From a bacterium (lineage in GTDB: Bacteria > Zhuqueibacterota > Zhuqueibacteria > Residuimicrobiales > Krinioviventaceae): a stretch of DNA of 44,805 bases. Below, piece after piece: positions 1 to 44,805 of the stretch (within the stretch, counting starts at the first letter, position 1; the number at the start of each line of letters is the position of its first letter). Below the pieces are notes generated by a model. The model was given only the letters and a program-made list of their open reading frames with translations, did not search any database and had not been told where the DNA came from. The position numbers were made by a program, and so were the translations under genes. The stretch spans positions 1 to 44,805 of the forward strand of contig JAKQIY010000063.1 of the NCBI GenBank assembly GCA_029561455.1, written 5' to 3'.

Positions 1-38
1 CTACCGGGGGTTAATTTCATTTAATTGACTTTAAAATA

Positions 39-110
39 ACCGCGAAGCGGTGAAATGTTTGTAGAAAGAGAGCCATCTCAGCACAATCTAACCCCGTAGG
101 GGTGATATGT
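39..110. repeat. two short hairpin repeats at left edge
   Basis: Two related short hairpins are visible. One has stem CCGC, loop GAA and stem GCGG at 40-50, followed by TGAAATG. The other has stem CCCC, loop GTA and stem GGGG at 92-102, followed by TGATATG. Each is a small palindrome with a 3-base loop and a similar tail. No gene is seen in 1-179. They appear to belong to the short intergenic hairpin class found elsewhere in the window. Confidence 0.6.
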
Positions 111-179
111 CGGGAACTTATAAAAAGTGTCCGGTAGTAAGAAAAATTACAGGGTTCGGAGTCTGCTGTATATTTAATT

Positions 180-566
180 TCACCATATTTTGGTTACCGG
201 ACAATTATCATATTCTGCGTTGGCGCCAAGAAGGGGAATATTTTCACAAATACATTGCGACAGGATTAGCCTGGTGAAAGGATTGGTAATAGATGCGGGT
301 ATTTGATCCAGCGCCAGGATATGTGGTAAATCAATGTTCATTATTTTAATGTCGTTTCCCCTAATATGATGCCGTATAAAGTCCGCCAGGGGTTCGCCGA
401 GTTGTAATTTTCCAAGCTCGGTTTTAATGGCCAGTTCCCATAGTACGGCCATGCTGATAAATATGTCATTGTCAGGATGCAAATAAATATCACGGACTGC
501 TGCGCCTAGTCGGCTGTCATTCGTAATAACCATAAAAAAGGTTGACGTGTCGAGCATGGCTTTCAT
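180..566 (-). CDS. VapC-like PIN-domain toxin, possibly inactive
   Basis: A 128-residue protein with the layout of a type II toxin of the PIN (VapC) family, which are Mg-dependent RNases held in check by a cognate antitoxin. The family pattern is visible: LDT near residue 6, WELAIK with E44, and the NPFTRL stretch at 95-100 where family members normally read DPFDRL. D6 and E44 are kept. The third acidic site is T98, the neighbouring D is N95, and the fourth acidic site (after LLGA) is N116. The active site therefore looks depleted, and the protein may be a non-cleaving or decaying toxin. Its ATG overlaps the antitoxin stop codon by 4 bp (ATGA), so the two are translationally coupled. Confidence 0.75.
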   Translation of the reverse strand: MKAMLDTSTFFMVITNDSRLGAAVRDIYLHPDNDIFISMAVLWELAIKTELGKLQLGEPLADFIRHHIRGNDIKIMNIDLPHILALDQIPASITNPFTRLILSQCICENIPLLGANAEYDNCPVTKIW

Positions 567-790
567 AGCAGGTAATCTTCCAGTTCCGGCAGCGGTTCGG
601 AGAAATCGCCGGATATTTGAATCAACCCGGCAGCTGACCCCAGGCGGCGCACAGGTTTTTGACTTGCCAGCGCCACCAGTTTGACAACCGGGCGGTGATC
701 TTTGGCAATGACTACCTCTTCGCCGTCGATAACCTGCTGAATGAGGCGGGAGAGATTGGTTTTAGCCTCGTGAATGTTGACCTGGATCAT
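563..790 (-). CDS. Phd/YefM-family antitoxin
   Basis: A 75-residue protein starting MIQVNIHEAKTNLSRL, the typical opening of Phd/YefM antitoxins (DNA-binding N-terminal half). It is followed by the GEEVVIAKDHRPVVKLV strand region and an acidic C-terminal tail that would bind the PIN toxin. It is the first gene of a two-gene operon and overlaps the vapC-like gene by 4 bp. Proteins of this family normally repress their own promoter as a complex with the toxin. Consistent with that, two copies of TTAGCTAA lie just upstream, over the predicted transcription start. Confidence 0.85.
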   Translation of the reverse strand: MIQVNIHEAKTNLSRLIQQVIDGEEVVIAKDHRPVVKLVALASQKPVRRLGSAAGLIQISGDFSEPLPELEDYLL

Positions 791-806
791 CGTAATTATC
801 TCTATA

Positions 807-855
807 TTAGCTAATATAATTAGCTAAATATAATATATTTTAATGGCAATGTCAA
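807..855 (-). promoter_or_regulatory. phd-vapC promoter and operator repeats
   Basis: On the minus strand there is a consensus-like promoter: TTGACA at 855-850, a 17-bp spacer and TATATT at 832-827. Two copies of the palindrome TTAGCTAA lie at 820-827 and 807-814, 13 bp apart, covering the end of the -10 box, the expected start site and the early leader. This is the expected geometry for autorepression by a Phd-type antitoxin. The promoter is read directly from sequence; its regulation is inferred. Confidence 0.75.
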
Positions 856-911
856 TAAAAAAATCATTTTTGAAAAATTGATATTTAACATTTATTCAAC
901 GTATTTATGAA

Positions 912-953
912 TTGACAAAACTGAGGTATATATTATACTAAATTAGCTAATTT
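912..953 (+). promoter_or_regulatory. possible divergent promoter with third operator copy
   Basis: TTGACA at 912-917 and TATACT at 934-939 with a 16-bp spacer form a good promoter pointing rightwards. A third TTAGCTAA (943-950) sits inside the longer palindrome AAATTAGCTAATTT (940-953), at the expected start site. No convincing gene follows on the plus strand. The only small frame is 22 codons at 973-1041, with an overly close purine-rich stretch. The site may drive a small transcript, or it may serve as a distal operator for looping repression of phd-vapC. Confidence 0.45.
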
Positions 954-1061
954 AGATGACTAATAAAGGGGGATGTTGTTAAACAACCTGATCATAGTTT
1001 TCATTATGAACACAAATTCCCAGGCAGGAAGAGAAGGATAAGAAAGAATATATAATAAAAA

Positions 1062-2336
1062 TTAATGTTTTTCCAGCGCCCTGATATGCTGGTTTTTATG
1101 GATAATACCAGCGACTGCTGTCACCAGCAAGCCGGACAGCACAAACATAAAGCCGATTCCGCGTCCCGGGCCGGCGCCGATGAGTTTGCCGACGGAAGAG
1201 GCCAGCACTCCGTCCGGTTGCAGCAACGGGTTGAACAGTTTATCGGCCAGGATGCCGGCGCAGCAAAAGGCGATAATCATGCCCAACTGCGAGATGAGGG
1301 AAACGATGGACCACACACGCCCCTGTACCCGGTTATCGACATTTTTGCGGATCAGCACTTCCAGCGAAGTGTTGACAAACGGCAGGGTGCTAAAGAATAA
1401 AAATCCGGCTGCGGTAATAAACACCAGGTTTGTTGAGACACCGAACAGGGCATAAAAAATTCCTGCCAGTCCTAATGAAGCGGATAACACAGCAACCTGT
1501 TTTTGGTTTTTACTGAACAGGCCGATGAAAAAGCTGCTGGCCAACATACCACTTGCCGCAATAGTTTGAATGACGCCCAGGGTTTTGGCATTGGTAAAGG
1601 CCAAAATCATAGGCCCAATGAGTGATTGCAGAAAACCGACGGCAAAAGTAATGATGGAGGTGATGGAAAGCAGCCATAGTAAACCTTTATGGGCAAAGGT
1701 ATATTTAAAGCCGTCTTTGAAATCGGTCAGGAAATGTTCCTTGTGGGTGACTGGTTGGTCCGCTTTGATCTTGCCTTTTATGGCGAAAACAGCAAAAACA
1801 GCTATGGTAAATGTGGCTATATCGATCATTAAAATATATTCGATTTTCATGATAGCATAAAGGAATCCGGCGATGATGGGGGAGATTAAAAAGCGGGCTG
1901 ATTCGGCTAATTGCATTAAACCACTAGCTTTCGAGTATGCCGCTTCATCGACCATATCGGTAATTGAGGCTTTATAAGCGGGATTTTGCAGGGCGACAAA
2001 GGTCGAACTTGTAGCAACACCTATGTATATGACCCACATATCCTGAAATCCGGAGGACAGCATGATCAAGATGAAAAGCAAGCCAAGCGCCGAACCGAGA
2101 TCGCCGACGATCATCAGCAAACGGCGGTCGAGCCGGTCGGATAGCGTACCGCCGATTGGTTTTAGCAGGTAGGAGGGCAGAAACGCAAACAGGATGATCA
2201 GAGAATAAACCGTAGCGCTGGAGGTTTTGTTAAAGGCGTAAACGCCGAGTGAAAAAGCCGTCAGGCCGCTGCCGATACTGGAGATAAACTGTCCGCACCA
2301 GATAATTAAAAAACGGGGAAAGGATTTGTGATCCAT
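1062..2336 (-). CDS. MFS transporter (drug-efflux type)
   Basis: A 424-residue membrane protein with about 12 hydrophobic segments and the major facilitator signature between segments 2 and 3 (GGTLSDRLDRR, residues 62-72). The overall character is that of the MFS_3 or macrolide-efflux-like group, which exports small molecules by proton antiport. The substrate cannot be read from sequence. The open frame extends 35 codons further upstream, but that part overlaps the transcription terminator of the preceding gene and has no ribosome site. ATG 2336 (MDHKSFPRFL) is therefore preferred, and it places the first membrane segment at the N-terminus as expected. It lies downstream of the VOC-methyltransferase gene on the same strand but is separated from it by that terminator. 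Confidence 0.85.
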   Translation of the reverse strand: MDHKSFPRFLIIWCGQFISSIGSGLTAFSLGVYAFNKTSSATVYSLIILFAFLPSYLLKPIGGTLSDRLDRRLLMIVGDLGSALGLLFILIMLSSGFQDMWVIYIGVATSSTFVALQNPAYKASITDMVDEAAYSKASGLMQLAESARFLISPIIAGFLYAIMKIEYILMIDIATFTIAVFAVFAIKGKIKADQPVTHKEHFLTDFKDGFKYTFAHKGLLWLLSITSIITFAVGFLQSLIGPMILAFTNAKTLGVIQTIAASGMLASSFFIGLFSKNQKQVAVLSASLGLAGIFYALFGVSTNLVFITAAGFLFFSTLPFVNTSLEVLIRKNVDNRVQGRVWSIVSLISQLGMIIAFCCAGILADKLFNPLLQPDGVLASSVGKLIGAGPGRGIGFMFVLSGLLVTAVAGIIHKNQHIRALEKH

Positions 2337-2382
2337 AATAACCAGGTTCTCAATAGGGGGAAAAGTCAACAATATTTTAATT

Positions 2383-2434
2383 AAAAAAAACCTCCCCGGA
2401 ATCAAAAAGCAGAACAGTTCCTTAAACCGGGGAG
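2383..2434 (-). terminator. intrinsic terminator after VOC-methyltransferase gene
   Basis: Read on the minus strand, CTCCCCGG (2434-2427) pairs with CCGGGGAG (2399-2392) across a 27-base loop, and a run of eight T (2390-2383) follows shortly after the stem. It lies just beyond the stop of the gene at 2463. Its position inside the extended frame of the MFS gene argues for the later MFS start. Confidence 0.75.
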
Positions 2435-2462
2435 CAGGCATTTAAAATGAACAGCTAAAAGT

Positions 2463-3656
2463 TTACCCGGCTATTTCCGCATACACCAGGTCAAAATACT
2501 GTAGAGACTGGCCGAATGGCGTACCATCCTGCAACGTTAGAAAGCGCTTGACCATGCTGTCGGCATTAAGCTGCTCGATTACAGTGAATCCGTGCTGCGC
2601 CAGGAACGGTTTGATCTGCTCGGCGGCCAGCCAGAACAGGAACGGCTCGCCGGCGTAAACAGACTGGCGTTGTTCGGTCATAAAATCGACGCACAAGCCA
2701 CTGCCGGCCGGGGCCAGGGATTTTATGGCTTCCAGTGTAGCCGCCGCCAGCTCCGGCGCCAGGTAATAGCTAACGCCTTCCCATATAAACAGGGTTTTGT
2801 GGTTTTTGACAAATCCTGCTTTTAAAAGCACATCGGTAATTTTTTCAGTTTTGAAATTAATGGGGACAAAGTTCAATTGCTGCGGGGTTTTAATGGCTGC
2901 CTGCTGCAACAGCTTCTTTTTGCGTTCCTGGGTGAGCGGCACATCCAGCTCGAATATTTTCGTTTCTTTAATGTGTTCGGCAAACCGAATCGAACGGCTG
3001 TCGTATCCCGCGCCCAGAAAGACGATTTGCGGGATGTTTTCCTTTACAGCGTCTAAAAATACCTGGTCATAAAACGCGGTGCGGGCTATAAAATAGCCAT
3101 AAAGCGCCGGGGTGATCAGTTTGTTGATCAACCACTCCCGGGCGGTGTTATCTTGAAGATGTTTTTTACTGTCCTCGGCAACAAATATTTCCGCCAGGTA
3201 ATCCGGCCCTTTGGTCTCCGGACGGGGATCGCAAGCAGCCAGGGCGCGGCAAAAGACCACCGTCATGGCGGACTGGGACGGCTGATTTTCAACAGATTGT
3301 TTGGCGGCATCGGCCGGTTTATCGGTAATACCGATGATATTATTAAATGGATCTTTAACCGTGGCAAAACGGACATCGCCCATCGTGCGTATTTCCGCCA
3401 CCGGAGATGCGCCCAGGTCGAGTAACTTTTGCCAGGCAACGGTTACATCATCCACTTCCCAGTAGACGATCAGTTGCGATTCGGCGTCGGTTTCCGGTTT
3501 GGCCTGTGCCAGGGTTAAGGAACATTCGCCAACTATAAAGATCATAAAATAAGAGGTCTCCAGGGCCGGATTTATACCCAGTACCTGCCGGTACCATTGT
3601 CCGGCTTTGGCCAGGTCTGTTACCGGGTAGGTTATGCGTTTTAATGATTTAAACAT
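2463..3656 (-). CDS. VOC-domain / LCM-type methyltransferase fusion
   Basis: A 397-residue protein made of two recognisable parts. Residues 1 to about 113 form a glyoxalase/VOC-type domain (ITYPVTDLAKAGQWYRQVLG at the start, VKDPFNNIIGI at the end). After a short polar linker, residues about 129-397 match the leucine carboxyl methyltransferase-like family (TIGR00027/PF04072 type), with the SAM-binding motif GAGYDSR at 215-221 and ELDVP at the end of the second strand. The family methylates small molecules or carboxyl groups using S-adenosylmethionine; the substrate is unknown here. A good ribosome site (GGAGGA, 6 bases before ATG) supports the start. The VOC part could bind the substrate or act separately. 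It ends in its own terminator before an MFS exporter. Confidence 0.85.
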   Translation of the reverse strand: MFKSLKRITYPVTDLAKAGQWYRQVLGINPALETSYFMIFIVGECSLTLAQAKPETDAESQLIVYWEVDDVTVAWQKLLDLGASPVAEIRTMGDVRFATVKDPFNNIIGITDKPADAAKQSVENQPSQSAMTVVFCRALAACDPRPETKGPDYLAEIFVAEDSKKHLQDNTAREWLINKLITPALYGYFIARTAFYDQVFLDAVKENIPQIVFLGAGYDSRSIRFAEHIKETKIFELDVPLTQERKKKLLQQAAIKTPQQLNFVPINFKTEKITDVLLKAGFVKNHKTLFIWEGVSYYLAPELAAATLEAIKSLAPAGSGLCVDFMTEQRQSVYAGEPFLFWLAAEQIKPFLAQHGFTVIEQLNADSMVKRFLTLQDGTPFGQSLQYFDLVYAEIAG

Positions 3657-3734
3657 GGTAATCCTCCAGTTCCTTTATAGTATCAGCTTAAAAACAAGTT
3701 TGGATTATGTAAAAGTAAATCGGGCAAAAATATT

Positions 3735-3758
3735 AAAAAACCGGGAAACAATACCCGG
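3735..3758 (-). terminator. likely terminator after DUF1846 gene
   Basis: CCGGG (3741-3745) and CCCGG (3754-3758) form a 5-bp GC stem with an 8-base loop. On the minus strand this is followed by six T (3740-3735). It lies about 120 bases after the stop of the minus-strand DUF1846 gene. No gene is supported in 3657-3878. Confidence 0.5.
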
Positions 3759-3878
3759 ATTTTATAATATCAAAAAACAGGTTGTGAAAAAACAGTATCA
3801 AATGGTACGCAGCAGGAGGTTCCCCGATTGGGGTCATAAATCAGGTCCCTGCAAATAACAACGGGGGGCAAAAAACAG

Positions 3879-5396
3879 TTAATTTATAAACAGGCTCCGG
3901 GACGAAAAATCCGGGTCCGAAGTTAAATTGACGCCCAGTTTCCGTAAGCCGGCTTCGTCGCCCGGTGTGGGAATATGGGTAATGTGCACTTCACAGCCGT
4001 CCAGTTCGCGCAGGTGTTCCAGGGCCATTTGCGCGGCCGGATTGGAGATAGCGCTGATGCTCAGTGCTATAAGTGTTTCATCCAGATCGAGGCTGACCAT
4101 GTGGCCGCGCAGCACTTCTTTTTTCAGAAAAGCCAGGGAATCGGTAATGTTTTGCGGCAATAAATGCATGTTTTCCGGCAATTTAGCCAGGTGCTTGGCG
4201 GTATTGATAATGAGACTGGATGCGGCGTGCATCAGTTCCGAGTTTTCACCGGTGATGATCGTTCCGTCCGCCAGTTCAATTGCAGCGCCGCAATAGATGC
4301 CCTGGTTGCCTTTATTATCCCGCTGGGCATTGAGCGCCGCCTGTCGCGCCGGGATAACGACCCGGCGGTCTTCCACTTTGGCGCCAATGTTTTTCATGAT
4401 CAGTTCGGCGCGATCTAAAACTTCCCGGTCGATGAATCCCATAGCATATTCGCAGGCGCAGCGGAAATAGCGGCGAATGATCTCCTGGTGGGCAGCATTC
4501 TGCACCACTTCATCATTGATTATACCAAAGCCCGCCCGGTTTACGCCCATATCGGTTGGCGATTTATAGAATGATTCTTCGCCGGTGATCTTTTTGATGA
4601 TCCGTTTCAACAGCGGAAAGGCTTCGATATCGCGATTATAGTTGACGGTTTTGACATTATACGCTTCAAGATGGTGGTGATCGATCATATTGACATCTTT
4701 TAAATCGACGGTGGCAGCTTCGTAAGCCACATTGACCTTGTGCGCCAGCGGCAGGTTCCAGATGGGAAAGGTTTCGAATTTGGCATAACCGGCTTTAACG
4801 CCGCGGCGGTATTCATGATATAACTGGCACAGGCAGGTGGCAAGTTTACCGCTGCCGGGTCCGGGTCCGGTTATAATAACAATCGGTTTGGAAGTAACGA
4901 TATAATCATTGGCGCCATAGCCTTCATCGCTGACGATCAGATCAATATCGGTCGGGTAACCTTTGGTAAATTTGTGGGTATAAACCTGGATGCCGCGCCG
5001 TTCCAGTTTGTTTTTAAACGCTTTGGCGGAGGGTTGGTTGGCATAACGGGTGATGACCACCGCTTTAATGTCGATGCCCCATTCGCTGAAATCGTCGATG
5101 GTTTTCAGCGCGTCTGAATCATAAGTAATACCAAAATCGGCGCGAACTTTTTTACGTTCAATATCGCCGGCGTAGATACATAGAATAACATCAATTTTGT
5201 TTACAAGTTTTTGCAATAACCGCATTTTTACATTCGGGTCAAAACCGGGCAGCACTCGGGCGGCATGGTAATCGAACAACAGTTTGCCCCCAAATTCCAG
5301 GTACAGTTTATCCTGAAAGCGGTCTACTCTTTCCAGAATCGCAGCGGTTTGTTCGTGCAGGTATTTTTCATTATCAAAACCAATTTCAGGCGGCAT
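3879..5396 (-). CDS. DUF1846 domain protein
   Basis: A 505-residue protein matching the DUF1846 family (PF08903) along its full length, including the family size. A glycine-rich phosphate-loop-like stretch TGPGPGSGKLATC lies at about 176-188, and the diagnostic DHHHLEAYN follows at 239-247. Members are cytoplasmic and widely distributed, and their biochemical role is not established. The P-loop-like segment suggests nucleotide or phosphate binding, but that is only an inference. An AAGGAA ribosome site lies about 11 bases before ATG. The gene is spaced 222 bp from the next minus-strand gene and has its own terminator, so it is probably transcribed alone or after the GH26 gene. Confidence 0.88.
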   Translation of the reverse strand: MPPEIGFDNEKYLHEQTAAILERVDRFQDKLYLEFGGKLLFDYHAARVLPGFDPNVKMRLLQKLVNKIDVILCIYAGDIERKKVRADFGITYDSDALKTIDDFSEWGIDIKAVVITRYANQPSAKAFKNKLERRGIQVYTHKFTKGYPTDIDLIVSDEGYGANDYIVTSKPIVIITGPGPGSGKLATCLCQLYHEYRRGVKAGYAKFETFPIWNLPLAHKVNVAYEAATVDLKDVNMIDHHHLEAYNVKTVNYNRDIEAFPLLKRIIKKITGEESFYKSPTDMGVNRAGFGIINDEVVQNAAHQEIIRRYFRCACEYAMGFIDREVLDRAELIMKNIGAKVEDRRVVIPARQAALNAQRDNKGNQGIYCGAAIELADGTIITGENSELMHAASSLIINTAKHLAKLPENMHLLPQNITDSLAFLKKEVLRGHMVSLDLDETLIALSISAISNPAAQMALEHLRELDGCEVHITHIPTPGDEAGLRKLGVNLTSDPDFSSRSLFIN

Positions 5397-5447
5397 GGTT
5401 ATCGGTATTCCTTGGCTATATGCGGTATATTAATCAATTTGGTAATT

Positions 5448-6590
5448 TTATTCGTGGTACATATCGGGCAGATCATTTTCAAACAAGGTCAACGAATCGT
5501 TATAAAAAGTGATAAAATCTTGTTCGCTTTTATGACCGGGGTAGGGGCCAAAAAAGTGATCGGTAGATTTGTTGCGCCATACCAGTACCCAGGCGATACC
5601 TTTGGTCTGTTTGTATTTTAAAGCAGCCAAAAGGTAACCGGTCCACCAGTCCGTGAACGGCACATTTTCCACGCCGGTTTCGGTAATGGCGGCGGCTTTA
5701 TTGCGGGCTGCGGCCTGGGCGCTCATCATTTGCAACCCCTTGCCCAGGGTTGTGGCCGAGGATTTACTCCACAACTGGTAATAATCCAGTCCCAGTATAT
5801 CCACCCAGTCATCGCCGGGGTAGCGTTCGAAATAGGCGCTTTCTGTGTTAATATCCTGCGGGGAGATGGCATAGAGCAGGTGATGCAGTTTATGATGATC
5901 GCGAAAGTACTGTACCGTCATAATCCACAAGGCGTTATATTCATCGGCAGTACAGGCAGACTTGCCCCACCAGGACCAGGTTTGGTTGTGTTCGTGATAG
6001 GGACGCAAAACGACCGGGATATATGTACCGTTATCGGTTTTCAGGTCTTTAAAAAATGCGGCAATCAGATCGAGGGTTTGCAGGTAGCTGCTATGCTTAG
6101 CCTGACCGGGCAAAATTTGCGCTACGGCAGCGCTGTTATCCCACGAATTGCCGCCGGAGACCGGGTTATCGAGGTGCATGCTGAACACATTAACCCCTCC
6201 GCGTGAATAGGCTTCCTTGATCCAGCCCTGCATCTGGCTGAAATTAACGCCGTCAAGGTTGGCGTCTTTGCCTATATCACCCAGGTCCCAGCCATAAACA
6301 GCAGGGTAATCGCCGCACACCAGTTTTATATCGGACTTGCCGGCTTCAGCCCACCAGCCCACTCCATAGGCAAGGTCATCCTGGTGGCCGAACATCACGC
6401 CGGTTTGTGAGAGCGCCTGTAGATTTTTAAACAGGGCAACCGTTTCGGCAGTGGCCAGTGAATCGACCAGAATTGTGTTGAGAGTAACCGGCGCTGGTTT
6501 TTCCGGGCCGGAGGGACTGTCTTTGGAACAGGCCGCTAAAGATAAAATGAGCGCAGTAAAAAGCAGGATTGGACGGGAAAGGTTTTTCAT
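5448..6590 (-). CDS. GH26 beta-mannanase-like lipoprotein
   Basis: A 380-residue secreted glycoside hydrolase of family 26, whose members mostly cleave beta-1,4-mannan. A lipoprotein signal is visible (MKNLSRPILLFTALILSLAA, then C21), so the mature enzyme would be anchored in a membrane. The catalytic pattern is clear: acid/base E200 in RPYHEHNQTWSWWG and nucleophile E304 in AITETG, with GHQDDLAYG near 68 as in other GH26 enzymes. The start six codons inside the longest frame (ATG 6590) is chosen because it begins a clean signal peptide and has GAG 7 bases upstream. It is followed by the DUF1846 gene 51 bp away. The exact substrate (mannan, glucomannan or related) is not determined by sequence alone. 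Confidence 0.9.
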   Translation of the reverse strand: MKNLSRPILLFTALILSLAACSKDSPSGPEKPAPVTLNTILVDSLATAETVALFKNLQALSQTGVMFGHQDDLAYGVGWWAEAGKSDIKLVCGDYPAVYGWDLGDIGKDANLDGVNFSQMQGWIKEAYSRGGVNVFSMHLDNPVSGGNSWDNSAAVAQILPGQAKHSSYLQTLDLIAAFFKDLKTDNGTYIPVVLRPYHEHNQTWSWWGKSACTADEYNALWIMTVQYFRDHHKLHHLLYAISPQDINTESAYFERYPGDDWVDILGLDYYQLWSKSSATTLGKGLQMMSAQAAARNKAAAITETGVENVPFTDWWTGYLLAALKYKQTKGIAWVLVWRNKSTDHFFGPYPGHKSEQDFITFYNDSLTLFENDLPDMYHE

Positions 6591-6849
6591 AAATATACTC
6601 AAAAACATTTTTTCATTTTACGAAAATAGTGATTTTCCAAAATAAAACAAAACAAAATTATCAGGTCTGAAACTGGAAATAAGGCTGATTTCATCGAAAA
6701 CCACCCAGGTAAGCCGGTAATAAAAAGACGCAGAAGGATTGGATGCCGGTTGAGAACATATAACCAAACTAAACAGCAATGGGCAAATCATTGCAAGTCA
6801 TGAATATTATGTTTTTGACGGCAGCAGAAGAATCATTTAACTCAGAGTT

Positions 6850-7677
6850 TTACAAGACGCCAAGAATTTTATTCATATTATATTTTTTTGATAATTTCGT
6901 TAAAAACACAACCGCCGGATTGATTTGATACCAGGCGGGTAATTGCACAAGTTCGCAGCCAAGTGCTCTTTTATAATCATCCAGGCCCCTTTCACCGGTC
7001 GCCCAACCATAGAAAATCCGTGTAGCTGTGGATTTTGCAGCAGCTTCACGGATAAAATGCATGATATAGTCTGAAACACCCAACGACAAACTTGAGGTTG
7101 TGGTAAAATAGCTGGCGCCAATGATAACATCCTCAACCATGAACGAGGTGTTGACGGCGCATAATTGCTCCTGATGCCAGGCGCCTAGTATTAATAATTT
7201 AGGATTTTGAAATAAAGTGTCGGCCCAGGCATTAAACCGGGTTTGCTGCACTCGTTCTTTTTTATATCCATAGTGTGTTCTTGAATAAAAATCAATATAA
7301 ATATGATACGCATGCTCTTTAAAGTAACTACAATCGGTAATCTGGTTTATTGTGAAATTACTCATGCCTTTTTTTATCTTGTAGCGTCGCTTTTTGCATA
7401 CTCCATCCAGACTATAGTTTTGCAGATCATCAAGGAAAAACATATTCAAGCGGGAGTTGAAAGACGATTCGGCAGGTACGGCATGCTGAATACCGCCGAT
7501 GATTGATTTTGAGGGATATGTCACACTGCCGGGTTTTATTACTTTCCACGGTAATAGCGGACGAAAAAAATAAGGTTTGACTTCCGCCCACCATGAATCA
7601 TTGATTTTGTGAGTTTTAATGCCATTGGTCTGTTGAAAAGCTGCATATTCATCGTTGGTCATACTTGTCCAAAACAC
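6850..7677 (-). CDS. GNAT/FemAB-like acyltransferase, paralogue 1
   Basis: A 275-residue cytoplasmic protein, the last of three tandem paralogues of equal length. The pattern (RRYKIKKGMSNFTINQITD, then FYSRTHYGYKKER, then LGAWHQEQLCAVNTS, then FYGWATGERGLDDYKRALG) is that of the FemAB/BioF2-like N-acyltransferase superfamily, which transfers acyl or aminoacyl groups to small molecules or cell-envelope precursors. The start is GTG 7677. It aligns with the ATG of both paralogues (MFWTSMT against MQWQRMT) and has GAGAGG 6 bases upstream. The substrate is unknown. The trio lies between glycoside hydrolase genes, which fits an envelope or exopolysaccharide role, but this is weak evidence. Confidence 0.75.
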   Translation of the reverse strand: MFWTSMTNDEYAAFQQTNGIKTHKINDSWWAEVKPYFFRPLLPWKVIKPGSVTYPSKSIIGGIQHAVPAESSFNSRLNMFFLDDLQNYSLDGVCKKRRYKIKKGMSNFTINQITDCSYFKEHAYHIYIDFYSRTHYGYKKERVQQTRFNAWADTLFQNPKLLILGAWHQEQLCAVNTSFMVEDVIIGASYFTTTSSLSLGVSDYIMHFIREAAAKSTATRIFYGWATGERGLDDYKRALGCELVQLPAWYQINPAVVFLTKLSKKYNMNKILGVL

Positions 7678-7964
7678 AGGAGCCCTCTCTTGTTTTAGTG
7701 TGAGCCGGGTAAAATTTTATTCAACAGTATCGAAACTATTCAGTACCATCAAATACAGTAATTTTAGAGTTCATCCGCTCCGGTTAACGAAAAACTGGAA
7801 TCAGACGGTTATAGCTTATCATTATCAATATCGGCAGGTATGCAAAAATCTTGATTACAATTTTATCATGTCTGAAAATAATCATCTCTTCAGCATAATA
7901 AAGATGTTTTCCCCCGGTTTATACCTGGAATTTTAATCAATTTAATTTTTGTAAATGTACATAA

Positions 7965-8792
7965 TCAGAAGCAGCCGCATAATTTAAGGTATTTGTTTTT
8001 TATCAATAATTTGGCAGTATAATGAATAAAAGGATTAATTTGATATCGCGCCGGTAATTTTTCCAGTTCACAACCGCGTATGAGTTTAAAATCATCCAGA
8101 CCCTTTTCACCTGTCGCCCAGCCGTAAAAAATGCTGGCGGCATCGGACGAAGCGGCAATCTCCCGGATGGTATGCATGAAAAAGTCCGAAATCCCCAGTG
8201 ATAAACTGGTAGTATCGGCAAAAAATGATGACCCTATAATAGTATCTTCAACCTGGTATGAGGTATTCACCGCGGATAACTTGTCCTGATGATAAGCGCC
8301 CAGGATCAGTATTTTGGGATTGGCGAAAAGAGTATCGGCCCAGGCGTTAAAGTGATCCCTGTGCAACCGGTCTTTTTTGTAGCCATAATGGGTGCGGTGA
8401 TAAAAATCTACATATATCTGGAAAGCCTGCTCTTTGAATTCCCGGCTATCGGTAATTTGTTTGCTGGTAAAATGATTTAATCCTTTTTTTACCTGGTTAC
8501 GGCGTTTGTGGCACAGACTCTCGAGCGAGTAATTTTGCAAATCGTTGAGGAAAAACAGATTAATGTACGAATTACCAGGGATTTCCTGCGGGATGGCATG
8601 TTGTATACCACCGATATGATATTTAGGTGGATAATTAACACTACCCGGTTTAACAACCGTCCATGGTAACAGAGGGCGATAAAAGCAGGGTTTGACTTCC
8701 GCCCACCAGACGCCGTCGGTTTTACTAGTATGAACTCCATTTGCCTGCTGATACAATGCGTATTCATCCAGAGTCATTCGTTGCCATTGCAT
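7965..8792 (-). CDS. GNAT/FemAB-like acyltransferase, paralogue 2
   Basis: The middle copy of the tandem trio, also 275 residues, starting MQWQRMTLDEYALYQQ with a GAGG ribosome site 6 bases before ATG. It keeps the shared landmarks: WWAEVKP, FYRPLLPW, IGGIQHAIPQ, FFLNDLQNYSLE, RRNQVKKG, HYGYKKDR and FYGWATGEKGLDDFK. The strongly conserved WWAEVKP and RPLLPW segments in all three copies mark a shared N-terminal domain. About 290 bp separates it from paralogue 1 without a visible gene. The function is inferred only at superfamily level (acyl transfer). Confidence 0.75.
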   Translation of the reverse strand: MQWQRMTLDEYALYQQANGVHTSKTDGVWWAEVKPCFYRPLLPWTVVKPGSVNYPPKYHIGGIQHAIPQEIPGNSYINLFFLNDLQNYSLESLCHKRRNQVKKGLNHFTSKQITDSREFKEQAFQIYVDFYHRTHYGYKKDRLHRDHFNAWADTLFANPKILILGAYHQDKLSAVNTSYQVEDTIIGSSFFADTTSLSLGISDFFMHTIREIAASSDAASIFYGWATGEKGLDDFKLIRGCELEKLPARYQINPFIHYTAKLLIKNKYLKLCGCF

Positions 8793-9260
8793 AATTATCC
8801 TCGCTTTTGTTTTTGCTAGACTGGACCAGCGTCCACCGACAGTTGGAGTTTTGCTAATGTAAACATTGATTTTATGCCGGCAAGAAATCGGATCAATGTT
8901 TATTACTGCCGCTAGTGTCCAGTTATCAAGTATTAATTAAAAGAGTATAGGCATACTCTTCTCATATCTGTTTTCGGCTGTTTTACCAATTACTTTAGCA
9001 ATTAAAAGTTAGAATTTTGATTTTTTGATTATTTTTTATCGCTTGTAATGTGGGAGGACTAGCCGATGTTCGGGAACCAATAAAAAATCTGATATGGCGA
9101 GTGCAATAGGAATATTGAAAACCGAACAAAACAGATATTAGCTATAACAGTCAATTAATCCATTGCAGGTGAAACATCAGGTTAGTGTGAAGATCATGAT
9201 AGGAGATAGTTAAGCCAAGTATAAAAAAGCGCAGATGTTAATATGTTGTTTATCTTGGTA
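8793..9260. other. intergenic region with nested inverted repeat
   Basis: No gene is supported. At 8819-8923 there is a nested inverted repeat. The outer arms are ACTGGAC (8819-8825) and GTCCAGT (8917-8923). The inner arms are TAAACATTGAT (8860-8870) and ATCAATGTTTA (8892-8902), perfectly matched over 11 bp with a 21-base spacer. This could be a 105-bp MITE-like relic or a structured leader of the minus-strand gene ending its upstream region here. The rest of the gap is AT-rich without clear signals. Confidence 0.4.
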
Positions 9261-10088
9261 TTATATGCTGCCGATAATTTTATTAAATTTGTTATGCATA
9301 AACAGATGTACCGTATATAGAGTGATGGGATTGATGTGAAACCAGGCTGGAAATTCTACTAATTGGCATCCCCGCAAAATTTTAAATTCATCCAATCCTC
9401 GTACGCCTGTCGCCCATCCTTTAAAAATACGGTGTGCTGTGGTTTTAGCTGCCATTTCGCGGATTATATGCACCATATAATCCGAAATCCCCAGCGCCAG
9501 GCTTTCAGTATCGGCAAAAAAGGTGGCATCGATGATGTCATCATCTACCTGATAAGAAATACTAATGGCAGACAACTGATTTTGATAATAAGCGCCTAAA
9601 ATCAATATTCCAGGACATGAAAAGAGTGCTTTTGCCCAGGTTATAAAACCTTCAATATTGATCCGTTCTTTTTTATAGCTATAATTTGTTCTGGCATGAA
9701 ATGCGACATAAACTTTATGAGCTGTGGCGATAAATTCGTTCAAATCGGTCATCTGTTTTATTATAAAGTTATTTGCTCCTTTTTTAATTTGTTTACGGCG
9801 GTTTTTACTCATCCCCTCCAGGGTATAGTTTTGTAAATCATTAAAAAAGAAGAGGTTAAAGTGCGAGTTGGTTTTCATCCCCTGCGGCACAATATGTTGT
9901 ACCCCGCCAATTAATGATTTTAAAGGGTAGCGGACTTGATCAGGTTCAATTTCCATCCAGGGCAGCAGGGGGCGATAAAAGTATGGTTTTACTTCCATCC
10001 ACCAGATATTATCTATTTTTATTGTTTTTATTTTTGATGCTTGTTGCAAGCTGGCATAATCATCAGGGGTCATTCGTTGCCATTGCAT
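9261..10088 (-). CDS. GNAT/FemAB-like acyltransferase, paralogue 3
   Basis: The first copy in transcription order of the tandem trio, 275 residues, starting MQWQRMTPDDYASLQQ with a strong AAAGGAG ribosome site. It shares WWMEVKP, FYRPLLPW, IGGVQHIVPQ, RRKQIKKG, NYSYKKER and FKGWATGVRGLDEFK with the other two, but it is the most diverged (F(Y/K)GWATG and (H/N)Y(G/S)YKKER differ). Equal lengths and conserved landmarks indicate two rounds of duplication rather than independent acquisition. The acyl acceptor is unknown. Confidence 0.75.
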   Translation of the reverse strand: MQWQRMTPDDYASLQQASKIKTIKIDNIWWMEVKPYFYRPLLPWMEIEPDQVRYPLKSLIGGVQHIVPQGMKTNSHFNLFFFNDLQNYTLEGMSKNRRKQIKKGANNFIIKQMTDLNEFIATAHKVYVAFHARTNYSYKKERINIEGFITWAKALFSCPGILILGAYYQNQLSAISISYQVDDDIIDATFFADTESLALGISDYMVHIIREMAAKTTAHRIFKGWATGVRGLDEFKILRGCQLVEFPAWFHINPITLYTVHLFMHNKFNKIIGSI

Positions 10089-10470
10089 AGTGATTTCTGC
10101 TCCTTTACCGGATCATAGGACGGGATTGCATTGTGTTGAAAAAATATATATAATGGCAGGTTTTTAAACGATTTGGATAGTACCCATACCGGATCATTTT
10201 AATCCTTGGGAACAAGAATCAGGGTGTACTGTGATTTTTTGAGTAAAAAATTGCCATTACCAAAAGATAATAGAATTACATATAAAGTATCGGCATTTTT
10301 CTCTATTCTATAAGTAAATAATGGATTTTTTAACCAGGAGGCATTTAAGGATTTGTGAAAATGAGAATATAAAATTAAATCTACAGAATGTAGTTGCACT
10401 GTCTTTCTGATCACAATAAAAGTCTGTTAAAAATATATTATTCAGTTTTTGGCAGATCGATAAAAAGATA
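10089..10470. other. AT-rich intergenic stretch, no convincing gene
   Basis: A 71-codon minus-strand frame beginning with GTG at 10414 and ending at 10199 is open. It lacks a ribosome site, has no recognisable domain and lies in AT-rich DNA between a terminator and the next gene. It is not called. The region probably holds the promoter of the acyltransferase trio, but no clear -35/-10 pair stands out. Confidence 0.4.
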
Positions 10471-10502
10471 AAACCCTGATGATTGATTAACCATCAGGGT
10501 TT
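10471..10502 (-). terminator. strong hairpin terminator after GH5 gene
   Basis: AAACCCTGATG (10471-10481) pairs perfectly with CATCAGGGTTT (10492-10502) over 11 bp with a 10-base loop. On the minus strand the stem is followed by TATCTTTTTATC. It lies 85 bases beyond the stop of the minus-strand GH5 gene and separates it from the acyltransferase trio. Confidence 0.85.
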
Positions 10503-10586
10503 CATTGTGATAAATAATTTGATTAATATAAAATTGCTAATTCACTGATCATTCCGGCTGATTACAGCAATATACTGGATAAAAGG

Positions 10587-11666
10587 TTACTTTTCCAGTT
10601 TTCCCTGCATGGCCTTTTTAAAGAATTCGCCGCTGGGGGTAAGTTCATAGGTATCCCATGATTTTAACAGGCTTGGGCCCCATTCCGGATCGTAAACCCA
10701 GCACACCCAGCTTATGCCTTTGCCTTCCAGGTAGTTGACGATCTTATAGCAGTAATCATCCTTTTTAATTTCGGTTCCGGGGCGCACGCCAAAGCCGAAT
10801 TCAGTGGCGACAATCGGCCAGGTTGCGGCGGCAAACCCGAAATTTTCATCCCATTTGGGTTCCAGGGGCGGTTTGCGTTTATGTTCGTAGGGATGGGTTA
10901 CAAAACCGATATTAGGTTCGTTAATTGGCTCGATAAGCAGCGGAGTCAGGTCATACGCCCAGTCCAGCCCGGCAACCAAAATAATGGTTTCTTTATCAAA
11001 AGCGCGGATCAGGTTGATCATTTTTTCGTTCAGGCTTTTCCATTCGCTCCAGGGCATGCTGCCCAACTGGCCGCTATAAATAGTCGGTTCGTTGAACAAT
11101 TCATAAAATGCCACCGTGTTGTTGCCGCGGTAACGGGAAGCAATCGTCCGCCAGAACTCGAAGGTTTCCTGTTGGGTGGTAACATACATGGGGTTCTGGA
11201 ACAATTCCATGCCCAAATTGCCGATAGAATGCCAATCGATCATCACATACATTTTGAGTTCGGTACACCATTCAATCGCTTCGTCGATTAGTTTCAGGTA
11301 TTCAACCGGAGTGCGTTCGCGCCAGGCAATCGGGTGGATGGGAATGCGGACGACCATACAACCGGTCTCTTTGACTTTTTCGAAATGAGTTTTATTCCAG
11401 TGACCCTGGTTGGCAATTTTATCGGGATCGGATATTGCCATACCGCGGAATAATACGGTGTTGCCCTGCGGATCGACAAATTTATTGCCCAGTACCTGGA
11501 TGAGGGGCATGTTTTTGGCGTTGGGATTTTTTTTCGGCCAGCCGGTTCCCATATCTTTCCACCAGGCGTGATAGGGAGCGGCTTTGGGGGCTTCCTGGGC
11601 AATGCCGCTTCCCAGCCAGGCCAGTGTTATTAAAGTAATGGTAAATACAAACAGGATTTTTTTCAT
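10587..11666 (-). CDS. GH5 endoglucanase-like secreted hydrolase
   Basis: A 359-residue glycoside hydrolase of family 5 (cellulase superfamily). A signal peptide is visible (MKKILFVFTITLITLAWLGS, ending near GIAQ). The catalytic pair is clear: acid/base E193 in ELFNEPT and nucleophile E289 in VATEFGFG. VVRIPIHP at about 105-112 and MIDWHS at about 142-147 are the usual barrel strands. The start is ATG 11666, because GGAGG lies 5-6 bases upstream of it; a frame 4 codons longer has no such site. Family members cut beta-1,4-glucan, mannan or related chains, and the precise substrate is open. It is a single-gene unit with its own terminator, divergent from the sulfur operon. Confidence 0.9.
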   Translation of the reverse strand: MKKILFVFTITLITLAWLGSGIAQEAPKAAPYHAWWKDMGTGWPKKNPNAKNMPLIQVLGNKFVDPQGNTVLFRGMAISDPDKIANQGHWNKTHFEKVKETGCMVVRIPIHPIAWRERTPVEYLKLIDEAIEWCTELKMYVMIDWHSIGNLGMELFQNPMYVTTQQETFEFWRTIASRYRGNNTVAFYELFNEPTIYSGQLGSMPWSEWKSLNEKMINLIRAFDKETIILVAGLDWAYDLTPLLIEPINEPNIGFVTHPYEHKRKPPLEPKWDENFGFAAATWPIVATEFGFGVRPGTEIKKDDYCYKIVNYLEGKGISWVCWVYDPEWGPSLLKSWDTYELTPSGEFFKKAMQGKLEK

Positions 11667-12115
11667 AGTTTCCTCCATAAATGATGATTTGAAAAAGTAA
11701 TACCTTTTTCCTCCGAATGCGATAATATTACATTATTCCACAATTAGCCGGTAATAGCCGGGATAACTGTTGATCTCGGGTATTTCCCTTGTATTACACG
11801 ACCAAACGAGTTTACAATCAATTTTATAAAAAAACAATGGAAAAATTACCAAGGATATAATACGAGATACAAACTGGCGGTTTTACGTAATGAAGGGGAG
11901 ATCTGGAATAACCAAGAGATAATATAAAATTATGAATTACGAATGAAATGCTACTTGATTAAATAATATCACTATAATGAATGATTTGTAAAAGCTGTTC
12001 GAGGACAGTATTTAACTTGTAATACGAGTGTGCTGTATTGATTGTGTAAAATGATTACCCCTGAAATAAATAACTGTAATTTGCTGTTGTATTTTGAAAA
12101 TTATATAATTATTTC
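11667..12115. other. divergent intergenic region between GH5 and rrf2
   Basis: No gene is supported. The GH5 leader contains the small palindrome GAAAAAG/CTTTTTC (11691-11710). TAATAC occurs at 11698, 11858 and 12020, and in reverse at 11791. Two of the copies extend to TAATACGAG (11858-11866 and 12020-12028). These could be regulator sites for the GH5 gene but the evidence is thin. A weak minus-strand promoter (TTACCG, 18 bp, TAATAT) may lie near 11730-11760. Confidence 0.35.
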
Positions 12116-12163
12116 TTGACAATCATTTTTTTTGTATTAAATTATGACTATTAAGGTCATAAT
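12116..12163 (+). promoter_or_regulatory. promoter and inverted-repeat operator of sulfur operon
   Basis: TTGACA at 12116-12121 and TAAATT at 12138-12143 (16-bp spacer) form the likely promoter. Over the -10 box and start site lies a perfect inverted repeat: ATTATGAC (12141-12148) and GTCATAAT (12156-12163) with a 7-base spacer. The position 20 bases ahead of the Rrf2-family gene is what autorepression would need. An 8-7-8 dyad fits binding by an Rrf2 dimer. The sequence pattern is seen directly; the regulator assignment is inferred. Confidence 0.75.
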
Positions 12164-12182
12164 TATAACAATTGGAGTGTAG

Positions 12183-12623
12183 ATGAAAGTAACTTACAAG
12201 GGAGAATATGCGATCCGGGCGCTGCTTTATTTATGCAGCCGCTACCCCAATACCGATATTGTTCCTATTGGCGATATCTCCCGGCGGCAGAATATACCGG
12301 AAAAATACCTGGAGCAAATTCTGCTCATATTAAAGAAATCCGGGCATGTTGCCAGTAAGCGTGGCGCCAACGGCGGATTTTACCTGCCGAAAGCGCCGGC
12401 AGAGATCACTCTCGGTGAAATCATCCGGACTATTGAAGGATCACTAGAACCTGTGTCGAATAACGACCGAACCAATAATTTATATGATCTGGCCTTACGG
12501 GAGATCTGGCAAAAAGTTACCCAGGCAATATCCGCGGTTGTGGATACGGTAACTTTTGCCGACATCATGCGCCGGGCGGAAGAACTGCGCCAGGTAAAAA
12601 ATGAATACAACTATGATATTTAA
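12183..12623 (+). CDS. Rrf2-family transcriptional regulator (CymR-like role)
   Basis: A 146-residue Rrf2-family repressor. The winged-helix N-terminal part is clear (KGEYAIRALLYLC, IPEKYLEQILLILKKSG, GANGGFYLPKAPAEITLGEI), with a dimerisation helix at the C-terminus. The three-cysteine Fe-S cluster site seen in IscR and NsrR is absent; the only cysteine is at position 18. It is thus more like CymR, which senses sulfur status through cysteine synthase. The gene heads an operon for cysteine and methionine synthesis that includes cysK, the CymR partner in Bacillus. This supports a sulfur-regulator role but does not prove it. GGAG lies 5 bases before ATG. Confidence 0.87.
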   Translation: MKVTYKGEYAIRALLYLCSRYPNTDIVPIGDISRRQNIPEKYLEQILLILKKSGHVASKRGANGGFYLPKAPAEITLGEIIRTIEGSLEPVSNNDRTNNLYDLALREIWQKVTQAISAVVDTVTFADIMRRAEELRQVKNEYNYDI

Positions 12624-12658
12624 CGACCCACAAATTATTTCATTCAGGAGAAAATCAC

Positions 12659-13948
12659 ATGTCACCAAAACATTATAAATTTGAAACCATCGCCCTGCAT
12701 GGCGGCCAAATCCCGGATTCCGCTACCTTGTCCCGCGGCGTGCCCGTTTACCGCACCAGTTCTTATGTATTTAAAGACACCCAACATGCGGCGGATTTGT
12801 TCGCCCTCAAGGTTCCCGGCAACATCTATACACGCATGATGAACCCCACCCAGGACATCCTGGAACAGCGCGTCGCGCAACTGGACGGCGCGGCTGCGGC
12901 GCTGGCGCTGGCTTCGGGTACATCGGCCATTCATTACGCTATTATCAATATTTGCTCGGCCGGCGAGGAACTGGTTTCCGCCAATAACCTGTACGGCGGC
13001 ACCTATACCATGTTCGATGTCATTTTGCCGCAATTGGGCATAAAAACCCGGTTTGTCGATCCCTCCAAAGCGGAAAATTTTGAAAAAGCTATAAACGACA
13101 AAACCCGGCTCATTTACATCGAAACCATCGGCAACCCCCGGCTGGATGTGACCGATATAGAAGCGGTAGCTAAAATCGCGCAAAAGCACAACCTGCCGCT
13201 GCTGGTCGATTCCACCTTTACCACACCGTACCTGCTGCGGCCCATCGAGTACGGCGCTAATGTAGTCATTCACTCGCTCACCAAGTGGCTGGGCGGACAC
13301 GGCGCTGGAATTGGCGGCATAGTAGTGGACGGCGCGAATTTTGACTGGACCGACAAAAAGTTTAAATTATTCAACGAACCGGATGAAAGCTATCACGGCA
13401 TCCGTTATGCCCATGATCTGGGCGACGCCAATAAACTGGCCTTTATTATGCGCCTGCGCCTGGTGCCGTTGCGCAACCTGGGCGCTTGTATTTCACCGGA
13501 TAACGCCTGGTTCTTTTTACAGGGCATCGAAACCCTGCCGTTGCGCATGGAGCGACATTGTGAGAATGCATTAAAGGTAGCTGAATTTCTGCAAACCCAT
13601 CCTAAGGTATCCTGGGTGCGTTATCCCGGTTTAAAGGGCGATCCCGGTTATCCCCTGGCGCAAAAATATCTGCAAAAAGGCGCTGGCAGCATGGTGGCGT
13701 TTGGCGTAAAGGCCGGTAAAGCCGCCGCGGAAAAATTTATCAACAACCTGCAACTGGTTTCGCACCTTGCCAATGTGGGCGACGCTAAAAGTCTGGCGCT
13801 GCATCCGGCCAGCACTACCCATTCGCAGTTGAACGAACGGCAGTTACAGGAAGCGGGAATCACTCCCGAATTTATACGTTTATCCATCGGCATTGAACAT
13901 ATCAATGATATATTGGATGATATGACCGCTTCGTTGGATAAGATTTAA
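12659..13948 (+). CDS. metY: O-acetylhomoserine sulfhydrylase (MetY)
   Basis: A 429-residue PLP enzyme of the Cys/Met metabolism family. It joins O-acetylhomoserine with sulfide to give homocysteine and acetate. The PLP lysine is K209 in [11 protein letters not shown], and the opening [13 protein letters not shown] and ASGTSA at about 85-90 are typical of O-acetylhomoserine sulfhydrylases rather than cystathionine synthases. The length fits the family. AGGAG lies 8 bases before ATG. It follows rrf2 by 35 bp and precedes cysK by 17 bp. With metX in the same operon, the direct sulfhydrylation route to methionine is complete up to homocysteine. Confidence 0.93.
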
Positions 13949-13965
13949 CACAACAGAGGTATACT

Positions 13966-14940
13966 ATGAGTAACTATTATAATGATAACAGCTATACCAT
14001 CGGCAAGACGCCGCTGGTTAAACTGAACAAGGTGACGGACGGCGGCAAGGCGCTCATCCTCGCCAAGATCGAGGGACGCAACCCGGCCTATTCCGTCAAA
14101 TGCCGCATCGGCGCGTCCATGATCTGGGATGCGGAAAAGCGCGGTATCCTCAAACCCGGTAAAGCGATCATCGAGCCGACCAGCGGCAATACCGGCATTG
14201 CCCTGGCGTTTGTGGGCGCGGCGCGGGGTTATAACGTAACGCTGACCATGCCGGAAACGATGAGCATCGAGCGCCGCAAGCTGCTCAAAGCGCTGGGCGC
14301 TACCCTGGTATTGACCGAAGGCGCCAAAGGCATGAAAGGCGCAATTGCCAAAGCGGATGAAATTCGCACCAGCGACCCGGATAAATATGTTTTACTGCAA
14401 CAGTTCGAAAATCCCGCCAACCCGGCGATCCACGAACAGACTACCGGGCCGGAGATCTGGCAGGATACCGACGGCGGCGTGGATGTGTTGGTTGCCGGGG
14501 TCGGCACCGGCGGCACGATTAGCGGCATCAGTCGTTTTATAAAAAAACATAAAGGCAAGGCAATCACCTCAGTAGCGGTGGAGCCGGCGGATAGTCCCGT
14601 GATCACCCAGACCCGGCAGGGCGTGGAACTCAAGCCTGCGCCGCACAAGATTCAGGGCATCGGCGCAGGATTCATCCCCGGTAACCTCGATCTTGCGCTG
14701 ATCGACCGTGTAGAAACCGTTTCAAACGATGAAGCCCTGGAATACGCCCGGCGGCTGGCCCGCGAGGAAGGCATTTTAGCTGGTATTTCCTGCGGCGCGG
14801 CCACGGCGGCGGCGGTACGGCTGGGTAAAATGGCCGAATTCGCTGGCAAGACCATTGTTGTCATTCTGCCGGACAGCGGCGAGCGTTATCTCTCCGGACT
14901 GCTGTACCAGGGTTTATTCGATGCTGAAACCGGCATCTAG
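13966..14940 (+). CDS. cysK: cysteine synthase A (O-acetylserine sulfhydrylase)
   Basis: A 324-residue PLP enzyme that makes cysteine from O-acetylserine and sulfide. It matches the CysK family along its full length. The PLP lysine is K45 in [11 protein letters not shown], followed by [12 protein letters not shown] (substrate-binding loop), [10 protein letters not shown] (phosphate-binding loop) and [11 protein letters not shown] near the end. The variant SVKCRIG is that of the enterobacterial CysK type. No serine acetyltransferase gene is in the window. In organisms with CymR this enzyme also acts as a sensor partner for the Rrf2 regulator, which would fit the first gene of this operon (inference). 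Confidence 0.94.
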
Positions 14941-14975
14941 GCTATTCTATTTGTAAAAAATATTTATTATATTAA

Positions 14976-15006
14976 CCGCTGTGTCCGATATTATAGGACA
15001 CAGCGG
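14976..15006 (+). terminator. hairpin between cysK and metX
   Basis: CCGCTGTGTCC (14976-14986) pairs perfectly with GGACACAGCGG (14996-15006) with a 9-base loop, and is followed by AT-rich but not T-run sequence. It could be a partial intrinsic terminator, or an mRNA stability or processing element that lowers expression of metX and metW relative to metY and cysK. No separate strong promoter for metX is evident in the 58 bases after it. Confidence 0.6.
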
Positions 15007-15064
15007 TAATAATTATTGTAATAATCTTTTGTATCTGAACTTCTCTGAATAAACGGATCAGTCC

Positions 15065-16198
15065 ATGGATGCAAACTCTATCGGTATTGTCGAAACCAAA
15101 TTCTTTACCTTTGCCCAGCCGCCCAATGAAATGCACCTGGAAAGCGGGGTAAAGCTGGGGCCCATTACCCTGGCCTATGAAACATACGGGCAATTGAACG
15201 AGCGCGGCGATAACGCCCTGTTAATTACCCACGCCCTGTCCGGAGATGCCCATGTGGCGGGCTATTATTCGCCAAATGACCCCAAACCGGGGTGGTGGGA
15301 TTTTATGGTAGGTCCCGGCCGGCCGTTCGATACCAACAAATATTTTGTGGTCTGTTCGAATGTCCTCGGCGGCTGTAAAGGCTCCACCGGGCCAACGTCC
15401 ACGAATCCCGCTACGGGCAAGCCGTATAATCTGAATTTTCCCGTCGTTACCATCGGCGACATGGTGAAAGCGCAGCGCGAGCTGGTGCGGCATCTGAATA
15501 TCAGCAAATTGCACGCGGTAGTGGGCGGCTCGATGGGCGGTATGCAGGCGCTGGAATGGGCTATTAAATACCCGGACATGGTCGCTGCGGCGCTGCCGAT
15601 TGCCACAACCAGTCGCTTGAACGCCCAGGGCATTGCCTTTGATGAAGTAGGCCGCCAGGCGATCTATGCCGACGCTAACTGGAAGAACGGCGATTACAGC
15701 GATTACAATCTCATCCCGGCGCAGGGACTGAGTGTGGCGCGCATGTTGGCGCATATCACCTATCTCAGTGAAGAATCGATGCACGAAAAGTTCGGCCGCC
15801 GCTTGCAGGAAAAAGAACGCTATGGCTATGATTTTTCCACGGATTTTGAGGTGGAAAGCTACCTGCGCTACCAGGGCGAATCGTTCATCAAACGCTTTGA
15901 CGCCAATACCTATCTGTATATCAGTAAGGCCATCGACTATTTTGATCTATCCCGCGATTACGGTTCCCTGGAAAACGCTTTTAAAAATGTGCAAGCCAAG
16001 TTCCTGGTGCTGTCCTTTACATCGGACTGGCTGTTCACGACCGCGCAGGCCAAAGAAATCGTACGCGCGCTGATGGTGAACGGCAAGCATGTAACCTTTT
16101 GCGAAATCCCCTCGAATTATGGGCATGATTCCTTTCTGTTGCGGAATGCCTGTATGGAGAAGATGATAGCCGATTTTTTAAGTTATGCCAACGCATGA
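15065..16198 (+). CDS. metX: homoserine O-acetyltransferase
   Basis: A 377-residue alpha/beta-hydrolase-fold enzyme that transfers an acetyl group from acetyl-CoA to homoserine, feeding MetY. The nucleophile is S156 in VVGGSMGGMQ. The Asp in FTSDWLF and the His in NYGHDSFLL complete the triad near the C-terminus. LGGCKGSTGP at about 101-110 is the expected oxyanion and substrate loop. The length fits the family. Only a weak ribosome site (GGA) is seen ahead of ATG. Homoserine succinyltransferase with the same fold exists, but pairing with metY favours the acetyl form. metW follows 9 bp downstream. Confidence 0.93.
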   Translation: MDANSIGIVETKFFTFAQPPNEMHLESGVKLGPITLAYETYGQLNERGDNALLITHALSGDAHVAGYYSPNDPKPGWWDFMVGPGRPFDTNKYFVVCSNVLGGCKGSTGPTSTNPATGKPYNLNFPVVTIGDMVKAQRELVRHLNISKLHAVVGGSMGGMQALEWAIKYPDMVAAALPIATTSRLNAQGIAFDEVGRQAIYADANWKNGDYSDYNLIPAQGLSVARMLAHITYLSEESMHEKFGRRLQEKERYGYDFSTDFEVESYLRYQGESFIKRFDANTYLYISKAIDYFDLSRDYGSLENAFKNVQAKFLVLSFTSDWLFTTAQAKEIVRALMVNGKHVTFCEIPSNYGHDSFLLRNACMEKMIADFLSYANA

Positions 16199-16207
16199 TG
16201 AGGAGTT

Positions 16208-16828
16208 ATGAAAAACCTGAATAAAGACCAGCTCAGGCTGGATTTAAATTATATTGCCCGGATCATAGAAAACAACAGTCGCGTGCTCGACCTGGGCTGC
16301 GGCAGCGGTGAACTGTTGCATAAACTGGCGCAGGAAAAGAACATTCGCGGCCACGGGGTGGAAATTGATGTGGAAAATATTTGCGCCTGCGTGGAAAAAG
16401 GCGTGCCGGTCATTCATGCGGACATGGATGAGGGCCTGGGCGAGTACCCGGATAAATCGTTCGATTATGTCATCCTCAGTCAGACTTTGCAGGCGGTGAA
16501 AAAACCGCACATTATTTTACATGATATGCTGCGCGTCGGACAAACGGGGATTGTGAGTTTGTTGAACTTTGGCTACTGGAAAGTACGCTCGCAATTATTT
16601 GTGCAGGGGATTATGCCGCGCACCAAAACCCTGCCGTACCAGTGGTACGACACCCCCAACATTCATTTGACCACTATCAAGGATTTCAAGAACCTGTGCG
16701 CCGAGGGGAATATTACTATAAAACAGCAAATCAATTTGGGACAAGCGCGTAAGGGCGGTGTTTTGTACAACCTGTTCCCGAACTGGTTCACCAGCCTGGC
16801 GATTTTTGTAATTAAGAAAAATAAATAG
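16208..16828 (+). CDS. metW: methionine biosynthesis protein MetW
   Basis: A 206-residue SAM-methyltransferase-fold protein of the MetW family, with motif I VLDLGCGSGELL at about residues 26-37 and FDYVILSQTLQ at about 87-97. MetW is usually encoded next to metX and is thought to stimulate or partner with it. Here it lies 9 bp after metX with GAGGAG ahead of ATG, so the two are surely co-transcribed. It is the last gene of the sulfur operon. A CGGGCC-TGT-GGCCCG hairpin begins within 10 bases of the stop and may help end the transcript. Confidence 0.92.
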   Translation: MKNLNKDQLRLDLNYIARIIENNSRVLDLGCGSGELLHKLAQEKNIRGHGVEIDVENICACVEKGVPVIHADMDEGLGEYPDKSFDYVILSQTLQAVKKPHIILHDMLRVGQTGIVSLLNFGYWKVRSQLFVQGIMPRTKTLPYQWYDTPNIHLTTIKDFKNLCAEGNITIKQQINLGQARKGGVLYNLFPNWFTSLAIFVIKKNK

Positions 16829-16940
16829 GTAGGTCGGGCCTGTGGCCCGGCAATATGGGTACCGGATGGATGTCCGGGGATACCATCCGCACCGGATAAA
16901 TATCCCGCGCGTTCAGGTCGATCATTGTGTTTTCCCGGTG

Positions 16941-16992
16941 CGTCTCGATACGTCCGGTCTCGCTGTGCTCGACCGTCCTACTCGACGACCGG
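16941..16992 (+). repeat. 52-bp repeat family A, copy 1
   Basis: This unit begins CGTCTCGATACGTCCGGTCT and ends CTACTCGACGACCGG. Near-identical units lie at 17146-17197, 17794-17845 and 18088-18139. Diverged or cut forms lie at 17726-17778, 36733-36780, 38207-38224 and 38577-38632. The centre can fold (GGTC with GACC, TCGA elements). All copies are in intergenic DNA. Confidence 0.85.
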
Positions 16993-17145
16993 GATTGTAC
17001 CAAAAAATTTGGGTAGGGTGGGATTCTATCCCACCATTTTATGAACGCTTTGCGTTCAGTTTGTAGGTCGGGCCTGTGGCCCGGCAATTTGGGTACCGGA
17101 AGAATATCCGGCGCGATCAGAGCCGATCATTATGTTTTCCCGGCA

Positions 17146-17197
17146 CGTCTCGATACGTCCGGTCTCGCTGTGCTCGGCCGGACTACTCGACGACCGG
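17146..17197 (+). repeat. 52-bp repeat family A, copy 2
   Basis: Same unit as at 16941, with GGCCGGAC replacing GACCGTCC in the second half. Together with the paired-hairpin element at 17217-17340 it forms a roughly 195-bp block that is repeated at 17794-17987. Confidence 0.85.
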
Positions 17198-17216
17198 ACT
17201 AGAGTGTAACCACTTC

Positions 17217-17340
17217 ATAGCCACGACCTTCAGGTCGTGGGATAAAAAAAACAAAAACAAGGCTTTAGCCTAAATTTGAATTTGACTAAAGTCAATTTTT
17301 TTTAAGTTGCATTTATCCACGTCATAAATGACGTGGCAAT
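17217..17340 (+). repeat. paired-hairpin element, copy 1
   Basis: A 124-bp element in four parts. The left arm is CCACG-ACC-TTCA-GGT-CGTGG (17221-17240). The core is GGCTTTAGCC then GACTAAAGTC, 13 bp apart. The right arm is CCACG-TCA-TAAA-TGA-CGTGG, ending GGCAAT at 17340. The two arms are inverted copies of one design with different inner stems. Read inward, the loops are TTCA on the left and TTTA on the right. Confidence 0.85.
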
Positions 17341-17793
17341 GAATAAAAAGATTCCTCCTCGCGATGCTCGTCGGAATGACAAAATACAGTGTGGTTCACC
17401 TGGGGTACGATTTTGGTATAAAGAAAAAGCCATGAATTCGAACCTGGCTCTATATTTTCCGAATCTGCGGCGAGGTGGACTACACTTTGTAGCGCTCATC
17501 CCGGGGCATGTTGTCTCAATATGGGCCGGTTTGCTTTTTTGCGGGCGAAGCATCTTTGGTGGGACCTGATTGTTATTTATAATTCACCTGGAACAGATGC
17601 TTCGCCCCTACCAAAAAATCAGATCATCCGGTCCCCGAGTAGAGCCTCTTCCGCTTTGCGGGATTTATCTTTACGAACCATATTGAGGGGACGGGGTCTG
17701 TTATCAATGAATTTTTTCCCCGGTTCATCTCGATACGTCCCGAAAGGTAAAGCAACGGGACTACTCGATGACCGGGCTTTTTTACTTGGTATA

Positions 17794-17845
17794 CGTCTCG
17801 ATACGTCCGGTCTCGCTGTGCTCGGCCGGCCTACTCGACGACCGG
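17794..17845 (+). repeat. 52-bp repeat family A, copy 3
   Basis: Same unit as copy 2, again followed within 20 bp by a paired-hairpin element. It marks the second half of a long local duplication. Confidence 0.85.
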
Positions 17846-17864
17846 ACTATAGGGTAACCACTTC

Positions 17865-17987
17865 ATTGCCACGACCTTCAGGTCGTGGGATAAAAAAAAC
17901 AAAAACAAGGCTTTAGCCTAAATTTGTATTTGACTAAAGTCAAATTTATTTAGTTGCATTTTTCCACGTCATAAATGACGTGGCAAT
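17865..17987 (+). repeat. paired-hairpin element, copy 2
   Basis: A 123-bp copy nearly identical to that at 17217-17340: the same left arm (inner stem ACC/GGT, loop TTCA), the same core and the same right arm (TCA/TGA). Here the left end reads ATTGCCACG, the mirror of the right end CGTGGCAAT. It was evidently duplicated together with family A copy 3. Confidence 0.85.
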
Positions 17988-18087
17988 GAAAGCGGGCAAT
18001 TTGGTTGCCGGACGAATGTCCGGTTATATCATCCGCACCGGATAAATATCCGGCGCGATCAGAACCGATCATTATGTTTTCCCGGTA

Positions 18088-18139
18088 TGTCTCGATACGT
18101 CCGGTCTCGCTGTGCTCGACCGTCCTACTCGACGACCGG
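18088..18139 (+). repeat. 52-bp repeat family A, copy 4
   Basis: Begins TGTCTCGATACG and ends GACGACCGG. The central part matches copy 1 (GACCGTCC). It is preceded by CCGGAC-GAAT-GTCCGG and CCGGAT-AAAT-ATCCGG hairpins. Confidence 0.85.
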
Positions 18140-18252
18140 GATGACACTTTTCATATCACATTTCACGTCTCTCGTCTCACGTTTCACGTCTCACCTTCCC
18201 CGATACAATTTTTTACAAAAAAAGGGATTGCTTTTTTGAAAAAAAGTAGTAC

Positions 18253-18267
18253 TTTAAGTCACTTAAA
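18253..18267. promoter_or_regulatory. possible operator upstream of ThuA operon
   Basis: TTTAAGT-C-ACTTAAA is a perfect 7-bp palindrome about 70 bases ahead of the chosen start of the ThuA-like gene. A weak promoter (TTGCTT 18228-18233, 16-bp spacer, TACTTT 18250-18255) overlaps its left edge. This would suit repression of the sugar operon, but no regulator gene is adjacent. Confidence 0.4.
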
Positions 18268-18336
18268 CGTTTACTTTTGATTTTCCCGCTTGCTCGCAAA
18301 CGGCCGGTTTTTGCAGGCCAGAAAGGCAGAACCAAC

Positions 18337-20010
18337 GTGTCCCGCATTATATTGTTCCTCGTCGTTTCATTCCTGATAGTATTTGCACTAAACCCGGCGA
18401 CAACCCGGGCGCAGTATGAAATCGTGCAGAATTATGATACACACTATGCTCCGCTCCCGGATTCCACCCGGCTTTTAATCGAGCAGGCAATCCCTGCACA
18501 GGCGTCGGCCAAAACCGTCAAGCCGCGCAAAATTCTGGTCTGTACCCTGAATAAACGGGATGGTAAAATGATCAAAGGGCATGGTTCTATTCCTTACGCC
18601 AATTATGCGCTTAAACTCATGGGCGAAAAGACCGGCGCTTTTGAAGTGGTGTTCAGCAACGATACCCTCATGTTTAAACCGGAGAATTTACAGCAGTTCG
18701 ACGCCATTTGCTTCAACAACACCAATGGAGTGCTGTTTACCGATCCCGAACTGCGCGCCAGTCTATTGGATTATGTATATAGCGGTAAGGGTTTTATCGG
18801 CCTGCACGCCGCTGGCGCTACTTTTGTGCAATGGCCGGTGTATGACCAGTTCCCGGCGTTTGGCGTTATGCTGGGCGGCTATGAAAACGGTGGCCACCCC
18901 TGGAAAGAATGGGAATGGATCAATCTTAAAGTGAACGAACCCTCTCACCCGCTCAATGCGGCGTTCAAGACGGTTAATTTTGACATCAGCGACGAGGTAT
19001 TCCAGTTCCAGGCAGAGCCCTATTCGCGCGATAAACTGCGGGTACTGCTGAGCATCGATACGGATAAGACCGATATGAGCGAGCGTCGTCGCATTCTGCC
19101 GGAACGGCTAGCCGATAGAGACCTGGCCATCAGTTGGGTGCACAATTACGGCCGCGGCCGGGTATTCTATTCCACCTTGGGACATAATGCGCATATCAAC
19201 TGGAACGCCCCGGTGTTGCAGCACTTTCTGGACGGCATCCAGTACGCCCTGGGCGATTTATGCGTATCGGACATTCCCAGCAACAAAATCACGCCGGCTA
19301 CGCTGGTCATGGAAAAGCGGCAATGGCAGTTCGGACTGGCGCCGCAACCGGCAATGACCCTGTATGAACTGGCCGGGCGCACCGCTGCCGCCGGTTTAAT
19401 GACCATGAATGCTTCCGATACACAGCTGATCAGCGCGGACCTGCCAAAGAAATTGACTCCGGCGCTTACCGGCGCGGAAATATTGCAGATTCGGGCTAAA
19501 CTGCTCGACGACGGTGTGCGCATCGCCACGCTGGATATTCAAAATATCCCGGCCGACGAGCAACAAGCCCGGCAATTATGCGTTTTCGCGCAGAAAATGG
19601 GTGTGGAAACCCTGGTGGTTGCCCCGGACGCCGCAGCGCTGAATTTGCTCAAGAAATATTGCTCCACGTATGCGCTCCGTGTTGCCGTAACCAATAAAAC
19701 AGCCGGGAAAACTCTGAAATCAAAAGAACTGCACAAGCTGCTCAATAATGATAAAAACCTCGGCGTTTGCCTGGATATGGAATCCCCGGCCTTGACTAAA
19801 GACCGCAAAAATACCCTGAAAACCCTGGGCGAGCGCATATTTATCCTCCGTTTCCAGGATAAGAATATTAAGGAACTTTCCGCATTACTCCAGGAGCCGG
19901 TTATCCGGGAAATTAAACCTCTGGCTATTGAACTGCAATGCTCGGAACAGAATACCGCCAGTGTCGCTGTGGTCAACCAGACTGTGTTACAGGCAGCAGA
20001 ACAAAAATAA
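18337..20010 (+). CDS. secreted ThuA-like / TIM-barrel protein
   Basis: A 557-residue exported protein that opens the oxidoreductase cluster. A signal peptide (VSRIILFLVVSFLIVFA, ending near TRAQ) begins at GTG 18337. The longer frame starts at a TTG inside repeat-like DNA and would put 20 polar residues ahead of the signal. Residues about 65-315 form a ThuA domain (KILVCTLNKRDG, FNNTNG, GFIGLHAAGATF, GRVFYSTLGHN). The rest resembles a worn sugar-phosphate isomerase/epimerase-like barrel without clear metal residues. ThuA-type proteins take part in use of disaccharides through 3-keto intermediates. Its place before five Gfo/Idh/MocA genes fits that route. Confidence 0.8.
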   Translation: MSRIILFLVVSFLIVFALNPATTRAQYEIVQNYDTHYAPLPDSTRLLIEQAIPAQASAKTVKPRKILVCTLNKRDGKMIKGHGSIPYANYALKLMGEKTGAFEVVFSNDTLMFKPENLQQFDAICFNNTNGVLFTDPELRASLLDYVYSGKGFIGLHAAGATFVQWPVYDQFPAFGVMLGGYENGGHPWKEWEWINLKVNEPSHPLNAAFKTVNFDISDEVFQFQAEPYSRDKLRVLLSIDTDKTDMSERRRILPERLADRDLAISWVHNYGRGRVFYSTLGHNAHINWNAPVLQHFLDGIQYALGDLCVSDIPSNKITPATLVMEKRQWQFGLAPQPAMTLYELAGRTAAAGLMTMNASDTQLISADLPKKLTPALTGAEILQIRAKLLDDGVRIATLDIQNIPADEQQARQLCVFAQKMGVETLVVAPDAAALNLLKKYCSTYALRVAVTNKTAGKTLKSKELHKLLNNDKNLGVCLDMESPALTKDRKNTLKTLGERIFILRFQDKNIKELSALLQEPVIREIKPLAIELQCSEQNTASVAVVNQTVLQAAEQK

Positions 20011-20046
20011 TTGTCATAACCTGTACAGTAAAAGGGAAAAATAAAA

Positions 20047-21360
20047 ATGGATAGAAGAGATTTTTTGAAAAGCAGCGCCGGCGCCGCAATCGGCACTTTC
20101 GGTTTTCCATATATTGTCCCCTCCAGGGTATTGGGCAAAAACGGACAAATTCTACCGAACGATAAAATTAACCTCGGTTTTATCGGCGTGGGCAGCATGG
20201 GAACCGGGCATGTCCGCTCGTTTGTCGGTTATGATGATGTACAGATCACCGCGATCTGCGATGTGCGCCGGGAGCACCGCGACAGAGCCAAAGAGATAGT
20301 CGATCAGCGCTATGATAATAAAGATTGTTCTACATATAACGATTACCGTGAATTGCTGGCGCGTAAGGATATCGACGCCGTTGTGATCGCTGTCCCCGAC
20401 CAGTGGCATGCGCTTATTGGCATTGAAGCGGCCCGCCGGGGTAAAGATATGTATTATGAAAAAGCCATGGGATTCAGCATCAACGAAACCAAAGCCCTGC
20501 GCAAGGCGGTTCAGGATTATAACATTGTTTTCCAGTTCGGCACCCAGCAGCGCTCCGATACCCGTTTTCGCCTGGCTTGCGAACTGGTGTGGAACGATAA
20601 GATCGGCCAGCTGCAAACTATCACCATCGGTTCCGCTTCCTTTGAACCCATACCGGATCAACCGGTTCAGCCGGTTCCAGAAGGATTTGACTATGATCTT
20701 TGGCTGGGTTCTGCGGTGTGGGCGCCCTATACGTTTGAACGCTGCACCCGCAACTGGACGCTGATCCGCGACTATTCGCTCGGCTGCGTTGGCAGCGCCT
20801 GGGGCATTCATCCTGTAGATATTGCCCAGTTGGCCAGCGGTATGGAAAATACTTGTCCCGTTTCTGTGGAAGCCAAAGGTGAATTCCCCAGCGAAGGATT
20901 ATATGACACCGCCCGGCACTGGCGCGCGGAACACACTTATCGCAATGGCGTCAAGCTCATTCACATGGATCGACCCACGGCGATGAAGACAGTCGATCAA
21001 TTCAACCTGCACTGGGAAGGCATTTTGTTCGAAGGTACGGATGGCTGGATTTTTACCTGCCGCGAAATGATCAAGTCTTATCCGGACACACTGATAAGGA
21101 CCAAGTTAGGCCCTAATGATAAGCGTTTACCGGTAAGCAATAATCATCACCGCAATTTTCTCGATGCGATAAAAACCCGGCAGCGCACGATGAGTCCGGT
21201 CGAATCGGGCGCGCAAGCGGACTTTGTTTGTCACCACGAAGAAATTGCCATGCGGTTGGGCAGGAAACTGTATTGGGACCCGGTTAAGGAAGAATTTATC
21301 AACGATACGGAAGCAAATCGTCTTATGGAACGGCTTATGCGCAGTCCCTGGCATTTATAA
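20047..21360 (+). CDS. Tat-exported Gfo/Idh/MocA oxidoreductase 1
   Basis: A 437-residue NAD(P)-dependent sugar dehydrogenase-like protein. A twin-arginine signal opens it (MDRRDFLKSSAGAAIGTFGF), so it would be exported folded with its cofactor. The Rossmann motif is GFIGVGSMGTGH. The usual EKP motif reads YYEKAMG, so Lys is kept but Pro is lost. The catalytic His/Asp pattern is WGIHPVDIAQ. The C-terminal tail RLMRSPWHL is shared with three of the paralogues. The family oxidises or reduces sugar hydroxyls, often at C3. AAGGG lies ahead of ATG, 36 bp after the ThuA-like gene. The substrate is unknown. Confidence 0.88.
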   Translation: MDRRDFLKSSAGAAIGTFGFPYIVPSRVLGKNGQILPNDKINLGFIGVGSMGTGHVRSFVGYDDVQITAICDVRREHRDRAKEIVDQRYDNKDCSTYNDYRELLARKDIDAVVIAVPDQWHALIGIEAARRGKDMYYEKAMGFSINETKALRKAVQDYNIVFQFGTQQRSDTRFRLACELVWNDKIGQLQTITIGSASFEPIPDQPVQPVPEGFDYDLWLGSAVWAPYTFERCTRNWTLIRDYSLGCVGSAWGIHPVDIAQLASGMENTCPVSVEAKGEFPSEGLYDTARHWRAEHTYRNGVKLIHMDRPTAMKTVDQFNLHWEGILFEGTDGWIFTCREMIKSYPDTLIRTKLGPNDKRLPVSNNHHRNFLDAIKTRQRTMSPVESGAQADFVCHHEEIAMRLGRKLYWDPVKEEFINDTEANRLMERLMRSPWHL

Positions 21361-21449
21361 TGCATTAATTTTATTACCTGACCTGATTGTCAAAAAATTT
21401 TTTACGAATTCCGTTCAAATACGGGTATAATGAATATCAGGAGGTTGAT

Positions 21450-22691
21450 ATGAATATCAAGAGTTCAGCAGTCAAAGATAAAGCCAACAAACTCGGTCGC
21501 CGGCAGTTTCTGAAAAACGCCGGGGCTGCGGCGTTAGCTTTTACCATTGTTGAACCACAACTGGTGCGCGGTTCGGCGGCCAATTCCAAAATCAAATTAG
21601 GTCTTGTCGGCTGTGGTGGGCGCGGTACCTGGCTGGCCGATCTATTCCAAAAACACGGTGGCTATCAATTTACCGCCGCTGCAGATTATTTTCAGGACAA
21701 GGTCGATGCTTTTGGCGAGCAATATAAAATTGATAAAAACCAACGTTTTACCGGACTGAATGGCTATAAGAAATTGCTGGCCGGCAAAGCGGTTGATGCA
21801 ATTATCATCCAAACGCCGCCATATTTTCACCCGGAACAGGCGGCGGCCGGAGTGGAAGCCGGCGTGCATGTGTACCTGGCCAAACCCATAGCTGTGGATG
21901 TGCCGGGCTGCATGTCCATTCAGCAAAGCGCGCAAAAAGCTGGCGCCCAAAAACTCTGCTTTCTGGTTGATTTTCAAACCCGTACTCATCCCTTTTACCG
22001 TGAAGCAGTCAAGCGTGTACAATATGGCGATATAGGCAAAATCGTCAGCGGCGAAGCCGCTTACCTGTGCGACGCCACCTGGAGCCAGTATTATCCATTT
22101 TTTGAAAACGGCAACATATCCCCGGAAAACCGTTTGCGCGCCTGGGGTTTGAGCCGCGAACTCTCCGGCGATGTGATAACCGAGCAAAATATTCATGTGC
22201 TGGATGTCGCCACATGGATACTGGACGAGCATCCTTTGCAGGCCACCGGATTTAGCTACCGTTACCGCCCGGTCGGCACCTGCCATGATACTAATTCGGT
22301 TATTTATACTTTCCCCGGCGATGTGCTGCTAACATTTCATTCCAAGCAATTCGGCAAGGCGTACGACGATCTGCTGTGCCGCATGTACGGTGCCAACGGG
22401 GTCATCGATACCCATTATTTCGGTTCGGTCAGCATCAGCGGCGATAAACCGTTCAAGGGCGGCGATGTGGGCAACCTGTACACGGATGGCGCGGTGAGCA
22501 ACATTGCCGATTTTCACGCCAATATCACCAGCGGGAAATATGCCAATACCACCGTAGCGCCCAGCGTGCGCAGCAACCTGACCACAATTATGGGACGGTT
22601 AGCGGCGGATAAAGGCGCCCCGGTTAGCTGGGAAGAAGTTAGCAATTCCCAAGCAACCCTAACGCCCGATTTGACCGGACTGGTATTGTAG
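21450..22691 (+). CDS. Tat-exported Gfo/Idh/MocA oxidoreductase 2
   Basis: A 413-residue oxidoreductase, the most diverged of the six. ATG 21450 is chosen because AGGAGG lies 6 bases upstream; the longer frame has no ribosome site. A Tat signal follows a polar leader (LGRRQFLKNAGAAALAFTIV). The nucleotide motif is GLVGCGGRGTW. The EKP position reads YLAKPIAV, so the acidic residue is lost while Lys and Pro stay. The putative catalytic histidine is in QNIHVLDVATW. It ends LTPDLTGLVL rather than RSPWxL. It probably acts on a different substrate from its neighbours. Confidence 0.87.
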   Translation: MNIKSSAVKDKANKLGRRQFLKNAGAAALAFTIVEPQLVRGSAANSKIKLGLVGCGGRGTWLADLFQKHGGYQFTAAADYFQDKVDAFGEQYKIDKNQRFTGLNGYKKLLAGKAVDAIIIQTPPYFHPEQAAAGVEAGVHVYLAKPIAVDVPGCMSIQQSAQKAGAQKLCFLVDFQTRTHPFYREAVKRVQYGDIGKIVSGEAAYLCDATWSQYYPFFENGNISPENRLRAWGLSRELSGDVITEQNIHVLDVATWILDEHPLQATGFSYRYRPVGTCHDTNSVIYTFPGDVLLTFHSKQFGKAYDDLLCRMYGANGVIDTHYFGSVSISGDKPFKGGDVGNLYTDGAVSNIADFHANITSGKYANTTVAPSVRSNLTTIMGRLAADKGAPVSWEEVSNSQATLTPDLTGLVL

Positions 22692-22701
22692 GAGCCGCCT
22701 G

Positions 22702-23496
22702 ATGACTCTTGTTCGCCTGTGGAAATACCTGGCCATTTTGCTGTTTATTTCTCTGCCAACGGCGGCGCAGCAAAATACGCTGCAACCGGCAACTCCGTTG
22801 ACCAATTCTGTGGGTATGCAATTTGTCCCGGTTCCGGCCGGTTCTTTTATGATGGGCAGTCCTTACGATGAAAAAGGCCGCCAGGAAGATGAAACGCCTC
22901 ACCAGGTAATCCTATCCAGGGCATTTTATATTGGCATGACTGAAGTTACCCAGGGGCAATGGCACAAGGTGATGGGATATAACCGCAGTCACTTTAAAGG
23001 CGATAGTTTGCCGGTGGAAAAGATCAGCTGGAAAGAAGCGGCGCAATTTTGTGAAAAACTATCACAGCTTGACAATCGTATATACCGCCTGCCCACCGAA
23101 GCCGAGTGGGAATATGCCTGCCGGGCCGGCAGCGCAACCGCTTTTGCCGGCAACAACTGTGCGGACTGCCTGGCGTGGTATGCGGCAAACAGCAATGAAC
23201 ACAGTCACCCCGTCGCTGAAAAATTTTCCAACGTCTGGGGGTTATTTGATATGCACGGCAACGTTTCGGAATGGTGCGCAGATTTTTACGGCCCGGAATA
23301 CCCGGACAGCGCCGTGATCGATCCAACCGGGCCTTTTGACGGCAAGCAGTATGTCATCCGCGGCGGCGCCTGGGATACTTTTCTGCCCGGCTGTCGCAGC
23401 GCCGCGCGCAGCAGCGCCCCGGAGTCGTACCAGTTTAAACAGACCGGTTTCCGGGTGGTGATGGAGGTGGATAAAAGCGCCGGAGGGCAAAAATAA
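22702..23496 (+). CDS. SUMF1/FGE-domain secreted protein
   Basis: A 264-residue protein with a signal peptide (LWKYLAILLFISLPTAAQQ) and a formylglycine-generating-enzyme-like domain (NSVGMQFVPVPAGSFMMGS, YRLPTEAEWEYACR, GLFDMHGNVSEWC, VIRGGAWD, TGFRVVME). True formylglycine enzymes use two cysteines in the segment before the AARS motif. Here only one is present (PGCRSAARS) and the partner position is not Cys, so sulfatase activation is unlikely. No sulfatase gene is in the window. The domain may instead bind carbohydrate or act as a scaffold. It sits 10 bp after oxidoreductase 2, with GGAG ahead of ATG. Confidence 0.83.
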   Translation: MTLVRLWKYLAILLFISLPTAAQQNTLQPATPLTNSVGMQFVPVPAGSFMMGSPYDEKGRQEDETPHQVILSRAFYIGMTEVTQGQWHKVMGYNRSHFKGDSLPVEKISWKEAAQFCEKLSQLDNRIYRLPTEAEWEYACRAGSATAFAGNNCADCLAWYAANSNEHSHPVAEKFSNVWGLFDMHGNVSEWCADFYGPEYPDSAVIDPTGPFDGKQYVIRGGAWDTFLPGCRSAARSSAPESYQFKQTGFRVVMEVDKSAGGQK

Positions 23497-23605
23497 TAAC
23501 ATTGACTTACAGCAAACAAAAACTTAAATTCAGGAGCCGGTTAGCAATATTTTCACAGTCAGCAAGGCAGCTAATGGCGATAACGATATCTGGTAAGGAT
23601 AATGT

Positions 23606-24910
23606 ATGCAGAACAACAATCACTTTAACCGACGAACATTTTTAAAAAATACTGTGGGGGCGGCCCTGGGCGTTTCGCTTGTGCCAGCTTCCGCCTGGAG
23701 TCAGCAGAACAATGTGCTTCCCTCAAATCGCCTTACCCTGGGATTCATCGGCGTTGGCGTTCAGGGCGGCGGCCTGCTCAGGGGATTCCTTAACGATCCC
23801 GAATTCCAGGTGCTGGCCGTATGCGATGTCGACGATCTTAAACTCAAACGCGCCAAAGACAATGTTGAAAAATTTTATACAGACAAGCATGACGGCGTTG
23901 AATACAAGGGCTGCTCCGCGTATCGTGATTTCCGCGACATCATAAGCCGGGCCGACATTGACGCTGTAGTTATTGCCACACCCGACCACTGGCACGCTAT
24001 TCCATCCATAATGGCCATGCAGGCCGGTAAAGATGTGTATTGCGAAAAGCCGCTTACCTTGACAATTTCCGAAGGCCGCGCTATGACCAACGTCGCCCGC
24101 AGGTATGAACGGGTATTCCAAACCGGTAGTATGCAGCGCTCCGATCAAAAATTCCGCTTTGCCTGTGAGCTGGTACGTAACGGTTATATCGGTGAGGTTA
24201 AAACTGTACGGGTCAGTATTCGCACCGGTTTTATTCCGCACCCGCAAATATGTGAACTGCCGGCAGAAACAGTATTGCCGGAACTGGACTGGGATTTGTG
24301 GCTTGGCCCGGCTCCGCAGCGACCCTATAATTCCATCATCGCCCCGCCGATCAGCTTTAACGGTTATCCAGCCTGGCGTAATTATCGCGATTATTCCGGC
24401 GGCGGCATGACCGACTGGGGGGCGCATCATTTTGACATCGCCCAGTGGGGTTTGGGTATGGATAACAGCGGGCCGGTCGAGATCATCCCCCCGAACGGCA
24501 AGGATGTAACCCTGTTAACCTACCGTTATGCCAACGGCATTGAAATGACCGCCGATTTCGAAGATAATTATATTTTATTCACCGGCGCCAAAGGTACAGT
24601 TAAGGTGAATCGTTCCTACTTGCAAACCACCCCCGCTTCGCTGGTAAATGTCAGGCTAACACCGGGTGAAATTCATCTTTATAAAAGTACGGATCATAAA
24701 AAAGACTGGCTGCAGTGTATCAAAACCCGCAGCAAACCCATAACCGATGTGGAAATCGGTCATCGTTCCGTTTCCGTCTGTCATCTCGGCAACCAGGCCG
24801 TACAACTTGGCCGCAAGTTGCAATGGAACCCTGATAAAGAACAATTTGTTAACGATCCCGAGGCAAACCGTTTGTTGTCACGAGCAAAACGCAGCCCCTG
24901 GAATATATAA
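23606..24910 (+). CDS. Tat-exported Gfo/Idh/MocA oxidoreductase 3
   Basis: A 434-residue oxidoreductase with Tat signal FNRRTFLKNTVGAALGVSLV. The nucleotide-binding motif is GFIGVGVQGGG, and the EKP motif is canonical (VYCEKPLTLT). The pattern GGGMTDWGAHHFDIAQWGLG carries the expected catalytic His. The C-terminus is RAKRSPWNI. AAGGA lies 6 bases ahead of ATG. The 109-bp gap before it is the longest inside this operon, so an internal promoter is possible. It is the paralogue closest to the textbook family pattern. Confidence 0.88.
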   Translation: MQNNNHFNRRTFLKNTVGAALGVSLVPASAWSQQNNVLPSNRLTLGFIGVGVQGGGLLRGFLNDPEFQVLAVCDVDDLKLKRAKDNVEKFYTDKHDGVEYKGCSAYRDFRDIISRADIDAVVIATPDHWHAIPSIMAMQAGKDVYCEKPLTLTISEGRAMTNVARRYERVFQTGSMQRSDQKFRFACELVRNGYIGEVKTVRVSIRTGFIPHPQICELPAETVLPELDWDLWLGPAPQRPYNSIIAPPISFNGYPAWRNYRDYSGGGMTDWGAHHFDIAQWGLGMDNSGPVEIIPPNGKDVTLLTYRYANGIEMTADFEDNYILFTGAKGTVKVNRSYLQTTPASLVNVRLTPGEIHLYKSTDHKKDWLQCIKTRSKPITDVEIGHRSVSVCHLGNQAVQLGRKLQWNPDKEQFVNDPEANRLLSRAKRSPWNI

Positions 24911-24931
24911 ACTAGAGAAAAGGAATCGCAG

Positions 24932-26248
24932 ATGCCGCAAAAGAATAATGTCAACAGAAGAACATTTCTCCGGAGCACCGCCCTCACTGCCGTAGGCGCC
25001 CTCGGTTTTCCAGCAATTGTCCCTTCTTCCGTTCTGGGCAGAAATGGCGCTGTATTGCCGGGCAATAAAATTACTATCGGTTGTATCGGCGTTGGCTGGC
25101 AGGGAACCAGCAACCTCGAAGGTTTCCTGGAAGAGCCGGACGCCCATGTAGTGGCCGTGTGCGATCTGGATACGAAACACCTGCAGGAAGCCAAAGCCCT
25201 GATCGACAAAAAATATGGCAACAATGATTGCGCCACTTATCATGATTTTCGTGAATTACTCACTCGTCAGGATATCGACGCTATTTCTATCGGCACCCCC
25301 GATCACTGGCATTCCATTCCGGCGATTGCTTCAGCCCGCGCCGGCAAGGATATTTACGGCGAAAAGCCGCTTTCCCACACTATCAAAGAAGGTCGCGCCA
25401 TGTGCGATGCGGTCAAACGTTATAACCGCATCTGGCAGACCGGCAGTTGGCAGCGCTCGGAGGCCCCGTTCCGATATGCCTGCGAACTGGTTTTGAACGG
25501 CCGCATCGGCAAGGTACACACTGTTCAAGTCGGCCTGCCCTCCGGTCATACCGATTTCGCCGGAACCAGAAACCTGAATACTATTACACCCCCGCCGCCG
25601 GAACTGGATTATGAATTTTGGCTGGGCCCGGCTCCTTATTCTCCTTATGTGACGGCGCGGGTTCATAAAAACTGGCGCTGGGTTCTCGATTTTGGCGGCG
25701 GCCAGATCATGGACTGGGTCGGTCATCATGTCGATATAGCTCATTGGGGACTGGGAATGGATTATGCCGCGCCAATAGAAGTTGAAGGACAAGGCGAATA
25801 TCCCAAAAACGGTATATGGAATACAGCGACCAAGTACCGTGTCGAAACCAAATATGCTAATGGCATCAAAATGACCCTGGCCGGCGGCTATAATAACATT
25901 CGCAGCGGCACGAAATGGATTGGCGACCTCGGCTGGGTTTGGGTCGACCGTAGCGGTATCGACGCAGAGCCCAAGAGCTTGCTCAAAGAAACCTTTGCGC
26001 CGGGTGAAATCCACTTGCTCCAATCCGGTGGCCATTACCGGAATTTTCTGGATTGCGTTAAAAGCCGTGAAGCAACCCTCACCCCATGCGAAGTTGCCCA
26101 CCATTCTGCAATACCGGGCCATCTTGGACAAATTTCCATGCTGCTGGGACGAAAAATCTATTTCAACCCGGAGACAGAAGAAATTATCAATGATCCGACA
26201 GCATCCCGCATGTTGGGTAAATCCATGCGCAGTCCCTGGCAGCTATAA
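24932..26248 (+). CDS. Tat-exported Gfo/Idh/MocA oxidoreductase 4
   Basis: A 438-residue oxidoreductase with Tat signal VNRRTFLRSTALTAVGALGF. The nucleotide motif is GCIGVGWQGTS, the EKP motif is canonical (IYGEKPLSHT) and the catalytic pattern is GGQIMDWVGHHVDIAHW. The C-terminus is MRSPWQL. AAGGAA lies 7 bases before ATG and the gap to the previous gene is 21 bp. It is clearly a paralogue of its neighbours, and the order suggests in-place duplication followed by divergence. Confidence 0.88.
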   Translation: MPQKNNVNRRTFLRSTALTAVGALGFPAIVPSSVLGRNGAVLPGNKITIGCIGVGWQGTSNLEGFLEEPDAHVVAVCDLDTKHLQEAKALIDKKYGNNDCATYHDFRELLTRQDIDAISIGTPDHWHSIPAIASARAGKDIYGEKPLSHTIKEGRAMCDAVKRYNRIWQTGSWQRSEAPFRYACELVLNGRIGKVHTVQVGLPSGHTDFAGTRNLNTITPPPPELDYEFWLGPAPYSPYVTARVHKNWRWVLDFGGGQIMDWVGHHVDIAHWGLGMDYAAPIEVEGQGEYPKNGIWNTATKYRVETKYANGIKMTLAGGYNNIRSGTKWIGDLGWVWVDRSGIDAEPKSLLKETFAPGEIHLLQSGGHYRNFLDCVKSREATLTPCEVAHHSAIPGHLGQISMLLGRKIYFNPETEEIINDPTASRMLGKSMRSPWQL

Positions 26249-26269
26249 ATATAGAGGATGAGTAAATTT

Positions 26270-27640
26270 ATGAACAACCAAAATTCCATGAACCGGCGTC
26301 AGTTCCTGAAAGGCGCCGCTATCACCGGGACGGCGTTCAGTTTTCCGGCTATTATCCCGTCATCGGCTTTGGGGCATGACGGCCATACCGCGCCCTCGGA
26401 GCGGATCGTGATGGGCTGTATCGGCCTTGGCGGGCAGGGCACCTATAATATGCAGGCCTTTATGAACCAGCCGGACGTGCAGATTGTTGCTTTATGTGAT
26501 GTCAATTCCGGCAGCGATGATTACGATATGCTCTACCAGTTCCAGGGCAGCCAAAGCGCCGGCCTTTTACCGGCTAAAAAACGACTGGATGATTATTATG
26601 CGGAACAAACGGGCGCGGCTGATCACATGGGCTGCGCTACCTTTCATGATTTCCGGGAATTGCTGGCGCGTCCGGATATTGACGCCGTAACGGTTTGCAC
26701 TCCCGACCACTGGCATGGTCTGGTCTCCATAGCGGCTGCCAAGGCGGGTAAGGATATTTATTGCGAAAAGCCGCTCACCAATACCATTGCCGAAGGCCGA
26801 GCGGTGTGCGACGCCGTCGGTCGTTATAAACGGATTTTGCAAACCGGCAGCCACGAGCGTTCCAACCATAGCGTACGTTTTGCCGTCGAGTTGATCCGCA
26901 ACGGCCGCATTGGCAAGCTGCACACCATTCGCGTCAATATGCCTCTCGATAACGATGTGGAAATCCCGCCGCAGCCGGTCTTACCGGTTCCAAAAGGACT
27001 GGATTATGATTTCTGGCTGGGGCCGACTCCGGCTGTTCCGTTTACTAAAAAGCGCACCCATTTCTGGTGGCGCTATCAATTAGAGTATGGCGGCGGCGAA
27101 ATGACCGACCGCGGCGCGCATATCATCGACCTGGCGCAACTGGCGCTGGATATGGATAACAGCGGCCCGGTGGAAATTTCCGCTTCCGGTCGGGCGCCCC
27201 GTAACGGGCTTTTCAACACATTTGTGGATTATACTTTTCAATGTACATATACCAATGGCGTAAAGTTATATGGCAATACCAATACTCCGCGTGGTATAAA
27301 ATTCGAAGGCGATAAAGGGTCGATTTTTATTTATATACACGGCGGCCGCCTGGAAGCCAATCCGGCTTCCCTGTTGACGGACAAGATATTGCCGGGCGAG
27401 ATCACGATCGGCAGAAGCCCTGGCCATCACCGCGATTTTCTCGAAGCGGTGAAAATTCGCCGTCAACCCATGGCAACTGCGGAAATTGGCCATCGTACCG
27501 GCACAATTTGCCATTTATTGAACATTGCCATGCAAACCGGTTTAAAGCTGCAATGGGATCCGGTTACGGAACACATTACCAACAGCCCGGAAGCGGACAA
27601 AATGATCAAGCGCCCCATGCGCGCGCCCTGGCATTTATAG
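26270..27640 (+). CDS. Tat-exported Gfo/Idh/MocA oxidoreductase 5
   Basis: A 456-residue oxidoreductase. The frame is open from ATG 26258, but a GAGG sits immediately against that codon. ATG 26270 is therefore preferred, though the spacing is then somewhat long; either start gives the same Tat signal (MNRRQFLKGAAITGTAFSF). The nucleotide motif is GCIGLGGQGTY, EKP is canonical (IYCEKPLTNT) and the catalytic pattern is GGEMTDRGAHIIDLAQ. An insert around residues 90-120 makes it longer than its siblings. The C-terminus is MRAPWHL. Confidence 0.87.
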   Translation: MNNQNSMNRRQFLKGAAITGTAFSFPAIIPSSALGHDGHTAPSERIVMGCIGLGGQGTYNMQAFMNQPDVQIVALCDVNSGSDDYDMLYQFQGSQSAGLLPAKKRLDDYYAEQTGAADHMGCATFHDFRELLARPDIDAVTVCTPDHWHGLVSIAAAKAGKDIYCEKPLTNTIAEGRAVCDAVGRYKRILQTGSHERSNHSVRFAVELIRNGRIGKLHTIRVNMPLDNDVEIPPQPVLPVPKGLDYDFWLGPTPAVPFTKKRTHFWWRYQLEYGGGEMTDRGAHIIDLAQLALDMDNSGPVEISASGRAPRNGLFNTFVDYTFQCTYTNGVKLYGNTNTPRGIKFEGDKGSIFIYIHGGRLEANPASLLTDKILPGEITIGRSPGHHRDFLEAVKIRRQPMATAEIGHRTGTICHLLNIAMQTGLKLQWDPVTEHITNSPEADKMIKRPMRAPWHL

Positions 27641-27714
27641 ACCGGAAAGTCGTTTGTTTGTAGTTTGAATAAAAAAAGTGAAATTTGCTCATAAACCAAA
27701 TTATGGAGTTCAGA

Positions 27715-29811
27715 ATGATTAATATGAAAAAAAGAGTCGTCCTTGTAGCAATTTTGGCAGTTATGCTTTTGCTGGCGAATCTTTCCTTCGTCGCCGCCAA
27801 TGCCCCCGAAGATCAGGACGGCAAAGCGCTTACGCAAGTTCAGGAATTGCTCAAACAGATCAAAACCTATGATTTTGGTCAATCACGCGTTTCCCTGACC
27901 GACCTGGATGCTTTGGTATGCTCTTCATTGCAAAATGCAGAGTTGAAAGCGCAAATTGAAAAAGAGCTGTTGAGCTTTTTGCAAACCGACGCCTCTTTTG
28001 CCGGCAAACAATTCATTTGTAAAGAATTAAGCATTATCGGCAGCAAGGATGCGACGCCGGTATTGGCAAAATTACTGCAGGATGAAAAAACCGCCGATAT
28101 TGCCCTGTATGCGTTGGAACGCATCCCCGCCCCGGAAGTGGACAAGGCGCTGCTGAATGCCCTGGACAAATCTACAGGTAAAGTAAAAACCGGTATTGTC
28201 AATACCCTGGGCCAGCGAAAAACTGCTCAGGCAACGGAAAAGTTGGGTAAACTGCTGGCCGATGCCGACCCAATGGTTGCCCAGGCTGCCGCCGCCGCTC
28301 TCGGTAAAATTGGCACTGATAAAGCCGCCGAATTGCTGGAGAAATCTCTGCAAACCTCAACAGGAGATCTGCACATTCGCTCCCTGGATGCGCTGCTGTT
28401 ATGCGCGGATAACCTGGCTGTCGGGGGTAATACCGCCCGCGCCATCGCTATCTATAAGAATCTGTTTGCCAGCAAGGAAGCCGTTCCGGTTCGTACCGCC
28501 GCCCTGCGCGGCCTGGTTGTAAACGATAAAGCCAATGCCGTGGCTCTCATTCTTTCCGTATTGAAAAGCGATGATAAAGCCCATGAAGCCGCGGCTATCA
28601 GTATGCTGCGGGAATTACCGCAGAACACTGATTTCACCCCGATCATTGACCACTTACCGGCTCTGTCCGTACCCGGCCAGGTGCAACTGCTGAGCGTGTT
28701 TGCCGAAATGAATATTACTGCTGCGCATGATGCGGTTGTTAACACCACCAGGCATTCTGATGAATCGGTGCGGATTGCGGCGCTCACCGCCCTGGCAAAA
28801 CTTGGCACAGCGGACGATGTTGTGCTGCTTGCGCAAATTGCCGCCGAAACCAAAGGCGCGGAACAGGAAGCTGCACGCTCCAGCCTGTACCTGCTGCCGG
28901 GCGCTGTTATCGATCAAACCATTATTGAAAAAATATCTCTAGTTGAGAACAAAACCAGGGTTGAACTGGTAAAAAGCGTGGGCGAACGTAATATCGTCAG
29001 CTCCTCGCTCACTTTGCTGAAAACCTCGACGGATGAAGACCGCTCGGTGCGACGCGATTCCTGGCGCGCCCTGGCGCTGGTTGCCGAACCGGAACAAGTC
29101 AATGAACTGTTACAAATTCTGGTTAAAGAACAGGACAGCGGCTTGCGTAAAGAGGCGGAAAAAACAATAGTAACAGTGGCCCAAAAAAATGCCGATACGG
29201 ACAAGCAGGATAAACCGGTTCTGGATATACTAGCCAAAACTTCCGATCCGGACATTAAAGGTTCATTATTGCAAATTCTTGGTAAAATCGGCAACAAACA
29301 TTCTCTGCCAATTTTACGGGAAACACTCAAGGATAAAAATCCTGATTTACAGGCGCACGCTATTCGCGCACTCTCCGGCTGGCCGAATGTAGAACCTCTC
29401 GACGACCTGTTGCAGGTAGCCAAAACCTCTCAAGATGAAACCCATCGGATACTGGCGCTGCGCGGTTATGTTGATTTGTTGAAACTCGAAAACAAACGTC
29501 CGGATTCCGAGTCTATCGAATTATATCTCACGGCCATGACCCTGGCGCAGGATGTTAATGAAAAGAGAATGGTTTTGTCCGGTTTCGGTACCTTGCGTTC
29601 CATGCTGGCCATGGAAACAGTTGCCAAATACCTGGACGACCCGGCCCTGCAGCCCGAAGCGGAAGCGGCTGTAATGTCATTGTTGCGCAGTGTTCGCGAA
29701 CGGAATTCCGATAAAATGATTGAAATTTTAACTAAAATCAAAAATATTACCCAAAATGATGAAACCCGTGAATTCTGTACAATGATTATTGACAGAATGA
29801 AAGACAATTAA
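27715..29811 (+). CDS. exported HEAT-repeat protein
   Basis: A 698-residue protein with an N-terminal signal segment (MKKRVVLVAILAVMLLLANL) and then almost entirely HEAT/PBS-lyase-type helical repeats of about 30 residues (for example KTAQATEKLGKLLADADPMV, then AQAAAAALGKIG). Such solenoids act as scaffolds for protein-protein contacts. ATG 27715 is chosen because GGAG lies 6 bases before it. It is the last gene of the operon, 74 bp after oxidoreductase 5, and is followed by a strong terminator. A role in assembling the exported oxidoreductases is plausible but is an inference from context only. Confidence 0.83.
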   Translation: MINMKKRVVLVAILAVMLLLANLSFVAANAPEDQDGKALTQVQELLKQIKTYDFGQSRVSLTDLDALVCSSLQNAELKAQIEKELLSFLQTDASFAGKQFICKELSIIGSKDATPVLAKLLQDEKTADIALYALERIPAPEVDKALLNALDKSTGKVKTGIVNTLGQRKTAQATEKLGKLLADADPMVAQAAAAALGKIGTDKAAELLEKSLQTSTGDLHIRSLDALLLCADNLAVGGNTARAIAIYKNLFASKEAVPVRTAALRGLVVNDKANAVALILSVLKSDDKAHEAAAISMLRELPQNTDFTPIIDHLPALSVPGQVQLLSVFAEMNITAAHDAVVNTTRHSDESVRIAALTALAKLGTADDVVLLAQIAAETKGAEQEAARSSLYLLPGAVIDQTIIEKISLVENKTRVELVKSVGERNIVSSSLTLLKTSTDEDRSVRRDSWRALALVAEPEQVNELLQILVKEQDSGLRKEAEKTIVTVAQKNADTDKQDKPVLDILAKTSDPDIKGSLLQILGKIGNKHSLPILRETLKDKNPDLQAHAIRALSGWPNVEPLDDLLQVAKTSQDETHRILALRGYVDLLKLENKRPDSESIELYLTAMTLAQDVNEKRMVLSGFGTLRSMLAMETVAKYLDDPALQPEAEAAVMSLLRSVRERNSDKMIEILTKIKNITQNDETREFCTMIIDRMKDN

Positions 29812-29820
29812 ATTTTAATC

Positions 29821-29848
29821 AACCGGCGTTCATTAACGAACGCCGGTT
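29821..29848 (+). terminator. terminator of the oxidoreductase operon
   Basis: AACCGGCGTTC (29821-29831) pairs perfectly with GAACGCCGGTT (29838-29848) with a 6-base loop, 10 bases after the HEAT-protein stop. A short T-rich tail follows. Confidence 0.85.
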
Positions 29849-30161
29849 TCTGTATCATCACAAAATCGGGTAAACAATTCCTTTTAGATGAATTTTCTCT
29901 ATAAAAGCAATTGTAATTTTTTGTAAAGGTACATATTAGCGAGTCGTTTCTTGTTGAAAATCAAAATTAATTTATGTAGTTTAAATAATTAACCAGGTTT
30001 TTACCAGTCATCAACCGGACAGGACAAATCAAGTAACATATAAAGATGGAATATATTAATAACCATTGGCCTGATTGATGAAAATAAAAATCTCGAAATC
30101 ATAGGTATTAAATCAGCTTGTGATTTAAACATTTAAATAACGTTTTTTCAGGAGATCGGGA
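29849..30161 (+). promoter_or_regulatory. leader of second oxidoreductase operon with palindrome
   Basis: An AT-rich leader with no gene. TTAAATCA (30108-30115) and TGATTTAA (30121-30128) form a perfect 8-bp inverted repeat with a 5-base spacer, 34 bases ahead of the start. A weak promoter TTGTAA, 17 bp, TATTAG lies near 29910-29940. The palindrome may be an operator. Confidence 0.4.
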
Positions 30162-31547
30162 ATGAACGAACTAAAACCCAATAATACCGGTAAAGAGATT
30201 ACCCGGCGTAATTTTATCGGCGGCGCTGCTATAGCATCCGCAGCTTTTACTATAATTCCAAGTCATGTACTTGGCGGGCCGGGCAAAAAGGCTCCCAGTG
30301 ATATGTTGAACATCGCCTGCGTTGGTGTGGGCGGCAAAGGTTCCAGTGATATTGAAGGTATTGCCTCTGAAAATATAGTCGCATTATGCGATGTCGATCA
30401 AACCCAGTTCAAGAGTTTTGAAGACTATATAAAAGAAAAACCAGAAATCCAGGAAAAATACAAAAAGGCCAAAAAGTACCGTGACTGGCGCGAAATGCTG
30501 GATAAAGAAAAAGACATCGATGCCGTAGTAATCAGCACTCCTGATCATAATCATGCCGTCATCGCCATGCGGGCGATCAAAATGGGCAAGCACATTTATT
30601 GTCAAAAACCGTTGACCCACACGGTATATGAAGCCCGTATGCTGGCCCAGGCCGCCAAAGAAGCCAATGTTGTAACCCAGATGGGCAACCAGGGTCATGC
30701 CACAGAAGAAGCCCGGCTGATCTGTGAATGGATATGGGATGGCGCAATCGGTAATGTAACCGAAGTCCATGCCTGGACCAACCGTCCGATTTGGCCGCAA
30801 GGCATTGAACGCCCCAAAGAAATACCTTCCGTACCGCCAACCCTGGATTGGGATTTGTGGCTGGGCCCGGCAAAGTGGCGTCCCTACCACCCGGCATATT
30901 GTCCTTTCTCATGGCGCGGCTGGTTCGATTTCGGCACCGGCGCGGTCGGCGATATGGGCGCTCATATTCTTGACCACCCCTACTGGGCGCTCAAACTGGA
31001 GCACCCGACCACCATTCAATCCTCTTCGACAATAATGACCGAGGATTCCTTTCCGTTGGCGTCTATCGTCCATTACACTTTCCCGGTCAGGGGTAATATG
31101 CCCCCGGTGAAATTGTCATGGTACGACGGCGGTCTCACTCCGCCGCGCCCGCTGCAACTGGAAGCAAACCGGATGATGGGCGACTGGAACGGCGGCGTTT
31201 TTTACATTGGCGACAAGGGTATACTGATGCACAGTTGCTACGGCAGCAATCCACGGCTTATACCCGAAACCAAAATGAAAGAATACACCCGTCCGGCCAA
31301 AACCATTCCACGCTCACCCGGTATTTACCTGGAATGGATCGAAGCGATTAAAAACGGCGGCAAATCCACAACCGATTTCAGCTATTCAGGGCCATTGACC
31401 GAAACCATGCTGCTGGGCAATATTGCCACGCGGATGAAAGATAAAAACATCATCCTGGAATGGGATCCGGTAAAATTCGAGTTCACCAACTTGTCCGAAG
31501 CTAATCAGTTCCTGAAAATGGAATACCGGGACGGCTGGTCATTATAA
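30162..31547 (+). CDS. Tat-exported Gfo/Idh/MocA oxidoreductase 6
   Basis: A 461-residue oxidoreductase with Tat signal ITRRNFIGGAAIASAAFTII. The nucleotide motif is CVGVGGKGSSD. The EKP position reads IYCQKPLTHT, so Glu is Gln while Lys and Pro remain. The catalytic pattern is GAVGDMGAHILDHPYW. The ending EYRDGWSL differs from the RSPWxL tail of four of the paralogues. AGGAG lies 7 bases before ATG. It is first in its own operon and is followed 27 bp later by the isomerase/DUF1080 fusion, the likely next step in the same route. Confidence 0.88.
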   Translation: MNELKPNNTGKEITRRNFIGGAAIASAAFTIIPSHVLGGPGKKAPSDMLNIACVGVGGKGSSDIEGIASENIVALCDVDQTQFKSFEDYIKEKPEIQEKYKKAKKYRDWREMLDKEKDIDAVVISTPDHNHAVIAMRAIKMGKHIYCQKPLTHTVYEARMLAQAAKEANVVTQMGNQGHATEEARLICEWIWDGAIGNVTEVHAWTNRPIWPQGIERPKEIPSVPPTLDWDLWLGPAKWRPYHPAYCPFSWRGWFDFGTGAVGDMGAHILDHPYWALKLEHPTTIQSSSTIMTEDSFPLASIVHYTFPVRGNMPPVKLSWYDGGLTPPRPLQLEANRMMGDWNGGVFYIGDKGILMHSCYGSNPRLIPETKMKEYTRPAKTIPRSPGIYLEWIEAIKNGGKSTTDFSYSGPLTETMLLGNIATRMKDKNIILEWDPVKFEFTNLSEANQFLKMEYRDGWSL

Positions 31548-31574
31548 TTTCACACATGAGGTAAAGTAAGTATT

Positions 31575-33026
31575 ATGCAGAAGTCACTGTTTATGTATAT
31601 AATAATGTTATTCCTGATTCCGGCAGCGCTGGCGGTTTCCGCCGGCGCGGCGGATGTGGAATTGCCTGTCAACCACCATCCCGCCGCCGATGTGTATGAT
31701 GGCTGGAAGCTGGGTTCGCAGGCCTATACTTTTAACCGCTTTACTTTTTATGAAGCGCTTGATAAAATCGCTTCACTGGGCCTGCATTGGGTCGAAGCGT
31801 ATCCGGGCCAGGCGCTGAGCACGGAAAACCCGGAAGCGAAAATGATCCATACCATGTCCCCGGAACTACAGGAACAGGTTAAACAGCAACTGGCAGTACG
31901 CGGTTTGCAATTGCTCAATTATGGCGTGGTGAACCTGCCGAATAACGAAGCGGAATGCCGCCAGGTATTCGACTTTGCCAAAAATATGGGCATCGAAACC
32001 ATCGTCGCCGAACCGCCCGAAGATGCTTTTGAACTGATCGATAAATTATGCCAGGAATACAAGATCAAGGTGGCTATTCACAACCACCCGGAGCCTTCCC
32101 ATTACTGGAATCCCGAAACAGTCCTCAAAGTCTGTAAAGACCGCAGTAAATGGATCGGCGCGTGCGGCGATACAGGCCACTGGATGCGTTCCGGCATCCA
32201 CCCGGTGGAAGCCTTGCGAAAACTGCAAGGTCGCATTATCAGTATGCACCTGAAAGATCTGAACGAATTTGGCAACAAAGAGGCGCATGATGTGGTGTGG
32301 GGAACCGGCAAAGCGGATATAAAAGCAATCCTCGCCGAACTGCACAAGCAAAAGTTTGCCGGCGCGTTTTCTATCGAGTATGAATACAATTGGGATAACT
32401 CGCTTCCGGAAATTCGCCCGTCGGTCGCTTATTTCAACACCGTTGCCGCTGCTCTCAAGCCTTCCGGCTGGAAAAACCTGTTTGCCGACGACCTGACCAA
32501 TGCGCAATGCAAAGAAGGCACATGGACTGTGGGTGAAGGGGTTTTAACCTGGCATGGCGGCGATTATATCTGGACCAGAGACAAGTATGGCGATTTTATT
32601 CTCGACCTGGAATTTAAAGTGTCGGCAGGCGCCAACAGCGGCATCTTTTTCCGCACCGGCGACCTGGCAAACTATGTGCATACCGGCATCGAAGTACAGG
32701 TGCACGAAACCACCGACGGCACCAAATACGGTATGTGCGGGGCTATATATGATTGTATGCCCCCGGCAAAAACAGTAGTCAAGCCGGCCGGTGAATGGAA
32801 CCGTTATACGATCACCTGCAAGGCCAATAAAATTTACGTTGTAATGAATGGCGAACAGATCATCGCCATGGATTTGAACAAATGGACGGAAAAGGGCAAG
32901 AACCCCGACGGCACGGATAATAAATTCGAAACGGCTTATAAAGATATGCCCCGCTCCGGTTATATCGGCTTTCAGGATCATGGTCAGCCGGTTTGGTTTC
33001 GTAATATCAAGATCAAATCACTCTGA
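31575..33026 (+). CDS. sugar isomerase-like / DUF1080 fusion, exported
   Basis: A 483-residue exported protein of two parts. After a signal peptide (FMYIIMLFLIPAALAVSAGA) comes a sugar-phosphate isomerase/epimerase-like barrel (about residues 45-290) with the expected metal-site residues in WVEAYPG, IHNHPEP, GDTGHWMRSG, SMHLKDLN and SIEYEYN. Residues about 295-483 are a DUF1080 domain (PF06439, 3-keto-disaccharide hydrolase family): GIFFRTGDL, YIGFQDHGQPVWFRNIKI. DUF1080 proteins are concanavalin-like folds, some of which cleave 3-ketoglycosides. Pairing with a Gfo/Idh/MocA oxidoreductase in one operon strongly suggests oxidation then cleavage outside the cytoplasm. A perfect terminator follows. 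Confidence 0.88.
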   Translation: MQKSLFMYIIMLFLIPAALAVSAGAADVELPVNHHPAADVYDGWKLGSQAYTFNRFTFYEALDKIASLGLHWVEAYPGQALSTENPEAKMIHTMSPELQEQVKQQLAVRGLQLLNYGVVNLPNNEAECRQVFDFAKNMGIETIVAEPPEDAFELIDKLCQEYKIKVAIHNHPEPSHYWNPETVLKVCKDRSKWIGACGDTGHWMRSGIHPVEALRKLQGRIISMHLKDLNEFGNKEAHDVVWGTGKADIKAILAELHKQKFAGAFSIEYEYNWDNSLPEIRPSVAYFNTVAAALKPSGWKNLFADDLTNAQCKEGTWTVGEGVLTWHGGDYIWTRDKYGDFILDLEFKVSAGANSGIFFRTGDLANYVHTGIEVQVHETTDGTKYGMCGAIYDCMPPAKTVVKPAGEWNRYTITCKANKIYVVMNGEQIIAMDLNKWTEKGKNPDGTDNKFETAYKDMPRSGYIGFQDHGQPVWFRNIKIKSL

Positions 33027-33084
33027 GCTTTTAGCAGAACGGATTTAACGAACCGCTGCCTTTAGCCGGAATGAATATTTTCAC

Positions 33085-33119
33085 AAACGCCGTGTATCAT
33101 TATCTAGTGCACGGCGTTT
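33085..33119 (+). terminator. terminator after isomerase/DUF1080 gene
   Basis: AAACGCCGTG (33085-33094) pairs with CACGGCGTTT (33110-33119) across a 15-base loop, about 60 bases past the stop. The remaining 187 bases to the next gene hold no other clear signal. Confidence 0.8.
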
Positions 33120-33306
33120 ATGTCAAATAGCCCGTTAGCTGGACGCCGGACAAAATGGATTATAAAAGAGAAAACACATAAAAAGCTTGATGATAAAGTG
33201 AGAAATTTGTAAGTTGTTAACCCTGTTTTAGCAATTAAGGAAACAATTTATTTTAATATATCGTTGAATTAACAGCAAGTCATTATACAAAAGGAGAAGT
33301 AATAAA

Positions 33307-34008
33307 ATGGTAAAGAACATCCTGGTAAGAACCCTGGTTTTAACGGGTCTGTTTATTTTTGTCTTTTCTTTCCTGGCCGCGGATATTCTCAGTGTTAATG
33401 CCAATGCGGAAGATTTAAAGCCGATTGATATTAAATTACCCAAACCCATGTTTGTCGGCACCCCGCAGAACCTGAATGTCCCGAACCTGGAAAAGCCGTT
33501 GGGCAAAGCCCGTCCGGCGTTTTTAGCCCCGGCCGGCACCAAACTGGTTTCTTTTGAAAAACCGGTCGCCAGCACTGATGAAGAACCGATTATCGGCGAA
33601 ATTGATATGATCACCGATGGCGACAAGGAAGCCGCCGACGGCAGTTATGTGGAACTGGGCCCATTCCTGCAGCATGTTACGGTTGATTTGGGCGCAAAAT
33701 ATAATATATATGCCGTCGTGGTCTGGCATTTTCACAAACAGCCGCGTATTTATTTCGATGTAATTGCCCAGGTTGCCGATGACCCGGATTTTGTTAAAAA
33801 TGTTAAAACCATATTTAATAATGATATTGATAATTCCGCCGGTTTGGGTGTAGGACAGGACAAACACTATGTTGAAACAGCCGAAGGCAAACTGATCGAT
33901 GCCAAAGGCGTGCAGGGACGTTATGTCCGCCTGTTCAGCAACGGCAACAACAATAACGACACCAACCACTATATCGAAGTTGAAGTTTTCGGCAAACCGG
34001 TACAGTGA
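33307..34008 (+). CDS. secreted discoidin-like protein of unknown role
   Basis: A 233-residue protein with an N-terminal hydrophobic export segment (VLTGLFIFVFSFLAADILS). The C-terminal 130 residues look like an F5/8-type C or galactose-binding-like sandwich (TVDLGAKYNIYAVVVWHFHK, GVQGRYVRLFSNGNNNNDTNHYIEVEVFG), a fold often used to bind sugars. AAGGAG lies 8 bases before ATG. Its last codons overlap the start of the next gene (GTGA), so they are translationally coupled. The exact family is not recognised with certainty. Confidence 0.7.
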   Translation: MVKNILVRTLVLTGLFIFVFSFLAADILSVNANAEDLKPIDIKLPKPMFVGTPQNLNVPNLEKPLGKARPAFLAPAGTKLVSFEKPVASTDEEPIIGEIDMITDGDKEAADGSYVELGPFLQHVTVDLGAKYNIYAVVVWHFHKQPRIYFDVIAQVADDPDFVKNVKTIFNNDIDNSAGLGVGQDKHYVETAEGKLIDAKGVQGRYVRLFSNGNNNNDTNHYIEVEVFGKPVQ

Positions 34009-35603
34009 AAACCAGCCGCAGATATATAATTGCGTTTATATTGATCTTACTGGCCGCGGCGGCAATACGCCTGCCGCGGCTTGCTGTTCGTCCCCTGCAC
34101 ACCGATGAAGCAATCCACGCCGTCAAGCTCGGCGACCTGCTCGAGCATCATAAATATATCTATGACAGTCAAGAATATCATGGTCCGGCGCTTAACTATT
34201 TTACCCTCATTCCCGCCTGGCTAAAAGCTGAACATACCTATCGGCAACTGCACGAAAGTACTTTGCGCATTGTCCCGGTATTCTTTGGCTGGCTGTTGGT
34301 TGTATTGCTTTGGGGATGGCGAAAAAGTTTGGGCTGGCCGGCTGTTCTTGGCGCCGCTTTTTTAACCGCTTTTTCACCGGCGATGGTGTTTTACAGTCGA
34401 TATTATATAATGGAAATTCTGTTGGTGGCATTCAGCTTTGCCGTGATGGTCTGCGGGTACAAGTATTTTATCACCCGGCAATTACGCTGGGCGCTGCTGG
34501 CCGGGATAAGTATTGGCCTGATGCACGCCAGCAAGGAAACCTGCGTTTTCCCCTTGGCCGCAATGGGTCTGGCGTTATTGCTGGTTTGGCTGTTATGGGG
34601 CAGAAAAGAGTATTCGTGGGCGCAGGTTAATAAACTGCTGGCGCCGCGTCCGGTTGCGGTTGCAGTTGTTTCCGCAATGCTCATCTCCGCGCTGCTGTTT
34701 TCGGCATTTCTTACCAATCCGCGCGGCATAATCGATTCATACCTGACCTACGCCTCTTATTTTCATAAAGCCGGTAATTTCGATTTCCACATTTATCCCT
34801 GGCATTACTATTTCAAACTGCTGTTTTTTAATCATAATCCCGGCCAACCGCTGTGGACGGAAGCATTTATCCTTATTACAGGCATTATCGGTATCATTGC
34901 AGTTCTGCGCGGCAAGGGGTTTCGCCGTGAATCCCTGTTGCTGCTGCGTTTCATTGCCCTGTATACAATCATATTAACCGTTATCTATTCGGCAATTCCC
35001 TATAAAACTCCCTGGATTGCCCTGGGTTTTTTACACGGTTTTATTTTGTGCGCCGGTATCGGTATGGCGTTTTTGCTGAACCGGAAAACAAAAATTGCGC
35101 AGAAAATCATTCTCCTTGTCATACTCTCTGCCGCAGGACTGCATCTTGCTTGGCAGGCATGGCAAAACAATTTTAAATATTACTACGATCCCGGCAATCC
35201 CTGGGTGTATTCGCATCCCGGGCCGGATGTTTTTGCTATCCGCGATCGTATAAAAGCCATAGCCGGCGTACATCCGGATGGCAATAACATGGTCATCGAA
35301 GTGGTTTGCCCCGGCGCCGACTATTGGCCGCTGCCGTGGTATTTGCGCGAATTCCCCAACATCGGCTGGTGGAACGCTGTGGATATGCAGACGCCGGCCG
35401 CGCCGGTTATACTGGCATTACCGCAGGTAGAGGAGGATATAATCTATAAATTATACGAAGTCCCGCCGCCGGGAGAAAAAACTTTGTATACCCCGTTATT
35501 CGACGGTTATATGGAAATTCGTCCCCGCATCGAGATTCGCGGCTATGTGCAGCGTGAGTTGTGGGAACGCTGCGAAGCCGAACGACCCGCTAACGGACAG
35601 TGA
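34005..35603 (+). CDS. TIGR03663-type membrane glycosyltransferase
   Basis: A 532-residue polytopic membrane protein with about 10-12 hydrophobic spans. The first extracytoplasmic loop carries LHTDEAIHA (D34, E35), the Asp-Glu pair typical of GT-C enzymes that use lipid-linked sugar donors (ArnT/PMT/GT39-like). The overall pattern matches the TIGR03663 group. It starts at GTG 34005, overlapping the preceding stop by 4 bp. The sugar and acceptor are unknown. The neighbour GT2 gene at 37179, of the type that makes polyprenyl-phosphate sugars, could supply its donor. Confidence 0.82.
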   Translation: MKTSRRYIIAFILILLAAAAIRLPRLAVRPLHTDEAIHAVKLGDLLEHHKYIYDSQEYHGPALNYFTLIPAWLKAEHTYRQLHESTLRIVPVFFGWLLVVLLWGWRKSLGWPAVLGAAFLTAFSPAMVFYSRYYIMEILLVAFSFAVMVCGYKYFITRQLRWALLAGISIGLMHASKETCVFPLAAMGLALLLVWLLWGRKEYSWAQVNKLLAPRPVAVAVVSAMLISALLFSAFLTNPRGIIDSYLTYASYFHKAGNFDFHIYPWHYYFKLLFFNHNPGQPLWTEAFILITGIIGIIAVLRGKGFRRESLLLLRFIALYTIILTVIYSAIPYKTPWIALGFLHGFILCAGIGMAFLLNRKTKIAQKIILLVILSAAGLHLAWQAWQNNFKYYYDPGNPWVYSHPGPDVFAIRDRIKAIAGVHPDGNNMVIEVVCPGADYWPLPWYLREFPNIGWWNAVDMQTPAAPVILALPQVEEDIIYKLYEVPPPGEKTLYTPLFDGYMEIRPRIEIRGYVQRELWERCEAERPANGQ

Positions 35604-35615
35604 GCGGGATAGCTT

Positions 35616-36581
35616 ATGCCGAACCCATCAACCCCGTCTGCAGATCGGCCGGATATTAACCGTCCGCCTCTTTCCCCGCATCGTTTCACTCACCAGGCAA
35701 TGGCAACGATATTTGAAATAATCATCGACCATCCCGACCGCGCCTATGCGCAGCAGGCGGCCTGGGCGGCTTTTCAGGTTGCCGATAACCTGGAAAAAGC
35801 GCTGAGCCGCTTTCTGGAATACAGCGATATATGCCGCATCAACAGCGCCAAAACCGGGGACAAACTGGTGATCGGCCTGGATGCCTTTACCTGCCTGCAG
35901 GAATGTAACCGCATGTATATGCTCACCGGCGGCGCGTTTGATATTTCCGTTGGCGCGTTGATGGACTGCTGGCTGGATAAAGACAAAAAATTAAAAAATC
36001 CTGCTGCGGAAGAACTGCAAGCTTTAATGCAGAACCGGGGTAAGACGTTATTATTACTGAATGATGCGGATTATTCGGTAGAAATAAAGCATTCGCCATT
36101 GCATATAGACCTGGGCGGCTTTGGCAAGGGCTATGCCGTTGACCGCATGGCCGAAAGCCTGGCGGAATGGGATATCGAAAATTATATTTTACACGGCGGC
36201 CTCTCTTCGGTGCGGGCGCATGGCGGCATGAGCGGGCAAACCGGCTGGCCGGTGTCGATCAGCAATCCCTTTCAAAATTATGCCCCGTTACGGCAGTTTA
36301 ATCTGCATAACCGTTGTATGAACGGCTCGGGACTGCAAAAAGGCAATCATATCATCGATCCGCGCAGCGGCCGGCCTCTTACTATTCAGCGCGCAGCCTG
36401 GGCGTTCTCGCCGGATGCCGCAAGCGGTGATGCGCTGTCCACGGCATTTATGGTCATGTCGCTGGATGAGATTGGGCAATTGTGCCGTACTCATCATGAA
36501 TTTCAGGCAGTTATCATCGAAATGGAGAACGCTCAGCCGGGCGCTGAAAAAGTTTATTACTATGGAGATATTGTGCAATAA
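35616..36581 (+). CDS. apbE: FAD:protein FMN transferase (ApbE family)
   Basis: A 321-residue ApbE-family protein that attaches FMN covalently to Thr/Ser of target flavoproteins. The family landmarks are present: AMATIFEI near the start, TGGAFDISVG, HIDLGGFGKGYAVDRM, HIIDPRSGRPL and SGDALSTAFMVM. No signal peptide is seen, unlike many periplasmic ApbE proteins, so it may act in the cytoplasm. It lies 12 bp after the membrane glycosyltransferase, with only a weak ribosome site. No target with the DxxSGAT-type flavinylation motif is found in the window. Confidence 0.88.
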   Translation: MPNPSTPSADRPDINRPPLSPHRFTHQAMATIFEIIIDHPDRAYAQQAAWAAFQVADNLEKALSRFLEYSDICRINSAKTGDKLVIGLDAFTCLQECNRMYMLTGGAFDISVGALMDCWLDKDKKLKNPAAEELQALMQNRGKTLLLLNDADYSVEIKHSPLHIDLGGFGKGYAVDRMAESLAEWDIENYILHGGLSSVRAHGGMSGQTGWPVSISNPFQNYAPLRQFNLHNRCMNGSGLQKGNHIIDPRSGRPLTIQRAAWAFSPDAASGDALSTAFMVMSLDEIGQLCRTHHEFQAVIIEMENAQPGAEKVYYYGDIVQ

Positions 36582-36790
36582 TGCCTGTAAATTGTTCCCT
36601 CAATGTTCTCTGCTCGCCCAGGGAATCCTTCCCAGGGCGCACAATAAGGCAGGACATGTTGTCCTGCTTAACGCTTTGCGTTCATAAAATGGTGGGATAG
36701 AATCCCACCCTACACACTTGTGCCCCGGTGGGAGTCTCGATTCGTCCGGTCTCACCAGACTCGACCTTCCTACTCGATGTCAGCCTTTCA

Positions 36791-36855
36791 TTTGTTCGTT
36801 GTCCCGCCTTCAGGCGGTTTTTGGTGTAACTGGCTAAAGCCAGGACTACAAACTG
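36791..36855. repeat. short paired-hairpin element, CTTCAG/CTTTAG type
   Basis: The left arm is CCGCC-TTCA-GGCGG (36804-36817). The right arm is CTGGC-TAAA-GCCAG (36830-36843), which read from the other side is CTGGC-TTTA-GCCAG. Both arms have related outer flanks (TTCGTTGTC against TTTGTAGTC). The stems differ by two compensated base pairs (T-A to C-G and G-C to C-G). Confidence 0.75.
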
Positions 36856-36863
36856 TAATTTTA

Positions 36864-36988
36864 ATTGCCACGACATTCATGTCGTGGTTTGAGGAAAGGA
36901 GATGAATGACTTTAGTCAAATAAGTTTATTGAGGCTAAAGCCTGGTTGTTTTGTTTGGGGTATTCCACGATCTAAAGATCGTGGCAAT
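36864..36988 (-). repeat. paired-hairpin element, copy 3 (inverted core)
   Basis: A 125-bp copy. The left arm is ATTGCCACG with inner stem ACA/TGT and loop TTCA. The core is in the opposite orientation to copies 1 and 2 (GACTTTAGTC first, GGCTAAAGCC second). The right arm has inner stem ATC/GAT and loop TAAA, ending CGTGGCAAT. Confidence 0.85.
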
Positions 36989-37178
36989 GAAAGGATTTTA
37001 GCTCGGTCTGGGAATCCTTCCCAGGCCGCCAAATACGGCAGGACATGTTGTCCTGCTGAACGCCTTGCGGTCATAAAATGGTGGGATAGAATCCCACCCT
37101 ACACACTTGCGTAAATAAAATGGTGGGTAGAATTTTGCCCTGCAAACTATACGGCAACATGCAACTAAACTAACTTCG

Positions 37179-37895
37179 TCACCGGCTCCCCGCCAATGCC
37201 CGTTTTATGCGCAGCAATTCCTTCAGCATATTCAACGGTGTGCGGCTCATGGATAACCGGCTATCCGGATCGGCGGTCCATTCGATGGGGAACTCGCAAA
37301 TTTTATACCCCTGCCTTTGCGCCCGCAAAATAATTTCGATATCAAACATAAAGCCATCAGTAATACACTCACCATACAATTGCCGGGCAATCTCTCCCTT
37401 GTAAATTTTCAATCCGCACTGGGTATCGGTAAAGCGCATGGGCAGCCCCATGAAGAGCAAGAGAATTTTCCTGAACACAAACGACGCGATGCGTCGCGGC
37501 AAGATATGCGGCGCAACGATCCGGCTGTGTGGCAAATAGCGTGAACTGTGGGCAATATCACAGCGGCCGTCCCGAATCATGTGCAGGCCGGCTGCGACAT
37601 TCGTGTATGGTATGGTGTTGCCGCTGTCGATGAACAGGACAACCTCGCCTTGCGAGTCTTTTATGCCGGTGCGGACTGCATGACCCTTGCCGCGGGTTGG
37701 CCGGTAGTCGATCACCCTTGCTGCCGGGCAATTGGCACTACGGGCAACCTGCACGGTGTTATCCTTGCTGCCGTCGCTGACAATAATGATTTCCCCGCGC
37801 AAATTATTATTATGTAAAAATGCCGCTGCATTGGCTAGGTCTTTGCCGATCTTTTCCTGTTCGTTAAGTACCGGAATGATAATTGAAATATCCAT
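37179..37895 (-). CDS. GT2 glycosyltransferase (polyprenyl-phosphate sugar type)
   Basis: A 238-residue family 2 glycosyltransferase resembling ALG5 and dolichyl-phosphate mannosyl/glucosyl synthases. The pattern is ISIIIPVLNEQEKI, VSDGSKDNT, RGKGHAVRTGI, VLFIDSGNT (metal-site region), FTDTQCGLKIYKGE and DGFMFDIEIILRAQR. It would load a sugar from a nucleotide donor onto a polyprenyl phosphate at the inner membrane. ATG 37895 is chosen because GGAG lies 9 bases upstream, inside a slightly longer GTG frame. It faces apbE and could feed the GT-C enzyme at 34005. Confidence 0.88.
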   Translation of the reverse strand: MDISIIIPVLNEQEKIGKDLANAAAFLHNNNLRGEIIIVSDGSKDNTVQVARSANCPAARVIDYRPTRGKGHAVRTGIKDSQGEVVLFIDSGNTIPYTNVAAGLHMIRDGRCDIAHSSRYLPHSRIVAPHILPRRIASFVFRKILLLFMGLPMRFTDTQCGLKIYKGEIARQLYGECITDGFMFDIEIILRAQRQGYKICEFPIEWTADPDSRLSMSRTPLNMLKELLRIKRALAGSR

Positions 37896-38740
37896 GAACG
37901 CAGGCTCCACAAAATGAACTCACTGGCAACAAGGGTAATGCTGTTATTGCTAATCTAGGAAATTTACATTGAATCGCAAGGGATTTCGTTTTTTGCATGA
38001 TGGGAAAATGGTAAAAAATTGTATCAAGTAATTCAAGCGCTACGCACCTGGAAATCAAAACGCCTGGCTCGCCCTGGGAATCCGTCCCAAGCCGCCAAAT
38101 AGGGCAGGACATGTTGTCCTGCTGAATTCAAGATCGCGCCGGATATGTATCCGGTGCGGATGATAAGGCCGAACATTTGGCCGTAAATTTATTTGCTTTG
38201 GCGGGCGTCTCGATGCGTCCGGTCATTATGATCGTCCCAGGGTTGCACCCTGGGATGCCCAAGGCCAGGAGGCTGTGCCTACTGCATACTCTTGTCCCTG
38301 ATCGCCCTGGATTTCATAATCCAGGGCGGATAGTAGATTGGGATTTCCAATCCCATAACGGGATTGAATCCCGTTTCCAAATTTGGCCCTGGACTAGGAA
38401 GTCCAGGGCCATCAACGCCACCTCGTATTGGGGGACGGTTCTGCAAAATAATAGATCGCCACCGGGCTTTGCTCCGGGACGATCATACCGGGAGGCTGTG
38501 CCTACTGTATATTTTTTGCAGGACAGCATGTCCTGCCTTAATGTGCGGACTGGGGAACATCCCCAGTCCGAGCGGGCGTCTCGATACGGGCCGGAAGATG
38601 AATCCCGCAAAGCGGGCCCACTCGACGACCGTTCGTTTTTTATGAGACCTGCTTGATGGCCGGATTTTCTATCTGCGTAAATCTGCGACATCTGCAGATA
38701 ATTCTTTATTAGAAAAAATCTGACGTTATTAGACATTTTT
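37896..38740. repeat. dense cluster of unlike short hairpins
   Basis: No gene is supported. Between about 38060 and 38640 many different perfect or near-perfect hairpins follow each other: GGACA-TGT-TGTCC (38104-38122), CCGGAT-ATGT-ATCCGG, CCCAGGGT-TGC-ACCCTGGG, AGGC-TGT-GCCT (twice), CCCTGGATT-TCAT-AATCCAGGG, GGGATT-TCC-AATCCC, ACGGGAT-TGA-ATCCCGT, CCCTGGACT-AGGA-AGTCCAGGG, GGACA-GCA-TGTCC (38518-38536) and CTGGGGA-ACA-TCCCCAG. Cut copies of family A occur at 38207 and 38577. The hairpins share a 3-4 base loop and 5-9 bp stem but not sequence. Confidence 0.8.
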
Positions 38741-38743
38741 CGC

Positions 38744-38772
38744 TTGCCAATTTTGCCGGACTTTTCTATATT
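38744..38772 (+). promoter_or_regulatory. promoter of riboswitch-btuB transcript
   Basis: TTGCCA (38744-38749), a 17-bp spacer and TATATT (38767-38772) form a good housekeeping-type promoter. The expected start is about 38780, just ahead of the riboswitch. Confidence 0.7.
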
Positions 38773-38787
38773 ATCAGCGATAAACTT

Positions 38788-38960
38788 TCCGGTTTCGTAA
38801 CGGAACTAACAGGGAAGCCGGTGCAAATCCGGCGCAGCCCCGCTACTGTAAAGGGATACAAGAGCCGCGCGTACAGGCCGCAGCTTGTACAGTCACTGGG
38901 AAACCGGGAAGACGCGGTTCAAGGCCATGCCCCAAGCCAGGAGACCTGCCGGAATGACAG
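38788..38960 (+). promoter_or_regulatory. cobalamin riboswitch
   Basis: The conserved aptamer pieces occur in order: GGGAAGCCGGTGCAAATCCG (38812-38831), GCAGCCCCGCTACTGTAA (38834-38851), CACTGGG (38894-38900) and the B12 box AGCCAGGAGACCTGCC (38935-38950). Adenosylcobalamin or methylcobalamin binding normally shuts off the downstream gene. The 230 bases from here to the receptor start carry no clear intrinsic terminator; GC-rich sequence near 38970-38990 could pair to hide a signal. The leader is long, and the switch mechanism is not resolved. Confidence 0.95.
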
Positions 38961-39192
38961 AGTGAGCAGCCTTCGCGGGTAAGGCGCGCCGATAACTTTC
39001 AGGATCAAAGCAATCAATCATTCACAAACAGCTTTGTTCATTCCTGCCGCTACAAGTTATTCATCTCTTTTTTATCATCCACTATAATTCATTGAATTTT
39101 GCATGACGGCATTGCACTTGCCGGAAAAGGATCGTTTCTGGTGTATTTTTGCCGGCCATTTAAAACCTGATTCCTTTTGAAAGTGAGGAGAG

Positions 39193-41370
39193 ATGAAAAA
39201 GCTTTATCAATTCACGGTAGTACTCGTATTTTGTTATGCGTTAACGTCTTTTCCCGTTATCGCGGGAACCATGACCGGTCGCGTGCTGGATATTGTTACC
39301 CGGCAGCCCATGCCGGATGTTAATGTGCAGGTGCAGGGCCAGGCAGCCGGCGCAGCTACCAATACCGACGGGGTCTTTCAAATTAACAATTTACCGGCCG
39401 GTGTTTACACTCTTGTTGTTTCCTGCATGGGTTATCGTGCAGAAATCATTCCTGATCTGCGCCTGGTCAATGAATCGGATAAAAATGTAGAAATTTTGCT
39501 GACGCCAACAGTTGTAGAGGGCAAAAGCGTTATGGTCACAGCCTCACGCAGCCGCTCGCTGCTGCGCGATATGCCGGTTTCCGGGGCGATCATTTCCACC
39601 GCCGAACTGCAGAATAAAACACCGCTCACCCTGGCGGAGGCTATGGCGCCGGTGTCGGGCGCTACGTTCAAAGCCTATGGTCAAACCGGGGCTATGGAGA
39701 CATTATCCCTGCGCGGTTCTTCATACGAACAGGTGTTGATATTGTGGGACGGCCAGCGTATCAACTCACCGCTTAACGGCGGCATCGACCTCGGCATTAT
39801 TCCCCTGCAAAGTATTGAAAAAATTGAGGTGGTGCAGGACGGCTATTCTTCGCTGTACGGCGCCGATGCTATGGCTGGAGTGGTCAACCTGGTCAGCAAG
39901 GAACCGGCAGCCGACGGCGCTCTGCATGGTTCGCTCAATGCCATGGTCGGTTCTTTTGGCCTGAGCAAAGAAGAATTGAGTATAAACCAGGGGCTGGGCG
40001 CTGTTAGTTATATGCTGGCCGCGCACCGCACCGACAGCGACGGCGATTTTGATTACCGTACCCCTGCTGCGCCAGGCGGCGCCGCTAAAACTCTACAGCG
40101 TGAAAATTCAGCGCTGGAGCAAAACGCTGTATTCGGCAGACTGGCCTGGACTATCTCCCCGGCCACCACAATCAACGCCCTCGGCGAATGGACCTCTACC
40201 GAGCGTGGCATTCCCGGAGCTTTGAATAATCCCACGGTTAACGGCAGCCAGGAAGATGAGACCGCCCGTTACCATCTCAATGTGGCTCATCGGCAGTCCC
40301 GCGCCTGGGCGCTGCGGGTGAACAGTTTTTACCACACCCATAATGTACACTATATCGATGAGAATCCCTGGTGGCCGACCGATAGCCATAATGACGCCGC
40401 GTCGGCGGGTGCGAGCCTGCAAAACGATCTGCAGTTCAGCCGACAGAAATTTATCGCCGGGGCAACTTTTCAGCAGGATAACGGCACAGGCAAGGATGTC
40501 GGCGAACATGAGCGCAGCAACACGGCGCTGTTTGCTCATGGCGAATTCCACCTGCTGCCGGCCATGTCTTCCTTGTCCCTCTTTGTTATGCCGGCTATAC
40601 GTTACGATCATTTCTCCGATTTCGGCAATACGATCAACCCGCGACTGGGGGTGTTGCTGGCCAGACCCGGCGCCGCTTACCTGGGAGTACGCGGCAGCAT
40701 CGGCCGCTCATTCCGCGCGCCGACGTTCAACGACCTGTACTGGAACGAAGATATGTACACCAAAGGCAACCCGGATTTAAAAGTGGAAAGTTCCGATAAC
40801 TATGAATTCGGTCTACGCGGCGCACTGCCGGTTATTGGTGGATTATCTATCGATGCCTGCTATTTTCATAAAGATGCTAAAGACTTGATCAACTGGGGAG
40901 TCGACGCCGCTTCCGGCAAATGGATGCCGCAAAACGTCAGTGCCGCGCAACTCAGCGGCGGCGAATTCAGCCTGTCTCTGCCGCATATCAGCCGCTATTT
41001 TTCGCTGGATATGAATGTAACGCGCCTGTCCGCTATCAATAAAAGCGGGGTTGCCGGCGTCAACGATAAACAGTTGATCTACCGCGCCCCGTGGTCCACC
41101 GGAGTGGTCGGCGGCGCAGCCTGGAAATCGTTGCACATCACCCTGACCATGACGTACCTGGACAAGCGTTATGCCGACGAAATGAACACCAAACGACTCG
41201 ATGCCTGCACCTTGCTGAACGCCGACCTGGCGCTACGTCCGTTGCCATATCTTAAACATGTCAGCCTGGTGTTATCCGTGTTGAATGTTGCGGATAAGGA
41301 TTATATCCTGGTCGACAGCTATCCCATGCCCGGCCGTATGCTGCGGGTCAGAACCGGGATTGAATTGTGA
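39193..41370 (+). CDS. TonB-dependent cobalamin receptor (BtuB-like)
   Basis: A 725-residue outer-membrane receptor. It has a signal peptide (MKKLYQFTVVLVFCYALTSF), then a CarboxypepD_reg-like domain (about residues 26-110, GTMTGRVLDIVTRQPMPDVN), a plug (about 115-230, VMVTASRSRSLLRDMPVSGA) and a beta-barrel ending RVRTGIEL. The N-terminal domain is the arrangement common in Bacteroidetes-like receptors. The cobalamin riboswitch ahead of it points to vitamin B12 or a related corrinoid as cargo. No btuCDF transport genes or cobalamin synthesis genes follow, so uptake across the inner membrane must be encoded elsewhere. GAGGAG lies just before ATG. Confidence 0.92.
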   Translation: MKKLYQFTVVLVFCYALTSFPVIAGTMTGRVLDIVTRQPMPDVNVQVQGQAAGAATNTDGVFQINNLPAGVYTLVVSCMGYRAEIIPDLRLVNESDKNVEILLTPTVVEGKSVMVTASRSRSLLRDMPVSGAIISTAELQNKTPLTLAEAMAPVSGATFKAYGQTGAMETLSLRGSSYEQVLILWDGQRINSPLNGGIDLGIIPLQSIEKIEVVQDGYSSLYGADAMAGVVNLVSKEPAADGALHGSLNAMVGSFGLSKEELSINQGLGAVSYMLAAHRTDSDGDFDYRTPAAPGGAAKTLQRENSALEQNAVFGRLAWTISPATTINALGEWTSTERGIPGALNNPTVNGSQEDETARYHLNVAHRQSRAWALRVNSFYHTHNVHYIDENPWWPTDSHNDAASAGASLQNDLQFSRQKFIAGATFQQDNGTGKDVGEHERSNTALFAHGEFHLLPAMSSLSLFVMPAIRYDHFSDFGNTINPRLGVLLARPGAAYLGVRGSIGRSFRAPTFNDLYWNEDMYTKGNPDLKVESSDNYEFGLRGALPVIGGLSIDACYFHKDAKDLINWGVDAASGKWMPQNVSAAQLSGGEFSLSLPHISRYFSLDMNVTRLSAINKSGVAGVNDKQLIYRAPWSTGVVGGAAWKSLHITLTMTYLDKRYADEMNTKRLDACTLLNADLALRPLPYLKHVSLVLSVLNVADKDYILVDSYPMPGRMLRVRTGIEL

Positions 41371-41506
41371 GACGTGAGACGGCAAACGTCAAACGTGAGA
41401 CGTGAGACGAAGCAGTGGGGTACGCCTTGTACAACCTGATTGATAGGGTCGGGGTAGTACCCAAAAATTTGGGTAGGGTGGGATTCTATCCCACCATTTT
41501 TACTTT
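41371..41506. repeat. tandem ACGTGAGACG words and a hairpin repeat
   Basis: Just after the receptor stop, the word GTGAGACG recurs four times within about 40 bases (41368-41408). The same words occur in reverse near 18160-18195. A GTGGGAT-TCT-ATCCCAC hairpin follows at about 41478-41494. Confidence 0.75.
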
Positions 41507-41585
41507 ATTGCCACGTCATTTATGACGTGGTCTCGAGTTTGGACATTAGAAAAAGAAATAATAAAATTCTATGTAGTAAAAATCA

Positions 41586-43112
41586 CTATGAATATGAATA
41601 AAGCATCGATGCTAAAATATTAACTGGTAATTTTACCGGCTTTGTTATCATGTCTGCATGTGTAACAAAGCCTCTTTTTTTAGCCTCTATTTTTGAATGG
41701 GGTTTTTTTCGTTTTCTTTTTTTTCTTTTTATACTATCGAGTTGTTTTATGTCTTGTTGAAGCTGTTGAACCATAATTTCCCGTCTGAATTCTGACACCA
41801 AGTCTAAAGTAGATGGTCGCCTTGTTTTTCCCTTACGCCAGGCCGGTAATGGCAGATAATCTTTTGTTCTTTCCGGCCCATAAGCATTAACCCCTGCCAG
41901 TAACAACAAACTGTATACCATCATTGTAAACTGCGGATTTCGTTCTACAGATTTGTCTGATCTTACTTGTGCGTCTCCCAGGCCCATTATACTTTTTTCA
42001 TCCTGATGATTTACTTCAATGTCCCAACGGAAAAAATAATATTGCAAAAGAATTTTAATTGGTACATCTACATAAGGGGTTAAAAAATAGGCGGGATTAC
42101 GATAAAGTAATTTTGAGTTCTTGCTTTTACGATAACGTAGAGGTTCGATTATTATCAGCCGTTGTGGTACCGGCCCTGTTCCATTTTGCCACAACACCGG
42201 TGCAATTGTTTTAAAACGCAATTGATGGAATTTATCTGTTGCATAGATACTTTCCGTCTGCCAGGGATAATCGTCACTTTTACGAATTTCTTCCGGGCTT
42301 GGCAAACGATCTCCATATACTTTATGTCGACCTTTTCCGTCCGATTGCGGAGATTCAAAGGGTTTATAAATTTTCAGATCTTTACGTGTCCGGACAATGT
42401 AAATTATAGTTGCTGGTAAATTTTGAAGAAAGGCTTTATTGCAAAAACTTCCGTCAGCAGATAAGAATAGTGGTTTGTTTGTGCCGTTTGGTAGTTTATC
42501 AACCTGCCGGCGGATTAATAATGCCGTCTGATGACCGACAACACTGACCTTTTTTTCTTTTTGCTCATTCTTGTAATGCTCAAAGGCTTCTTGCGACTCA
42601 TTTTTCCGCGGCCGTTTTGCCGGCGCTGCTTCCTTTAAATAAACAGGCACTGCCCGCGCGGTATCGTATCGATTTTGAGGATTAATAACACAGGAAACTT
42701 GTAATAAACGAATGGCCGGATTCAAATTGATGTGGTAGGGTAAAGACATTGGATCACGTAAAGTGCGCACGGCTTTGATTTTTTTCCCCGTCTTGGGACA
42801 GTGGGTTTCATCCATAACAGCCAATACAGCATTTTGATACCAATCGCAATGTTGATCACATTCTTTGAAAATTTCAAATTCCAGGTCCTCTGCATTCCAT
42901 TGCCGTTGTGAAAATAATTTATAATCTGCTGACCAGTCTTTGAATTGTTCGTTTTTGCTGCAAATCATCCGGCTGATCATGTGCCGTCCATAGGTTATTA
43001 TGTGAGAATATGCCAATGCTCGCGCACGTTCATAAGTTTCAATCCTGTGAAAATAGGGCCGAAAACGAAAAAACAATTCATCAAAAGAATTAATCAGGTC
43101 CATGTTTCTCAT
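41586..43112 (-). CDS. DDE transposase, IS4/IS701-like
   Basis: A 508-residue transposase with an RNase H-like DDE core. The first acidic site is in LAVMDETHCPKTGKK (residues about 97-111). The second is in LFLSADGSFCNK (about 222-233). The third (Glu) is in FFRWDIEVNHQDEK (about 365-378), followed by GLGDAQVRSDKSVER. The C-terminus is very basic (KRKKRKRKKPHSK). Nothing appears truncated, so the element may be active. It overlaps the upstream HARE-HTH gene by 4 bp (ATGA). The exact IS family is uncertain. Confidence 0.83.
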   Translation of the reverse strand: MRNMDLINSFDELFFRFRPYFHRIETYERARALAYSHIITYGRHMISRMICSKNEQFKDWSADYKLFSQRQWNAEDLEFEIFKECDQHCDWYQNAVLAVMDETHCPKTGKKIKAVRTLRDPMSLPYHINLNPAIRLLQVSCVINPQNRYDTARAVPVYLKEAAPAKRPRKNESQEAFEHYKNEQKEKKVSVVGHQTALLIRRQVDKLPNGTNKPLFLSADGSFCNKAFLQNLPATIIYIVRTRKDLKIYKPFESPQSDGKGRHKVYGDRLPSPEEIRKSDDYPWQTESIYATDKFHQLRFKTIAPVLWQNGTGPVPQRLIIIEPLRYRKSKNSKLLYRNPAYFLTPYVDVPIKILLQYYFFRWDIEVNHQDEKSIMGLGDAQVRSDKSVERNPQFTMMVYSLLLLAGVNAYGPERTKDYLPLPAWRKGKTRRPSTLDLVSEFRREIMVQQLQQDIKQLDSIKRKKRKRKKPHSKIEAKKRGFVTHADMITKPVKLPVNILASMLYSYS

Positions 43113-43450
43113 CCTTCATGTTTCTGATCAATTAAATAAAAAGTATTGGGACCGGTCTTTATAAACCGGTCTTGCCTTTTTACTCTTTTAGTAAGCGCTG
43201 AAACGATGGATTCTTTATCGATTTGGGTTTTGAATCGTTGTTGGATAGTATTAATAATAGTGTCAATATGCATGGGACGATTTGATGCACAAAGTATGTC
43301 ATAAGCCATATCTATTTGCGACATACCTTTTTCTTCGTTTTCGGTCTTGTCGTAACCATATTCTTTTCGTAGCTGTCTGATAACATTTATTTGCGCTCTA
43401 AGTAAATGTTCATAAAGCATTAATATTTCTTCAGAAATTTTTGTAGACAT
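43109..43450 (-). CDS. HARE-HTH-like winged-helix accessory protein
   Basis: A 113-residue protein whose C-terminal 70 residues resemble the HARE-HTH winged helix (SQIDMAYDILCASNRPMHID, then VSALTKRVKRQDRFIKTGPN, ending FYLID). The N-terminal part is helical and charged. HARE-HTH domains occur in RNA polymerase delta, restriction and chromatin-linked proteins and are thought to bind DNA. ATG 43450 is chosen because GGAGG lies 5-6 bases upstream; the longer frame starts at TTG within that site. It is the first gene of the insertion sequence and is coupled to the transposase by a 4-bp overlap, so it is likely a regulator or end-binding partner. Confidence 0.72.
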   Translation of the reverse strand: MSTKISEEILMLYEHLLRAQINVIRQLRKEYGYDKTENEEKGMSQIDMAYDILCASNRPMHIDTIINTIQQRFKTQIDKESIVSALTKRVKRQDRFIKTGPNTFYLIDQKHEG

Positions 43451-43583
43451 AGTATCCTCCAAATTAAATGTAATGCTGGAAGATACAAAATAATATATGT
43501 AATGTCAAGTGAATTATGCAACATACATTATTTTTTTCTTAAAATGTCCAATGTCGAGACCACGACATGAATGTCGTGGCAAT

Positions 43584-43907
43584 AAATGTGGGTAGCATAT
43601 AGTCCCGGCTTTAGCCGGATTCGTAATAAACTGCCTGAAGGGGGTACTACAAACAGATCGCGCCGGGGTTGCACCCCGGTGCGCACTAACGGGAGGACTT
43701 GGCCCTCACATATTAAATCATAAACCAATTCTTGAATTTGCTTTTAATTTTGCATGCAGGTGGCGTAGCCTTCTGGCCTTGTACGTTCCAGGGCTCAGCC
43801 CTGGGACGATCATACAGACCTGGAACAAAAAATAATATTACACTTGATATTTTAAAAGACATTTTGCATATTTATTTGTAATTGAATATAAAGAACAAGG
43901 TTGGAAT
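43584..43907. repeat. hairpin repeats right of the insertion sequence
   Basis: No gene is supported. It contains a second CTTTAG/CTTCAG paired element at 43599-43654: left arm CCGGC-TTTA-GCCGG (43605-43618), right arm CTGCC-TGAA-GGGGG (43631-43644, one unpaired position). CCGGGGT-TGC-ACCCCGG follows near 43663-43679, and CCAGGGCT-C-AGCCCTGG near 43786-43803. The last 60 bases are AT-rich and probably hold the promoter of the next gene. Confidence 0.75.
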
Positions 43908-44240
43908 ATGAAACTTCCCAATCGAGAGTATGCAGATATTCCACAAACTAAACTAATTGATTATTTACTTTCAGAAAATCATGCTGTAGGACGATCAAAA
44001 GCAACATTTTTCAGGAATATAGGATTTGATGAATTGAATCACCTGTTACTCAAAAAAGCAATATACGATATAGCTCAAAAGGAGGAAATAAAACAAGTTG
44101 TACCTTCTGTTTATGGTATCAAGTATGTGATTGATGAAGAACTTTAATCTCCAATGAAAAAAATCTCAAAAATTAGAACGATCTGTATTATAGAAAAAAA
44201 CCAGAATCTACCACGTTTTATTACGGCATATCCCATATAA
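43908..44240 (+). pseudogene. DUF6883 gene interrupted by in-frame TAA
   Basis: The first 79 codons (MKLPNREYADIPQTKLIDYL onwards, with SENHAVGRSKATFFRNIGF) match the DUF6883 pattern, a small family often found beside DUF4926. The frame is stopped by TAA at 44145-44147. Translation past that codon continues in frame for 30 more codons and gives SPMKKISKIRTICIIEKNQN then LPRFITAYPI before the next TAA at 44238-44240. That is the expected C-terminal part of the family, and it brings the length to about 110 residues. One base change, a sequencing error or stop readthrough could explain it. The N-terminal piece alone lacks the C-terminal strands and is probably inactive. Confidence 0.78.
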
Positions 44241-44267
44241 AAATGCTTGAATTAAGAAAGATAAATT

Positions 44268-44504
44268 ATGAAAGAATTCGATTTAATAGCGCTCAAACAT
44301 GATATTCAAGATTATGGCCTAAAATCCGGGGATGTCGGTACGGTTGTGCATTGTTATGATGATAAAGACGGCTTTGAAGTGGAATTCATCACAGCCGGGG
44401 GTAAGACTATTGCCGTGCTGACGCTATCAACCCGGGATATTAAACCATTTGAAAAGGCAGAAATCCTGCATATCCGTGATACAGCCCTGGCCACAGGTAA
44501 TTAG
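44268..44504 (+). CDS. DUF4926 protein
   Basis: A 78-residue protein matching the DUF4926 pattern: FDLIALKHDIQDYGLKSGDV, GTVVHCYDDKDGFEVEFITA, then TIAVLTLSTRDIKPF. Proteins of this family are small, beta-rich and commonly encoded right after DUF6883 genes. The pair has toxin-antitoxin-like genomic habits but no proven function that I know of. Here the partner is broken, while this gene seems intact. The spacing from the original end of the DUF6883 frame is 27 bp. Only a weak ribosome site (AAAGA) is seen. Confidence 0.78.
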   Translation: MKEFDLIALKHDIQDYGLKSGDVGTVVHCYDDKDGFEVEFITAGGKTIAVLTLSTRDIKPFEKAEILHIRDTALATGN

Positions 44505-44805
44505 GGGATAAATCATTTCCCGATAGAACCAGGCGGGGCCGAAAACCCCAAACCAACTATAACAGCCCCCTACCCTGACATTTCGACGAGCGGAGCGGGG
44601 AGAATCCTGCTCTTGCGCCTGAACAGTGCCGATACAGATCGCGCCGGAGTTCCCTTTGCCTACCATGCTGGCGCTTGCATCATTGCCACGATCTTTAGAT
44701 CGTGGAATAGCCTAACCCCTCACCCAGGCTTTAGCCTAAAAATGTATATTTGACTAAAGTCATTGTTTTTATTTATATTAATCCACGACATGAATGTCGT
44801 GGCAA
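44505..44805. repeat. right-edge repeats with paired-hairpin element, copy 4
   Basis: No gene is supported. At 44682-44805 lies a fourth paired-hairpin element, cut by the window end. The left arm is ATTGCCACG with inner stem ATC/GAT and loop TTTA. The core is GGCTTTAGCC then GACTAAAGTC. The right arm has inner stem ACA/TGT and loop TGAA (TTCA read inward), ending CGTGGCAA. Confidence 0.8.

Follow-up and report, generated by a model that had tools for sequence, protein, structure and literature searches.

What kind of DNA sets some ten hairpins of one design, but of different stems, side by side between two genes? The question comes from a sequence-only reading of the window, by which we mean the whole 44,805-bp stretch analysed here, one complete contig (G000:C18) of the 5.85 Mb draft genome G000. 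The array lies between divergent genes, for a glycosyltransferase on the minus strand and a TonB receptor on the plus strand, and is upstream of both (Table 1). That reading had placed the hairpins at 37896–38640; hairpins are indeed present there, but the first begins at about 38067, and 37896–37910 is the end of the glycosyltransferase gene. The series itself is real. The interval 37911–38772 contains nine perfect hairpins with a stem of at least 7 bp, against 0.45 expected (maximum 3 in 100), and twelve perfect inverted repeats with a stem of at least 6 bp and a loop of 3–8 bases, against 1.4 expected, the expectations being taken from simulated sequence with the same dinucleotide content. 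Folded as single-stranded DNA, the array stretch reaches −149.8 kcal/mol (z = −10.7 relative to shuffles). In a check of coding potential, the open reading frames over the array gave no Pfam match.

The census of noncoding against coding DNA that had been suggested was run on about 1.54 Mb of the 5.85 Mb, a sample partly picked around hairpin-rich places, so that its densities are not genome averages: noncoding DNA holds 569 hairpins with a stem of at least 7 bp where about 138 are expected (about 4-fold), and coding DNA holds 737 where about 639 are expected, which is near expectation. Several of the array's hairpins recur elsewhere in other combinations, as had been noticed. When the recurrent hairpins are read together with their flanks, a common frame appears, consisting of a foot G[AC]TCG, a long hairpin of 9–12 bp with a 3–4-base loop, a spacer of about 9 nt (often ATAA) and a shorter hairpin of 5–9 bp. 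The stems had been described as unrelated in sequence, and their collapse to a single ancestral sequence would have spoken against that reading. Such a collapse is seen in part only: most stems fit a single two-hairpin frame, within which several loop and stem subtypes can be told apart, and unrelated families, those of other transposases, are present as well.

Table 1. Features of the hairpin array and its surroundings in window coordinates; bit scores are matches to covariance model R1.
Feature	Position	Strand	Basis or remark
Further bipartite unit of the array's family	36612–36667	+	R1, 79.1 bits
Two CCACG-NNN(loop)-CGTGG hairpins	36868–36887, 36965–36984		family surrounding the IS200-like Y1 transposase of L096
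Further bipartite unit of the array's family	37001–37056	+	R1, 75.6 bits
Family 2 glycosyltransferase gene	37179–37910	−	flanks the array
Bipartite unit 1: foot GCTCG, imperfect long hairpin (38070–38094), spacer, short hairpin (38104–38122, GCAGGACATGTTGTCCTGC)	38067–38126	+	R1, 57.9 bits; sequence
Bipartite unit 2: foot GATCG, hairpin CGCGCCGGATATGTATCCGGTGCG, spacer gatgataa, hairpin GGCCGAACATTTGGCC	38132–38183	+	R1, 26.6 bits
Fragment of the GTAG-containing CGTCTCGATACG...CTACTCGACGACCG repeat family	38196–38222	+	sequence, family list
Bipartite unit 3: GATCG, CGTCCCAGGGTTGCACCCTGGGATG, spacer, CAGGAGGCTGTGCCTACTG	38230–38284	+	R1, 22.3 bits, marginal; sequence
Bipartite unit 4: GATCG, CGCCCTGGATTTCATAATCCAGGGCG (38303–38328), TGGGATTTCCAATCCCA (38339–38355)	38300–38355	+	several dispersed copies
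Bipartite unit 5, inverted: GATGGCCCTGGACTTCCTAGTCCAGGGCC, AACGGGATTCAATCCCGTT	38357–38414	−	
Degenerate bipartite unit 6: GATCG CCACCGGGCTTTGCTCCGGGAC ... ACCGGGAGGCTGTGCCTACTG	38454–38507	+	by eye; missed by the R1 model
Bipartite unit 7: GCTCG, CGGACTGGGGATGTTCCCCAGTCCG, cacattaag, GCAGGACATGCTGTCCTGC	38518–38573	−	R1, 83.3 bits
Degenerate GGTCGTCGAGTAG...CGTATCGAGACG family element, inner hairpin CCCGCTTTGCGGG	38577–38631	−	GTGG replaces GTAG
Cobalamin riboswitch	38773–38967	+	upstream of the TonB-dependent receptor
TonB-dependent receptor gene	39193–41370	+	other flank of the array

The array comprises seven such bipartite units in both orientations, three of them weak or degenerate, and the mosaic is completed by two fragments from another repeat family, one that contains GTAG. 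Units 4 and 5 form an inverted dimer (REPIN-like, 38300–38414), whose dispersed copies are 78–94% identical and have unrelated flanks. Elsewhere in the window, hairpins of the CCACG-NNN-loop-CGTGG(CAATGA) family are found, in addition to the two in Table 1, at 17221–17983, 41511, 43560, 44686 and 44783; the family alternates with TTGACTAAAGTCAA and GGCTAAAGCC, and 1.56 Mb of sequence contain some 56 of its palindromic sites, or 112 if both strands are counted. Another dense mosaic, of GTAGGTCGGGCCTGTGGCCCGG, CGTCTCGATACG elements and CCACG hairpins, occupies 16829–18140, where the sequence is duplicated over 160 bp with 96% identity, the two copies being 648 bp apart.

Is the shape truly kept while the stem letters are free, as had been claimed? 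A search by a regular expression of the foot plus the distal spacer, in which no hairpin was demanded, gave 59 matches in about 1.54 Mb; these are bimodal, with 27 having at least 6 of the 9–10 possible pairs, whereas none of the 38 matches in simulated sequence rises above 5 pairs. The covariance model R1 was seeded with eleven hand-picked units, and its alignments lean to structure. Across 107 distinct matches to it, pairing is found in 95.1% of the stem cells, and two-sided changes occur at 18 of the 19 pairs. Cells with a two-sided change number 348 against 101 in shuffles, and pairing falls to 42–47% when the partner is slid by one column; the units of other genomes gave the same result under both controls. 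Because these alignments were obtained by fitting to the model, the argument is carried by the slide and shuffle controls together with the structure-free search, and these demonstrate that shape is conserved with the sequence free.

How then do the stems come to differ? Among the closest copies (distance ≤7), 55 cells are changed in one arm and 7 in both, and two-arm changes accumulate with distance. This pattern is that of ordinary mutation with selection for pairing and argues against a process rewriting both arms at once, since the nearest copies differ mainly in one arm. Of the suggestion that some process creates or selects short inverted repeats, the half concerning selection appears to stand and that concerning creation de novo does not. 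A mutational process such as template switching or quasipalindrome correction, through which intergenic DNA would gain new perfect inverted repeats, would be in keeping with stems that are perfect and diverse and with two-sided changes that are common over long distances. It is nevertheless very unlikely, given that the hairpins have foot, spacer and loop classes in common, that the flanks of copies are unrelated, that the units adjoin RAYT genes, and that one-arm differences among the closest copies are the opposite of what concerted correction predicts; for the units described here, the common frame refutes it. Concerted arm correction, considered as the origin of the stem diversity, likewise finds no support in the one-arm excess among the nearest copies. 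From their common foot, spacer and loop classes and their adjacency to RAYT genes, the hairpins look instead like copied mobile elements, whose shape would be held by selection for a transposase substrate.

Stems that covary would also be expected if the hairpins were RNA-level signals for the neighbouring genes (transcription terminators, attenuators or structures that stabilise mRNA), and terminator-like sites are somewhat in excess in 36500–39200 (10 found, 3.2 expected). These sites, however, are weak and mostly outside the array, nearly all array hairpins have no T tract, and the array is upstream of both divergent genes, so that the arrangement of a rho-independent terminator, in which a T tract comes after the hairpin at the 3′ end of a gene, is not seen. 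G-T pairs make up 3.3% of the stem cells; changes giving a G-T pair account for about one third of one-arm changes, with no clear excess over transitions (the expectation being our own estimate), and so low a G-T share does not point to selection at the RNA level. The syntenic site in the sister species G001 bears on the same point. There, both flanking genes are retained and bound a 791-bp spacer, which keeps the cobalamin riboswitch and has no units, and therefore the array is lineage-specific in where it lies and is dispensable for the riboswitch. At 58–59% protein identity G001 is too diverged to give an exact empty site, and no transposition event was observed at nucleotide resolution in this comparison. 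An RNA-level function for the hairpins is, on these grounds, very unlikely.

The units are numerous: R1 detects 98 of them in the same genome at E ≤ 1e-3. Among the 40 genomes of relatives searched, the one of the same genus has 31; three more have 20, 9 and 8, and the remainder 0–6 each, a patchy spread as for mobile DNA. Of 66 units, 64 lie in noncoding DNA; they also cluster, 40 of the 66 having another unit no more than 600 bp away where chance would give 8.8. Within a unit, the loop of one hairpin is associated with that of the other, the mutual information being 2.52 against a maximum of 2.42 in 2000 shuffles. It is the loop classes that are associated: identical loops in hp1 and hp2 of one unit were counted in 7 of 40 cases, which is not significant (shuffled maximum 10). 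Scans of named genomes gave no match to the ATGTT-type unit as a DNA pattern and none to the TonB receptor as a protein, and a plasmid collection gave none to the array or to a relative's unit.

Which enzyme could copy such units? A Pfam search of the genome detects seven Y1 (HUH) transposases, and two further RAYT homologues are present. The HUH motif (HxH) and the catalytic Tyr are invariant in all seven Y1 proteins, of which four pass the NCBIfam cut-off for a REP-associated tyrosine transposase, one passes that for IS200/IS605 and two fall below the cut-off. Common hairpin words occur on both sides of four of the seven Y1 genes, compared with 6 of 409 control genes, and by inspection L094, L092 and L090 adjoin units or GTAG repeats. 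The hairpin family differs from one Y1 gene to the next. GTAG, absent from the foot of the array's frame, is present only in other families of this genome (L090, L092, L095), and the CGTCTCGATACG...CTACTCGACGACCG family represented in the array is also found beside the RAYT in L092. The frame of the array is that flanking the RAYT at G000:C28:68456–69043 (L094), to whose units unit 2 is the closest subtype (compare L094 8395–8448). A search of PDB sequences with this RAYT gave no match at 0.01. Among orthologous RAYTs at L091, L149 (G001) and L153 (G002), with 67–69% identity, the hairpins agree in their loop, ATAAAG/CTTTAT, and in their outer stem, GTGCA..TGCAC, and differ in the inner four base pairs.

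In its own genome, L094 is the only RAYT directly flanked by the frame of the array, and the loops there are of a minority subtype (CATTCG/TATTCA). The common loop subtypes (ATGTT, TTCATA) adjoin a RAYT only as remnants in G001, where a unit (L227 1443–1498) adjoins a RAYT remnant (1499–1654) with the subtype of the window's unit 5 on the opposite side. Inverted units stand on both sides of a RAYT gene fragment in G007 (L232), and in G031 (L216, L217) units adjoin a RAYT homologue whose protein is 54% identical. Homologues of the L094 clade elsewhere have two-hairpin units with wholly different stems, often with a CTC foot, for example CGTTCCCAAACTCCAGTTTGGGAACG...TCTTGAAGCTCTTGCTTCAAGA in G007. 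In a strict automatic test, a two-hairpin unit was present at 13 of 20 L094-clade loci, at 25 of 428 control genes, which were drawn from the unit-rich genome G000 itself, and at none of 14 other Y1 genes. The seven clade loci that the test missed include L094, and in several of them a unit was seen by the model or by eye. Some of the unit-bearing genomes have few or degraded RAYTs. Two L094-clade RAYTs not listed by the Pfam search are found at G000:C36:362988–363473 (L214) and 386811–387296 (L215); one of them has an internal stop, and further two-hairpin units (CAGCCGGAGGCTG and TGCCAAGCCGGAGACTTGGCA) lie nearby.

Other single-strand recombination sites, such as integron attC-like cassette sites or IS605 ends whose gene cassettes have been lost, are likewise two-part and act as folded single-stranded DNA, and sites of this kind serve HUH as well as integron systems (PMC8266576). 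Here, however, no cassettes are present between the units, the neighbouring proteins are RAYTs, and two hairpins are unlike the one bulged hairpin of attC, which makes this origin highly improbable. The array units are also not an autonomous IS200/IS605 insertion sequence, as they are 50–115 bp long and have no gene. We conclude that the array is very probably a mosaic of non-autonomous REP-type elements, in which bipartite units of a single RAYT-associated family predominate and elements from other RAYT families are interspersed.

It is known that TnpAREP recognises the folded single-stranded REP strand-specifically, with the foot motif guiding cleavage, and that the foot and one base in the loop are critical, changes in the stem being partly tolerated (PMC8266576). 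By analogy, we infer that the L094-type RAYT recognises the fold, that it actually transposes the units and that one particular strand is used. Each hairpin family would most likely be the non-autonomous substrate of a RAYT. The Y1 (HUH) transposase would recognise the unit in its folded single-stranded form by the foot (G[AC]TC in the array, CTC in related systems), the loop class and the two-hairpin geometry, and would cut the unit and rejoin it into new intergenic sites. The stems would drift by ordinary mutation, because, as we propose, their letters count little in recognition, and would stay paired in the lineages still being copied. If the rules of TnpAREP are valid for the L094 clade, the foot, loop class and geometry would be checked and the stems would drift, which is what had been noticed at the outset.

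How does the array compare with the known REP systems? GTAG-type REPs, BIMEs and REPINs are mobilised by RAYT (TnpAREP), for example in Escherichia, Pseudomonas and Stenotrophomonas (PMC3733652, PMC2817692, PMC3116915, PMC8266576). Like them, the elements described here are short extragenic palindromes of high copy number with their own Y1/HUH transposase beside each family, and they form inverted dimers and clusters, occur as several families per genome and show complementary stem changes. Unlike them, the main unit of the array consists of two different hairpins on the same strand with a G[AC]TCG foot (CTC in relatives), whereas the published GTAG repeats are single hairpins, among which head-to-tail pairs are rare. 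In the wide sense the array consists of REPs, being a repeated intergenic palindrome with its own flanking Y1/HUH transposase (a REPtron) and dispersed inverted dimers. The GTAG REP superfamily is defined by GT[AG]G at the 5′ foot, and the foot of the array was tested and is different, G[AC]TCG. The array is therefore filed among the wide-sense RAYT-associated REP elements, set apart from the GTAG REPs.

Closer relatives may be sought among the REPtrons of TnpAY1 subclass 2.6 (RAYT group 5), described as mostly from Bacteroidetes and as having 'atypical secondary structures' without GT[AG]G (PMC6006769). L094 resembles this subclass in forming a REPtron without GTAG, and its motifs NHLH and YIHDNP are close to the signature NH[LIV]H and YIH[QN]NP; it differs in having WK where subclass 2.6 has WQ, the comparison being one of motifs alone. 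A two-hairpin architecture is not described for these atypical structures in the portion of that paper at hand. The GTAG-tag residue code given there (PMC6006769) fits the seven Y1 proteins roughly, their number being too small for a test.

L095, in comparison, fits TnpAY1 subclass 2.4, with double-foot GTAG...CTAC repeats (GTAGAGACAGGTCTGAGACCTGTCTCTAC) and an in-frame VSTIDGPVST insert between HUH and Tyr; in-frame insertions of repeats in the transposase gene are a hallmark reported for that subclass. The gene (L095 6008–6640, on the contig G000:C68, about 111 kb) carries copies of its own GTAG repeat in frame (VSTIDGPVSTIDGPVSTDRPVST). A CGTC-like motif in the CGTCTCGATACG family recalls the CGTC-tagged REPs, palindromes with an unpaired tag; those were reported without a transposase (PMC3733652), whereas the CGTCTCGATACG repeats adjoin a RAYT (L092). 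The REP-like palindromes of Caldithrix abyssi are similarly intergenic and from a little-studied phylum, but form one family with a fixed stem AACCGTT, with no transposase link reported in the available part of their description (PMC5317091).

REPs, REPtrons, several families per genome, in-frame insertions and RAYTs with non-GTAG structures have been described already (PMC3733652, PMC6006769), and for a bipartite unit with a G[AC]TC or CTC foot no description was found in the open-access literature. The biology is therefore known in kind, and the bipartite CTC/GATC-foot unit is a variant of it for which we found no such description and whose mobility is suggested by its distribution and neighbours. 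An evenly balanced proposal, with equal chances of being right or wrong, is that one RAYT clade uses a bipartite substrate, in which two different hairpins of a related loop class share a strand and the foot is CTC/GATC, and that its geometry-based recognition is so loose that the stems are particular to each genome. Such elements would make up a separate REP type whose recognition code is not that of other REPs and which is spread over a class of bacteria.

The usual description of a REP is that of a single hairpin with a GTAG tag. A RAYT clade with two-hairpin units, another foot and stems that drift freely offers a natural series of substrates, from which it may be learned which parts of the fold are checked (foot, loop, spacing) and which are ignored (the stem letters). 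One genome can, moreover, host at least seven different hairpin–transposase pairs together, which explains hairpin-crowded intergenic stretches that would otherwise resemble unknown regulation.
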